Source: Utricularia gibba (lineage: Eukaryota; Streptophyta; Magnoliopsida; Lamiales; Lentibulariaceae). Taken from it: 64,000 nucleotides of DNA. The stretch spans positions 372,001 through 436,000 of the forward strand of contig NEEC01000004.1 in assembly GCA_002189035.1 (NCBI GenBank), given 5' to 3'. The notes under the pieces were generated by a model. It saw nothing but the letters and a program-made list of their open reading frames with translations, had not been told where the DNA came from and searched no databases. Made by a program: the position numbers and the translations under genes. Shown piece by piece: positions 1 to 64,000 of this stretch; the first letter of the stretch is position 1, and each line of letters begins with the position of its first letter.

Positions 1-147
1 TGTTGTTTTTAGGGGCAAGGTTTGTCCAGAAAGAGTTTACCATTTTTATCATGCACGTCACTGCTATATTCAGCATAGTGGCATTACAGTCCCCAAAACT
101 CTAAGCGATTGATGAGGTTTGATTTCTTCAGTTTTTGCATTTTGTAG

Positions 148-644
148 GATACGATTGGCTTGAGATCATTTACTGCTGGAGGGAAGCTGTTACAGGTAAC
201 GCATGCCACCTTTATTAATATGTTTTACTGCCACATGCTATATATTCTTTTTTTAATGAGCATAAAAAATGAAGTGCAAGCAGGTGGCCAATGCATGTCT
301 GTAATGGAAAATGTTATATATGCTAACACCGGAGCCCCTCTCAACTGTGATTAATCTTGCAGATAAACCGAAGGATGGAGCTGGTATTTGCGAGTCACAG
401 TTTTGATGTTTGGGAAAGCTGGACATTTGATGGCTGTTTGGAAGAGTGCAGGCTGGTGAACTGCAGAAACTCCCATGTAAGTCTGTTTTCAAGTCACCAT
501 TTATCCATCTCTCCGTTCGTAGCCTTCAAATAGAAGCAGTGCGTAATCATGTTGATTGTCTGTTTACCACAGGCCATTCTAGATGCTCGCATTGAGATAT
601 TAGCAGCTCTTGGTGAAGATGGCATCACCCGCTGGCTGGAGTAG
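148..644 (+). CDS. C-terminal exons of an unrecognised protein
   Basis: These are the last three exons of a plus-strand gene that begins outside the window. Exons at 148-195, 363-476 and 573-644 have clean AG/GT borders, join in phase 0 and end at a TAG (642-644). The 77 readable residues include a Trp-containing stretch (FDVWESW), a Cys pair (EECRLVNC) and a helical tail ending GITRWLE. Phase continuity across two introns and the absence of stops make this a real gene end. I do not recognise the family and assign no function. An earlier exon may lie in bases 1-140, but no border there is convincing. Confidence 0.6.
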
Positions 645-1178
645 AGTAGGTCACCTGTAACTATGGGTTGATTGATTAACACCATTGTTATTGTCTGCTA
701 AACCCTACTGTAATATGTTGTTCAGGATTTTGGCTTTCTAACATAGCCTAGTAAACAGGAATTCATTCAGCTTGTTGTGCGGGTATACAAAATCCCGTTT
801 TCATGCTTTTCTGGTTTGCCCCATTTCCAACGCTTCATCTCTGTCGCCCAAAGGCGAACGTATCTCTATTTTACCTTTTAAGTTTGTTTTTAGAAAGAAA
901 GATGATGTTACCCAACCCAGAAGTGTTAACTGGTTAAGTCGAACATCCCCAAGTAGTGCTCCCCTGATAAAGATTGATTGGTAAAATATGGAATCATTGC
1001 AAATCTCCCAGCAAAATCTGATTGGGAGATGATCATTGCGAAAGTTGAAGTGATCAGCTGCATTAAGTGAACGAATTCGAAGTGTTTCATTGTATGCGTA
1101 CGTTCCAGAAAATTCAGGCGATCTTGCTTGAATTGATTCCTTGGAGTTTACTGGATTTGTACGCGGTACTCCTTTTCG
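645..1178. other. Intergenic, promoter side of the AtuA-family gene
   Basis: This holds the 3' flank of the first gene and the upstream region of the AtuA gene. A long open frame on the minus strand (801-1301) covers much of it but has no recognisable protein features. I see no clear TATA box or repeat. Confidence 0.4.
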
Positions 1179-4100
1179 ATGGGAAAGTTCGTCGATGAAC
1201 CACCGGTGACTGGAGACTGTACAGTCAAGCAGGTTTAGTTCAATTCTATTTCTCTGATTCAGAGTTTGAACAAGATTGTGAGTGAATTTAGGATACTCCA
1301 TGCATGTGTATTTGGTTGCAGAGGCTGAACCCGAAAAGGCGAAAGGAGAAAGTAGTTATTGGTTGTGGTGCTGGATTTGGAGGCGACCGTCCTCTCGCAG
1401 CGCTGAAATTGCTTGAGAGAGTGAAAGAGCTGGACTACATCGTGCTTGAATGTCTCGCCGAACGCACTCTGGCGGAGCGCCACGCTGCGATTAAGTCCGG
1501 CGGGAAAGGCTACGATCCTCGTGGTACTTTTTTTTATCCGAGAAGCGAAATTTCAGTATATGTCGTAAAGATCATACTTGGGCTCTATGAGTTACAATAA
1601 AAGGAAAAATGCCCATTGTAGAGTGAATTATATAAACTAAATGTTTCCCATATCAGTTAACTTCCCGAAAGCATCTCCAAATGGGATGCCTTGATTTCCC
1701 TCCCATTAGGAGTTTGATGTTTCTTTGATCCGGCGTTACATGGTGTGTAATCTGTGTCTTACTGGATATGCAGTTTCAGAGTGGATGGAGTTGCTTTTAC
1801 CATTGGCTGTTGAAAGAGGAGTCTGCATTATTACAAATATGGGCGCTAGTGAGATTGAATTGTTCATCATCTGTAGGTTTGAAATTTTTGATTTTTTATG
1901 CTCATAAAAATATGTTGCTCGTTTCCCTGTAGAATCTCCTCATGGTGCTCAAGAGGAGGTTTTAAAAATTGCAAGTAAATTGGGGATTAGGCTTACAGTT
2001 GGCTTAGCATATGAATCATCTCTCGTAGGGATAGGTATGATTGTTTAGTGATACAGTAAGAAATTCTTCTTCTACTGAATCTGGGATGCTGACAATTAAT
2101 TTTTGTTCTTTTGGCCTCTTCAGAAGTTGATGAGCAGGTAAAATGTTGATAGTGTTAGATTTTTTATTCTCTTTCTTGTCTATATAATTACTTCAATGGA
2201 AAATTTGAAACTTTATTGGTAGGATGTGAGCGTCTATTTGGGTGCTGCTCCGATTGTTGAGTGTCTGGAGAGATACACACCGGATGTTGTTATTACGTCT
2301 CGTGTTGCAGATGCTTCTTTATTCTTGGCTCCAATGGTATAAACCTGCACAGCATTTTAACTGACTAAGAACCTTAGACATTTAAAAAATGCTCTTTTTT
2401 CGATCTGTTTTCACTTATTATGAACTGAATAGAGGTTATTCCACATCTGAGCAGGTTTTTGAATTGGGTTGGAACTGGAGTGACTGGCAGCTCCTTGCTC
2501 AAGGTTCGCTGGCTGGCCACCTTCTGGAGTGTGGATGCCAGCTTACTGGTGGATACTATATGCATCCAGGTTATATCTCTAGTAATCCCTCTAATATCGT
2601 AAGTTTCTATTTAGTATAATCTAGTCCCCCTGAGAATTCTCTCTATTGATTCCAGGTGATGAACATCGGAAGATGTCATTTGATGATCTGCTTAACATAT
2701 CTCTTCCATTTGCTGAAGTTACGTTTGATGGTAAAGTGTGTGTTGCAAAGCCTGAATGTAGCGGAGGTGTTCTTAACTACAGCACTTGTGCTGAGCAACT
2801 TCTCTATGAGGTTGGGGATCCTGGTGCCTACTTCACGCCTGATGTGGTATGCTGTTTGTGGCCTATGTGGAATTCGATACATAGCAGAAAAATGACTAAG
2901 ACGGAATTGCTTATTGCACAAACAGGTAGTAGATTTTCTAGATGTGACATTTCAGCCATTATCGGTTAACAGGGTTCTCTGCTCTGGAGCGAAGCCAACT
3001 TTTCATTTCGCACCACAGCAATTGCTCTTATTAAGATCAAAGGTATCCTTTGGCTATCAACAATAAAATTATATGCAAAATAAAACAACAATACCCAACG
3101 CATTGTCCATATCGAATGAATTCACAAAATTTGTTGCATGTCATGCAATCTGTTTTCAACAGAATTGGTAGATTCTTCCAATTCATGATTCAGGTTTTCT
3201 TTCCTTGCAGGAAAGTGGATGGAAAGGCTGGGGAGAAATTTCTTACGGCGGTTATGGAACAGTGCAAAGAGCTAAAACTGCTGAGCTATTGGTAAAATTT
3301 TCCTGCATTTATACAGCGTTGTGTTGTCAACCTGCCTTCGTCGTTTCTTCTTTTATTTCATCGTTTGATCTTATTGACAAACGGCCATAGGTACGGGCAT
3401 GGATGGAAGAATCATGTCCTGGTAAAGGCAAGGATATCATTTCTTACATTATCGGGTTGGATAGCCTAAAAGTGTCTCTTGCCAATGATATTCAATCAAA
3501 TACGAGTGCGGATATTAGACTAAGGATGGATGGCGTGTTTGAGGAGGAAGAGCACGCTTCCAAGTTCACAAAGGAGTTCACCGCATTATACACCAATGGG
3601 CCTGCTGGCGGTGGAGGCATCAGGTTTTATATATTTTTTTTCTTGAGCTCCCAGCTACCCCTTTTCCCCGATGTATTTTCTACACTACCATACCCTGCTT
3701 TATCATTTTCCAATATTTGCATGATCGACCTTCACAAATTTAAGTTGATTTAATCTCTTGATATTGATATTTGATGCAGCACTGGATACAAGAAGGAGAT
3801 GGTTCTTCAGAAAGAACTGGTACTCTCATTTTGGTTTGTGTAACATAATAACCTCGTATTTACACCTGCCATTCATCATTTTATTCGCTCTGCAGATTGG
3901 ACGTGAATATGTGAACTGGCAAGTTTCTGCTGCTCAAAACGGCATAACCTGCTCAGCTAAAGTGAATCGTAGCCATCAGGATGAATCAGGAATAGTTATG
4001 CAGATCTCAAACCAAGAATCCTCAGACCTGGAAGTGTATCCATCTGGTGCTCCCTCAGGCCAAGAAATTTCATTATACGATGTAGCCCATAGCAGGGCAG

Positions 4101-4438
4101 GTGACAAAGGAAACGATCTCAACTTCTCACTGATTCCATATTATCTGCCTGATATCAAGAGGCTGAGGATGATTGTGACTCAGGATTGGGTTAAGGAAGT
4201 GGTCTCAAAGCTTTTCAATCCCACTTCCTTCCCAGATGCAGAAGAAATTGCTAGAAGAGACGAGTGGATTAGAGACCATGTCAACGTGGAGATTTATGAA
4301 GTCAGGGGCATCCACTCCCTGAATGTCGTGGTAAGGAATATTCTTGATGGCGGAGTAAACTGCTCAAGGAGGATCGATAGACATGGCAAGACCATATCTG
4401 ACCTGGTGTTGTCTCAGAGAGTGGTGTTGCCTCCTTGA
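1179..4438 (+). CDS. AtuA/DUF1446 family protein, 13 exons
   Basis: Predicted 626-residue cytosolic protein of the acyclic terpene utilisation AtuA (DUF1446) family. Exons: 1179-1232, 1322-1523, 1774-1848, 1933-2034, 2124-2137, 2223-2336, 2455-2569, 2656-2846, 2926-3042, 3211-3291, 3391-3623, 3780-3819 and 3896-4438; all borders are GT-AG and the coding sum is 1881 nt. The start is chosen because the 18-codon first exon joins in phase to the conserved block IGCGAGFGGDRPLAALKLL. Further family blocks are YLGAAPIVECLERY, ITSRVADASLF, HLLECGCQLTGGY, GWGEISYGGYG and TNGPAGGGGISTG. The last exon carries the C-terminal AtuA-like domain (VAHSRAGDKGND). In Pseudomonas the AtuA family belongs to citronellol/geraniol catabolism; the plant role is not established, and an isoprenoid-related role would be inference. 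A 14-nt microexon (2124-2137) is unusual but needed to keep the frame. Confidence 0.9.
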
Positions 4439-4962
4439 GGTATGCTGCTGCTGATTCAATTCCATTTTTAGCAAGTGTCCAGTTTTTAAATTTTTAGTGT
4501 TGGTGTTATGAATGTTGTCTCTTTCAGAAAGTTGTAAGTGAATCCTTAGTTAACATTTTGAAATCATTGATCATACAGATAAATTGTCACTTTCCATGCC
4601 GAAATGACTTTTTTTTTTTTTTTTTTTTTGCTGTACTCCAGGTACCACAAGAGGAGGGTAAGTTCCCCATCTCCAACCATTCTCCTACTTTTTGGCCGCC
4701 CAATAAATCAAGCCATTCGTCTCCACACTATACGGGTTGCGACCAATTTGCATCATCAATACCCCTTTTGCTGTGAGATCCATGGGATCTCTGTTTTTGT
4801 TCCTTGTTTCTTGACGGTAGAGCTCTCAACTTCTGAATCAAATTTCTAAGAAGTGGAGAGCACCCTACCGTTGAGTTGTTGAAATAAATAGTGATTTTTT
4901 TTAGAAAGTTTCAATAGCTGCAAAGATTTTGGATTTGTTTCTTGAAACTTGTGAGATCAAGA
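4439..4962. other. Spacer with poly-T tract
   Basis: This holds the 3' flank of the AtuA gene and the 5' flank of the LIM gene. A T run of about 20 bases lies near 4608-4629. I see nothing else. Confidence 0.4.
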
Positions 4963-5932
4963 ATGGCGGCAGCATTCACAGGAACTTTGGACAAATGCAA
5001 GGCTTGTGATAAGACCGTGCATTTTGTAGATTTGCTTACGGCAGATGGATCAATCTATCATAAATCCTGTTTCAAATGCACTCATTGCAGAGGAACTCTT
5101 GTGGTAGAGTCACTCTTTCTTCATTCAAAATTTGCTTTGAATGCAAACTTGCGCACCTTCCCAACCATTCAAATGTATCATTTGATGCGCAGATGAGCAA
5201 TTACTCCTCTATGGATGGAGTTCTCTACTGCAAAACCCATTTCGAGCAACTTTTTAAGGAGTCCGGAAATTTCAGCAAGAACTTTCAAACTTGTAAGAAA
5301 CTGCATCATTCATCTTTCTCAGTACCTTTGCAACTCTATGTTATACTCATCAAAAGCTTCTCTGAATTTGTTGCTCTGATGAATGATGGGATGCATGCAG
5401 CTAAGCCAGAGAGAGAGAATTCTCTGGTGAGTGCCTAAAAGATGTGGAATTTGTTCTTTCTCCTATCCATTTCAAGAAATGCCTAAACGAGCAGCTGATA
5501 TGATATAGTCCCGATTTCTCACAGACAACGGCGAGCAGCAAGCTTTCAGCATTTTTCTCCGGCACACAGGACAAGTGCGCTGCTTGCACAAAAACTGTGT
5601 ACCCTCTTGACAAGGTTGTTGCTCTATCAAAAAGACGTACATTTATATCTCAGTTTGGAATTTGACTAGGCACTGAGAATATAAAGCTGAAACAGGTGAC
5701 TATGGAGGGAGAATCCTATCACAGAACATGCTTCAGGTGTGCACATGGGGGCTGTCCTCTCACACACTCATCGTATGCAGCCATGGATGGGATTCTCTAC
5801 TGTAGGGTGCACTTTCAGCAGCTCTTCATGGTGAAGGGAAACTATCAGCATCTTCAGAGAGCAGCCATTCAGAAAAAGTCAACTGAAGAAAATGATCATG
5901 AGACCAAATCTGACAAGTCCCAAGAGCAGTAA
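4963..5932 (+). CDS. Two-LIM-domain protein, plant WLIM2 type
   Basis: Predicted 197-residue protein with two LIM zinc-binding domains, the architecture of plant actin-bundling CRP-like LIM proteins. Exons: 4963-5103, 5193-5292, 5401-5426, 5525-5614 and 5696-5932; the coding sum is 594 nt. The start gives MAAAFTGTLDKC, matching the usual plant N-terminus; an upstream in-frame ATG (4942) would add seven residues and is less likely. LIM1 (about residues 11-65) shows CKAC, HKSCFKC and CTHC ligands followed by YCKTHFEQLF. LIM2 (about 108-162) shows CAAC, HRTCFRC and GGC with YCRVHFQQLF. The acidic, Lys-rich tail is short. Known relatives bind and bundle actin filaments and some enter the nucleus; this is family knowledge. 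WLIM2 is preferred over WLIM1 by the LIM1 and linker sequence. Confidence 0.92.
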
Positions 5933-6331
5933 CCGAACATTCTTTTTCCTTTCCTTCTGTTTCTACTAACTCTTCCTTCCACAACTCTTGTTCTAAAATT
6001 TCTCTGCATTCATGTTCTTAGCCTCATTTAATGAAGAGGGGTCTTTGCAATACATACTTACCGTGAGGCTCTCATTTGTATTTAGAAATAATCACAACTC
6101 TTTAGAAAATGTTTTCACTAGCTTTTCCAGATACGCTCATTGAAAATCGTATTTGAAAAGAATAAAAGACAACCTGGGAGGACTGTATTTTCAAACCGAA
6201 AACATGGTTTCAATTGAAGAGTTCACGGAGCTACATCAAATGAGTGTTTGGTCAACAGACTGATAAAGATGAAGAAAAGTCTAGCAAATTGCCTGCGCAA
6301 CGCAGCATACACAAGGGACCAATTTAGTTTC
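5933..6331. other. Tail-to-tail spacer between the LIM and C2 genes
   Basis: The LIM gene ends at 5932 and the minus-strand C2 gene ends at 6332, so this 400-bp stretch holds both 3' flanks. I see nothing else in it. Confidence 0.5.
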
Positions 6332-7266
6332 TTAGTCCATGGATGATTCTTTCCATCCTCCATAGTTCTCTTCATCATAGTTGCCTACGTCTCTCTGCAT
6401 ACACAATGCACATACACCTCATGCAACCGAAATTTTCAGAACCTTGCGAAATAAGGAAAAAATACCTCATAAGTGAAGTTGAGGCCAATCTTGATCTCTC
6501 CACAGTACTCCTCGTTCTTAACAACACTGTATGAGATTGGTGGAACGCTTTCTTCTGCAAAAACAGCCTCTAGAGGGATCCTGGGAATTCCAAAATCATG
6601 CGGTAACATCGATTTACAGGATGAAAACTTACTACAAGTACTACTACTCACGTAGCTTCGCCAACGAAATCATCAGCAGAAAAGTTATCTTTGTCCATTA
6701 GTTTGATGTTCAGTTCAGTGACCCCATGAGATATGGTGAAGAGGAAGGTCTCGTTCCACTCCGGGCTCGATCCTTGCCCTGCTTTTACACCACAAACACT
6801 TCTATAAAAGCAACTAACAATAGGCAAAATATCACCACAACAGGCTACCTTGTGCTACACTGCTTTTCTTCTCCTGCGTTCGTATTGTAAGAACTGCGTA
6901 AGGATCCATTCCAGCTGCAATCACGGAAACTAATTTGCATCAAGCAAAGGCTCGATAATTCATCCAGAACAACATGGAACATATTAGATAAAGTTGGTTC
7001 CTTTTTGCTTCTACAAAGTCAACTCTAAGTCAGAGGTGAGTAAAAACCCAGATTTTCGTGATGGAAGAATACAGAATTCAGGGGCTGATGAAGACTGCAA
7101 ATTTCAGCTCTGCGCCGAGCCAAGTTCCCCGAAATCATGAAAGCAACGAGATCCATATAAAATAACGACGATACCGAAAAAAAGAGAAAAAAAACGTACA
7201 CAAGAAATCCTTGTTCTCGAGGCCTTTGGCGCTGATGAGAAGAACTTCAAGCGTTCCACGAGGCAT
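6332..7266 (-). CDS. Small C2-domain protein (elicitor-responsive protein 3 / 16-kDa phloem protein-like)
   Basis: Predicted 145-residue protein made almost entirely of one C2 domain, the calcium-dependent phospholipid-binding fold. Exons read on the minus strand: 7266-7200, 6914-6849, 6778-6652, 6580-6466 and 6394-6332; all borders are GT-AG and the coding sum is 438 nt. It starts MPRGTLEVLLISAKGLENKDF, with the usual C2 beta-1 strand. Calcium-loop Asp residues are seen in GMDPYAVL, in the MDKDNFSADDFVG loop, and in the typical W-NETFLF strand. The C-terminal DEENYGGWKESSMD tail is also found in plant single-C2 proteins. These are often called elicitor-responsive or phloem protein 16-like and may bind membranes or RNA; that role is family knowledge only. 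Confidence 0.9.
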
Positions 7267-8533
7267 CTTCGACGCGAACGAACTGCGGTGGAAGAGACGG
7301 AAAATGAGCAATTAACACCAGCAGCAGCGCGTCACTGCTCTGTCGCGGCAGTTACGTCTGTCCGAGTAATGAATGGATTATGGACAAAAAATATGGCGTT
7401 AAAAACGACAAATCCCACCAATGGCAGCGTCAGTAACTTTAATTCACTATTTTCTATTCCAGAAAATCTTTTCTTTTTTTATAATAATAATATTCATAAT
7501 AACAACGCATTCACGGTAATTCGGTAATCAGCAACGTCCCTCATCGGACCCGGCAGTCTCAGGCGACCAAGAGGGAGAAATGCGGTTGGATGTCAAAGAA
7601 GTCTAATCGCTCACGAGCCTCTTGAAGCTCATCCAAGGCTCTGTCGGCATCGGAGAGGTCCCGGTGAAGTAGACGCGCGTCGGAAGAAATAGTGCCACGG
7701 TGGCAGCGGAGTTCGGCTGGCGCCGGGATGGCTCAAAGGGGAAGGCAATTTTCATAACCTAAAGAGGCAAGTAAACAGATAAAGAAGCCAATTCATCCGA
7801 GTTTCCTAAGGAAAGAAATGCAAACTTCTCCAAACAAAAACAAATGTGAACCGCTGAAGGATTATGGAGAATGGAGATAATGATCCACCATGACGATGTG
7901 AAGCATGTTGAAAGCATGTTGGCTGGGCGGCCTGGATAGTGGCAATGCACATTGGGGCTGCATCATGTGATTAAAAGAACATGATGCAGGGGAGTGCACA
8001 GAGGCTGTGTAGCGGGAATCCCATCTGTGCTTTTAAGCCTAAAGCAATGGAGGAGAGCAGCTTAGTTTGCTCCATTTTTCTCGTATCATTAAGAAATCAC
8101 CCAGAAGTATCTATGATCTGTGTTGTGCTGTTGTGCTTGTGAGATAAGTGCTCGAATTCATTATATTTCTTGAAGCTACATGGAGAATTCTCATTTGAGT
8201 GAAACTCTGTTTGTCATTGCTAGTTTATGTATGTGTATAAAATTGCTGACAGTAGTTCATAAGATCATGTCCGAGCACTACAGACGATATCCGGGCACTC
8301 GGTACTCAGGCTCTACAGAAGGTATCCGGGCAGTGCATTGAGGAATTGGCAACACTTGATTTTCAACAAAACAGTGTATGTTTTCCAGTTAAACAAGACA
8401 TCCATGTCAAGGATATGATTATTGCAACTACATGCAAACCAGAAAAAGTACATGACTGTGGATCACTATGGAGGCACATCGAATTATATGAACATGAAAT
8501 GGTTCTACATGCTGATCATGGAGGAAGCCTCCT
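7267..8533. other. Spacer between the C2 and PEX11 genes
   Basis: The first 170 bp serve as 5' flank of the C2 gene. A GC-richer open frame lies at 7559-7736 (separate entry). Around 8270-8335 the motif TATCCGGGCA occurs twice in similar surroundings, which may be a remnant of an old mobile element. Nothing else is clear. Confidence 0.35.
7559..7736 (-). CDS. Possible orphan coding exon
   Basis: On the minus strand, after an AG at the upper end, a frame stays open for about 58 codons to a TGA at 7559-7561. It reads as an acidic, heptad-like helix (DADRALDELQEARERLDFF) and ends FSLLVA. The base composition is richer in GC than the flanks. No start codon is seen in frame and no partner exon was found upstream. 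An overlapping frame (7755-7603) encodes another 50-residue peptide starting MKIAFPFEP. I do not recognise either product, so this may be a relic or chance. Confidence 0.2.
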
Positions 8534-9896
8534 TCAGGCGGTCTTAGCCTTTGGATGGGAAGGAAGCAGCTGAAATAAAACAGACGCACGATCACCATGC
8601 CACAACAATACAATAAACAGTGTTATTTCGGGATGATTAAATCATTTGCTGCAGAGAGATACAGATAAGTTGAAGATTTGATGTCAAGGAACTACTCTAG
8701 ATGAAACTCAGTTACGTGCATATCATGTGATAAAAGGATTGGGAGATGTCTATCATCATAGAGAAGGGGAGATACCTGGTAGCAGGAGATGAGCGAGGTA
8801 GCAAAGCCGAAAGCACCAGTTACACGAGGTGTAATTTTCTTGGGTGCTAATTGAAGCAAGCCAATAGCAACAACTACATCCAATGATGCTTTAATGAGGG
8901 CGAGTGATCTCTCATTGGATTTCTGAAGCTTACTTTGATATCGCTCATCCTACAATGATGGATCATCGAGGAAAAATTTATAAGAAGACTGTCAAAATGG
9001 ACAAACCCCATTCCAGCAAACCTTGTATTTGTTAGTATTTTTCAGTTCCTTCTCTAGCTTCTTCATGGATGATGAAAGCCTTCCAAGTTCTCCAATCTAT
9101 TTTAACAAGTGAAAAGGTCAAAATGGAAACACTATTGATGAAGATAGAGAAATTAAATGCGTTGATTGAATACCTCAACCAAAGAGCTGCACACTGAAGA
9201 TCCCATCCAGCAAAAAAGAGAGATCCTCCCAAGTAACTCAGCGCGTTCCTTATTCTGCATTAAAAAACTTGCAGCTGTATGCAATCCCTTTCCGACTCAA
9301 TTACACGATACAGATTTGAAAAGCATACCTTGTATATGCCTGTCCTACCCAGCCACACAATTTGATCCAGGAACAAGAATGTTGATAAGAGTGCATTTTT
9401 TGACTGAAACGGAATCCATTCAATGGGGGAGTTTGCTACAAATGATTGCATAAAACAGAGTTTTCTACCTTTGTCAACAGAATCAATGGAAGTGGAGTTC
9501 CAGGAGCATTTGGACTAATGAGAGCATGAAGATCATTAATAAACTGTCAAAAGGCACGATGCATTCAAATAAGACAACAGGAGTCATAACTTATGAAATA
9601 ATAGATAAAACAAGAGGATTACCATAAAATAAACCAAAATACACCCAACAGTACACATGAACAAAATAGACATGAACAACCATATGGAACAGGAGTAAGC
9701 AGACCTTGAATAACCGGAAAACTTTTCGGGCCAAGCTTGTAGTTTTATCTACATTCTGAGCTGTTCCAGGCTCTCCATTACTCAAGAATTTTGAACCATA
9801 CTGTATTGCCCTGCATATCTTGTCCCTTGCTTCAGCTTTGTTCAGATACAACACAGCAAGCGCAAGCTCAGACCTTGCAACATCCAAAGAAGCCAT
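8534..9896 (-). CDS. PEX11: Peroxisomal membrane protein PEX11, C/D/E type
   Basis: Predicted 235-residue peroxin 11, an integral peroxisomal membrane protein that elongates the membrane before peroxisome division. Exons read on the minus strand: 9896-9705, 9543-9469, 9403-9329, 9254-9174, 9096-9022, 8949-8776 and 8569-8534; the coding sum is 708 nt. The N-terminal amphipathic segment (about residues 8-35, LALAVLYLNKAEARDKICRA) is the membrane-remodelling helix of the family. Family blocks follow: SLARKVFRLFKFINDLHALI, STFLFLDQIVWLGRTGIYK, and a hydrophobic segment near residues 190-225. The last exon encodes only LLPSHPKAKTA, giving a Lys-containing C-terminus as in the plant PEX11C/D/E group. 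The length matches that group. The start is the conserved MASLDVARSELAL; in-frame codons upstream belong to a probable 5' leader intron. Confidence 0.93.
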
Positions 9897-10393
9897 CTTT
9901 TTTACAGACCTGACGAAGCCATCAACAACATAAATAAAGCAAATGTTCTCTGGCCCAACAAGGAATCCGAAAATTTTAAAACTCAATCAATGAAGCACAC
10001 AAATAAATATCTTTACAAGACTTGGCAAAAGCTTTTCCTTTACTCCCCAAGCATACACGTATACCAAAAAGCACAGAAGGTATTCATTCAACTAAAATCA
10101 ATTAGCCTCATGAAAGGAACACCTCAATAGATAAAGGATCAAACTTTTTCACACCCGCAAGCGGATGCCAGACAATTAACCAAAAAAAACACAGAATCGC
10201 TTAACCGGAATCACGTAAAGAGCATATCATTCTTACCCGCGAGGACACAAAGCTTTCCTTGAAATTCGCCCACACCTGATTTTTATACCAGATAAATGCC
10301 CTTAATTATGAAGAGTGGGGTGGCTGGATAAATGCGGAAGATTAAATTTTTCGAATAAAAAAGTATTTAGCATTGGGATTCGGTAGCCTTTCG
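9897..10393. other. PEX11 5' flank
   Basis: This holds the probable leader exon/intron of PEX11 and its upstream region, up to the solo LTR. A splice-like TTTTTTACAG lies just above the start codon on the plus strand, so no firm leader structure is offered. Confidence 0.35.
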
Positions 10394-11681
10394 GTGTCAT
10401 AACCCGGGTAGAAGTATGTTGCGTTTCGATGGTGATACAGCATGTGAAGGAGCTAAGGGAACGTGCATAGAGTGGCTACGAGGAACCCCTCTGCCTGGCG
10501 GTCCGCGCGCAACGAATCGGTCTGATCCGAACACGGCGTGCAACTCTTGTTAGAGGTGTACCGAACTCTTGGGTGATCCCCAAGGGTGCTCGTGGGAGAG
10601 ACCCACTTGAGCTACGGGACTCTATGCGATCGAGCAAGCATGCGTGCCCAAGGGATGGTGAGTGACGCGCTGGATGCTGGGCGGAGAGTGGTCGCGAGCC
10701 CAAGTGTTAGGTGAGACATGGCTAGTGTGGATTGGCCCAATGAGGTGTTGGAGAAGAGCCCAAGGGCCTAAGAAGTGTAAGAGGGCCGACCTTTCATATA
10801 CTGGGCCCGAAAGGTGAAGGGTTGGAAGAGGAAAGGGCGCAGAAACCCAACAGTCAGGAGGTAGGATATAAGGGCTTGGCATGGTGGCGGGTTTGGCATT
10901 CGAAATCAGAGAAGGAGCGCCACCATGCCGAGATATGGAAGGAGAAGGTCACGATTTGGCAGAAGGGGAAGGAGCCACACGAAGGTAAGGGGAAGCATGA
11001 GCCGGAAAGTACGAATAAGGGCCGAAGGGCCGTAAGTTGATGAGCCCGAAGGGGCGGGGTCGGACCCTTCGCCGAGGTATCTCCGACGGCAACCCAACGT
11101 GAGTTTGGGGGTAGATATCGCCGTGAGCTCCAAAGGGAGCGGGGTTGGGACGGATTACCGTGGCTGGTGTCCCTCCCGACGGTAACGTGATGTGCCATCA
11201 CGGGATGCACGCCCCTTGTGACCAATGGGTCTCTTATGATATATGTGTTTATGCTCTTACGACGATATGTGCTGATGATATGTTTACGATGATATGTGCC
11301 ATGCTTAAGCTGATGTGTTTATGGTTGGTAGTGTGGTCTACCCTATGCATATGTTGATCCCCTTACGAACTTATGTGTAGGTGAAGGTTCTGGTCGTGCG
11401 GAGACTGGCGGAGAGGCGGAGGGGCTGACGGAGTGAACTCGGAGGACCGGAGAGCCTGGGGAATAGAAGCAGCTGTTGTGCTCGTGCTTTTCCTTTATGT
11501 TCATGATGTGATTTCGTGGATTATGTTGGACCCTCTTTGCCGTATTTATGAATAAGATATTCCCCGGTAATCTCGTGTTCATGTGGGTTGAACGAATCAA
11601 ACCAAAGCCACCCAGGAGACAGGCCACGTTTCTGGGTGGGGTAACGACCATGGCTCCTAGGCCCCTTCTCGGGTCGTTACA
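10394..11681. mobile_element. Solo LTR of a retrotransposon
   Basis: A GC-rich block of about 1.29 kb sits in AT-rich DNA. Its left end reads (G)TGTCATAACCCGGG and its right end CTCGGGTCGTTACA, which are imperfect inverted termini of a kind common at plant Ty3/gypsy LTR ends. The flanks carry TTTCG at 10389-10393 and again at 11682-11686, a 5-bp target duplication. Inside there are several overlapping open frames on both strands but no gag, protease, reverse transcriptase or integrase motif. No second copy is found in the window. The likeliest reading is a solo LTR left by recombination between two LTRs. The left boundary is uncertain by one base (10394 or 10395), because a TG start would shift the duplication. 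Confidence 0.65.
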
Positions 11682-11686
11682 TTTCG

Positions 11687-12501
11687 GGGCCACTCCATCC
11701 ATAATAGTTTATGGTTGTTGTGTCACAAAAATCCATATTTTAATCGAAATAACAATTCAATCAAAATCGAATACTGATTTCAATTAGAAAAAAACTGCAA
11801 GTCACAAAAGCCCATATAGAAAGTAAAGCACTTATTTGTATTAAAACAATTAATCTCATATCAACAATTAAAAATAAAATAATTAAATATATAACACAAT
11901 TATAAATTATTATTAATTGATTGAATCTAATATTTTTTAATATAATATACGTTTCTTATGTATTTGAAATTAACGTGTATTCATTCCACTTATTGAATTC
12001 TAACTTTCAATATTTCCTACATGTGCACTAACTTTCAATAGAATCCAAGATGATGAAGAAACCACACGCATGCTAACGGGCTACATTTATTGGGCTTATT
12101 TCCTACATGGGCCCTAACGGTCCAAATCAAGAATGTTCACAACTCACAAGAGGTGGTCATTGCCGGGTTGGACCGGGCCACTTGACAGATAGTTGGACCG
12201 CGCTGCGTGTCCTCTATTTATGATGCTCGAGGGGAGTGTCGCGGTGCAGTGCACCGGTGGCACACGCAGAACGGATGGGGCGTTTACTGTTGGCCGGTGG
12301 GAGTCAACAGATGCATCATTTATTTCAAGTATGGTGCACCCCATGCACTGGTAAATTCTCATTTCATATGACGCCAACCTCCTCCTAATCCAACTGTCCA
12401 GTGACATAAGTTCGCATCAACATTCAACTCCCAACGACCACTCGTGCGTTCTATATACATGGCATCACAAGTACGGCACCCCCGTGAAATTGGGATGCAA
12501 C
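11687..12501. other. AT-rich spacer before the sterol oxidase gene
   Basis: Bases 11700-12060 are very AT-rich. From about 12130 the composition rises towards the promoter side of the next gene. I see no other gene. Confidence 0.35.
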
Positions 12502-13590
12502 ATGTTGCCTTATGCAACTATTCACGAAGCAGAGAGGGCTCTTGGGAGAGACCTGAATGTTGCAGAAGCACTGTGGTTCCACTACTCGGCAACGAGATCA
12601 GACTTTCTCTTGTTTATGCACAACATGGTTTTCTTTTGGGTTCTGTACACTGTGCTCCCGTTGCCCATCACAATCATGCAAGTCATTGGGGACAAGACTT
12701 GTGATGGCTTCAAGATTCAACCGACAGTCAGAACTCCATTTACAGAGATCGCTGCTTGCTACAAAAAAGTGCTGCTTTCTTTCATCTTCGTGGTTTGTCC
12801 TGGATATTCCATGCTGTACCCCGTGGTTAAGGTAACATGATTCGCCATTTTTAGTTAGATTATGTTGAACTACCAGATTCTGTGCTTCAACATCCTTAGA
12901 AGTTCATTTGGTTTCGTTATTCTGTCTGTTTTGTGTGTTTATGAATAATGAGGAACAAAATGAAAAACTAAGCTAAGGTGAACTGAATGCCATATGGATT
13001 TGGTTGTGTTGTGCGTGCTGCAGATAGCAGGGATAAGAACGAGTTTGCCACTACCTTCTGTATGGGAGATGCTCTCGCAGCTGCTGGTGTACATTCTTGC
13101 TGAGGACTACGCAAACTACTGGATACACAGACTGCTGCACTGTGAATGGGGTTACCAGAAAATCCATCGAGTTCACCATGAATACGAAGCTCCTTTTGGC
13201 TATGCTGCTCCTCGCGCCCATTGGGCGGAAGCTGTCCTCCTTGGGCTGCCTACGTTCCTCGGTCCTTTTCTGTGCCCTGGGCACATGATTACATTCTGGG
13301 TCTGGTTCGTGCTAAGAGAAACAGTAGCCATTGAAGCTCACGCTGGGTGCGTAGGATATGGGTGAAACCCATGGACTGTGTAGCAATCCATTGACTGTCC
13401 TTGTATCTCTGCATGTTGCAGGTATGAGTTTCCATGGAGTCCGTCGAAGTGCGTGCCGTTTTATGCTGGAGCGGCGCACCATGACCACCACCACTTCGTT
13501 GGAGGGAAATGCAGAAGCAACTTCGCTTCCATATTCACGTACTGCGATCACATCTACGGAACAAACAAGCCCACGCTCCGAAAACCATAG
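12502..13590 (+). CDS. SMO1: Methylsterol monooxygenase 1 (sterol C4-methyl oxidase)
   Basis: Predicted 273-residue ER membrane di-iron oxygenase. In the plant SMO1 branch it removes the first C-4 methyl of 4,4-dimethylsterols, working with NAD(P)H-derived electrons. Exons: 12502-12831, 13024-13346 and 13422-13590; the sum is 822 nt. The start gives MLPYATIHEAERALGRDL, as in the family. The three histidine clusters of the fatty acid hydroxylase superfamily are present: HRLLH, HRVHH and HHDHHH. Membrane segments lie near residues 35-60 and 85-110, with others between the His clusters. The SMO1 rather than SMO2 branch is favoured by the N-terminal sequence. The protein stops soon after IYGTNK, so it lacks the longer charged tail of Arabidopsis SMO1 proteins. 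No intron was found that would add it. Confidence 0.88.
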
Positions 13591-14470
13591 AACTTTGCTA
13601 GTTTCGGATTCAAACTCACCAACCTGATGTTCTTCCTGTCTTTAGAACTCCATTGATACCGCGGCAACCTTTTGTCCAGTCTGATGGAGATCTCCTTCAT
13701 CACAAACCCCGTTTTATTCATATACTGTCAGAGTTGCGCGGAAGCAAGAAGACAGACTGCTGGTTCTTAGTGAAAACAAGAAGCAGGATGCTTCAAGTTA
13801 GTCATAAAGCCTTCAACTTGACATCACCATTAGTTTTAACCATAGCCTTCGACTTAGTTCGATTTGCACACGCCCTGATAAACCTTGAAACAGGAGAAAA
13901 ACCAGAAGACGGAAACCTTCAAACTCAGCTCAGCATTCCCGACTGGTTCATCTTACTTACAGTAAGGCAAGCATCAGTTTAGTAACAGTGATCAAAACGT
14001 AGCCTAATAGAATGAGGGAACTGCGCACAAGATCACAACTAGAGCACCCTTCTCTGATAACTTTCATAGAATCTTCCTGGTGGAGAGAGCTTTGGATTTG
14101 AACAATTTGACCCACTTTCACTTTAGGAAACAAATGAGTGTTTTGGAAAAACCTAGTGATCAACTCAAACATAAAACTGCTATGGAACAGTTATAAACCG
14201 TTTAGCGGTTTTAAAGCACATGCCAGCAAATGGGAAGAGGCTCCACCTGTCCCGACCATCTTCTCTATATGCTCGCCCCTTTTGGTGGGGGCGGAGACCA
14301 TGTCTTCATCACTTTTTGACTTTGTAAATATTTGTATAAAAAACAATTTATTTAAAAAATGAATAAGAAATTCCAAAAAAGAAAAAAAGGTCTAATGGGC
14401 GAGGTTCTTGCTATTCTGCGACACCAATTTTCTCCTCTGCCAACAGCCCGGCAATTCGTACGGCATTCCG
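13591..14470. other. Spacer between SMO1 and the nucleotidyltransferase gene
   Basis: A plus-strand frame at 13653-13982 is open but has no recognisable features. The stretch otherwise looks like a 3' flank followed by the promoter and leader of the next gene. The codons at 14408-14470 are open in frame with the next gene but read poorly and are treated as leader. Confidence 0.35.
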
Positions 14471-17400
14471 ATGGGCGGCAAGCAGCAACTCTTGGATTCT
14501 CTTACGGCCCACATCTCTCTGTACCGCACTCGTCTTGCGGCCGGAAACCCGTCCCCGCCGACGAATCCTAGTTACCGCTCCGCCGTTCTCCGGTGGTTTT
14601 CTTCTCTCTCTGTTCACCAGCGCCGCGCTCATCTAACTGTTTTCGACAAGGAATTTGTAGCTATTCTACTTCAGATGAATGAGAAACTCCGATCCCGAGG
14701 CACTGGAAGGTTCATCATCCTCCCGGACTTGCCCCAATCTGATTCTAATCTTCCTACGGTGTGCTTCCGTAAATCTGATGGTCTTTTGGCGAGGTTTTCA
14801 GAATCAGACAGCCAGGCGCTCACTATTCGTCAATCTATCGGGCTTTTCAGCTCGAAGGAGGGCGAGTGTAAAGGCGCAGGAAATGGGTCTCCTTGTCTTG
14901 ATGTCATGTGCTTTACGGAGAGCTTATTGAAGGACGTCGATGAATTTGTTGCAATTATGGATAGGATTACAAATGGGGAGTTTCTAGGGGTCGGCGAGGA
15001 GGCGGAGATGGCCGGGGAGTGGGCGGAGCTTGCATGGTTGAAAGCGAAGGGATACTATAGCTTGGAAGAATTTGTTGCAAATCGATTGGAGATTGGATTG
15101 CGCTTTTCCTGGCTGAATTCTAACACTGGGAAGAAAAGAGGATTTAAGCTGAAAGAGAAATTAGTTGCAGCAGGTGTGGCTGCAAACTTGTTTTGGAGGA
15201 AGAAAGGGTGTCTTGATTGGTGGGAGAAGTTGGATGATACTGTGAAAAAGAAGGTTTACAATGCATATCTCGGTAAAGCTGCGCGCTTGCTGGTAATCAA
15301 TTCTTTGTTGTGGTCTCGGTTATAATTAGTATGAGCTTCATTTATGAAACAGCATAGATATTTCAATACGGTTTTAACGTATATGGAAAGTTTCTCAGTT
15401 TACTCTAGGATTTGTGTGCATTCCTGAACCAATTTAGATATGTTTTGTTTCTTTTTCTGTTTCCTTGTTTGATGGAAGCCATCTCAATCTCAGACGCCAT
15501 GCAGTCTGAAGCACAGCACTTTCGTCTTGGATGATAATATTTGGTGCAGTGGTGGGATTAATTCATTGACATTAAGATGCAATACAGCTTCATTGGGTGA
15601 AAACTTCTTTGACACCTTTAATTTATCCAGTTCTAGAAGTAAGTTTGAGGCCATTCCAAAGGAAGTTTCAAAGGATATCTCCACCCTGCATTGTATTGTC
15701 AATAGTTTGTACATACTTCAGGTTCTGTCTCTACTTTCAACAGCTCTAGCTAGTAGTTGTGACCCGGAGAACATTTTTTTTAGCTCTCTGGATTCTGTAA
15801 ATAGCATTCCTGATGTGATACTAAGAAGGCTTCGGGAAATACTCCTCGTTGTATCACTTGATTGGACAAAGTTTGAGTTGCTTGAAGGGGTGAACTTGAA
15901 ACCTCCTATTAAGAAATCAAATGAGAAAAGGGTTCCACCAAACCGCAAGAAAAAGTTGAAGAACAAAATTAAGAAATCAAATCCCCTTTCAAGTTGCTGT
16001 CTTGATGAATCAAAGTATGAGGAGCGGAGCAAGGTGAACCTTGTTTGCAATAAATATGTTCATGAAACCTTTGGTAAAGTGTGCAGGTTTTTCATACCAA
16101 TGCTTGACCTGTTCCACTTGAGTTTCAGGATGATGGTAATAGAGCATCCGATAATTTTGGTGATAATGTTCCAGAGAGTGATCTTCTTGAAGGGAATTGC
16201 ATATCTTCAAAAGCAATGGTTGTTCTTATTCTTCATTTTGTGTGGATGCTGATTGACATGTCTGGAATTTTTAATTGATATTTGTCACTGGCAGGAAGCT
16301 ATTAAAGGAGCGGATGATAGAAAGTTTCTAGGTGTAACAAGGAAGAGTAGGAAAGAAAAAAGGAAGGTCAAAAGCTCTAATTTTCCTACTCCCGAGCTAT
16401 CATCTACCGGTGTTTCTGGTCACCTGGGTGTACCCAAGCTGTCCAATTCTACCTCAGAAAGTCTAAGCATGGATTTTTCATCAAAGGATAGGGTTGACAA
16501 TAGCGATGGCCATCCAACCAGTAGCCATTCTTCTAGAGATGATGGCATTCCATCCTTAAGTAGTGATCAAGACTTCGGCAACACAATCCCTAATCACGCT
16601 GTTGCTAGTATTGAGGATTCTTTAATATCTGAAGGTGATTCGAGTTCAAAAACTATGGTTCCTTCGGAAAAATGCATTGATACAAGCCCGGCACGTTTGG
16701 ATTCCCGAAGAAATGCAGTTGATTCTTTTAGGAATTTAGTCAAAGATGGTGAATTACAGGCAGAAACCTCATCTATTCAGGATCAACCAACTCCTAGGGT
16801 CATTCGAGTGGGTGCTGCCATAAATTCGCCTGCATATGTTTCTTATGAGTGGCCTAGCATAGCTCCTATTCATCAATTAACAGATCCTCGTCTTCCTGCT
16901 GCTACCGACAGATTGCATCTTGATGTTGGGCACAATCTGCAAAATCATTTCCACCATTCTTTTCTGCAGAACTTGCATTCCAGAAAATCTGCTACTCAGA
17001 AAGCCTACAGTGGAATCGTCAGATCCATTCCTATAAGTTTAGATTGCCCTCCCTCGATGCATGGTTATGACAGATGTATTCCATCATTTTCTCGCAATTA
17101 TGATGCTGAGTTGTTGTCACGGAGGCAATCATGTTTTCAAACTGTCTCCTGTGGTGCTAATACTTCAGAGGATGAAAGAACTGTCTGTGGTGAAACCTTA
17201 GACTATGCTGATATTACAAGTTCACAAGAAATTGTAGATGAGCATGAAAAAAACTGGATGTCTGAAGAGGAGACAGAAACTCAAGCCTTGGGTATGATTG
17301 ATTACAATCAGTACTTTGGTGGTGGTGTAATGTACTGGAATCCATCTGATTGTCTTGTGAACAATTTCTCCGGACCTCCCTCTCTTTGTTCTGACGATAG

Positions 17401-20400
17401 TTCTTGGGCCTGGAGGGAAGCTGATTTGAATAGATCTGTTGATGATATGGTTACCTTCTCCTCCTCGTACAGTGGCTTGACTTCTCCCTCCGCTGCTTCT
17501 TTTTGCTCCCCTTTTGATCCTTTGGCAGTAGGAAATCTTGGTTATGTTGTGTCTGGCAGTGAAATTAGCGGTAAGATTCTGCATTCTTCCAAACTGACTG
17601 ACGCTGGTTCTGAGGAGGGCACTGCGGGGTCAGTATCGAGTGTCTGTGATGCAGAAGGGAAGACCCTTGACACGCTACCATATCCCATTCTTAGGCCTAT
17701 AATTATTCCAAGTATGTCTAGGGAAAAACCAAGATCAGAGTTTCGCCGTAGTTATGATCATAAAAGTCCCCGTGTCCCGCCAAACAGGAGAGAACAGCCT
17801 CGTATTAAAAGACCACCATCCCCTGTGGTCTTGTGCGTTCCAAGTGCTCCCCGCCCTCCCCCACCATCACCTGTTGGGGAGTCTAGGAAACACAGGGGTT
17901 TTCCCACTGTCAGGTCTGGCAGCTCAAGCCCAAGGCACTGGGGCGTGAAGAGTTGGTTCCATGATGGTATCAATTCCGAAGATGCCAATGTGCCTGTTGA
18001 AGGCAATGGAGTAGTCTGGCCGTGTTGGAGGAACAAAGGAATTGCAGCCCGGCAGCTGGCTCAACCTTTGGTGGGAAAACTGCTTCAAGAGCGGCTTGTT
18101 GCTATTTGTCAGCTGGCTCGTGATAGAGAGCATGTATGTCTTCTGCTTCTGATTATGCCTTCATCTAGTCGCCTTCACACGGTTACTATTAAACTCTTTT
18201 ATTTGATGCGTCTTAACATTCCAGCCTGATGTGAAATTTCCACTGCAACCTCCTGAAACACAAAACAGCTCTCTGAGCAAGACATCCCAGTCAATGATTC
18301 ATGACACTCTGCACGAGGAAATTACCACTTTCTGCAAGAAGGTAACCTGCTTTGATGCCATTTTTGACATCTCACTCAATTATTTGGTGTTTGACTTTAA
18401 ATATTTTTTCTTGTTACTCATTTTCTGGGAACTATTAATCGACTTTTAAGGTTATGGCTGAGAATCTGATGAGGAAACCTTACATTAACTGGGCTGTTAA
18501 GCGTGTTGCACGTTCTCTCCAAGTGTTGTGGCCTCGCTCTCAAACTAACGTCTTTGGTTCAAATGCTACTGGTTTAGCTTTGCCATCTAGTGATGTTGAC
18601 CTGGTGATTTGTCTCCCCCCTGTTCGAAATTTGGTGAGAATGCAATGGCTTTCAGTTTGGCCATTTTCTCCAAAAAAAAAAAGAAAAAAGAAAGAAACCT
18701 CAAAATGAAGCTCACCATATGATTTAATTCAGGAGCCTATCAAAGAAGCTGGAATCTTAGAGGGCAGAAATGGCATCAAGGAAACTTGTCTTCAGGTTAG
18801 ATGGATAACAAGAAAAGGATCTGTGTTGACCTTATCCATTATATCTACCTGAACCCCTTTTTTTCCATGTCTGCGTGCAATTCCCTGGCTTATCATTGTT
18901 TTTCTTTTTAAATTAGCACGCCGCTAGGTATCTTGCAAACCAGGAGTGGGTCAAAAGTGACTCTCTGAAGATCGTTGAAAACACTGCTGTAATTACCTGC
19001 TCTAAGCTTATGCCACTCACCCCCCCCCCCCCCCCTGAATGCTGCTCTTTAACCCTTTTTCTCCTATCAATTTTGCAATGGTTATAGATCCCCATAATAA
19101 TGGTTGTCGTGGAAGTTCCTCATGATATCACCTCTACTTGGACGAGCGTTGACAAACCATTGGACCAAGCAGATGAAATATCCATACCCGTAGGCGATCC
19201 TTCACAAGGTGATTCAGTTACCTCTGCTACACCATCACAAAAGTTGAACGTAAGAATCAACAATAAATGTGATGGATTGAAATCTGTCCATCTGGACATC
19301 AGTTTCAAATCTTCAACGCACAGTGGAATTCAGACGACTGGACTGGTATTTGTCTCTCCTAGCAGTGTTAGCCAGTGAAGAGATTTTTCCTGAAATTTTA
19401 CATTTTTTTATTTATTTCGTTCTGCCCTCGTATTCTCATTTTTTGCTGTTCTGCGAAACCTCATGCAGGTTAAAGATCTTACGGAACAATTTCCTGCACT
19501 GACACCTCTCGCACTTGTACTAAAGCAGTTTTTGGCTGATCGCGGTTTAGACCAGTCCTACTCAGGTGGTTTAAATTCATATTGTCTGGTAAGTTAACGC
19601 ATTTTTTATTTAAAGAAGGGTTCCCAGTTTGAGATTCTTTCCCTTTTTCTGTGGACCTTGTTTTGCATTACTCACTTTGATTCCGCATTGGTGGCAGACA
19701 TTACTGATTACAAGATTTTTGCAGCACGAGCATCATCATGGTCGCCCTATCAATCAAGTATGAATGGTTTGCATTTCGTTGACATAATACAGTATCCAGC
19801 ATTAATACCTATATATTTTAATGTGGAAAAGGACCTCATTCCCATAGCTGTCTTTCATTATCAAACCTTTCATTTTCAGCGTGGCTTTTCCACCAATTTA
19901 GGATATTGGATAAATTTATTGGACAGCCTTTTGGAATCATTTTTTCCTTTAAATGACATTCTTCTTCTTTTTTTCCGTAGAACTACGGAAGCCTTCTGAT
20001 GGATTTTCTGTACTTTTTTGGGTAAGTAATTTGCCATAAGCAGGTTCGTCAAATAAGGTTTTACTCCCCCTCATTTTTCTGGACTATGGTTGCTCCAGGA
20101 ATGTTTTTGATCCAAAGCGAATGCGTATTTGTGTACAGGGGAGTGGTGTCTATTTAAACAGGGAGCGCGGGTGCAGGTAGGGGAGGAGAGAAACAATCAA
20201 TATATGTTTCATCGTACCTACCATTACTCCAATTTCATTGTCAAAGTTTTTTTTTATTGTGCAGCATTGACCCACTTCATATTGATGATCCTCTCCTTTT
20301 GACTAACAATGTTGGGAGGAATTGTTTCCGAATTCATCAGTGTATCAAGGTGGGTTGACCCTTCAGGCCATTTCATTCACTTCCTCCTCTGCCGCATTCA

Positions 20401-20617
20401 TTGAACCTGGTAATTGACGAGGGACTAAAAATCTTTTCCTGCATTGCATCTGATGCAGGCATTTGCTGATGCATATGCAATGCTTGAAAATGAGCTCATG
20501 GATGATGTTAATACTGAAATCAAGCCAACCCAGAAACTCCTTCCAAAGTTAATCCCAAGCATGGCTCAGCATCTGGATGGTTTTTCCTGGAAAGAGGACC
20601 AGACGCCACTTGACTAA
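14471..20617 (+). CDS. MEE44: Large nucleotidyltransferase-fold protein, MEE44-like
   Basis: Predicted 1508-residue protein with a C-terminal DNA polymerase beta-like nucleotidyltransferase core and PAP/OAS1-type substrate-binding region. Fifteen exons: 14471-15292, 15494-16033, 16129-16218, 16295-18133, 18225-18341, 18451-18633, 18733-18795, 18917-18988, 19088-19345, 19469-19588, 19698-19757, 19981-20021, 20099-20176, 20265-20349 and 20459-20617 (4527 nt). The catalytic motif is FGSNATGLALPSSDVDLV, with the GS and paired Asp. A third acidic residue is in VHLDISF. The substrate-binding part has LTPLALVLKQFLADRGL, SGGLNSYCL, NYGSLLMDFLYFFG and FDPKRM. The first ~1000 residues are poorly conserved, Ser/Pro-rich and Lys-rich, apart from the start MGGKQQLLDSL. 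I recall similar architecture in Arabidopsis MEE44 (an embryo-arrest gene). Terminal nucleotidyl transfer to RNA is the likely activity by fold; the substrate is unknown. Confidence 0.85.
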
Positions 20618-20896
20618 CACCTTACTAAAGAACATACATACACCCTGCTCTGGAAACAGGCCAATACATACTGCATATAGCTGCCGGTCTTTCATGTGGA
20701 TGACGACTGCTCAGTGCCCTTAGGGCTGGATCCTGTGACCCCAACGGGTGATCATCTGATTGTATAGTTCACACATTTTTGGAGCAGGTATTAACTAACA
20801 TAAAAATATATTGACACGTTCCACTTGCTTTCTGAATGGGAAGGAATATACTCAACATCTATCCGTACTCTGAGCCATTACTACTGTTACTAATGA

Positions 20897-21995
20897 TCAG
20901 GTAAAAAAATCGGCATCCTTGGGTGGACCTCTGGTGAGCTTGTTCTGTAGCTCCACTTGCTTAGGTACCACCAGTTCCACATCCTGTCCCAGAGACGCGA
21001 AGTACCGCTCAAGAACCTTCTGCAATCACACCCAGGAATACGCATATGAACTGGTCATCAATCATATCCTTTCCAAAAGGCTTTCTGAAAATGAAGAAGA
21101 TTCACACACCAACTCACTTACCACTGCAGCATATGCATCGACCTCTGTTTGCCGAACAGACTTACGGATGCCACTGAGTGCAACGCAATGAACTTGAGTC
21201 AGATTGTGGTTATAATGGTCAAGAAACAAGATGATGCGTTATTACTCTGCTATCATATGGTCTACAGCCTCGGCAGATGTTCCATGCTCATCCTGCAAGT
21301 ACACTCTCCATCCCCTTGTAACGTGTTGGGAGAAGTGGCAAGAACAAAGCATTTAGGTTGAGAGTATGGAATGTCAGAATGTAGTAATACGGTACCTGTC
21401 TGCAGCTAGAATTGCAAGCCTCCCAGCGACACTGCGAACTTTGTTTGATTGCTGGGTTTCCTTCCCTTCTCTGGTTTTTGGGATACCAACTATGAACTCA
21501 TCGACTTCCTGCTAGCGCAACAGAACAAGCCCATCCGTAGACGATCGACCATTGTACATTTGTTGTCTACCAAGAAAGAGAGAAAGACCTGGTTCGAAGC
21601 AATTTCAAGGAGTTTCTGCTCTAGCTTCTGGCCTCGTAGTTGAAGCACCTAAACAGGACGCATAAGAGCCGCTGAATATATATAATGTTTGTATGGTTCT
21701 TCTGTTTGTTGTTGTTCTAACTTCTAACCGTGAGTGGACGAAAGGAGAAGCCTTTGCTTATGGCGACGCCTGTTCGAGAAAATCCCAAATCCACTCCAAG
21801 GCTGAAACCGCCGCGCCATGAGGGATCACGCTTCCGCCGTGCGGCGTTGGGGGGAATACGTTCCTCCCAAGTCCAGCACTCGTCGGTGGATGCGTCGGCG
21901 GCCGGGGATTTTGAAATCCTTGGACATTGAAGAACCCGAAGAGGGTTTCGGGTACTTGAGAAAGCCAGCGCATTCACTGAGAATTGAAGCGCCAT
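20897..21995 (-). CDS. YqgF/RuvX-like putative pre-16S rRNA nuclease, probably plastid-targeted
   Basis: Predicted 227-residue protein of the YqgF (RuvX) RNase H-like family, known in bacteria as a Holliday-junction-resolvase-like nuclease that trims pre-16S rRNA. Exons read on the minus strand: 21995-21729, 21648-21589, 21508-21396, 21314-21246, 21173-21122 and 21019-20897 (684 nt). The core begins with LGVDLGFSRTGVA, carrying the first catalytic Asp. It continues with DEFIVGIPKTREGKETQQ and VYLQDEHGTSAEA, holding the DE pair. The last acidic element is in VDAYAAV. About 70 residues precede the core; they are rich in Ser and Arg with few acids, which suggests a chloroplast transit peptide (inference). 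The gene is tail-to-tail with the MEE44-like gene and divergent from MLO. Confidence 0.88.
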
Positions 21996-22457
21996 TCGTT
22001 CACCTTCTTCAGCCACGCTTGATTTTATTTATTTTCCTTTTTTTTTTTTTAGATTTTTCCGATCCTTTTAAACTATAATTTCCAAGAAATATACTGCCAT
22101 GTATTTGTTTCATGGGATGCATGTGGTTTTGCATTTTACAAACACCCGCTTGCAGTTCCGAGTGGTTTTGCGGTGATTGAAAGATGGGAGCTTTTACAGT
22201 CTCCCCAGAACACCCTCTTTCAGTGCGAGGAGCTCTACTTACTAGCCGAGCAATAATGCTACGTGTGCGAGCGAATTCTTTCCTCAGCATTGACCACAAC
22301 AATAATGGCTTCATTAATGCTATCCTCCAATATGTCACCCTGCTGGGAAGAATTTCTTTTACGGGGGAACCCCCACATGGGAAAAGGAAAACAACGATTT
22401 TAAGCAGTTTCGGGAAAATACTCATTCCAAGGCTCTTGCTTATGTAGATTGATAGCA
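21996..22457. promoter_or_regulatory. Shared upstream region of the YqgF and MLO genes
   Basis: The two start codons face away from each other across about 460 bp, so both promoters must lie here or overlap neighbouring transcripts. There is a T run near 22038-22049. No firm TATA box is assigned. Confidence 0.4.
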
Positions 22458-25400
22458 ATGGGTGCTCAGGAAGGAAGATCCCTGACCGAAACGCCTACAT
22501 GGGCGGTGGCTACTGTCACCACTTTTATGCTGTCAGTTGGATTTTTCATTCATTGGGGTTGAAGAAGTTTGGCAAGGTATAACATCTCTATTTGATATTT
22601 TATGTTTTGGACATGTTTTGATTCCGAATGAAAGTTCTGTTGTGTTTGTGTTTGCAGTGGTTGGAGAAAACTAAAAGGAAGCAGCTTCTTGCAGCTCTAA
22701 ATAAAATTAAGGAAGGTACGAGGAAGAGTGTTCTTTTGAAAGCCTTGTTGTATTTTTGTTCCTCTTTTTTGGGTGAAAGTATGATAGGTAGAGTATGTTC
22801 TGTTGTGCGGACAGAGTTAATAGTATTTGGGCTTCTGTCGTTGCTGATGGGACATTGGATCGTTTTTGTCACGAGAATTTGTGTCAAGTCATCAACATTG
22901 ACTAGCAAATTCTACCCGTGTGTGCCTTCGGATTATCCAAACCTCCATGCTGTTGAGCACAAGACTATTTTTACAAAATATGAGTACTTGAACACCTCAA
23001 CACCAAGACTATTGTTGGATGGGTTGCACGAAGATTTCTGTCCCAAGGTGATCTTCCAATACATGCTGGACAATGCTAAGTTTTGTTGAATTTGTGTGGT
23101 TCCTCTTCTTCTTCTTTTTTTTCATTGATTTTGATTACCTCATGGTGGGAGTCTATGATCTCCCCAATGCTCGTTATGCTGAGAAGCCTGTTTACTGAAT
23201 GTGTTTCCATACATTATGATAGATATTGTGTTTTAATGCAATGAAATGTGAAGTATCATTCTTTTTTATACCCATCAGCGGGTTTCTTTTTCTATCTGTC
23301 ATAGTAAAATGCAATTGTTTGAAATTTAGTGTTATCTTCAGGGGCAGGAATCATTTGCTTCGTATGAAAGCCTAAATCAGCTTCATCGCTTCTTGTTTGT
23401 TCTCGGTGTAATCCATGTATCCTATAGCTTTTTATCTGTTGCACTAGCCATGGTGAAGGTAATTTTAAAAAAAAATTGAGGTTGATGCATTTACGTTATG
23501 CTGTAAGCTCTTCATGGCGAGTAATTCTGGATATAGATATATAGTTGGAGAACATGGGAAAACGATGCCAAGACAGTAGCTTTAAGAGGTCTACTAATGG
23601 TCGGCACAACTACAGGTGGTTGACAGGATGTTCTCCATTGGTATTTTATTTGACAATGTTGCTGTTGCCGATTATGAATTTTTAAATTTGAAGATTCTGA
23701 AGATGGTGGAGGAAAGGATTTGCAGGGGCGCCTATCAAGTTTTATATCTAGCCATACTTCTCACCCCTGGAGTCAGCACAGAGTGCTTGTATGGCTGGTA
23801 TGCTCCTACAGAGGTCTATATTATTTGGTTGCTGTAAGAATTGGTTTTTTAGGACATCTTGCTGCCAAATAGTAGGAACCATTCGACCTTGGTGAAGCCC
23901 ATGTAGATTAATATTTGACATTCGTTGTAGTTCTTAAAGAAATGCTACAGTTTTCTGCTCTCTTCTGCGAATAGGCATTCTTAAAGATAGCTTTTCTTCT
24001 ACATTCTTATTCTTCTCTTACGTTGTTTTTTCATATTGTCATACAGCTTTGTTTCAGTCGTCAATTTTGGAGTTCAATAAATCAAGCTGACTACTCAACT
24101 CTTCGATATGGATTCCTCACTGTAAGCTGACTCGCATTACGCATACGCAGCATTTCATGTGATTTGTCGTTATTTCATGCAATGTTTTCTTTCTTGTCCT
24201 CGTCACTTTCACTGTGAGTGTCAACACGTAGTTGATCTCACATTGCAGAAACAAGCCCATATGGTGTTTCTCAGCTATGCTAAATACTAGAACAGAGAAG
24301 TGCATAAATCTCCTGTTTTTGTCATCTCATTTTAATATCAAATATTAGGTACACCACAAAATCCACCTTTTGCTGTGAACATCAGGGTTTTCTTTGCTTC
24401 CTCCTGCAGACTCACCAGCTACCCTTCACGTACGACTTCCACAATTATATGCTTCGTACTATGGAAGAAGAATTTCGAGACATTGTTGGCATCAGGTATC
24501 CAAGATTTGATTTTTTCCTAATCTTAGCAAATGATGTCATTGCCTATCTTTCACCAAACTTTCGATTGATTGAGCCTGGGAGTTCTCCTTTTTTTGTAGC
24601 ATCCCACTTTGGATCTTTGCTTTGGTCTGCATCATCTTAGGATTTCATGGTAATTTCTTCCACTACATCAGTTTCTAATTTCACCTGAAATTGCATGCCC
24701 CTAATAAACCGCACTTTGAAATGCAGCAGTTGATTCCCATAATATTGTTAACAAGTTGACAGCAATTTGTAGTAAATCTTTGAAATTTTGATTACCAAGT
24801 CATTTTCCATGCTCTTTCTATTTACTAGTAGCATGTTTTGAACATAGGAACAAATATATACTTCTGGGTTTCTTTCCTCCCTGCAGTTGTAAGATTTTCT
24901 TTGCTTTCTGGTATTCTTTTATTGTTATTCTGATCAACCCTTCTCCCACCTTTTGTCTCATTTGTATTGAACTGTGCCCAGTTAATCTTAGTGGTCGGTA
25001 CAAAACTTCATCATGTTGTTGTGAAGTTGGCTACGGAGGTCAGGTATTCAAGCCAGTGGACTGGATTTCAACAGTTCAATCTGAGGGACGAGCTCTTCTG
25101 GTTTGGCAAGCCCCAGTTCCTCCTCCGGCTGATACAATTCATCTCGTTCCAGGTTAGTGAGTTCATCCCCCTTTTACATAGAGAAGCTACTGCATTGAAC
25201 GCCAGTCATCTATAATTTGGATGTCATGCCGTTGCAGAATGCATTTGAGATGGCAATGTACTTATGGTCAATGGTAAGATGTGTGATTTATGCATCCACC
25301 ATTTAATGCCACGCACTGTGTACACTTGTGTGTGCTTGTGGCAACTTTGTGCTTATGCTGTTTCCTTCTTAGTGGGAGGTTAAAGAAACATCGTGTTTTA

Positions 25401-25859
25401 CTGGCGATCGAGCTACAATTATAATCCGATTAACGTTCGGGTAGAGAGCATTCTATCCTTGGAGCTTGTCGTTGATTCTGGAAAGATAGATTGCATACAG
25501 TGACTTGGTTTTTGTGCAGGGTGGTGTCCCAGTTCTGGTGTAGCTTTATCACTTTCCCTCTCTACGTTATCGTTGCTCAGGTATGACAAGAACTATATGT
25601 TTCATGGGGTAGTTTGTACATTCATTCATGCCCAAATTTTATGTACTGAGGCCGGAGCTGAACCGTGCAGATGGGTTCCAAGTTCAAGAAAACAATAGTA
25701 TCAGAAGGTGTGAGGAGATCACTTCACGGATGGCGTTCGAAAGTGAAAACCAGGCACGGAGGTGCTCCATTCTCAATCATCGGAGAGACCCTATCGGTGG
25801 ATGGCGACGGAGCAAGGCCATCATCAGTCTCTGACAGCGGCTTGGTCGTAACACATTAA
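22458..25859 (+). CDS. MLO family seven-transmembrane protein, frame broken in exon 1
   Basis: Predicted about 479-residue MLO protein, a plant plasma-membrane protein with seven membrane segments and a C-terminal calmodulin-binding site. Exons: 22458-22576, 22658-22715, 22815-23047, 23342-23458, 23537-23599, 23726-23797, 24047-24121, 24410-24495, 24600-24649, 24848-24888, 24982-25152, 25238-25273, 25373-25440, 25520-25580 and 25671-25859. Family blocks: [103 protein letters not shown] and [12 protein letters not shown] (calmodulin-binding region). In exon 1 the frame runs into TGA at the GGGG near 22555-22558; one extra base there continues it into LKKFGK. Every later exon is intact, so this is an assembly error or a very recent null allele. 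The border after 23599 is the least certain. Some family members are powdery-mildew susceptibility factors. Confidence 0.82.
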
Positions 25860-26106
25860 ACTAGAATAGCCCTTAGAGACAAGGCTGCATCCGCCTATCA
25901 ACAGGTATGATTTGTAATAGCTCAAAAACCTTGACAAAAATGATAGTTACAGGTCACAGGTCTTATCATCTTATGGCTCTCCATGGAAAAAGCTGCATTT
26001 GTTGGAAAAATGTAGACATGAGTTTGCTCCTTGACTAGCTGAGTTAGCAGAACTGTTTTACTGAACCTGGTTTAGAGCCATATCAGAGATGCTCGCGGAG
26101 AAGGCA

Positions 26107-27262
26107 TTAGTTACCCTCTCCAGGGCCAGCTCCTTTGAGCATGTTGCATCGAACAACCATCCTACGAAAATCTTCGAGGCTAACCTGCAACAAACCACCT
26201 AAAGTAATTCTGATGCTCCAGGAGATGATGTAACATGAACACCACTAGACATTACCTTTCCATCTTCATCGCTATCGAAAAGTGATATCATGTCGTGCAT
26301 CTCCTCGTGTGACCATGTGAAGTTGTGGGCTATGGCAAGCCTCTCAACATCTCTCAGAGTGATGCCTCCCTTCCCTGTTTCTGATCATGCCAGTTGAGAG
26401 GTCAAAACATGTTTGCACCTTGGGATTTAAGGGGCTAATTGTCTCATTAACTGGGAATGGGGCTTTCATTACCATCAAACTGAAAGAAGTGTACAAGCAT
26501 TTCATCTTCAGTCATTTGCACTCTGCTGGCCACCTGCTCAGTAGACAGGATGTATATAATGCACACAGCTTCTCTTTTGTTAGATAAACTTCACAGCTAC
26601 CTTCTTTTTGCGTTTGGAACCAGAGTCCACAGTCCTTGCATTGGAGGCTTCGAGGGACAGAGCAATTGCCTGAAAAAATCTTACTTATAACAAGCCACAC
26701 CACATCACAGAAAGCCAAAGACAAACCGAATGTCATGCCATGATTTGCTTGCCTGCATAAGGGATTCATCATCATCCACAAAATCCGCATCCAGTTTCAC
26801 CCTTTTCTCAGAAGAACGCTTCTTCTGAATCGACTGGCTTCTCTTTACCTGGCGAATCATTTCAAGCGCTTCAACTGACAGGAAAAAATAGCAGCATCAC
26901 TAATAATGAAGAGCGTTCCCAACCTTTTTCTTGTCGGATAATGGAAAATCATCATCGTTATCTCCAGACGAAGTCGTGGCTTCATCCTCTTGAGTGGGTT
27001 TGTACTCCTCCTCATCTACGCCATCAATCCTCTTTTTTCCCCTCTTTTCACTTTTCGCATTCGGTGAATTTCGAGCAGATGACCTCACAGAATCAGCAAT
27101 TTTCCTCAGCCCCAGGGCTTCCATTCTGCTCTTGTTTTCTTCAATCCTCTGAAGCCTCAGCCTTTCGTAACTCGATAGTTCCCCCAAGCGTGGAGCTTCA
27201 TTTTCCTCCCCAGATGACACTCCTTCATCCGATCCAAAAGCTTCGGATTCAGAGCTCCCCAT
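26107..27262 (-). CDS. Protein with ubiquitin-interacting motif and centrin-like EF-hand pair
   Basis: Predicted 255-residue protein. Exons read on the minus strand: 27262-26924, 26848-26753, 26669-26601, 26533-26473, 26380-26256 and 26184-26107 (768 nt). The N-terminal half is acidic and basic by turns, with Ser/Asp/Glu clusters and KRGKKR, suggesting a nuclear protein (inference). DDDESLMQAIALSLEAS, about residues 137-153, fits the ubiquitin-interacting motif. It is split by an intron whose donor is CAG/GCAAGC, a GC-AG intron. The C-terminal ~85 residues form an EF-hand pair. The second loop, DSDEDGKVSLED, has acidic residues at 1, 3, 5 and 12; position 12 is Asp rather than Glu. The first loop is degenerate. 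The arrangement recalls the C-lobe of centrins. No function is assigned. ATG 27262 is preferred over an in-frame ATG upstream, because acidic sequence typical of the protein begins there. Confidence 0.82.
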
Positions 27263-30200
27263 TCCGACAACACCGAATATCTTGGATCCTATGCAATGAT
27301 GAACGTCAAACCCTTTCGCGTGCTCATCTAAGACCAGAGTCATTAGCCTCGGTTAGTTGATGATGTGTATAAAATGGATATTGATTGATATCTCGTTAGA
27401 TATTAATTTGGATTTTAAGTCTACGTCTATATAAAATTATTTGAGGATATTTTTTAACCCACCATGTAAATGGGTTTAGAAAATATCCAATCTCAACTGT
27501 GAGTTAAGTAAATAGCCCTAAATTGTGGATCCAGATCTCGTGTGGTTTGTTGGGCCTCTGCAATTTGGCCCAATCTCGGGAGGGAAGGGGTGTCCTTCTC
27601 AATGTTTCAACACAAGGGCGTGTGTGCTTACTTGCAGGGATAGCGAGCGCCATAGCCTGCCCAAGAATGAAAAGCAGCCAGTGCTAGAACGGTCTTCGAT
27701 CAAGAGGAGTGGCGAGCAGCATTTGCATTCACTCTCCTTGCAGTCATTCATTCTGTTTTAGGGCTCCTCTGGCCTGCGCCTTATATTGATGTGTTGAAAA
27801 TTCTTGTACTGAAAAAGAATAGATGATCAACCCCATATGGCTAGTTGAACAAAACTTCAATTAGTTTATATGGAATATCAATTCATTAGTTTGATGAACT
27901 AGATCTCGTATGCACACAAGTTTATAATTTATTAGATTATGTTAGGTTTTCTGGACAATGTGGCGTTATGCATAGCATTATCGATGAACACAGAAGAGAT
28001 GCGAATGATGATGAAGGCAGATAGATGAAATGCCTGCAGCGCCAGCAGCAAGAACAGTAGTAACTGGTTACTTCTCTTTATCAGCATTCAAGAGGCTCCG
28101 TGTGTGTCTGTATGATGGTTCTATATGACAACAGAACACCACCAAAAAGAGCAAATGGCTTCTCCATCAGCAGCAAAACACTTCAGTTTATGACACCAAA
28201 CTGCCGCTAAGCGATCCCCCGCTCCATCCAGTTCTTAACACGATGCAAAACCCAAAACTCGAAGCAAGAGCATGACAAAGCCTTCAAGGCATTCCAAATA
28301 GCACAAGGGACTGTGATATTCCCCTTTCTAGTACACAAAACACAGCCATGTTTGTTAGTCATAGAGCTGCTGCATGCACGGCCCGATGCCGGGAAACCTG
28401 AATTCAGAACCTCTCATGCACAGTGAGATGATTGATACAAAAACAGAAAATGTAGAATGTTTAAGTAGTATTGTGGATAATTTTTTAAGTCTATTTCTAT
28501 TTTTTAAAAAAATAAAAATAATTTTATTATAGAATATTATCAATTATAAAAGTATTTCTATCAAAAATACTTTTAAAATTATATTATAAAAATTATTTTT
28601 GAAAAGTAAATAGTAAATTACTTTTAATTCTTATTTCTATTTTTTAAAAAATAAAAATAGTTTCCAAAATTTTTTCATAACAATGCTTTATAATACTACC
28701 AAAAGACTCAAGATAAAAAATATGATCCCTTTTAAGAGTCATATGTTTGTTTTTGTGTAGTTATGCACGCTCATGTTACCATTTCATTAATTTAAGTAAC
28801 TATAATATGAAAATGATTTTTAATAAAAAAAAAATTCTACAAATTGGAAGTATTATATTTGCAAAATGATTTTTATTTTCCATTAAACTGAAGAATAAGT
28901 CATATCTACTTTTACAAGAATAAAAAAATGACAAGAAATATTTATAAATCTGAAAAAACTTTAAAAATTACTCTTCCACAGATAAAATATCCATTTTATT
29001 ATATAAAAGTTTTTTATACCCATTTCAAAATACCCAATTACGTAAATTATACACACACCTACTAGTGGATGTGTCACCTTCCCATATATGTATTTTATTT
29101 AATAAGTGATCTTGAATAAAAAAATATAACTTTCTCAATCAAAATCAGTTTTAATAATCCATTGACTCCCGTCATTTCAAAACTGATGAACACATATTTT
29201 CCAACATTTTCAGGAAATCAGTTTCCTGTCATTATCGATTTTAGATTTGGTGTTTTGTTTTATAATATTTTTTCTGAAAATAAATTCATAATATTGGCAT
29301 GTGCTGGCTTACTAATGGGCCCCATAGAGGTATTTCATTTATTCAATAATAATAATAATAATTTACCCGCGACTACGCACCTAACAAACAAATCAATCAT
29401 TAGTTCATCAGTCGAGGGTTCCCCTTTCCCACTAAAACCATGATGGGGACCAAAATGAATAAAAACAAGTGTCCGTTTTGTAATTTTCAAAACTATGTGG
29501 ACGGTGTCGCCATTTCTTTTGAATTTCGCCTCTTTTTTTATTTTTGTTTTTGTTTGCTTTTTGTCGTTGGTGTGTGGGTCCGATGGCCTTTAATAGGTGG
29601 ACACAGCGTAGGGCCCACGGCAGACCAGCACCAGCCCCTGAATGAACAATGTTAGCTAGCTAGCTAGCGTGCGTAGGGGTACCTATGTCTTCGGATCTGG
29701 TCACACCCCTTCAAAACCATGTCGTGCCCACCCCCATCAACCTAACCGATGATATATATAATTGGTCAAACTCAATAAAAAAAATATTATAATTTATTAA
29801 TATTATTATTTTTTTAATTTTGTGTATAATAAAAAACGAAAGACTATCAGTTTTCTAAATAACGCACCACCTAACACGCTTCTAGTTACTCGCACTATTT
29901 AAAAAAATAAAACATTATTATATTTATTTTGTCGATTTGCTATGTTATTATTATTATATCATACGATTTGCATCATTTTTTAAATATGTTATTTTTATAT
30001 CAATACATTTTGAATTAACATATAAATAAAAATGAAACTGTAATAGTATTGAATGCTATTAAAAAAAAATAGGAAAAAGAAAGAAACCGACCATCCCATG
30101 AGTTGAATGCTGCCAAAGGTTGGGTAAATGAAAAAGGGGAAAAAAGGCACACCAGTCGTTAGATCTGAAGCTCACACACACATACAGATATGTTCGCACC

Positions 30201-31053
30201 GCCTTAAATGAAGCCAACACCACTGCAAAAATTCATTCTTCAGCTTGGGTTTCACAGTTGAAACAGCACCTTCATGGGCTCCATTGCATTGCATGGTCTT
30301 TTGTCTATTCCGGATGACAACTGTCCGAAGCGTTTGATTCCTCTCCCCACAAACCCAGGAAAAAGACTTGGCCTGCTGCTGGTGCCCGCCCGCTAGCTTC
30401 ACCTCGTATTAATTAGAATTGGAGTAAAACTTTATCACCCTCCCGCTGTACCCGTTTTTTAATACAAGTACGTGAAGGGACATCGTCATCATCACGTTAT
30501 TGTGTTTTTTAGCTGTCTATTTTTCGCAATAATGAGTTACTCATCGCGAGATGGGGATTGGAGTTTTTGCCCTTGCCCTTCTGCGATGGCAAGTGGCAAA
30601 TGACTTGAATACAATACACAGAAGAAAATCACTTTCAAGTCGCGATTTAGGGAGTTTGTAGGATAGCTGATGGGTGATCCGATTCCAGAGGCATATTTGT
30701 TTATAGGACGGCAGCGGGGTGGTGTTCTTTGTGTAGGACTTGGACGAAAGAAGTAACGAAAATGAGACATGTCTCGGGTGCACCACCAACGAATGAAAAT
30801 GGGTTGTTTTTTTTTTTACAACACGGTTATGTCATATTGGACATAGTAGCACAATTTTTTTTTTTTTTTTTTTTTGTACATGATTATTGATCATGCAACA
30901 ACACACATTGCGAGTGCAGGAGCAGATGATAGATATGTCACAGTGTACTGTAAGCCCGGTTGAGCCGTCCACCCGCACCCAACAAAACTTGGCTTTTAAC
31001 CAACGGGGTGGATGTTTGAAAGCGACCGCGGGTGGCATTCCCATCCCCTCTTT
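27263..31053. other. Long AT-rich spacer
   Basis: About 3.8 kb lie between two minus-strand genes. Bases 27500-27780 are moderately GC-rich without a convincing frame. From 28440 to 30120 the DNA is very AT-rich with many A and T runs. A TAGC tetramer run lies near 29651-29668. A poly-T tract lies near 30857-30875. I see no gene. Confidence 0.4.
28491..28660. repeat. Paired AT-rich repeat units
   Basis: Two near-identical ~30-bp units at 28491-28520 and 28631-28660 each contain TATTTCTATTTTTTAAAAA followed by ATAAAAAT. Each unit is itself partly self-complementary. This could be the ends of a small AT-rich transposable element, but no target duplication was found. Confidence 0.35.
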
Positions 31054-31668
31054 CTAAAACGAATCCCATGGCCATGGAAGAGGAGGAGCTTCCGCATCGG
31101 GCATTGCCAGAGGAGGAGAGTCGATGTAACAATACTGCTCGCTGTAACTGGCGGTGGTTGCAGCGTCCATGGGTAAATCCGGTAAATCGAAGACGGCGCC
31201 GTACTCTTCTTCCTCCTTCCAGGAATTGCAAGACAAAACAGAGGAAGATGAGGAGGAATCGTGGCTCTGCGGCTCCGCTAGGAAACCGGCGGCTTTCGTC
31301 GCGGCGGCTTGGATGTCCTTGGGGGAATTGGAAACCGGCTGGGGAAGCAGGTTAGCCAGTGCCGGGAAATTAAGGTGAGCGCCTTTCCCTTTGATGGCCA
31401 GCGCGCCGACGTCGTGGGCCCGTGCCGCCATCTCCGCCGTCGCGTAGGTCCCCAGCCATATCCTCGACTTCTTCTTCGGCTCCCGGATTTCGCACACCCA
31501 TTTCCCCCACGCCCGTTTACGAACCCCCCGGAACTTCTTCTCTTCCTCGTCGCTGGCGGCGGCGACGGCGACGTGGGTCCCCGTTTTCTTGTTCGGCCTT
31601 TTCATGATGCTCTGCCCGGGATTGGAGTCGACCTCTTCTGGATTTCCCTTTCCAACTCGTGGATACAT
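31054..31668 (-). CDS. AP2/ERF transcription factor, DREB type
   Basis: Intronless gene for a nuclear DNA-binding protein of up to 204 residues. One AP2/ERF domain spans about residues 46-102, from [15 protein letters not shown] through [17 protein letters not shown] to LNFP. Val at domain position 14 and Glu at 19 (KWVCEIRE) are the DREB signature, which predicts binding to DRE/CRT elements with an A/GCCGAC core. The segment after the domain, with [13 protein letters not shown], resembles the TINY-like (A-4) DREB group. The acidic, Ser-rich C-terminus ends [10 protein letters not shown], similar to the LWSY-type activation motif. A TATA-like run at about 31670-31690 lies immediately above the first ATG. 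Translation may therefore start at the second ATG (31605), just before the basic KRPNKK stretch, giving 183 residues. Confidence 0.88.
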
Positions 31669-33602
31669 ATATGTTTATATATATATATACCGAGTCGCTG
31701 TGTCAGCCATGGAAGAACCAGACCACGTTATTCGCATTTCCCCCTCACAAATTTATAAATGCACAATACATCATCATCTTTCTACATACACATTAAATTA
31801 AAGTACTATAATTTTTAATATATGCATGAAAAAATATGTGGATATTTATTTTTGGATTAATTACATTATTTTCAAAATGTAAAATTTACAATTTTTGACA
31901 GCGACAAGATGGAAGCCATTATTGTCCATCTATTCCAAACTATTTCAACAATTATTGTCGATCTATTTCAAACTATTTCAATTTCAAATATTTTTATAAT
32001 ATAATAATCCCACATACGTTTGTCGTTATTCTATTAAAAGGATACCCGTGGCCTTTTCGCATTTTTATAACGTGGAAAAATTGAAATATATTAAATTCTA
32101 GTAAATTTCTAATTTTAAAATTTAGAATACGATTTTAATTATTAAATGTTTAAAAACTGGAAATCGATCTCCCGAATTTCCCTTGATATGATTTTTTTGA
32201 CAATTAATTATAAATAACTTGTTTTATACGAAAGAATTCTTTACCGCAGGCATATCCCAATAAAAAACGTATAGTTCAATTCAATTTAGTAAAAAAAAAA
32301 AACATATTAACCCAGCATTGAATGTTATCCCGTTGGCATGCCCCAACGACCAATATATGCCACAATTATTCAACACAGAAAATAAAAAAAAAATAAAGAA
32401 AATTACCCACCCAATTAATGTAGCAGTGTTTGTAGGTGCCCCTAGACACATCCTTGTCACTCACTCACCTTTAAAATTGCAGACCACACATAAAAGGGCA
32501 CCATTTAAACGCAAGCTATCTTTTGTCTTGAGATATTTCGTAGGAATAATTAATGATTAAATTGAAAAAAAATGGCATTTATTTCAATTTGCATTTCAAA
32601 TCAATTCCGCATGTTTAAATTATGTTGTTTTCCTCCACAGTCCACATACACATCACACACAGCTTCTCTCTCGCTCACCAAATGGGTATACATACGGGTT
32701 AACCCGTTTCCTGTGCGAATTCAGTCAAAGAAAAAATAAAAAAAATGCAAGCCCCGCACGTGATCGCGTGTGGGCAATAACTCATTGGGTTATAAAATAA
32801 CCATCTTGTCGTGGTTAAATCACTTTCCGAAATTTTGTGGAGTTCCGCGCTGCGTATGTTAGAATATTCAAATCCGGAATAATTGTTTGGGTCCGACCCA
32901 ATTAATTTGTTGGATTATTAAAATGGCCACGTCACGTGGCCAGGTTAACTATTGGATCGATGGTATCAAGTGGCCTAGTAAGGATTTTTTTTTTTACTAA
33001 TGATATCATTCATATTTTTACATTAATATTTTTATTTTTTTTAATGATAGAAGTTATAATTTAATGGTATGTATATCATTTTTTAAAATGATATCATTTG
33101 ATACTCACTTATGACTAGATGAGAGCTTAGTTAGAATTATTAATTTCTTCTTATTATTATATATAATATATAAAGTTTAATATTATTTATAATATTGAAA
33201 TCTATTAATATGAAACAAACATAGTTTTCAGTGTGATGGATGGGTGATTTCATTTCATGTGTTACCTTTGATGCTCTATGAAGTCGTAGGGTTACAGAGA
33301 AGAATCGGGAAGCATGAGCGGATCGTACTGCGGCGGCGCTGACGAAGATTGTCACCGTTTTCCGATTGGTCATCGGCCGGTGGCATGTTTGCCTGGCTTC
33401 TACTTACATGGGCTTTTCTCGGCTCCGCACTGCTTATGGGCTGGTCTTCTTTCCACGTGGGCTCTACCAGCGATGAAGCCCATGTAGTCACCTATTAAAA
33501 TTGTGGAAATCCGTTTCGCCTATATAATGCAAACCGCCCTTGTTTGTTTTCGGCTTTTTCTTGGGGAGGGGGTGCGCAGATCTCGAGTGTTTCTTCTCAA
33601 CG
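31669..33602. promoter_or_regulatory. Divergent upstream region of the DREB and ubiquitin-conjugating enzyme genes, with G-boxes
   Basis: The two genes point away from each other across 1.9 kb of mostly AT-rich DNA. A TATA-like run is at 31670-31690 (DREB side). CACGTG G-boxes, the core of ABRE and bHLH/bZIP sites, lie at 32757-32762 and 32933-32938. The second sits in a 17-bp inverted repeat, GGCCACGTCACGTGGCC (32925-32941). CCGAC, a DRE core, occurs near 32893. On the enzyme side, TATATAATG is near 33521. Function is inferred from motif matches only. Confidence 0.4.
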
Positions 33603-34904
<1,302 letters not shown>

Positions 34905-35543
34905 GGACAAGGGTCACCAAGCCGTGCTGCCCAACCCCCCTCTGCTTTGCTTTCTTCAATACAATAAGTAGCATGTTGATGGCCAAATCTTTGCAATAGC
35001 AACACTTATCACTGAGTGGTTTTCTTGCAAATCGGTAAACTTGTAGATTTCGAGTCTGAGGCGTACCAGGATATTTCTATCACTGAGCCGTACCAAGATA
35101 TTTCTATCACTGAGCCGTTTTCTTTTATGGTTTGAATGTAGATGCGCATGAAATGTAATGAATCATGAATAAGAAGGCATTCCACTATGATTGGAATGAA
35201 AAATGTGTGTATTGGATTATCATTGAATAGGTATTCAAAGTAAAAAGGAACTAAAGGCATACCAATTATATAAATTCAAAACTAAAAGTCTTCGGAAAAA
35301 AAAAAGAACTAAAATTACTGCGAAGTCAAAAACGTGCCGTGGACCTGGAGAAGGCATCATCAGGCACGGGCTCATTAAAAATACCTGAAAAGGCAGAATC
35401 TTCTGGGTGGGTAGTGGCATGGGCAGCGGGTGGGGGATATAAAAACGTTTTTAAGTACAAATATGAAATGTGGAGCAGTGGAGGAAGTGCTACTACAAGA
35501 ATCGTCCATCGGAGGGGCGTTCTCACGGCGTGTCGTTAGAATA
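34905..35543. other. Spacer between the E2 gene and its decayed copy
   Basis: The 3' flank of the E2 gene includes two adjacent near-identical units around 35058-35120 containing CCAAGATATTTCTATCACTGAGCCG. Nothing else is seen. Confidence 0.4.
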
Positions 35544-36522
35544 ATGACGGAACTCAAGGATTTGCAGAAGGACTCCCGCAATCTCCTGCAGTGCCGGTGA
35601 ACACCTGTTACTTTTTTTTTTTTTCCGGCGATGACTAGGGTTTTAATTCCCTGCATTCTTCGATTTGTAAGGCAAATTTGTTTTGTGTTCACGTTTTCAC
35701 TGTTCCATGAGTTGACTTTGAAGATGCAAGGAATTGTTTGGTAAAACTCTTGTGCTTTTTCTTTGTTGTTTGTATATCCATTTTCCTTTATTTGCTGTGT
35801 TTCAGGACCAGTTGGTGAAGAAGTTTTATTGGGACCTCAGGACAGTCCTCACGCAGATGGTGTTTTACTGATCACCAAACACTTCCCCCGGATTATCCTT
35901 TCAAGCCCCCAAAGGTGTTATATACGGCATTGCCAAACGAGTTTTAGGTGGCCTACAAAGCAAACACCGTGATCTCCAGCAGGAAGACGGATTCATTCAT
36001 CTTCACATATTTTCTATGATCACAGGTCGCATTCAGCACGAAGGTTTGCCATTCCAACGTAAACAGCAATGGAAGCATTTTCCAGGATATTTTCAAAGAG
36101 CAGAGGAGTCCCTCTTTGACTATTTCAGAGGTGACTGCCGGATTATCAACCGGAGTCTCGTTCTTGCATTTCATAACTTTGTTGCTACCACCTCGCTTGC
36201 CATCTCCATTGCTTAATAGATGCCATACACTATTTAAGTTCTGGCTTGCACTCTGATGGTTTTTAAGTTCGTGATACGTGCACAGAATGATTTTTGTATT
36301 GCTTGATAAGTATAGCATGCTGTGAATATTTTTCTGTCTTCCCTATTAAAATTGCAACCGTTCTGTATTTTGTTTTGCAGTTTCTGCTCTCAATCTGCTC
36401 CCGTTTTGACGGATACAAATCCTGATGATTCTGTAGTTCCAGAGGTCACTCATAAGCACAAGACATACGAGCTCAAGTCTGAGATAAACGCTAGCAGCTG
36501 GACTCAGAAATTTGCAATGGGT
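35544..36522 (+). pseudogene. Decayed tandem duplicate of the E2 gene
   Basis: Four blocks match the four exons of the upstream E2 gene in the same order, each with its AG or GT border kept: 35544-35596, 35806-35914, 36026-36130 and 36381-36522. Because introns are retained, this arose by DNA duplication and not by reverse transcription. The first block lacks the leading residues and reads into a changed sequence. The second has lost the FHWQATIM region and is out of frame. The third has no codon for the catalytic Cys in its context and is frameshifted. The fourth has lost the stop codon. No E2 could be made. Any remaining transcript would be non-coding. Confidence 0.85.
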
Positions 36523-37026
36523 TGCCACTTCACAACTGCCCTGAAGATAGTGGATCCCTCCCCCTTCTCCTTAAAATATGTATGGTGGATGCTAAATGGT
36601 TGCAGGCATGCCCCTTTTCTGCAAATCAGACAGTTTTTTAAAAATAAAAATAAAAATAAAAGGTACGGAATCCAAAAGAATAAATTAGTCGTTAAGCCTG
36701 CCTGGTAAGGGAAGTGATAAATAAAAGGCGAAGGGGGAGGAGAGGGGAGGGGAGGTGGAGGAGGAGGGGAGTTAGTTACTTGGAGTGGGAGAAATCGCAA
36801 AAAAACAGAAAATGGATTCGGGATTGGATGTCCACGCGGCCGCCCACAATAGCCGTAGCCGTAGCCGCGCCCCCGGTGGGCTGCCCAGCCCTTTCCCGGG
36901 TCCAAATCAGCCGCCCGTGGCTGCGCCTCTGCCGCCTCCCCCCTCCTTTAAGCCCACCTTGTTTACCTTTACCCCACCGCATTCATTCTACCACCACCGC
37001 CAGATCCGATCTCTCCCTCCTCCTCG
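36523..37026. other. Upstream region of the trihelix gene
   Basis: The right half is purine-rich on the plus strand (about 36720-36780) and then GC-rich, consistent with a core promoter and 5' leader. No other gene is seen. Confidence 0.35.
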
Positions 37027-38003
37027 ATGGCCACCATCGTTTCTCCGTCGTCCCCTTCGAACCCCGACGACGATCTCCTCCCCACCGCGACGCTAGCCCT
37101 CCCTTCCGCCGGCGCCGCCTCATCGCGACGTCTCCCTCCACCCTGTTGGTCCGCTGAAGAAACCGTTGCCCTAATCGACGCTTACAGGGATAAGTGGTAC
37201 TCCCTCCGCCGTGGGAATCTCAGGGCGAATCATTGGCAGGAGGTCGCCGACGACGTCGCTTCACGATGCCCAGCAATACCGCCCAAGACCGCCGTCCAGT
37301 GCCGTCACAAGATGGAGAAGCTGAGGAAAAGGTACCGCGCTGATATTCAACGGGCCGTGGCTCATGGAGGCGTGCGACGTTTCTCCTCGTCCTGGGTGCA
37401 TTTCCAGAAGATGCACGCTATGGAAAGAGGGCCGAACCCGAATCCGACGCCTCCGTCGTCTTCCGACGAGGAGGAGGATCAACATCAGAATAGCGTGAAA
37501 CGGATCCGAGATCTGTATAGTCAGAATCACAAGGCGGTGTCGGTGGCCCAAGTGCCTGAGAGCACTAATGGCGCTTCAGGTGGGTTTCGGATAAAGATTC
37601 CTGGGGGATGAATTCTGCTCCTCGTGTCCCTAAATTTGATCTTCCGAATTCGAGATTTAGCAACTCTGTTCCCGGTGTTAATGGGGGTGGCTCTAGCAAA
37701 GCTATGAAAGATAGCTTTGGTGGGTTTCGTGAAATGGAAAAAAGGGGTACTGAGATTAACAAGGCAAGTCCCGGTTTTGATGAGGTTATTGCTGCTATTC
37801 ATTCACTGGGTGAGGGCTTTGCAAGATCTGAGATGGCGAAGATGGAGATGTTGAAGCAAATTGATCAAATGAGATTGGAATCGGAGAGGAAGAGAACAGA
37901 GATGATAATGGAGTGCCAACAAATGATTTTGGAAGCATTGTCTGATTCAAGTGCAAAGAGGGCGAGAAGAAGCTGCACACCACCTGGTGGTAGTTTAAAA
38001 TGA
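37027..38003 (+). CDS. Trihelix transcription factor, SIP1/ASIL/ENAP-like, split by a frame break
   Basis: Two adjoining open frames together describe one intronless nuclear protein of about 325 residues. The first (37027-37611, 194 aa) has the trihelix DNA-binding domain at about 40-115. It carries the three spaced Trp of the SIP1 clade (CWSAEE, DKWYSL, NHWQEV) and HKMEKLRKRYR. It ends FRIKIPGG, a segment that continues onward in relatives. The second frame (37608-38003) supplies the missing half, including IHSLGEGFARSEMAKMEM and a C-terminal coiled coil (about the last 70 residues). Relatives such as ASIL and ENAP proteins have exactly this order. The break lies at GGGGG (37604-37608); one extra base joins the frames. 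The ATGA overlap of stop and start is incidental. Confidence 0.8.
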
Positions 38004-38537
38004 ACTTAGCGGCCTTTAGATCACACCCCGGTTTGCTCTCCATGTTCAAGTGTAGGATGTTATTAATAATGTGTTTGTTTTGCTTCGTTCTTGGTGGTTA
38101 TGTTTGTAGGTTGTAGATTTATTGATTGTCAGTTGATGCTCCTCTGGAAAGGGGGAGTAAAGGCAGTTTTCATTGTCTAGTACACTTCCTTGTTCTATGA
38201 TTCCGAGTAAAGCCAGTTACCTGTTGTTGCACCATGAACAGCCTATCTGTGAAAGTATGATGATCTTATTTCACTCTGATACGCTATTGTTGTTCAGAAG
38301 TTTTTTGGGCTGAGATGGATCACATCAATGGTACTGCATAGCCGCTTCTAAATCATTGGAAATGACCAGGTTCTTTCCTTACCAGCAGCTAAGCATCATC
38401 ACTCATTACGTTTGCTTGCTTTTTTTCCTTTTTATGGTGGCGTCATTCGCAGAGTTTGATGTTGCAACAGATGGGGTAGCATAGAAGACTGAAAGTTATA
38501 CAGCGACAACCCACGGAACTGATGAAACACTGATGTG
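38004..38537. other. Tail-to-tail spacer
   Basis: This holds the 3' flanks of the trihelix gene (plus) and the glycosyltransferase gene (minus). I see nothing else. Confidence 0.4.
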
Positions 38538-39764
38538 TCATTGACGATGAGTTGCAGTAGCAGTTCCCCATTTCCTCTTAGGCCACGAATTCCGGCAGAT
38601 AGTGTGGTTTCTCCACCGGAACCTCTGTGTGTCTTCCCACAACCCACTCTTTTGCTCGCTCTTGAACCTCTTCCAGTCCTTGATCGCTAGTTTGGACTGT
38701 GCAATTTTCGCCTTGATACCTCTGCAACAATCGGCATGGATGGTGATTACTGATCCTATATCTTCGCTGTCTTTACAGAATCCACTGAAGTACAAGTGAT
38801 CCAGGAACATCACATTCATTTCTAATCTCTTCATGGTCCCTTCCTGCATTATGATCCTCAGTACATCTTGCTCCTTCAAACCAGCCGAGTTGTTCCTCCT
38901 CTCGTACCACACTTCCAGCAACTTCATAGTCTTGTGATTTGCTCTTATGAAATAGAAGCCTGTGTTTATTGGGTTTTCTTCAGAGTAGGGGTCGCCGTTG
39001 AACTTGTCGACACTGAGTTCCAGATCCAAGCTGGAGTTCTTCCCCAGCATTACGAATGGATTTCGTAGCCACAGTATGTCTGCATCCTGCCAAAGGAGGA
39101 ATTTCAGCCCCTTACAAGGTGGATTCGATTCGGCGAAAGGTTGTGATTCTTACTGTGAAGATGAAGTTGAAGCCTCGTTTGAGGACCCTGTTGAGGAATA
39201 GCGTCCTTCTCCACATCATCTCTATGAAGCCCTCGGTCATGTAAATCTTCTCGCCGGAGAAATGATCGTCATCTCCAACGAACTCATCACCGTCATCTGC
39301 CAGCCGGTAGCAGTTGAGCTGCCGGAAAAGGCACCTTTCATGTGCAGTTTCATCCATGGTCACAACCACCAGTCGGCGAATGAGGTTCCTCGTCCCTTCT
39401 CCGACCCAAAACCCTTCCAGAAAGAGATCCAACATCGTGGGGTACTCGTCATCCACAGGCTCTACGTAAGCTCGGTTGATGGTCGTGATGATCACCGCCT
39501 CCTCAGCTCCAACTGATGCCCTCTCCAGAGACCTCTGCAGCTCATCTTTATGCACCAGCTTCTGTGGATCAAAACAAAACGTATTCGTCAACCGAACACA
39601 TTGGATTCAGTACACAATACATTGACCAAAAATTCATGACTTGCAGCATCTTTTTGTGAGAAAGTCAGGAGCCTGTAACACGAGGAGTCCCATGAAGCAA
39701 GAAGGAGAAGTGAAGCTAAGAGAAAGAAGAAGATTCCCAGGTTAGAGCACCAGCGACTGCGCAT
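38538..39764 (-). CDS. Golgi-type nucleotide-diphospho-sugar transferase (DUF271, At4g15970-like)
   Basis: Predicted 364-residue type II membrane protein. Exons read on the minus strand: 39764-39627, 39561-39154 and 39086-38538 (1095 nt). A short basic N-terminus is followed by a membrane anchor at about residues 9-27 (LGIFFFLLASLLLLASW), then a lumenal catalytic region. The DxD motif that binds the metal and sugar nucleotide is DADILWLRNPF. Family blocks include VIITTINRAYVEP, MWRRTLFLNRVL, NTGFYFIRAN and LKEQDVL. This matches the plant DUF271/GT77-related family, whose acceptors are mostly unknown and probably cell-wall glycans or glycoproteins. After DWKRFKSEQ, an extra ~35 residues extend beyond where relatives usually stop. 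An unseen intron or altered stop is possible there. Confidence 0.85.
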
Positions 39765-40576
39765 TTTCTGTGAAATTGATACAGAATGCTGTATGCATGT
39801 GCAACTAAATACAACACCCTCCCCTGGTATCATGCTTTGTCTGATTCTTTCCCTTCCTGTAAAACATGCCAAATGTGTTGCTGTTCCATATGGTAGATAA
39901 ATAATTGGATGATAAGCATTAGGTAAGTAGCTACAACAGGAAACAATGTACCAGTATGATGTTACTGCATTTGGTGCAAAGAAAACAAAATAATTCGTAA
40001 CACAGAGAATCAGAGATGTTGGTTAAATTTATCAGAAGAAGCGCTTTGCTCTGACACCTTACTGAATTAGATAATAAAGGTCAAAGTTCAGGCGAAACGG
40101 CATTGTTATCCTAAGTTCTTCAGCCTCTGCCTTCGCACAAGGAGTCGCAACCCCTGGCCTGAAGTCATCGGAATCGTACCCACTCCACATCTCCGCAACA
40201 ACCGTATCAATTTCACACAACTGATCGCTTTAACAAGATGATGCGTAGTCTCAATTCTGTGTTGTCGCCAATTGGGGCAAGCTCCTGGACCCATCTTGAA
40301 AGTGGGCCTCGTTTATTCATATTCGGCCCAACACAAACATATTAGGTGTCCCTTTGCATTGTTATCTTTTATACATAGTTATTTTAGTATTCTTTTTTTA
40401 ACATAAAAAATTATTAGCATATATACGGGCTCGGAACTAGTTTCAAAATAGTATACTGTGGGCAAGGTGAATCATTATGATTTATAAGATATGGCATCAA
40501 AAACGAATACTCCACAAAGGTATCTATTATTTTGGAGACCTCTCACGCCTCTAAGTGTATCGAGGGCAATCCTAAG
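39765..40576. other. Spacer
   Basis: This is the 5' flank of the glycosyltransferase gene followed by AT-rich DNA. I see no gene. A minus-strand frame near 40106-40294 has no recognisable features. Confidence 0.35.
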
Positions 40577-41240
40577 ATCACATAAAAAACTAAAATTTTT
40601 GTATCATTCTATGATAATTGTGTGTTTTGAGAATTGAAAATTACCTTCACACGAAAATTGGAGTCTCAAATCTTATTGTCATGAGTGTCTTGACCATTTT
40701 GTGGTACTACTAAAAACTAATATAAGACCATCTTTTGAACATCAAGTCTTCATCGGATGCTGGCCTTTCAAAGATCAATGTGACCGCTTTAGAATGAGCT
40801 TCCAAACGGTAACCTATAAACAATGCACGAAGGCACCCTTTGCTCTAGTAACCTCCCACAGCTCCAAACACCCCAAGACAATGTACAATATCGCATCAAA
40901 AACTAAAAATTTTGTATCATTCTATTATACTTGTATGTTCTAAAAACTGAAAATCACTTTCATGCAAAAATTGGAGTTCCGAATCACATAATCATGAGAG
41001 TTCTGGCCACTTGTTCTAAGGAACTTCCTCGGTTCCTTGCACTCACAGGACAATGTACAGGATCGCATCAAAGAAATAAAAAATTTACATCATTGTATCA
41101 TACTCGTAGATTCTGAAAATAAAAAATCACCCTCACGTTAATATGGGTGTCCCAAATCGCAACGTCTTGATCATGCTAGACTATTTGTGGCATAGCTGAA
41201 GGTTTTATAAGCCTATCTTTCTAGCATCAAGCCTTCAGTG
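40577..41240. repeat. Diverged tandem duplication, unit about 484 bp
   Basis: Related blocks recur. ATCACATAAAAAACTAAAA near 40577 matches ATCGCATCAAAAACTAAAA near 40888 and ATCGCATCAAAGAAATAAAA near 41060. Each is followed by TCATTCTAT-like text, then AAATCAC or AAATTAC and TTGGAGT or TGGGTGTC. Separately, CATCAAGTCTTCA near 40739 matches CATCAAGCCTTCA near 41222. The spacing of the outer pairs is about 484 bp. No coding potential is seen. It resembles the decayed tandem structure found in old mobile elements, but no element ends were found. Confidence 0.55.
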
Positions 41241-41485
41241 AATGATTTTTATGTCTCAATGTGAACAGGTTGGAATGAACAAAACAGTAAGATGTGGATA
41301 ATGTGAATTATCACGGTCTGGAAACTCATGGGCCGATGGCACACTCTCGCTGGCCCAAAGTCTCATTGAGCCAGATTTGTTACGCAATCTCACGGGCTCG
41401 ATGCATCGATTCCTCCGTACGCTGAACAAGGAATGTGATAAACAATTCAACAAACTCTCTGTGCGTACTTTGGTATTCCAACCAA

Positions 41486-43329
41486 ATGAAGCAGCGACTC
41501 GGTGGTGTATGGTGGCCGGCGCTTGTAGCAGCCACTGTGAAGGTGATTCTGATACCTGCCTACAGGAGTACTGATTTCGAAGTACACCGTTACTGGTTAG
41601 CGCTCACTCATTCCCTCCCACTTTCGCAATGGTACATCGACACCACCAGCGAATGGACCCTCGATTACCCACCTTTCTTCGCCTACTTCGAAGCATTCCT
41701 GGCTTTCTTTGCCTCCAGAGTGGATCCGACGATGACCCACCTCCAGCATGGTTTGGAGTATGCCTCGAATAGCACAATTGTCTTCCAGCGGCTTTCTGTC
41801 ATTCTTTCGGAGATTGTTCTGGTTTATGCGGCACATAGGCTGACAAAAAATAGGAACTTTGGTGATTCTAGGAGATTCCTAATATGGGCATTGGTTATCT
41901 GGTCTCCTGGTCTGTTTATTGTGGATCATATACATTTTCAGTATAATGGGTTTCTGCTGGGGATGCTTCTTCTGTCTGTCTCCTGTTTGGAGGAAGGGAG
42001 GGATCTCATTGGAGGGTTCATATTTGCTCTTTTGCTTTGCTTTAAACACCTCTTTGCTGTGGCTGCCCCGTTATATTTCGTGTACTTACTCAGACACTAC
42101 TGCAGAGGTGGGCTGATTAAGGCATTTGAAAAACTTTTGCTTATGGGAACCTCAGTTATTGTTGTTTTTGTAGCTGCTTACGGGCCTTTTGTGTACCACG
42201 CCCAGGTATATCCTTAAAAGTCTTTTGTTCATGCTTATTTCTTTGAGATTTACTTATGCACTCTTTTTTTCTTTTTTATATTTCTTTCAGATACAACAAT
42301 TGTTGAGGCGCATGTTTCCATTCGGCAGGGGACTATGCCATGCTTATTGGGCTCCCAATTTCTGGGTGTTCTATATACTGATGGATAAAATTCTTGCATT
42401 TGTCCTTTTGAAACTGGGTTTCAGTATTCCAACACCAGAAGCTTCATTCACTGGTGGCCTAGTGGGAGATTCATCTCCTTTTGCAGTGTTGCCCAAGGTA
42501 ACTATGCTTGCTCCTCAGATCTTTTACTAACCTGCTTATGGGATCAATTTTTTCAGCATCATAACTAACTTGTGTCAATTATACTTCCAATCTGTCTGCA
42601 GTCATGCAGTTCTTACATGTGTGGCTCATTCGATATGCTTCAGCTTTCAATTTGTGAACTAAGCAGGTGACTCCTTTGATGACATTCATCATGGTCCTCC
42701 TGGCAATATGCCCATGTTTATTAAAGGCGTGGAGGAATCCCCAGCCGGTGATGTTCTGTAGATGGGTATCTTACGCTTATACATGTGGATTCCTCTTTGG
42801 TTGGCATGTTCATGAAAAGGCATCTCTGCACTTTGTAATCCCACTCGCATTTACTTCTCTGGACAGTATACAGGATGCTGAACATTACTTCATTCTGTCT
42901 ATAGGTACATAAATCTCCATTCCAGTTTTTTACTTTTAAGAATTTTGAAGTGTAGAAGATAATAATTTACAACTTGCTGATGCAGCTTCCTGCTACTCGC
43001 TTTTTCCTCTCCTCTACGAAGCTCAAGAATATCCAATAAAAGTTGTGCTTCTGCTTCTACATTCCATGCTGATGTTTTTTGGGTTTTCATTCATTTTTGC
43101 GCGACCATCAAGCCCAGGATTGAATAAAGTGAAACCTTTCATGAGTAGGATTTCGAAGGTATACCTGTTGGGATTCTGCATAATTGAAGCATGGGGTCTG
43201 TTGTTCCATGGGATTGTTTTTGGCGATCGTCTTCCTTTTCTGCCGCTCATGATGATTTCCATATACTGTGCATTAGGAATAATGTATTCCTGGATTTGGC
43301 AGCTCCGTAAAATTACTCTCATCAGTTAA
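41486..43329 (+). CDS. ALG8: Dolichyl-P-glucose:Glc1Man9GlcNAc2-PP-dolichol alpha-1,3-glucosyltransferase ALG8
   Basis: Predicted 502-residue multi-pass ER membrane protein. ALG8 adds the second glucose to the lipid-linked oligosaccharide used for N-glycosylation, with dolichyl-phosphate glucose as donor. Exons: 41486-42205, 42291-42497, 42667-42904 and 42986-43329 (1509 nt). Conserved ALG6/ALG8 blocks are seen. [18 protein letters not shown] and [13 protein letters not shown] lie in the first lumenal loop, where the catalytic Asp of GT-C enzymes sits. [18 protein letters not shown] and FGWHVHEKA follow. About ten or more hydrophobic segments are spread over the length. The ALG8 branch rather than ALG6 is favoured by the order [17 protein letters not shown]. 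The start MKQRLGG follows an in-frame open leader; a longer start is less likely. Confidence 0.92.
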
Positions 43330-44047
43330 TCATGTGTTGGCCTTTACCCTCTTACCTACCTGTTCTTGGATTGGCTTTATTACCTAGTAGTATACTTTTC
43401 TATTGGTTTTATTACCTAGTAGTTTACCATAACCATCCTTATCCATTGTTGGTCATTCATGAACACATTGTCATAGAGAAATCCAACAGAGTCCAATACC
43501 CCGCAAATTGACCGCAGACAAATTTCAATTCTATAAGAAGATGTAAGTTAAATATTTGATTTTCATTGAAGAGTTCTGCAGGAACTAATGGTTGCTTTGA
43601 GAAAATAGATCAGATTCATTGAATTTTGTAATAAAACATGTCTTTCCGTTGGTCTTCAAACTAGCTAGCTAACAGTTCATGGACTTGTGTAAAAAAAAAA
43701 AAAGCACTAGTTGTCTAGGTCAATGGATTTGCACTGCGGTCTGCATTATAGAACAGTACTTGAAACTGCCTTGCCCACTATGGCACTAATACAATCCACT
43801 ATAGAGACATTATGTTGTAATCAGTTACTCAGTCCACCTATCGCTCTCCTCAACTTCTCTTGTCCTTATTTTTCTGATGAGCTTATCCAGATTTATTGGC
43901 ATCTGTCTTTTTTCACTGGAGCTGCTCCTGATTTCCATGAACAGTCCATTTAATATAAGGGGTGCATTATGCTTTCATTTTCCTGCAGCACAGCTAACTG
44001 TGCAACTTAAGCGCTGTATTAACAGATTTTAACTTGATTTCATCAGA
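43330..44047. other. ALG8 3' flank and spacer
   Basis: A short direct repeat (TTATTACCTAGTAGT) occurs near 43377 and 43409. An A run lies near 43691. No other gene is seen. Confidence 0.35.
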
Positions 44048-44420
44048 TGGCTACTGCTGATCCTGAACATGATTCTTGTGATCATCGGGCAAGGCGTTGC
44101 GACAGTTTTAACCCAGCTTTATTACCGAAGTGTTGGGTGAAGTGAATGAATGCCTGGGGCCTCTTACACAATCGGCTGGCTTCCCTGTTCTCCTAGTCCT
44201 GCATCTGTTCCTCCGTTTGAACCTTCCGCAAACGCTCTTTCTTCATCCACATTTTCTCCAGCCCAATTGGTGTTGTTGGTAGGCGCCATCATCATCTTTA
44301 TCACCATCCATGGAGGACAATCACTGCTGATCTTCAACTCCATAGCCATGCTTGTGCTTTCCTTCTTCCACCTTCTGCACTCTCCGATGAGTACTCCATC
44401 AAGGCAACACGCGTTACCGT
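44048..44420 (+). pseudogene. Purine permease (PUP family) relic
   Basis: The first frame reads WLLLILNMILVIIGQGVAT followed by LYY, the characteristic first membrane segment of plant PUP cytokinin/purine transporters. It then hits TGA (44138-44140). The next recognisable segment, GPLTQSAGFPVLLVL (second membrane segment), is in another frame from about 44157. A third segment, FSPAQLVLLVGAII, is back in the first frame. The rest of the ten-membrane-segment protein is missing or unreadable. This is a truncated, frameshifted fragment. The assignment rests on the GQ-VAT and GFPVLL motifs only. Confidence 0.5.
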
Positions 44421-45087
44421 AATCGGCGTAGCTGCTGTAACTAGACACAGGAGACGTGTTACATGGGAATGAAGACGTTTTTTTCCTTCTGGACCTGGGG
44501 AAGCTTCATCCCTGGTGACACTCACCGTGATCGCTAAGTCTGTTTTTCTGGTTTTGTAAGTAATTTCGCTTCCGTGGCCCAAAGATGAAAAAGGTGCCAC
44601 AGGGTCAAAAAACCAGCATCGCCCAGATGAGAAAACCAGAAAAGAAAGCGTGCATCTTCAAGGTTCTCACGAGCACGCACATCTTTTACAGCAGCCTTGT
44701 TCACCAAAGCCACTACAATTTTCTTACTCTTTGGAACACAATTGGGTCAACTTTTTGTTCCGTTTTTACTTAACAAAGCCCCCTTAAAAGCACGCCCAAA
44801 GTGCCCGGCCCCACACCTTTACTAATCATTTGACATCGGTATTTTAAACCATGGGATTAATGAATTATACATGATCAAAATTAGATTAAGTTATACTTTT
44901 ATTAAATAATTAGGAGTAGAAGGTAGCGAAGACCATGAAAATGAAAGAATAATTTAATTTTGATTTTACATTTTTTATATGTAACAAATTTCTGAATCAT
45001 TCGCGTCATTCAGACCGGCGACTGGGAACTGGGAGCAAACCGTTAACAAGTTAAAAAAAAGAATAAAAAAGAAAAAAAAAACGACGG
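44421..45087. other. Spacer
   Basis: AT-rich 3' flank of the minus-strand gene that ends at 45088, with A-rich runs near 45052-45081. I see no gene. Confidence 0.35.
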
Positions 45088-45813
45088 TCATAAATCCGCC
45101 GTTGTGAGATACCGGTTACACCTTCCCTGGTGGGTGAATTTACGGAACCGGTTCTTGAGTGAGGACGGCTGCGTCGCCGGCGATCGGTGTCTGCCGGTGA
45201 GTATGATCTCCGGGAGGATACCCTTCGGATTGGAGGATCTGATTGGGCTGGGCCGAACAAGAGCTATGGGGCTCAAACAGAATCTCAGGTTGGGAAATAT
45301 CTCGGCCCTCCAATGGGGTGGCGTTTGAGGATTCGGGATGGCATGCTTCCGATATTCCTCGTCCTCGTAAAGATCTCTGGCCGGCGATAATCCCCTAGCG
45401 CGTGTCCACGGATTCCTCGATATCGGATTCTCTTTCTCGCGGCGGCGATTGATGGACGTAGCTCTAGCCGGAGACTCTAGTGTACTGGCGGTGAAGGAGA
45501 GTTCCCATAATTTCATTGAGAAAAGTCCCTTAAAAAGGGAGGCAAATTTACGCCCCCTAGTATTTCCACTCTTCTCCTGTCGCGCATTACACGCACCCAG
45601 CTCAGCAGAATCGAAGAAGAGGCGGCAGGGGCTGTGGACGGAGTCTGCAAAACCCAACTCCGGAGCGGTGATATTTTGGCGTAAGGGCGTGGGAAAAGGC
45701 GGCCCGTGTTTCTGCTGCGCGTCGATCGTAGCGACTAGTCGTTCTCGGAGACAGGTGGCGCAGACGCCGACGGCGCTGCTTTGATCGAATCGATGTTCCT
45801 TGCAGTTCACCAT
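45088..45813 (-). CDS. Uncharacterised protein with CxxCLRERL motif (possibly DUF740/OCTOPUS-related)
   Basis: Intronless frame for 241 residues starting MVNCKEHRFDQSS. Near the N-terminus it has a Cys/His cluster, C-K-E-H followed by GVCATCLRERL, which could bind zinc. Similar CxxCLxERL motifs occur at the N-terminus of plant DUF740/OCTOPUS-like membrane-associated proteins and in short plant proteins of unknown function. The rest is basic and Ser/Pro/Arg-rich with no membrane segment (for example HRSPATQPSS and KNRFRKFTHQG), so it is largely disordered. A start 16 codons upstream is also in frame, but the conserved-looking motif favours ATG 45813. Function unknown; the relationship to DUF740 is tentative. 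Confidence 0.65.
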   Translation of the reverse strand: MVNCKEHRFDQSSAVGVCATCLRERLVATIDAQQKHGPPFPTPLRQNITAPELGFADSVHSPCRLFFDSAELGACNARQEKSGNTRGRKFASLFKGLFSMKLWELSFTASTLESPARATSINRRREKENPISRNPWTRARGLSPARDLYEDEEYRKHAIPNPQTPPHWRAEIFPNLRFCLSPIALVRPSPIRSSNPKGILPEIILTGRHRSPATQPSSLKNRFRKFTHQGRCNRYLTTADL

Positions 45814-46649
45814 TTTTCTTCCGCCGGAGGAAGAGAGAATCTTGAGGCTCAACTGAAACACACTAATCGGGATTGTGACGGGATACCCTTTTTTCCTTGA
45901 TTTAAAGCCTGTGGGGAGAAATGAGTCAATTCACATTTCGCACTCGGGAAATCCAATTTTTTTTTATAAAACAATATTGATTTGTTTGAATATATTATTA
46001 TAATATCTTTTATAAAAAAAACAACTACCATTCAAAAGTCAAAAGAGATCTTGCCTCACCACTTTAAAAGGTGACCAAGTAACCGAACACGTATTATTTT
46101 AAAAGAAAAAAATAATTAGTTGAGTTTTTTTTAATTTAATTTTACCTAGAATTAAAAATTGTTTAGTAAAATGATGGGTGACGACGTAGTACATTTAATT
46201 TTAAATATATCGCTATTGTTAGGCGTTGACCTTCTCAAACCAGTGTCAAGTTGGCACGATTAAAAACTTTGGGCCTGGGCTTTTAGCCACTTGAAGATGA
46301 CCACGTGGATTCGGACCAATAACAATATGGGGCCTATCTGGGTATGAAGCCCATTTCAGCATACCATCATCCAGCCTGCTTCCGTCCCGACCCACCACTT
46401 TCTCCGGGAGGACCCTGGTAATTCAAACTTGGAATTCTAGACGTTTGACGTCCACACCGTAGCACGGGTGAGTCCGACAGCAGGTCATAACCCCCTCTCT
46501 CGCCGCTTTCTGCTTCTCTTGGTCCGCTCGAGTCAAATCAACTGGTCGTGGACTGCGTCTGTTGTTGTTAACTTCCTTTCGAAGTATCGTTCGGTTGAGA
46601 ACTGGTTCTGTTCGGCAACTGCGTCATTTGATCTAGATCCGTGGGTTCT
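45814..46649. promoter_or_regulatory. Divergent upstream region with G-box
   Basis: The minus-strand Cys-motif gene and the plus-strand DRP1 gene face away from each other across 836 bp. A CACGTG G-box lies at 46302-46307 (CCACGTGGAT), about 345 bp above the DRP1 start. The left two thirds are AT-rich and the DRP1-proximal 200 bp are richer in GC, as in a 5' leader. Function is inferred from motif only. Confidence 0.35.
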
Positions 46650-49600
46650 ATGGCGACGATGGAGAGTTTGATTGGGCTGGTGAACAGAATTCAAAGGGCT
46701 TGCACTGCACTAGGTGATTACGGCGGCGATCAGGCGTTTTCTTCCTTATGGGATGCCCTCCCCTCCGTTGCCGTTGTCGGTGGGCAGGTCGGTGTCGGAT
46801 TATGTTTAGTGGCTTGGGGAAGTCCGAATGTGGAATTGAAAAGTATTAGATCCATGCGGGTTCCTAGTTTTGGTGAATTACGCATAAAATGATCATATTA
46901 GAGGGGTTTTTTTAAAATTCGTTTCTGCTTCTTGCTGGATCCAGAGTTCTGGAAAATCATCCGTGTTGGAGAGCATAGTAGGACGCGATTTTCTGCCTCG
47001 GGGTTCTGGTAAGCCTTACGTCCTGTGTTATTTAGGAGGTTGTGCAATGAAATGATTGTGCAGTACTATATGATTTTCTGAATATTTGTGAGCAGGAATT
47101 GTTACTCGACGGCCACTGGTGTTGCAACTGCAGAAAACAGAACAGGGGCAGCAGGAGTATGGAGAATTTGGGCATTTGCCTCGTAAAAGATTTACTGATT
47201 TTTGTAAGCCCTGAAGTTTACCACTCTTGGAATATGGTGTTGTTCCCTTTCACTTTTATCTCACTGAAAACTTCTTTCTGGCGTAGCTTTGCTTCGCAAG
47301 GAAATTCAGGATGAAACTGACAGAGTAACTGGAAAGACGAAGCAAATATCTCCCGTTCCTATTCACTTAAGCATCTATTCTCCCCATGGTATTTCTCTAG
47401 TTTCTCACCTAGGGGCTATTTCTTCTACTGGAAAATTTCCAAACCTGTCCCTTTTCTTTTTCATATATTGCAATTCCCTCGTTTCTCATTTTAATGATAA
47501 ATTTGCTGTTGCAGTTGTCAACTTGACGTTGATTGATCTCCCTGGGTTGACAAAGGTTGCTGTCGGTATGTGTGTTTTCTTTTTTTTTTTTTTTTTCAGC
47601 ATGGAGGTCTGCGTCATTCTCAGATTTTTTTATATGTTTTAATTCCATGTAGAGGGCCAACCTGAAAGTATAGTTCGAGATATTGAAAACATGGTTCGTT
47701 CTTATGTTGAGAAGGTACTAACAGGGACTTTTTACCCCCTTTTTCATGATATTATGCCATGGGCTTCATTTTATTGTTGTATATCATATAGCCCAACTGT
47801 ATCATATTGGCTATATCTCCTGCAAATCAAGACATTGCCACATCAGATGCTATTAAAATTGCAAGGGAAGTTGATCCTTCGGGTGAGAACCTTGTGTGTG
47901 ATAAAGAGTCAGATGCCTGATGCGAATGTTTTAAGGTTGTGGTAAAGAGTTTATTCATCTTGGAAAGGTGAACGAACATTTGGGGTGCTGACCAAGCTTG
48001 ATTTGATGGACCAAGGAACGAATGCACTTGATGTATTTTCCTTCTCTCCCAAGTCCTCTTTTTTCTTTGTATTCAAGTCATTCACCCTCTAATTTTTTGT
48101 TCTCTTATAGAGTTTTTTTTTTTGCTTGTGTGTGTGCATCTAAATAGGTGCTGGAAGGAAGGGCTTATCGTTTGCAACATCCTTGGGTGGGTATTGTGAA
48201 TCGTTCACAAGCAGACATTAACAAAAACATCGACATGATTACTGCCAGGAAAAAGGAACGCGAGTATTTTGCAACAAGTCCTGACTACGGGCACTTGTCT
48301 AGTAAAATGGGTTCTGAGTATCTTGCAAAGCTTCTCTCTAGGGTATATCTGGGATGCTATTTTAATATTTTTCCTACTCCAGGATGTTTCTTTTAATCAT
48401 TTTTTTAATTTTTTATTTCAGCACCTCGAATCTGTGATAAGGGCAAGAATACCAAGCATCACTTCACTGATTAACAAAAGTATTGATGAACTGGAATCTG
48501 AGATGGACCAACTTGGAAGGCCAATTTCCCTGGATGCCGGGGTCTGTTGTTTGACTTTCCTGTAGTTGTGATTATTATGTCTGTGGCTGACGTTTGTTTT
48601 CAGGCCCAACTGTACACAATTCTGGAACTTTGTCGTGCTTTTGACAAAATATTCAAAGAGCACCTGGATGGAGGGTAAGCTCCAACATTTCGCCATATTT
48701 CTTCAAGAGCCATATGATTTATTTAAATCAGTGTGCAATTTTAAACTAAGCACTATTTCAGCCGACCTGGGGGTGATCGTATTTATGGAGTGTTTGACAA
48801 TCAGCTTCCAGCGGCGTTGAAGAAACTCCCATTTGATCGTCATTTATCAATACAAAGTGTCCGAAAGATTGTTTCGGAAGCTGATGGCTACCAACCCCAC
48901 TTGATCGCACCGGAGCAAGGTTACAGACGGCTTATTGAGGGCTCTCTGAATTATTTCAGGGGCCCTGCTGAAGCTTCTGTGGATGCAGTATGTGTTACTG
49001 AGAGAAGCCTCTTTTCATCCATGCGATATTTAATATCAAATTGCCAAAAAAAAAAAATCCATGTAACTGTTCGCCTGCAGGTTCATTTTGTCCTCAAGGA
49101 GCTTGTCAGGAAATCAGTTGGGGAGTGTCAGGTGAGTTTAACGATGTTAGATGTTTCTTTATTTAATTGTTGTATTTACCGAAGTTGCTGTTTGGATGTG
49201 ATAGGAGTTGAGAAGATTTCCATCTATGCAATCCGCTATTGCTGGAGCAGCAAATGAAGCTCTGGAGAGGTTCCGCGAGGAGAGCAAGAAAACAGTAATT
49301 AGGTTGGTCGATATGGAATCCTCGTATCTGACTGTCGATTTCTTCCGGAGACTACCTCAGGAGGTCGAGAAAGTTGGAAACCCAGGTAGTGGCTCCAAGG
49401 ATTCGACCCTGAGTGCTTCAAACCCAGATCGTTATGCAGAGGCGCACTTCAGGAGGATAGGATCGAACGTCTCGTCGTATGTTAGTATGGTCTCAGAGAC
49501 TCTAAGGCACACTATTCCCAAGGCTGTGGTTTACTGTCAAGTTAAGGAGGCAAAGTCTAATTTACTCAGTTTCTTCTATACCCAAGTTGGGAAGAAAGAG

Positions 49601-49827
49601 GTACACCATTTTCCGTTGTTGCTACCATCTGATTCACTCTTGCCCTGTACCCCCCTCGTGCCCTTTTCAAATAAGATATCTCGGGTGATATTACTCAGGG
49701 TGCACAGCTTTCTGACCTTCTGGATGAAGATCCAACGCTGATGGACAGGAGACTCCAGTGTGCCAAACGGCTCGAACTTTACAAGAAAGCAAGGGATGAG
49801 ATCGAGTCCGCTTCTTGGGTTCGGTAA
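46650..49827 (+). CDS. DRP1: Dynamin-related protein 1 (DRP1)
   Basis: Predicted 622-residue plant-specific dynamin GTPase that constricts membrane at the cell plate and at clathrin-coated endocytic sites. Fifteen exons: 46650-46787, 46945-47008, 47096-47203, 47287-47388, 47515-47565, 47653-47714, 47792-47882, 47968-48032, 48148-48342, 48422-48541, 48604-48674, 48762-48987, 49081-49131, 49205-49600 and 49699-49827 (1869 nt). GTPase motifs: G1 GGQSSGKSS (split by the first intron), G2 in RGSGIVTRRP, G3 DLPG and G4 TKLD. The stalk follows, and the C-terminal GTPase effector domain ends [18 protein letters not shown]. There is no PH or Pro-rich domain, as expected for DRP1. The N-terminus [19 protein letters not shown] is nearest the DRP1C/DRP1E side; the exact member is not certain. 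Confidence 0.95.
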
Positions 49828-50815
49828 ACCTGAGTTGCATATATTTATATACACACAACAGCTCATGATGGTAGTCGTGCATACATACCCTGATGTGGGT
49901 TGTAGCGCGGCGTTCATTCTTCATTCTTCTACTATCCATCCGGTGGAGCTTTTCCCACATTCGCTGTTACTTGCATGAATTTTCCCTGCAGCTCGATGTA
50001 TTTATTTACTCCTAGGTATCTGTGCTACTGGGGCTGAAATTGAAAAAGATGGTGGAATTCTACAAACATGACATATTCTTTTGGTTTTATATTGAGAATG
50101 ATTCTGATGTCTACCAGAAGCGATGAGCACCACATTAAAAAAAGAAGTCGACGTGGTGCCAATTCCGTGCCACACGTTCTGCGAGGAGGAGGATGAGTTC
50201 CATGTTCCTTTCATATTTGTGGCTGGTGCAACAGAATGCCGGTGGCCCGGAGTACCCCGTCGGGGCCTGAAGGACGTTCCGTCGGAGAATTGGAGTACTC
50301 GAATGGGGCAGGCCGCCCTCTCCTCTATCTCCTCCTGTCCTGGTGTTCCTCCCCGGTGCCACCGATTGATTCCCACTGCCCACCCGACTCTCCAACGTCC
50401 AAACGCAATAATTGATTCCCACACTTTCCACTCCCGCCCCTACCACTCACTCACCTCTCATCCCATTTTTATTAAAAAAAGAAAATCGTTTTCAAAAAGG
50501 AACATTCCATCCATCATGTGTCGAGGCATGGACACGTGGGATGATTTTAGAAATGTGGTATGTGTGTGTACTGTGTATCTTCTATGCTAATTTTTTTTTG
50601 TCTTAATTTATGAAAAAATTGATCACCGTGAAGCAGTCGATGGAAAGTGAAATGTTATTTAATGGTGCACGTTTCCCAAATGGAGCGGAGGCCGGTGATT
50701 TCAATCATCGCTTCCTTGTAGAATACGTATGATGATCGATTATCGTAATTAATATAAAAATAGGTTGAAAAATGTTATTACGTTTTTATTTCTGTTCCCT
50801 GTCCCCTGTCCCCGT

Positions 50816-50855
<40 letters not shown>

Positions 50856-50946
50856 TAGTGTTCAGATCATTTCTCTTACCTTGGCAGCGAGGCAGAGGAG
50901 AGAGAGGGAGAGGGGCTTCTGGGTTCTCCTCCACGAATTAAATTAG
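49828..50946. other. Spacer and ABCC promoter side
   Basis: After the DRP1 3' flank, a moderately GC-rich stretch (50120-50460) is open in several frames on both strands but none is convincing. A CACGTG G-box with ABRE-like ACGTGG lies at 50533-50538, about 410 bp above the transporter start. A TA microsatellite follows at 50818-50852. Confidence 0.4.
50818..50852. repeat. (TA)n microsatellite
   Basis: An uninterrupted TA run of about 17 units lies roughly 95 bp above the transporter start codon. It may overlap the core promoter or 5' leader and is likely polymorphic. Confidence 0.9.
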
Positions 50947-53900
50947 ATGGTGTTGGAGAAACTGGGCTTCGCTGCTCCTCCAGGTAAGCTGCTCTTCTTC
51001 TTCTTCATTTCTGGTTCCCAGTCTCGATCATGCATGCAGGGGCACACACATTGAAGGTCATTGCAAATATTGCCTTTCTTTATGATACACGTCTGAGATC
51101 TTGCATCTCCGTCGTGAATATATAGCGGAGAGTATTCAGTTATGCTCATGCTCCAGCACCATTTTTTTTCTTCTGTGTGGGATGCAGAGCGTAGAGACCC
51201 ATTTGTGTGTGTGTGTGTAAGGGTCTGAGTCTGTTCTCTCAATTCTGAGGATGGGTCGTAGTCCTCACAGATGGTGGTGGGCCACTTGCATAGAATGTTG
51301 TTTGTCCCTTTGTTGACTGGAGTGCTCCGCACACAGGAATACTGTATAGAATATTAGGAGCTTTGTTTGCTTTCGGATAAGAACCAAAGTTCGACTTGTG
51401 TTCTTTCAAGTGTTTTAAGTTTGAGTTTTATTGTAAAAACAGTAGCCGAGAGAACAGAGGAAAATCGCATGTGCCTCCTAGTTCACTCCATGTGGCTTTC
51501 TGTGCCAGTTTTCTCTTATCCCAATCAAGCCATACATTTATAACTATACGTAGAAGAGAGCAACTTCTGCCTTGTTTTGCTGTCTGCTGTCACAGAAATG
51601 TTTGGATCATTTTAAAATCCTATTCTCAAATTGGTGTTTCTATCATAGCATGTATGAAGTGCTTCCAACAATAAATACGTACTTCAGTTGAAGTATATGA
51701 ACCATACAGATGTTTTCTCTCAAGTTGCACTTCTTACCGTGTGACTTATTTCAAACTATCAGCAGATCATGTCCTTGCTGAATTACGGAGTGTGTTATGG
51801 CCACAAGTTACGTCTCCCTGCAGTGCGGAAAAAGGAAGTATACTCATCAACTTCGTATTCTTGGCTACTCTCTTGCTATCATACATCAAGAACAGGCTGT
51901 ATGGTTCATACAGTGGCTTAGGAAAGACAAAGGAGGTGAGGAGCTTCCTAAGGAAAGATGTAAAATACGGTGTCTCGTACAATCTAAGCGTAGTTTGCAC
52001 CGTATTGTCTTTCATTGGTCAAGTTGGATCCTTGCTGTTGATATGCCTTGGGAACAGCGATGTAGAAACTCAATGTGAATCAAAAGAGTTGCTCCTTTGG
52101 TCAAGGAGTATACAGGGGGTCGCCTGGGCGCTCACATTGGTGACTCTGTTTAAGATTCGTGATAGGAAATGCATCAGATTTCCATGGATTCTCAGGCTCT
52201 GGTGGATATCAAGTTTCCTGTTATGTCTGTGGCACGCCACCCTGGACGCTCGATTTGTAATGAGCCATGGACAACTTGGGATGCAGGAATATGCTGAACT
52301 CACTGGTTTCCTAGCTTCGTTCTGCTTGCTTGTTTTGTCGATCCGAGGAAACATAGCTGTAACTCTCAGTTTAGACCAGGAAGCCAGTGAGCCTCTACTG
52401 AATGGCAACGATGAGAAGCAATCGAGTTTGAGGAAAGATTGCCCTTATGGAAGAGCCACTCTCATACAACTAGTGACATTTTCTTGGCTCAATCCATTAT
52501 TTGAGGTTGGTTTCAAGAAAGCACTTGATCAGGAAGATGTACCCAACGTTGACATAAAAGAGTCAGCAGCCTTTTTATCAGAGGCATTTGATGATTGTCT
52601 CAAGCGTACGAGGGAGCAAGGATCAGATTCCGCGGCTTCGATCTACAAGGCTATCTTCCTTTTCATAAGAAAGAAAGCAGCCATCAATGCTATGTTTGCT
52701 GTGACAAGTGCTGGAACATCTTATGTTGGTCCTTACCTCATGAACAATTTTGTGACATTCCTGAATGAGAAGAAATATAGGAGCTTGCAAAGTGGATACC
52801 TTTTAGCACTTGGTTTTCTCGGGGCTAAATTGGTGGAGACAACAGCTCAAAGGCAATGGATCTTTGGAGCTCGTCAACTTGGGCTTCGTCTACGTTCTGC
52901 ATTGATATCCCATATTTATAAAAAGGGTCTTGTCTTGACAAGCACTTCGCGCCAGAGCCGGACTAGTGGAGAGATGATCAACTTCATGAGTGTAGATGTG
53001 CAAAGAATCACAGATTTCATATGGTACTTGAATACCGTATGGATGCTTCCCGTGCAAATTGGCCTAGCCATGTATATATTGCATCTGAATCTAGGAATGG
53101 GAGCCTTGGTCTCTTTCACAGCAACGTTCATCGTGATGGCTATCAACATACCATTGACAACAGTTCAAAAGCGTTACCAGACAAAGATCATGGAGGCAAA
53201 GGATGACAGAATGAAAGCAACTTCAGAAGTTTTACGAAACATGAAAACACTCAAACTACAAGCTTGGGATAGCTATTACCTTGAAAAGATAGAGAGCTTG
53301 AGGAAGATTGAACATAACTGGATCTGGAAATCTCTGAGGTTGAATGCCTTGGGTGCTTTCATCTTCTGGGGTTCACCAGCCTTCATCTCCGTTGTTTCTT
53401 TCTGTGGATGCTACATGATGGGGATTCCACTTACAGCAGGGACGGTTTTATCTTCTTTGGCTACGTTTAGAATGCTACAAGATCCCATTTTCAGTTTACC
53501 TGATCTGCTCAATGTTATAGCACAGGGAAAAGTATCCGTGGATCGAATCTCCTCTTACCTGCAAGAAGATGAGATTCAAGTGGATGCAATAGAAAACACT
53601 TCTTTTAGCCATACAGACTATCAGGTTGAGATAGATGGTGGAAGGTTCTCTTGGATAAGGGCTCCATAAATCCAACACTTGATCAAATAAATTTGAGAGT
53701 GAAAAGGGGGATGAAGGTGGCAATATGTGGAACAGTTGGATCAGGCAAATCAAGCCTACTTTCCTGCATTCTCGGAGAAATGCATAAGCTCGAAGGAACC
53801 GTGAATATAAGTGGATCAAAAGCATATGTTACTCAGTCTGCATGGATATTAACGGGAAATATTAGAGAGAACATTATATTTGGAAGGCCCTACGAGAGTG

Positions 53901-56201
53901 AAAAGTACCTCAGAGTAATCGAAGCCTGTGCACTTGCAAAGGATTTGGAGCTTTTTGCTGCAGGAGATTTGACGGAAATAGGGGAACGAGGAATCAACAT
54001 GAGCGGTGGTCAGAAGCAACGGATACAAATCGCACGTGCAGTCTACCAAAACGCTGATGTATATCTTCTTGATGACCCTTTTAGTGCTGTAGATGCTCAC
54101 ACCGGCACTCAGCTTTACCAGGTTTCATGTCTTCTTTCAACTTCAGTTCAGATATATGACTATCCATCATGAAGTTCACTGAGTTTCTTTCTTCTTTTTT
54201 GTCTGCCCAGGACTGCTTAATGGGAATTCTCAAGGAAAAGACAGTTCTCTATGTTACTCACCAAATCGAATTTCTCCATGCAGCAGACCTCATTCTTGTG
54301 AGTAGTTTCTTCTTCTTGCAAAAAAGTGAGGGTGTATCTGATGAGAAAAAAAACTTATCCTCAGATGATGCAAAATGGAAAAATAGCGCAAGCTGGCACT
54401 TTTGAGGAACTTTTGAAGCAAAACATCGGATTTGAAGTTCTTGTTGGGGCACACAGCCAAGCTCTGGAATCAGTACGGACAGCTAACGCTTCAAGTAGAA
54501 CATGTGAGTACACGCATGAACATGATGAGAATGAAAATGACTCTGATAACAAAGGAAATCAAGAGTTTCTTCAGTCAAAGCAAGGCTCCGAGCATAATCT
54601 CAGTGTTGAGATAACAGAAAAGGAAGGCAGACTTGTGCAGGATGAGGAAAGAGAGAAAGGAAGCATTAGCAAAGAAGTTTACATGTCTTATTTGACAACC
54701 GTGAAGAGAGGTACCTTAATCCCAGTAATTCTTCTTGCACAAACATCATTCCAAGCTTTACAGATAACCAGCAACTATTGGATGGCTTGGGCCTGTCCAA
54801 GTGCAAAGTCTGAGCCTACTGTTCCGATCAACGTCGTGTTGTTAATATATGCACTTCTTGGCCTCGGAAGTGCACTCTGTGTGCTTCTTCGAGCTACTTT
54901 AGTGGCCATAACTGGTTTGCTCACATCAGAGAAACTTTTCAGTAAAATGCTTCACAGTGTTTTCCGAGCGCCAATGGCGTTCTTTGACTCCACTCCAACA
55001 GGAAGAATACTGAATAGGGTAATTATTGGTAGAGCATAAACTGAAGCAGCTTATACGTGTTTTCTATTTACTTCTCTTGATGGATCTACAGGCTTCCATG
55101 GATCAAAGTGTTCTTGACTTGGAGATGGCAAACAAACTAGGGTGGTGCGCTTTCTCAGTAATTCAGCTTCTTGGGACTGTAGCAGTAATGTCACAAGTTG
55201 CATGGGAAGTCTTTGTCATCTTCATTCCAGTAACAGCAATTTGCATCTGGTACCAGGTAACAAAAGCCTTATATACTAACACTTACAAATACACAGATTA
55301 TGAAATCTGGTCATTTATACAGCGGTACTATAATCCAACTGCAAGAGAGCTTGCCCGTGTATCTGGTGTTCGGAGAGCTCCAATCCTACATCATTTTTCT
55401 GAATCACTTACTGGCGCTGCAACAATACGTGCCTTTAACCAACAAAAGCGATTTACCGACATCAATCTGCGTCTCATTGACAGCCACTCAAGGCCTTGGT
55501 TTCACAATGTATCAGCTATGGAATGGCTCTCTTTCAGACTAAACCAGTTATCCAACTTTGTATTTGCTTTCTCTCTAGTCCTGCTAGTGAGTTTACCTGA
55601 TGGAATCATAAATCCAAGTAAGTGCAACTCGTTATACTTATGGCTATCCCAAAGTATTATAATTACAGAAACTTAGAACAAGTGCACTTTTGCAGGCATT
55701 GCAGGGCTGGCAGTTACCTACGGAATAAATCTCAATGTTCTGCAAGCTTCAGTCATATGGAACATATGCAATGCAGAAAATAAAATGATATCAGTGGAGA
55801 GGATTCTCCAGTACTCAAGTCTTGCTAGTGAAGGACCCCTTGTTATTGAAGACTCAAGGCCACCAGTAAACTGGCCAGATTTCGGATCTATTTCCTTCAC
55901 GAATTTGCAGGTAAAACTCTTAATAGACTCCCCCACCCCCCCTGCAATTCTACGCGACTCATCACAAAAAGGACATATTTTGTGAGCAGATACGTTATGC
56001 TGAGCACCTTCCATCAGTATTGAAAGACATCACCTGCACTTTCCCAGGAAGAAAAAGAGTTGGGGTTGTGGGAAGAACAGGTAGTGGCAAGTCGACGCTT
56101 ATACAAGCCATTTTCCGCATTGTAGAAGCAAGGGAAGGCTATATTTCCATTGACGGCATAGACATATCAAAGATAGGCCTCCATGATCTCAGGCAAAGAC
56201 T

Positions 56202-56646
56202 AAAAGTATTTTTGGCTGCTTGATTTTGTTGGAGACTTGGTTGAACGTTGAGAGAATGTTGAAGTTTGTGGATATTGACTATTGTTTTTGGATCGAAAAG
56301 AACTTTCCTTTTTTTTCATAAAGCAAACAGGGATTTATATAGATGAGGAGAGTTGCCCGTTGGATCATATCAGGCCTAAAATATGACCGTTGCCTTTAGT
56401 CTGTAGATTAGTCCTCTTGTTCATCTACTGTGTAGCAGCCAGAATTTACTAGGACTTCTTTCATGGACTGGGCTTCAGATGCTTCTTCTTGGGCCAGTAG
56501 TTTGGAATGTTGAGGCCCAAGTATGATAAGGCCTTTTTCCCAATCTAATTGAGGGTTGCTTCTCATGGGAGGAACAGAGGTCGCGCGCCATTCATCTTCG
56601 CGGGTTGAGACTTCCCGGATCTTCGTTGCTCCACCACTTGCTGACA
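56202..56646 (-). repeat. Copia 3' LTR (sense orientation)
   Basis: This 445-bp repeat appears identical to the LTR at 61324-61768. It contains the stop codon of the pol frame (56408-56410), so the last ~79 codons of that frame are LTR sequence. Confidence 0.93.
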
Positions 56647-59350
56647 TTCCTCCCTGAGGGAGTAATGAAGATCCGGCTGTTGTCACAAGAGGATTTCTCC
56701 GAATTCCCAGCATTTCTCTGATTCTGTTGAAATTCCTTGGGAATAAGCATTTGGTGAGAATATCTGCAGGTTGCTCATCCGATGGTAAGTACTCAAGTTT
56801 AATCAGTCCTTCCTTCACATAATCTCTGAGTATATGGTATTTAAGCTTGATGTGCTTGGTCCGACCGAACATCACAGGATTTTTTGCGATGCTAATGGCA
56901 GATTTGTTATCTATCTTGAGTATTATCGGTCTTGTAATTTGAATTTTCAGGTCATCGCATAATTTCACCAACCATTGCGCATGGTTGGCAGCAGCAGCTC
57001 CTGCGATGTATTCGGCTTCTGCCGATGATTGTGCAGTGACGGCTTGTTTCTTGCTGTTCCATGAAAATACCGCTGATCCTAAGTTGAATAGATAGCCTGT
57101 GGTAGATTTACAATCTTGTTCGTCGCCAGCAAAGTCTGAATCAACAAATCCCTGCAAAATAGGGTTAGTACCTTTCTTGTAATATAAACCAAAGGAAGTT
57201 GTGGCCTTCAAATATTTCAGGATACGTGTTGCTATTTCCAGGTGTGTGTTGTGTGGCTGATGCATGAATCTGGCCAGAAATGATACGGCGAAGGTTATAT
57301 CCGGTCTAGTAGCAGTTAAATACATCAGAGCGCCAATGAGTTTCTGGTAGTTATGAGAGTCAACTGGATGAGAATTAAGGTCAGATAATTTCTTTCTAAC
57401 TTCTGGTGAGAAAGGAGTAGTAGATACTTTTGATGATTCCATGCTGTATTTTTTGAGTAGTTCCTCTGTATATCTACGTTGGTTCAAAAATATGAAGTCT
57501 TTATGTTGAATGATCTCCATTCCTAGGAAATAACGTGCATGTCCCAGATTGGTGAGTTCAAATCTTTGCTGCAATAGCTTCTGTAATTCAGAAATTCGTT
57601 CTTCACTGCTGCCTGTGATTAGAATGTCGTCTACGTATAAGGAGACAATAACTTTTCCTTGGATATCCTCAGATATGTATAATGTAGTATCATTTTGACT
57701 TCTTGTATATCCCAGCTCTAGAAAGAAAGTGTCAATGGTAGTATACCATTCTTTGGGGGCCTGCTTGAGTCCGTATAAAGCTTTATTTAATTTCAGTACA
57801 TATTCTGGATTATCTCGGATGATGAAACCTGGAGGGGGGTTCACATATATGTCTTCGCTTAACTCTCCATGCAGAAAGGCCGTTTTTATGTCCAGATGAT
57901 GTAAATACCACTTGTTGCAGGCCGCAAGTGCAATAATCAGCTTAATGGTGTCTAATCTTGCCATCGGAGCGAAGGTTTCCAGGTAATCAATCCCTTCTTT
58001 CTGTAAATATCCCTTTACCACCAGTCTGGATTTTCTTTTGTTCAGAGTGCCATCAGGATTTAACTTGGGACGGAATATGAATTTTAGGTCCAGAGGTTTT
58101 TTCTGCTTCGGCTTAGGCACTGCTGTCCAAACGCCGTGTTTCTGGATGGAGTTGAATTCTTCGTCTATGGATTTCTTCCAATCTGGGTCAGCGAGAGCTT
58201 CCTGAACGCTTGCTGGTTCATAGGTGCTCAATGCCCTATCATAGATATCGTTGATTGGTGCATATCCTCGCACAGGTGAGCTGTCTTCATTTTGTTTCAG
58301 ATCCATACATAGATGATGTGGGGTGTAAGGAACCCCTTCTTGTCCGTAATCTTCCAGGTAACTTTGCCTTTGAGGTGAGGGAATGAGTATAGGATTTCTT
58401 GCTGCTAGGTTGGGTCCTCGGTTTTGAGTTTCTTCATCTTCTCCTGATGAGTTTTCTTCTTCTGATGTATCGGTTGATGATAGCTCAGTGATTTCCTTTG
58501 GATTTCTGATGCTGTTGATGAGGGTTTCATGACATTCTAGAGTTTGTTCAGGTATGTGCTCTGAGTCTGCATCCTCATATCTCATGTCTTCGATAGTAGT
58601 GGCCAAGGAGCCTTCTGGAAACTGTTGGGTATTAACAGGATCTTCTGTTGTACAGGGGCTTTCGGGCTCAATTGTTCTCGGAACATCAGGACTAGGTGGT
58701 GGCAAATTTTCGCTATTAGAGACTTCTAGGATGTCTGTCGTTGACACCGAGTGTCCTCTTAAATCTGTTGAGTTTGAGGCTCGATCATTTGAGTTTGTGA
58801 TTTGATCTTCTAGGGTTGCTTGGACCCTTAACATATTTGTTCCTGAGGCTGTCATTTCTTGTTGAATAGAGTCTTGACTAGGACTGTTCCTCGCTGGGTG
58901 GATGCTGAGGGGTTCGGTTGTTGCATCATGTCCTTGTTGAGGGAATAAATTCCATATATTTTCTGAATAAGAATGATTTTTGTCATGTGTTGTCGAGGAA
59001 CTCCAGTTGTAAATTCTAGTCTCGTCTACTGTTACATCACGACTGAGTTCCACCTCATTTGTTCTTAGATTCAGTACCCTGTAGGCTTTACTTGTATTGC
59101 TATATCCCAGGAAAATTCCTTCATCAGATCTTTTGTCCCATTTTGATCTCTTCTCCTTTGGAATGTATATATAGCAGGGTGATCCAAATACCTTCATGTG
59201 ATCTAGGCTTGGAATTTTGTTGTACCATAGCTCATAAGGAGTTTTACAGTCTTTATTTCCTTTGGTTGGCAGGCGGTTCAACAGATACACGGCTGTGTTG
59301 ACTGCTTCGCCCAGAATTCTAGAGGTAAGTGTTTTTGATAGAGTAGACAC
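56408..59350 (-). CDS. Copia pol: integrase C-terminus, reverse transcriptase, RNase H
   Basis: A frame of 980 codons on the minus strand carries the 3' part of the polyprotein. It starts within the integrase core, with VYLLNRLPT typical of copia integrase. The reverse transcriptase follows with RLVVKGYLQ, ETFAPMARLD, DIKTAFLHGEL and the catalytic YVDD. RNase H contains VDSDFAGD, SAEAEYIAGA and NKSAI. The product would copy element RNA into DNA in cytoplasmic particles. It is out of frame with the upstream gag-integrase frame because of a break at the CCC (plus strand) at 59310-59312. The listed first codon is simply the open-frame limit. The frame runs on into the 3' LTR. Confidence 0.9.
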   Translation of the reverse strand: MSTLSKTLTSRILGEAVNTAVYLLNRLPTKGNKDCKTPYELWYNKIPSLDHMKVFGSPCYIYIPKEKRSKWDKRSDEGIFLGYSNTSKAYRVLNLRTNEVELSRDVTVDETRIYNWSSSTTHDKNHSYSENIWNLFPQQGHDATTEPLSIHPARNSPSQDSIQQEMTASGTNMLRVQATLEDQITNSNDRASNSTDLRGHSVSTTDILEVSNSENLPPPSPDVPRTIEPESPCTTEDPVNTQQFPEGSLATTIEDMRYEDADSEHIPEQTLECHETLINSIRNPKEITELSSTDTSEEENSSGEDEETQNRGPNLAARNPILIPSPQRQSYLEDYGQEGVPYTPHHLCMDLKQNEDSSPVRGYAPINDIYDRALSTYEPASVQEALADPDWKKSIDEEFNSIQKHGVWTAVPKPKQKKPLDLKFIFRPKLNPDGTLNKRKSRLVVKGYLQKEGIDYLETFAPMARLDTIKLIIALAACNKWYLHHLDIKTAFLHGELSEDIYVNPPPGFIIRDNPEYVLKLNKALYGLKQAPKEWYTTIDTFFLELGYTRSQNDTTLYISEDIQGKVIVSLYVDDILITGSSEERISELQKLLQQRFELTNLGHARYFLGMEIIQHKDFIFLNQRRYTEELLKKYSMESSKVSTTPFSPEVRKKLSDLNSHPVDSHNYQKLIGALMYLTATRPDITFAVSFLARFMHQPHNTHLEIATRILKYLKATTSFGLYYKKGTNPILQGFVDSDFAGDEQDCKSTTGYLFNLGSAVFSWNSKKQAVTAQSSAEAEYIAGAAAANHAQWLVKLCDDLKIQITRPIILKIDNKSAISIAKNPVMFGRTKHIKLKYHILRDYVKEGLIKLEYLPSDEQPADILTKCLFPRNFNRIREMLGIRRNPLVTTAGSSLLPQGGMSASGGATKIREVSTREDEWRATSVPPMRSNPQLDWEKGLIILGPQHSKLLAQEEASEAQSMKEVLVNSGCYTVDEQED
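56647..56655 (-). other. Copia polypurine tract
   Basis: AGGGAGGAA in the sense direction lies immediately next to the TGTCAGC start of the 3' LTR, the position of the plus-strand DNA primer. Confidence 0.75.
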
Positions 59351-61272
59351 CGAGCCATATTGACTATTGTCCTGTTCTTTCGTTCACATATGCCGTTCTG
59401 CTCTGGCGTATATGGCGTTGTAAACTGGTGAGTAATACCATTTGTCTCACAAATGTGTCTCAGTTCAGTTGATTTGTACTCACCTCCGTTGTCTGACCGG
59501 AGTGTTAGAATCTTACTATTGCTTTGAGTTTCTGCAAGGACCTTGAAGACTTGGAAGTGGTGCAAAACCTCTGATTTATGCTTCAGGAGATAGATCCAGG
59601 TATACTTTGAATATTCGTCAATAAAGATCACGTAATATTTGTTGCCGGCTCGAGTAGGAGAGGCCATGGGCCCACAGACGTCACTGGTAACAACTTCCAA
59701 TTTTTTCTGAGAATGAATGCTGGACTTAGGGAGTGGTGTTCGGCTCATCTTCCCTTGAAAGCATATTCTGCAGTGTTTTTCCTCAGGAATTATATTAGGA
59801 ATCCCCTCTGCCAGGTTTCTCTTCTTCATGGATATAAGGGAGGCATAGTGATGGTGACCTAACCGTTGGTGCCAAATCTCAGATGATTCTAGGGACTTGA
59901 GGCAAATGTTGTAATCGATGGATGTAGCATTCGGAAGCAGTGGAAAGACCCTATCAGTCATAGCAACCGTAAGGAGTATATTATCTTCTTCATCTAATAT
60001 TTTGCACTCATTACTTTCCAGATGAACTTTCATCCCCTTTTCAACCAGCTGGCCAGTGCTTAGTAGATTGTGGTAGGCCTGGGGCACCAGATACACGTCT
60101 GTGATCTTGATTAATTTCTGGACAGTTTCAAGGCAAACTGTTCCTTGACCGATGACCTGTAAGTGATTTCCATCAGCAATTTCGATTACTTTCCCAGTTA
60201 GCTCGATGAAGGTTGTGAATAGACTCTTGTCGTTGGTTATATGATGACTGCATCCGCTATCGATAAACCAGATGTCTTGTTTCCTTAGATCCACAAATGA
60301 TGTGATTAGAGTTTTGCGGCGCAGAGAGTAAATATCAATCTTCTTCTTATTCATTTCAGCTGCGAGATTTACATCATTCATAGCGCTAGTAAGTTTGTCC
60401 TTAGGATCTGCAGCCTTTCCTCCAATCTGATGGTATTTTTTCAGGGGACACACTTTGTCCACATGACCTTGGAGAGAACAGTACAGGCATTTGGCGTCAG
60501 GGCTCCAGAAACATTGTGTTGGTGAATGGCCTTTTCGCTTGCAGAATGGGCATGAATCTCCAGTACTTGGTTTCTCAATTTTTGCTTGAAAGATCACCGG
60601 TTCATTTGATGATTGAGAACCATAGCCTTTCTGATTTTCTGTTGCCTTGAAGGCAAGTTCCTGGCCTTCACCAAGTCCGACTTCAACTTCGGATTCACTG
60701 AGTCTTTCTAGTAGTTTTCTGGAGGATATGGAGTGAATGCCTGTGACCCGCAAAGTAGTGACTACAGGGGCAAAGGACCGCGGTAGGGAACTGAGTATTT
60801 TTGATTTAATTCTTCTGTCTTCCAAGGGCTCTCCCAAGGTCTGTAACTCAGTGACAATTTTGATTAGCGTTTCTGAAAAATGAGAGATACTCATACCTGG
60901 TAAGAATTTCAGGTTGTCAAAGAGCTCCCATTGACGTTGAATGCGGCTCTCACGGGCTTCCGTATCCTCTCCGTAGAATTCCTCCAATTTTTTCCAGATG
61001 TCTTTGGGACTTTTCAGTAGCATAACACGGTTGAACACTTCTTCAGATAAGGCTTGATCCAGAGCATACTTAGCTTTCTTTACTTGAGCATCTGTGAGTT
61101 TGAGACTTTCTGCTGTGGCTATTTCAGAGGAGTCTGGACGTACAGGATCCACCACAGACCATAAGTCGTTCATTTGCAGGTAACTTTCCATTCGTACTGC
61201 CCAAGAAGCGTAGCGCTGACCAGTGAAGATTGGAGGAGCTTGTTGGAGGGCTGCCATTCTGAGAGACTGCAA
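59278..61272 (-). CDS. Copia gag, protease and integrase core
   Basis: A frame of 664 codons begins near the 5' LTR. Gag starts with a short leader and FTGQRYASWAVRMESYL, as in UBN2-type copia gags. Two CCHC zinc knuckles follow (CPFCKRKGH..C and CLYCSLQGH..C). The aspartic protease has WFIDSGCSHH with the DSG triad. Integrase shows the His-Cys zinc region (WHQRLGHHHY and CRIC) and catalytic Asp residues in TSDVCGPM and LRSDNGGEY. The frame ends shortly after the last integrase block because of the break at 59310-59312. Plant copia elements normally keep gag and pol in a single frame, so this copy as written would not make full pol. Confidence 0.9.
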   Translation of the reverse strand: MQSLRMAALQQAPPIFTGQRYASWAVRMESYLQMNDLWSVVDPVRPDSSEIATAESLKLTDAQVKKAKYALDQALSEEVFNRVMLLKSPKDIWKKLEEFYGEDTEARESRIQRQWELFDNLKFLPGMSISHFSETLIKIVTELQTLGEPLEDRRIKSKILSSLPRSFAPVVTTLRVTGIHSISSRKLLERLSESEVEVGLGEGQELAFKATENQKGYGSQSSNEPVIFQAKIEKPSTGDSCPFCKRKGHSPTQCFWSPDAKCLYCSLQGHVDKVCPLKKYHQIGGKAADPKDKLTSAMNDVNLAAEMNKKKIDIYSLRRKTLITSFVDLRKQDIWFIDSGCSHHITNDKSLFTTFIELTGKVIEIADGNHLQVIGQGTVCLETVQKLIKITDVYLVPQAYHNLLSTGQLVEKGMKVHLESNECKILDEEDNILLTVAMTDRVFPLLPNATSIDYNICLKSLESSEIWHQRLGHHHYASLISMKKRNLAEGIPNIIPEEKHCRICFQGKMSRTPLPKSSIHSQKKLEVVTSDVCGPMASPTRAGNKYYVIFIDEYSKYTWIYLLKHKSEVLHHFQVFKVLAETQSNSKILTLRSDNGGEYKSTELRHICETNGITHQFTTPYTPEQNGICERKNRTIVNMARCLLYQKHLPLEFWAKQSTQPCIC

Positions 61273-61304
61273 TGATAAGAGGAGATGGGAGTCGGTGAAG
61301 TATC

Positions 61305-61322
61305 TTCACGTCGGGTTCACCA
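61305..61322 (-). other. Copia primer-binding-like site
   Basis: TGGTGAACCCGACGTGAA in the sense direction starts with the TGG complementary to a tRNA CCA end and directly follows the 5' LTR. It is not the common initiator-Met site TGGTATCAGAGC; which tRNA it matches was not determined. Confidence 0.6.
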
Positions 61323-61323
61323 T

Positions 61324-61768
61324 AAAAGTATTTTTGGCTGCTTGATTTTGTTGGAGACTTGGTTGAACGTTGAGAGAATGTTGAAGTTTGTGGATATTGA
61401 CTATTGTTTTTGGATCGAAAAGAACTTTCCTTTTTTTTCATAAAGCAAACAGGGATTTATATAGATGAGGAGAGTTGCCCGTTGGATCATATCAGGCCTA
61501 AAATATGACCGTTGCCTTTAGTCTGTAGATTAGTCCTCTTGTTCATCTACTGTGTAGCAGCCAGAATTTACTAGGACTTCTTTCATGGACTGGGCTTCAG
61601 ATGCTTCTTCTTGGGCCAGTAGTTTGGAATGTTGAGGCCCAAGTATGATAAGGCCTTTTTCCCAATCTAATTGAGGGTTGCTTCTCATGGGAGGAACAGA
61701 GGTCGCGCGCCATTCATCTTCGCGGGTTGAGACTTCCCGGATCTTCGTTGCTCCACCACTTGCTGACA
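61324..61768 (-). repeat. Copia 5' LTR (sense orientation)
   Basis: 445 bp, apparently identical to the copy at 56202-56646. It should contain the element promoter, firing away from the transporter's sense direction. Confidence 0.93.
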
Positions 61769-62490
61769 AGACTAAGCATCATTCCACAGGATCCAGCCAT
61801 GTTCGAGGGAAGTGTTAGAGGAAATCTTGATCCATTAGGACAGCACCCAGATGACGAAATTTGGAGGGTAAAAATCCTACACATAAACAAAGTTTCATGC
61901 AGCAGACTAGACATTCAATAAAATTCGTGTGCAGGCACTAGACAAATGTCAACTAGGAGATTTGGTGCGCCAAAAGCCAGAGAAACTGGAAGCTGTTGGT
62001 ATGTTTCATTTTCATTACTGCAAAAGCTTACGTGAAATCTTCGAATTCAGTTAAAGAACTACAGATTTTTACAGTGGTGGAAAATGGGGACAACTGGAGT
62101 GTGGGTCAAAGGCAGCTATTCTGTCTTGGAAGAGCTCTACTGAAGAAAAGCAGCATTCTTGTTCTCGATGAAGCAACAGCATCAGTTGACTCTGCAACGG
62201 ATGGAATAATTCAGAAGATTATAGGGGAGGAATTCAAGGAGCGAACGATTATCACAATAGCACACCGGATCCACACAGTTATAGACAGTGATCTTGTCTT
62301 GGTACTAAGTGATGGTAAGAGAAGTGATTCACTTTCTGTCTCTCTCGTTTCTCTTGAAGATTCTCGATTAAAAAGACACCTTCTTTGAGCAGGAAGAATA
62401 GCGGAGTACGATACGCCATCTAAACTGCTGGAACAAGAGAACTCTCTCTTCTCCAAACTGATCAAGGAGTATTCACACAGACTAGGGTGA

Positions 62491-63297
62491 GAAAGCTCGA
62501 AGCTTTGAAACAAGAGGGAGAGCATAAAAAATGAAAGTGTACCTACTTCATTTTTGGTCTTTTGATGTACTACTGCAAACCGGAGTGACGGGTTCTTTAA
62601 CCCCATGAATGGGAATGACTGTTCTACTTGCTTTTATTACGTGGTTTTTTATGGTAAAAATCGATACTTTCCAAAAAATGGATATGTGAAATCATTAATG
62701 TCGGGACAAAAGATTCATTCTTTTCTTGAATCAACGGAGCGACGCGAGCTCTCGCTTTCAGATCTCGGAGAATCCGGTCATTTGTAGCGCTCCCGTGTTA
62801 CTTGACAAATCTTCACACCCCGAATCCCTGCGAATTCGGTTCTGTGTTATGGATAAACTGGTATCTCTCTCCCTCTCATGGTGTTTTACGAGTTTCCATT
62901 TTTTCATTTCGGCTTCTACAAACGAGTTTGTGTCCCATTTGCGAAAAGGGGTTTGGGCTTTTCTTGCTTGTGAATGCGTTTGTGGGATAACTTGGTGGAT
63001 GATAGGTTCTGTGTGTTCTCTTTGATTCGTTCTGTTGAAAAGACGTGACATTCATTTCCTTGGTGTGAGTTCTAACAAACATCCCGAAAAATTTGTTCTT
63101 GAAAATCGTAGTTAGTTCTTATGTAGGTTTGTCATACTATTTCTTTTGTTTTAAAATGAAACGGCGAGCCGAGATGTCTGGCGATTAAGCCGCAAAATCC
63201 CCCATGTTTCCTAGGGAATTTTCCTGATACATGTTAGATCAAACTTAAAAAGCATTGGATTCTCTAGTTTTATTTAACGCCGCTGTATCTCAGCCTA
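62491..63297. other. ABCC 3' flank and spacer
   Basis: A possible short first exon (ATG GATAAACTG, then GT at about 62861) could belong to the next frame, but the phases do not agree. No other gene is seen. Confidence 0.3.
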
Positions 63298-63618
63298 GTG
63301 AAGGTTCGTATATCTGGACTTACCTTTCGCCGCAATGTTCAGGACGAAAACCCGCCTTACGAGAGCAAGACTGAACCTGCAAAAGAGTTTGAGGAAGATG
63401 TGACTCGTGAATCCCTGATCGAAATAGCTTATTTAGCACCCAACAACGGTGTAGCTGCTGCACCCATGTCACCCAAATATGCAAACATCAATAAGGCTGA
63501 TGAGCCTCTCATCCATGATGGAAAGGAATTATACCGGGACAAGCTCATATCCATTTCGAATGCACCATCACCTGCAGCGAATGCGCAACCGCACCTTTCG
63601 CCTCAAATTGATGCTTAA
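63298..63618 (+). CDS. Possible last exon of an unrecognised gene
   Basis: A frame open for about 107 codons follows an AG-bordered splice-like site (TATCTCAG) and ends in TAA at 63616-63618. It reads KVRISGLTFRRNVQDENPPY, then an acidic segment and a Pro/Ala/Ser tail (SPAANAQPHLSPQIDA). There is no start codon at its left end, so an upstream exon is needed. The candidate near 62849 does not join in phase. Codon use and the soluble, mixed composition look like real coding sequence. I do not recognise the family. Confidence 0.45.
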   Translation: MKVRISGLTFRRNVQDENPPYESKTEPAKEFEEDVTRESLIEIAYLAPNNGVAAAPMSPKYANINKADEPLIHDGKELYRDKLISISNAPSPAANAQPHLSPQIDA

Positions 63619-64000
63619 GAAGCTATCTTTAGGCTTCCCTTTAACTTTGTAATGAAACTATGCAACTGCTGCATCAAAGATGTTGATTGGGTTTTCACCC
63701 GTTTGTTTTTGCTGATGGCTCTGTGACCTACTACACCTTTGTGTTTATCCTTGAATATTGAATATGAAAGAAAAGTTTCGATCTTGTGCATGTGAAACAT
63801 AGATTCGGAATATATGTTCTTGAAATGGGGCGTTGAATGAGGAATGTCTAAGATGCTGAATGATTATCTGATACTAGATTATGACGTGTTATGAGTGTCT
63901 AAAAATCTGCGAAGATCTGGAGCCTGTTGGTTTGGGGCCCTCTACCAAGACATGAGTTTGATTCCACTGGAAAGCCTTGCAATGCAAGTGGTGAGGATTA
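63619..64000. other. 3' flank at the window end
   Basis: AT-rich downstream sequence without a gene, consistent with the 3' untranslated region of the preceding frame. Confidence 0.35.

Follow-up and report, generated by a model that had tools for sequence, protein, structure and literature searches.

The window analysed is a stretch of Utricularia gibba DNA 64,000 nucleotides long (contig C413, positions 372001-436000, in an assembly of 100.09 Mb and 516 contigs). It contains an ABCC transporter gene and, lodged in one of its exons and antisense to it, a Ty1/copia LTR retrotransposon (Table 1). The frames flanking the element on the + strand match the Pfam families ABC_membrane and ABC_tran. 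The - strand of the element matches, in order, PF14223, PF13976, PF00665 and then PF07727, which is the order of copia elements, and the domains recognised are the copia gag, the Pol beta-barrel, GAG-pre-integrase, the integrase core and the RVT_2 reverse transcriptase. The original prediction had proposed a very young copia insertion in the NBD2 coding exon of an ABCC gene, and the identical LTRs, the copia and ABC domains and an empty allele found elsewhere in the assembly bear this out. The exon, which had been numbered as the eighth, is the seventh of the ten identified; the count starts after a presumed upstream start exon.

Table 1. Features of the ABCC gene and the copia element (window positions), and sibling copies of the element in coding frames (contig positions)
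Feature	Position	Strand	Remark
ABCC gene	51765..62490	+	ten exons identified
ABCC exons	51765-54121, 54211-54297, 54365-55018, 55092-55256, 55323-55617	+	
ABCC exons (continued)	55696-55910, 55990-61867, 61935-61998, 62075-62314, 62393-62490	+	55990-61867 interrupted
One G fewer than C248 (GG vs GGG)	53652..53653	+	apparent exon 1 frameshift
NBD2 Walker A (GRTGSGKST)	56071..56097	+	upstream of insertion
Target duplication AGAC, left copy	56197..56200	.	
Ty1/copia LTR retrotransposon	56201..61768	-	5,568 bp, antisense to ABCC gene
3' LTR (left on + strand)	56201..56646	-	446 bp, identical to other LTR
Host-frame stop codon	56221..56223	+	after six LTR codons (KVFLAA)
Stop-to-stop frame: SH3-like, RVT_2 reverse transcriptase	56408..59383	-	offset from 59278..61305 frame within integrase part
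Polypurine tract AGGGAGGAA (sense strand)	56647..56655	-	immediately before 3' LTR
Stop-to-stop frame: gag, Pol_BBD, GAG-pre-integrase, integrase core	59278..61305	-	
Primer binding site (PBS)	61305..61322	-	directly adjoins LTR; exact 18-nt complement of tRNA-Trp(CCA) 3' end with CCA
5' LTR (right on + strand)	61323..61768	-	446 bp
Target duplication AGAC, right copy	61769..61772	.	
NBD2 Q-loop (IIPQDP)	61778..61795	+	downstream of insertion
NBD2 signature (WSVGQRQ)	62095..62115	+	
NBD2 Walker B (ILVLDEA)	62154..62174	+	
Sibling copy in NLP GAF frame	C451:6125305-6130869		
Sibling copy in subtilase frame	C451:6682346-6688232		
Sibling copy in pectinacetylesterase frame	C213:752834-758402		

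The termini of the element were fixed by the flanks of 11 sibling copies of full length and of two solo LTRs. The end bases common to all compared copies define an LTR of 446 bp, reading TG...TA in the sense direction, and an element of 5,568 bp, in place of the 445 and 5567 bp first given; the reported identity of the two LTRs holds over all 446 aligned bases. With these termini the target duplication in the window is the 4 bp AGAC. The 5-bp AGACT described earlier comes from placing the boundary one base away in the same sequence. The inserted haplotype exceeds the empty one by 5,572 bp. Ty1/copia target duplications are usually 5 bp, and this is the length in 13 of 13 other insertions of the family. 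The contig probably lacks one base at a junction, or the cut was genuinely 4 bp wide; among surveyed plant LTR elements, 6.2% had a 4-bp target duplication (PMC6317226). The two pol frames of the window copy are offset within the integrase part, a piece that is open in seven of nine siblings and not open in the other two.

With plant Ty1/copia elements (Neumann et al. 2019, PMC6317226) the window element shares two direct LTRs, gag, the integrase placed before RVT_2, a PBS at the 5' LTR, a polypurine tract before the 3' LTR and a short target duplication. It is unlike them in its PBS, which matches tRNA-Trp(CCA) (checked against the tRNA genes of the same assembly) and not tRNA-Met, and in the sense ends of its LTRs, which are TG...TA and not TG...CA. 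In the survey, every copia lineage primed by a complete tRNA uses tRNA-Met, and tRNA-Trp is listed among the gypsy non-chromoviruses; the tRNA-Met primer is a tendency of copia lineages and does not define the superfamily (PMC6317226). We regard the tRNA-Trp PBS as a noteworthy departure from the copia norm. The tRNA-Trp primer site, which recurs at the corresponding junction of the siblings, and the TG...TA ends are features of the family, and both are unusual for copia. A literature search for non-canonical LTR ends found no papers.

An assembly search with the host flanks located both of them, at approximately 100% identity and adjoining each other, on a contig of 24,795 bp (C248). The target site of C248 reads GATCTCAGGCAAAGACTAAGC, clean and without the element. 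Joining the ten exons of C248 with GT-AG introns yields a single open frame 1,493 codons long. The frame carries the Walker A, signature and Walker B motifs of NBD1, and the NBD2 motifs at residues 1286 (Walker A), 1331 (Q-loop), 1389 (signature) and 1409 (Walker B). Together with alignment to ABCC proteins of known structure, this places two transmembrane regions and two NBDs with all motifs in one chain, the arrangement that identifies an ABCC protein. No in-frame ATG was found between the upstream stop and the 1,493-codon frame; a short upstream start exon is assumed.

Among proteins of solved structure the best relative is a plant ABCC13 (PDB 9vrc); the two NBDs and the first transmembrane region can be aligned with it in the same order. 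This top PDB match raised the candidate that the gene is the ABCC5/OsABCC13 phytate transporter, which was rejected: the ABCC13 orthologue lies at C2:4,512,428-4,513,337 (C2:4.51 Mb). In the two main NBD2 segments the C2 gene is 83-87% identical to ABCC13, and the window gene 63% and 77%. Because the C2 gene is closer to ABCC13, the window gene is probably, on these identities, another ABCC and not the phytate transporter. Other ABCC-like genes are present in the assembly, the nearest among the matches listed being 74% identical over the first 70 residues of the exon. Two further ABCC-like genes located about 8 kb apart (C480:534791-535418 and C480:542838-543525) give equal scores in part of NBD2 and may represent a recent tandem duplication.

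The insertion separates the Walker A motif of NBD2 from the signature, as predicted, and by the motif positions also from the Q-loop and Walker B. That the host codons continue exactly across the site, likewise predicted, is seen directly in the uninterrupted C248. In the window the exon reads HDLRQRL-KVFLAA-stop. The Tos17 insertion in rice OsSULTR3;4/SPDT (PMC7020491) is a comparable case of a retrotransposon in the coding exon of a transporter with predicted loss of function. Unlike the Tos17 mutant lines, which were recovered and their phenotypes measured (PMC7020491), the window allele is a natural presence/absence variant.

All 24,795 bases of C248 are collinear with C413 and there are no foreign ends. 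The two contigs differ by 29 SNPs in about 24.7 kb (approximately 0.12%), and by 0.14% over the 8 kb surrounding the insertion. Read from the frame, the SNPs at 52223, 52730 and 53920 in exon 1 are synonymous and that at 61965 is missense. Because the same assembly holds this empty, collinear allele, we interpret C413 and C248 as two haplotypes, with the insertion as the derived state, either carried heterozygously by the plant or segregating in the stock that was sequenced. The suggestion that the insertion is still segregating thus finds its empty allele, within one assembly. The original prediction had also named an intact exon in reads from the same plant, with no junction reads, as a sign of misassembly. 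An intact exon exists, but on another haplotype contig that differs by 29 SNPs; this indicates heterozygosity and not misassembly, and we take the insertion to be real.

The assembly contains at least 12 full-length copies of the copia family, and two solo LTRs were examined; the family counts are lower bounds drawn from the best-scoring candidates. The 12 LTR pairs carry three substitutions in total in about 5.35 kb, and ten of the pairs carry none; the pair of the copy on C321 is the most diverged. The Arabidopsis rate is 7e-9 substitutions per site per generation. At this rate, taken from another plant, the 12 pairs give a mean insertion age of about 40,000 generations, and the window pair alone gives less than about 480,000. 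The split between the haplotypes sets a ceiling for the ABCC insertion, independent of the LTRs, of roughly 84,000-98,000 generations at the same Arabidopsis rate. An empty site on another contig was found for nine of the 12 copies, the window copy included; for the eight siblings among these (of 11), the empty site is 98-100% identical. The sibling pairs are C486/C480, C451/C73, C412/C5, C343/C328, C236/C505, C451/C81, C422/C414 and C328/C338. The assembly search with flanks found no empty site for C213a, C213b and C321. Collinearity extends over 8 kb in each of the nine pairs, with 0-11 SNPs per pair; C486/C480 has none over its 8 kb of flank. The insertion is on the small contig in four of the nine pairs and the empty site in five. 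Many small contigs of the assembly look like alternative haplotypes, as the eight sibling pairs illustrate.

Pfam searches of the joined host flanks place sibling insertions in the coding sequence of an NLP GAF domain (C451a), a subtilase (C451b) and a pectinacetylesterase (C213b). The joined flank on C328 gives a kinase-like match below its cut-off. The copies at C451:6682346-6688232 and C422:39210-45387 exceed the others by about 320 and 610 bp in the stretch between the LTRs. Judged from these comparisons, the family is young, recently mobile and apparently still so.

We propose that a recently mobile Ty1/copia element copied itself into the NBD2 exon of the ABCC gene on one haplotype. In this account the integrase attached the new copy to the staggered ends of a cut at CAAAGACT, giving the short target duplication. 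The other haplotype (C248) retains the gene in uninterrupted form. Translation of the inserted allele would run for six residues into the LTR past the junction and then stop. The predicted protein would be without the Q-loop, signature and Walker B of NBD2, and the transcript would be a candidate for nonsense-mediated decay. Because the frame stops after six LTR codons and these three motifs are lost, we consider with high confidence that the recent insertion makes the one haplotype a loss-of-function allele, heterozygous or segregating; it belongs to a set of at least nine insertions of the family that show presence/absence variation. An intact haplotype and other ABCC genes exist beside the broken allele, which is presumably recessive. 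The transport or detoxification difference suggested earlier would probably be masked by the intact haplotype.

A second apparent lesion is located in exon 1, where the window contig is one G short of C248. As read, the frame would end at 53669, before the Walker A of NBD1, so that the haplotype would already have been dead and the copia element would be a second hit in a pseudogene allele. This sequence of events is unlikely, the change being of one base in a run of G. The nine inserted/empty pairs (8 kb each) hold 87 indels, 77 of which change a homopolymer by one base, but only 32 SNPs, and six of the six LTR pairs that differ at all show a one-base homopolymer gap, a pattern that is the signature of long-read error. 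Because the indels between haplotype pairs are mostly of this kind, we do not count the exon 1 frameshift as a second lesion; it is probably assembly noise or a long-read error. One-base homopolymer differences are frequent between haplotype contigs of this assembly, so single-base frameshifts here are not trustworthy without reads.

If C248, instead of being the other allele, were a segmental duplicate of very recent origin, the insertion would lie in one of two near-identical copies of the gene and could be homozygous. The contigs have no map positions and past whole-genome duplications can leave duplicates, but C248 is collinear with C413 from end to end and has no foreign ends, and the eight further near-identical inserted/empty pairs fit haplotype contigs, while the one older duplicate seen among the family flanks (C304) is only 88% identical. 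We consider a duplicate locus very improbable and rejected it on the collinearity and the eight other pairs. It is still harder to believe that the element is spliced from the transcript like an intron and that the allele yields a working transporter; such removal is known for some plant transposons, but here the exon would have to be restored exactly and no GT...AG pair is present at the insertion boundaries. An assembly chimera, in which the element was wrongly put into the exon, is hardly credible and was rejected on the same grounds as the duplicate locus: many near-identical copies are a setting where assemblers err, but the target duplication, the exact family termini, the full-length antisense element and an empty site matching base for base all speak against it, as does the recurrence of the pattern at eight further loci, where every insertion has a 5-bp duplication of its own. 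The reading we retain is that of a recent copia insertion on one of two haplotypes.

Elsewhere in the assembly, mitochondrial cox1 is split in two (C515:185171-185854 and 183547-184206). The first part runs in frame into an intron frame resembling a homing endonuclease, with two repeated motifs (IIDGDGT and FDADGT), which we take to be akin to the mobile intron known from cox1 of flowering plants. In COX1 two cysteines lie side by side, LLLLCCSALVEV, a feature noted for Utricularia and some Genlisea (PMC3141634).

For U. gibba, a truncated DCL3, a paucity of 24-nt siRNAs and low levels of DNA methylation have been reported (PMC8333044), and its small genome has been attributed partly to silencing of LTR elements and gene loss (PMC6982007). 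The published stock, collected in 2006, was afterwards propagated in an aquarium. Our hypothesis is that the DCL3, siRNA and methylation traits permit the copia activity. We put forward, tentatively and with more doubt than confidence, that the family is transposing now in the sequenced stock because RNA-directed DNA methylation is weak in U. gibba. Some insertions, for example that of the C486/C480 pair, may have originated during clonal culture. Should current transposition be true, the ABCC insertion, with 0.14% over 8 kb, would be among the older heterozygous ones.

A single heterozygous knock-out of a transporter gene by a retrotransposon is an ordinary mechanism. What the locus adds is a datable and apparently still-mobile family whose full-length insertions are mostly present/absent within one assembly. 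The nine inserted/empty pairs warn that the allele present in a reference contig can be the broken version of a gene that is otherwise intact, and they are ready markers for relating weak RNA-directed methylation to current transposition in a minimal plant genome.
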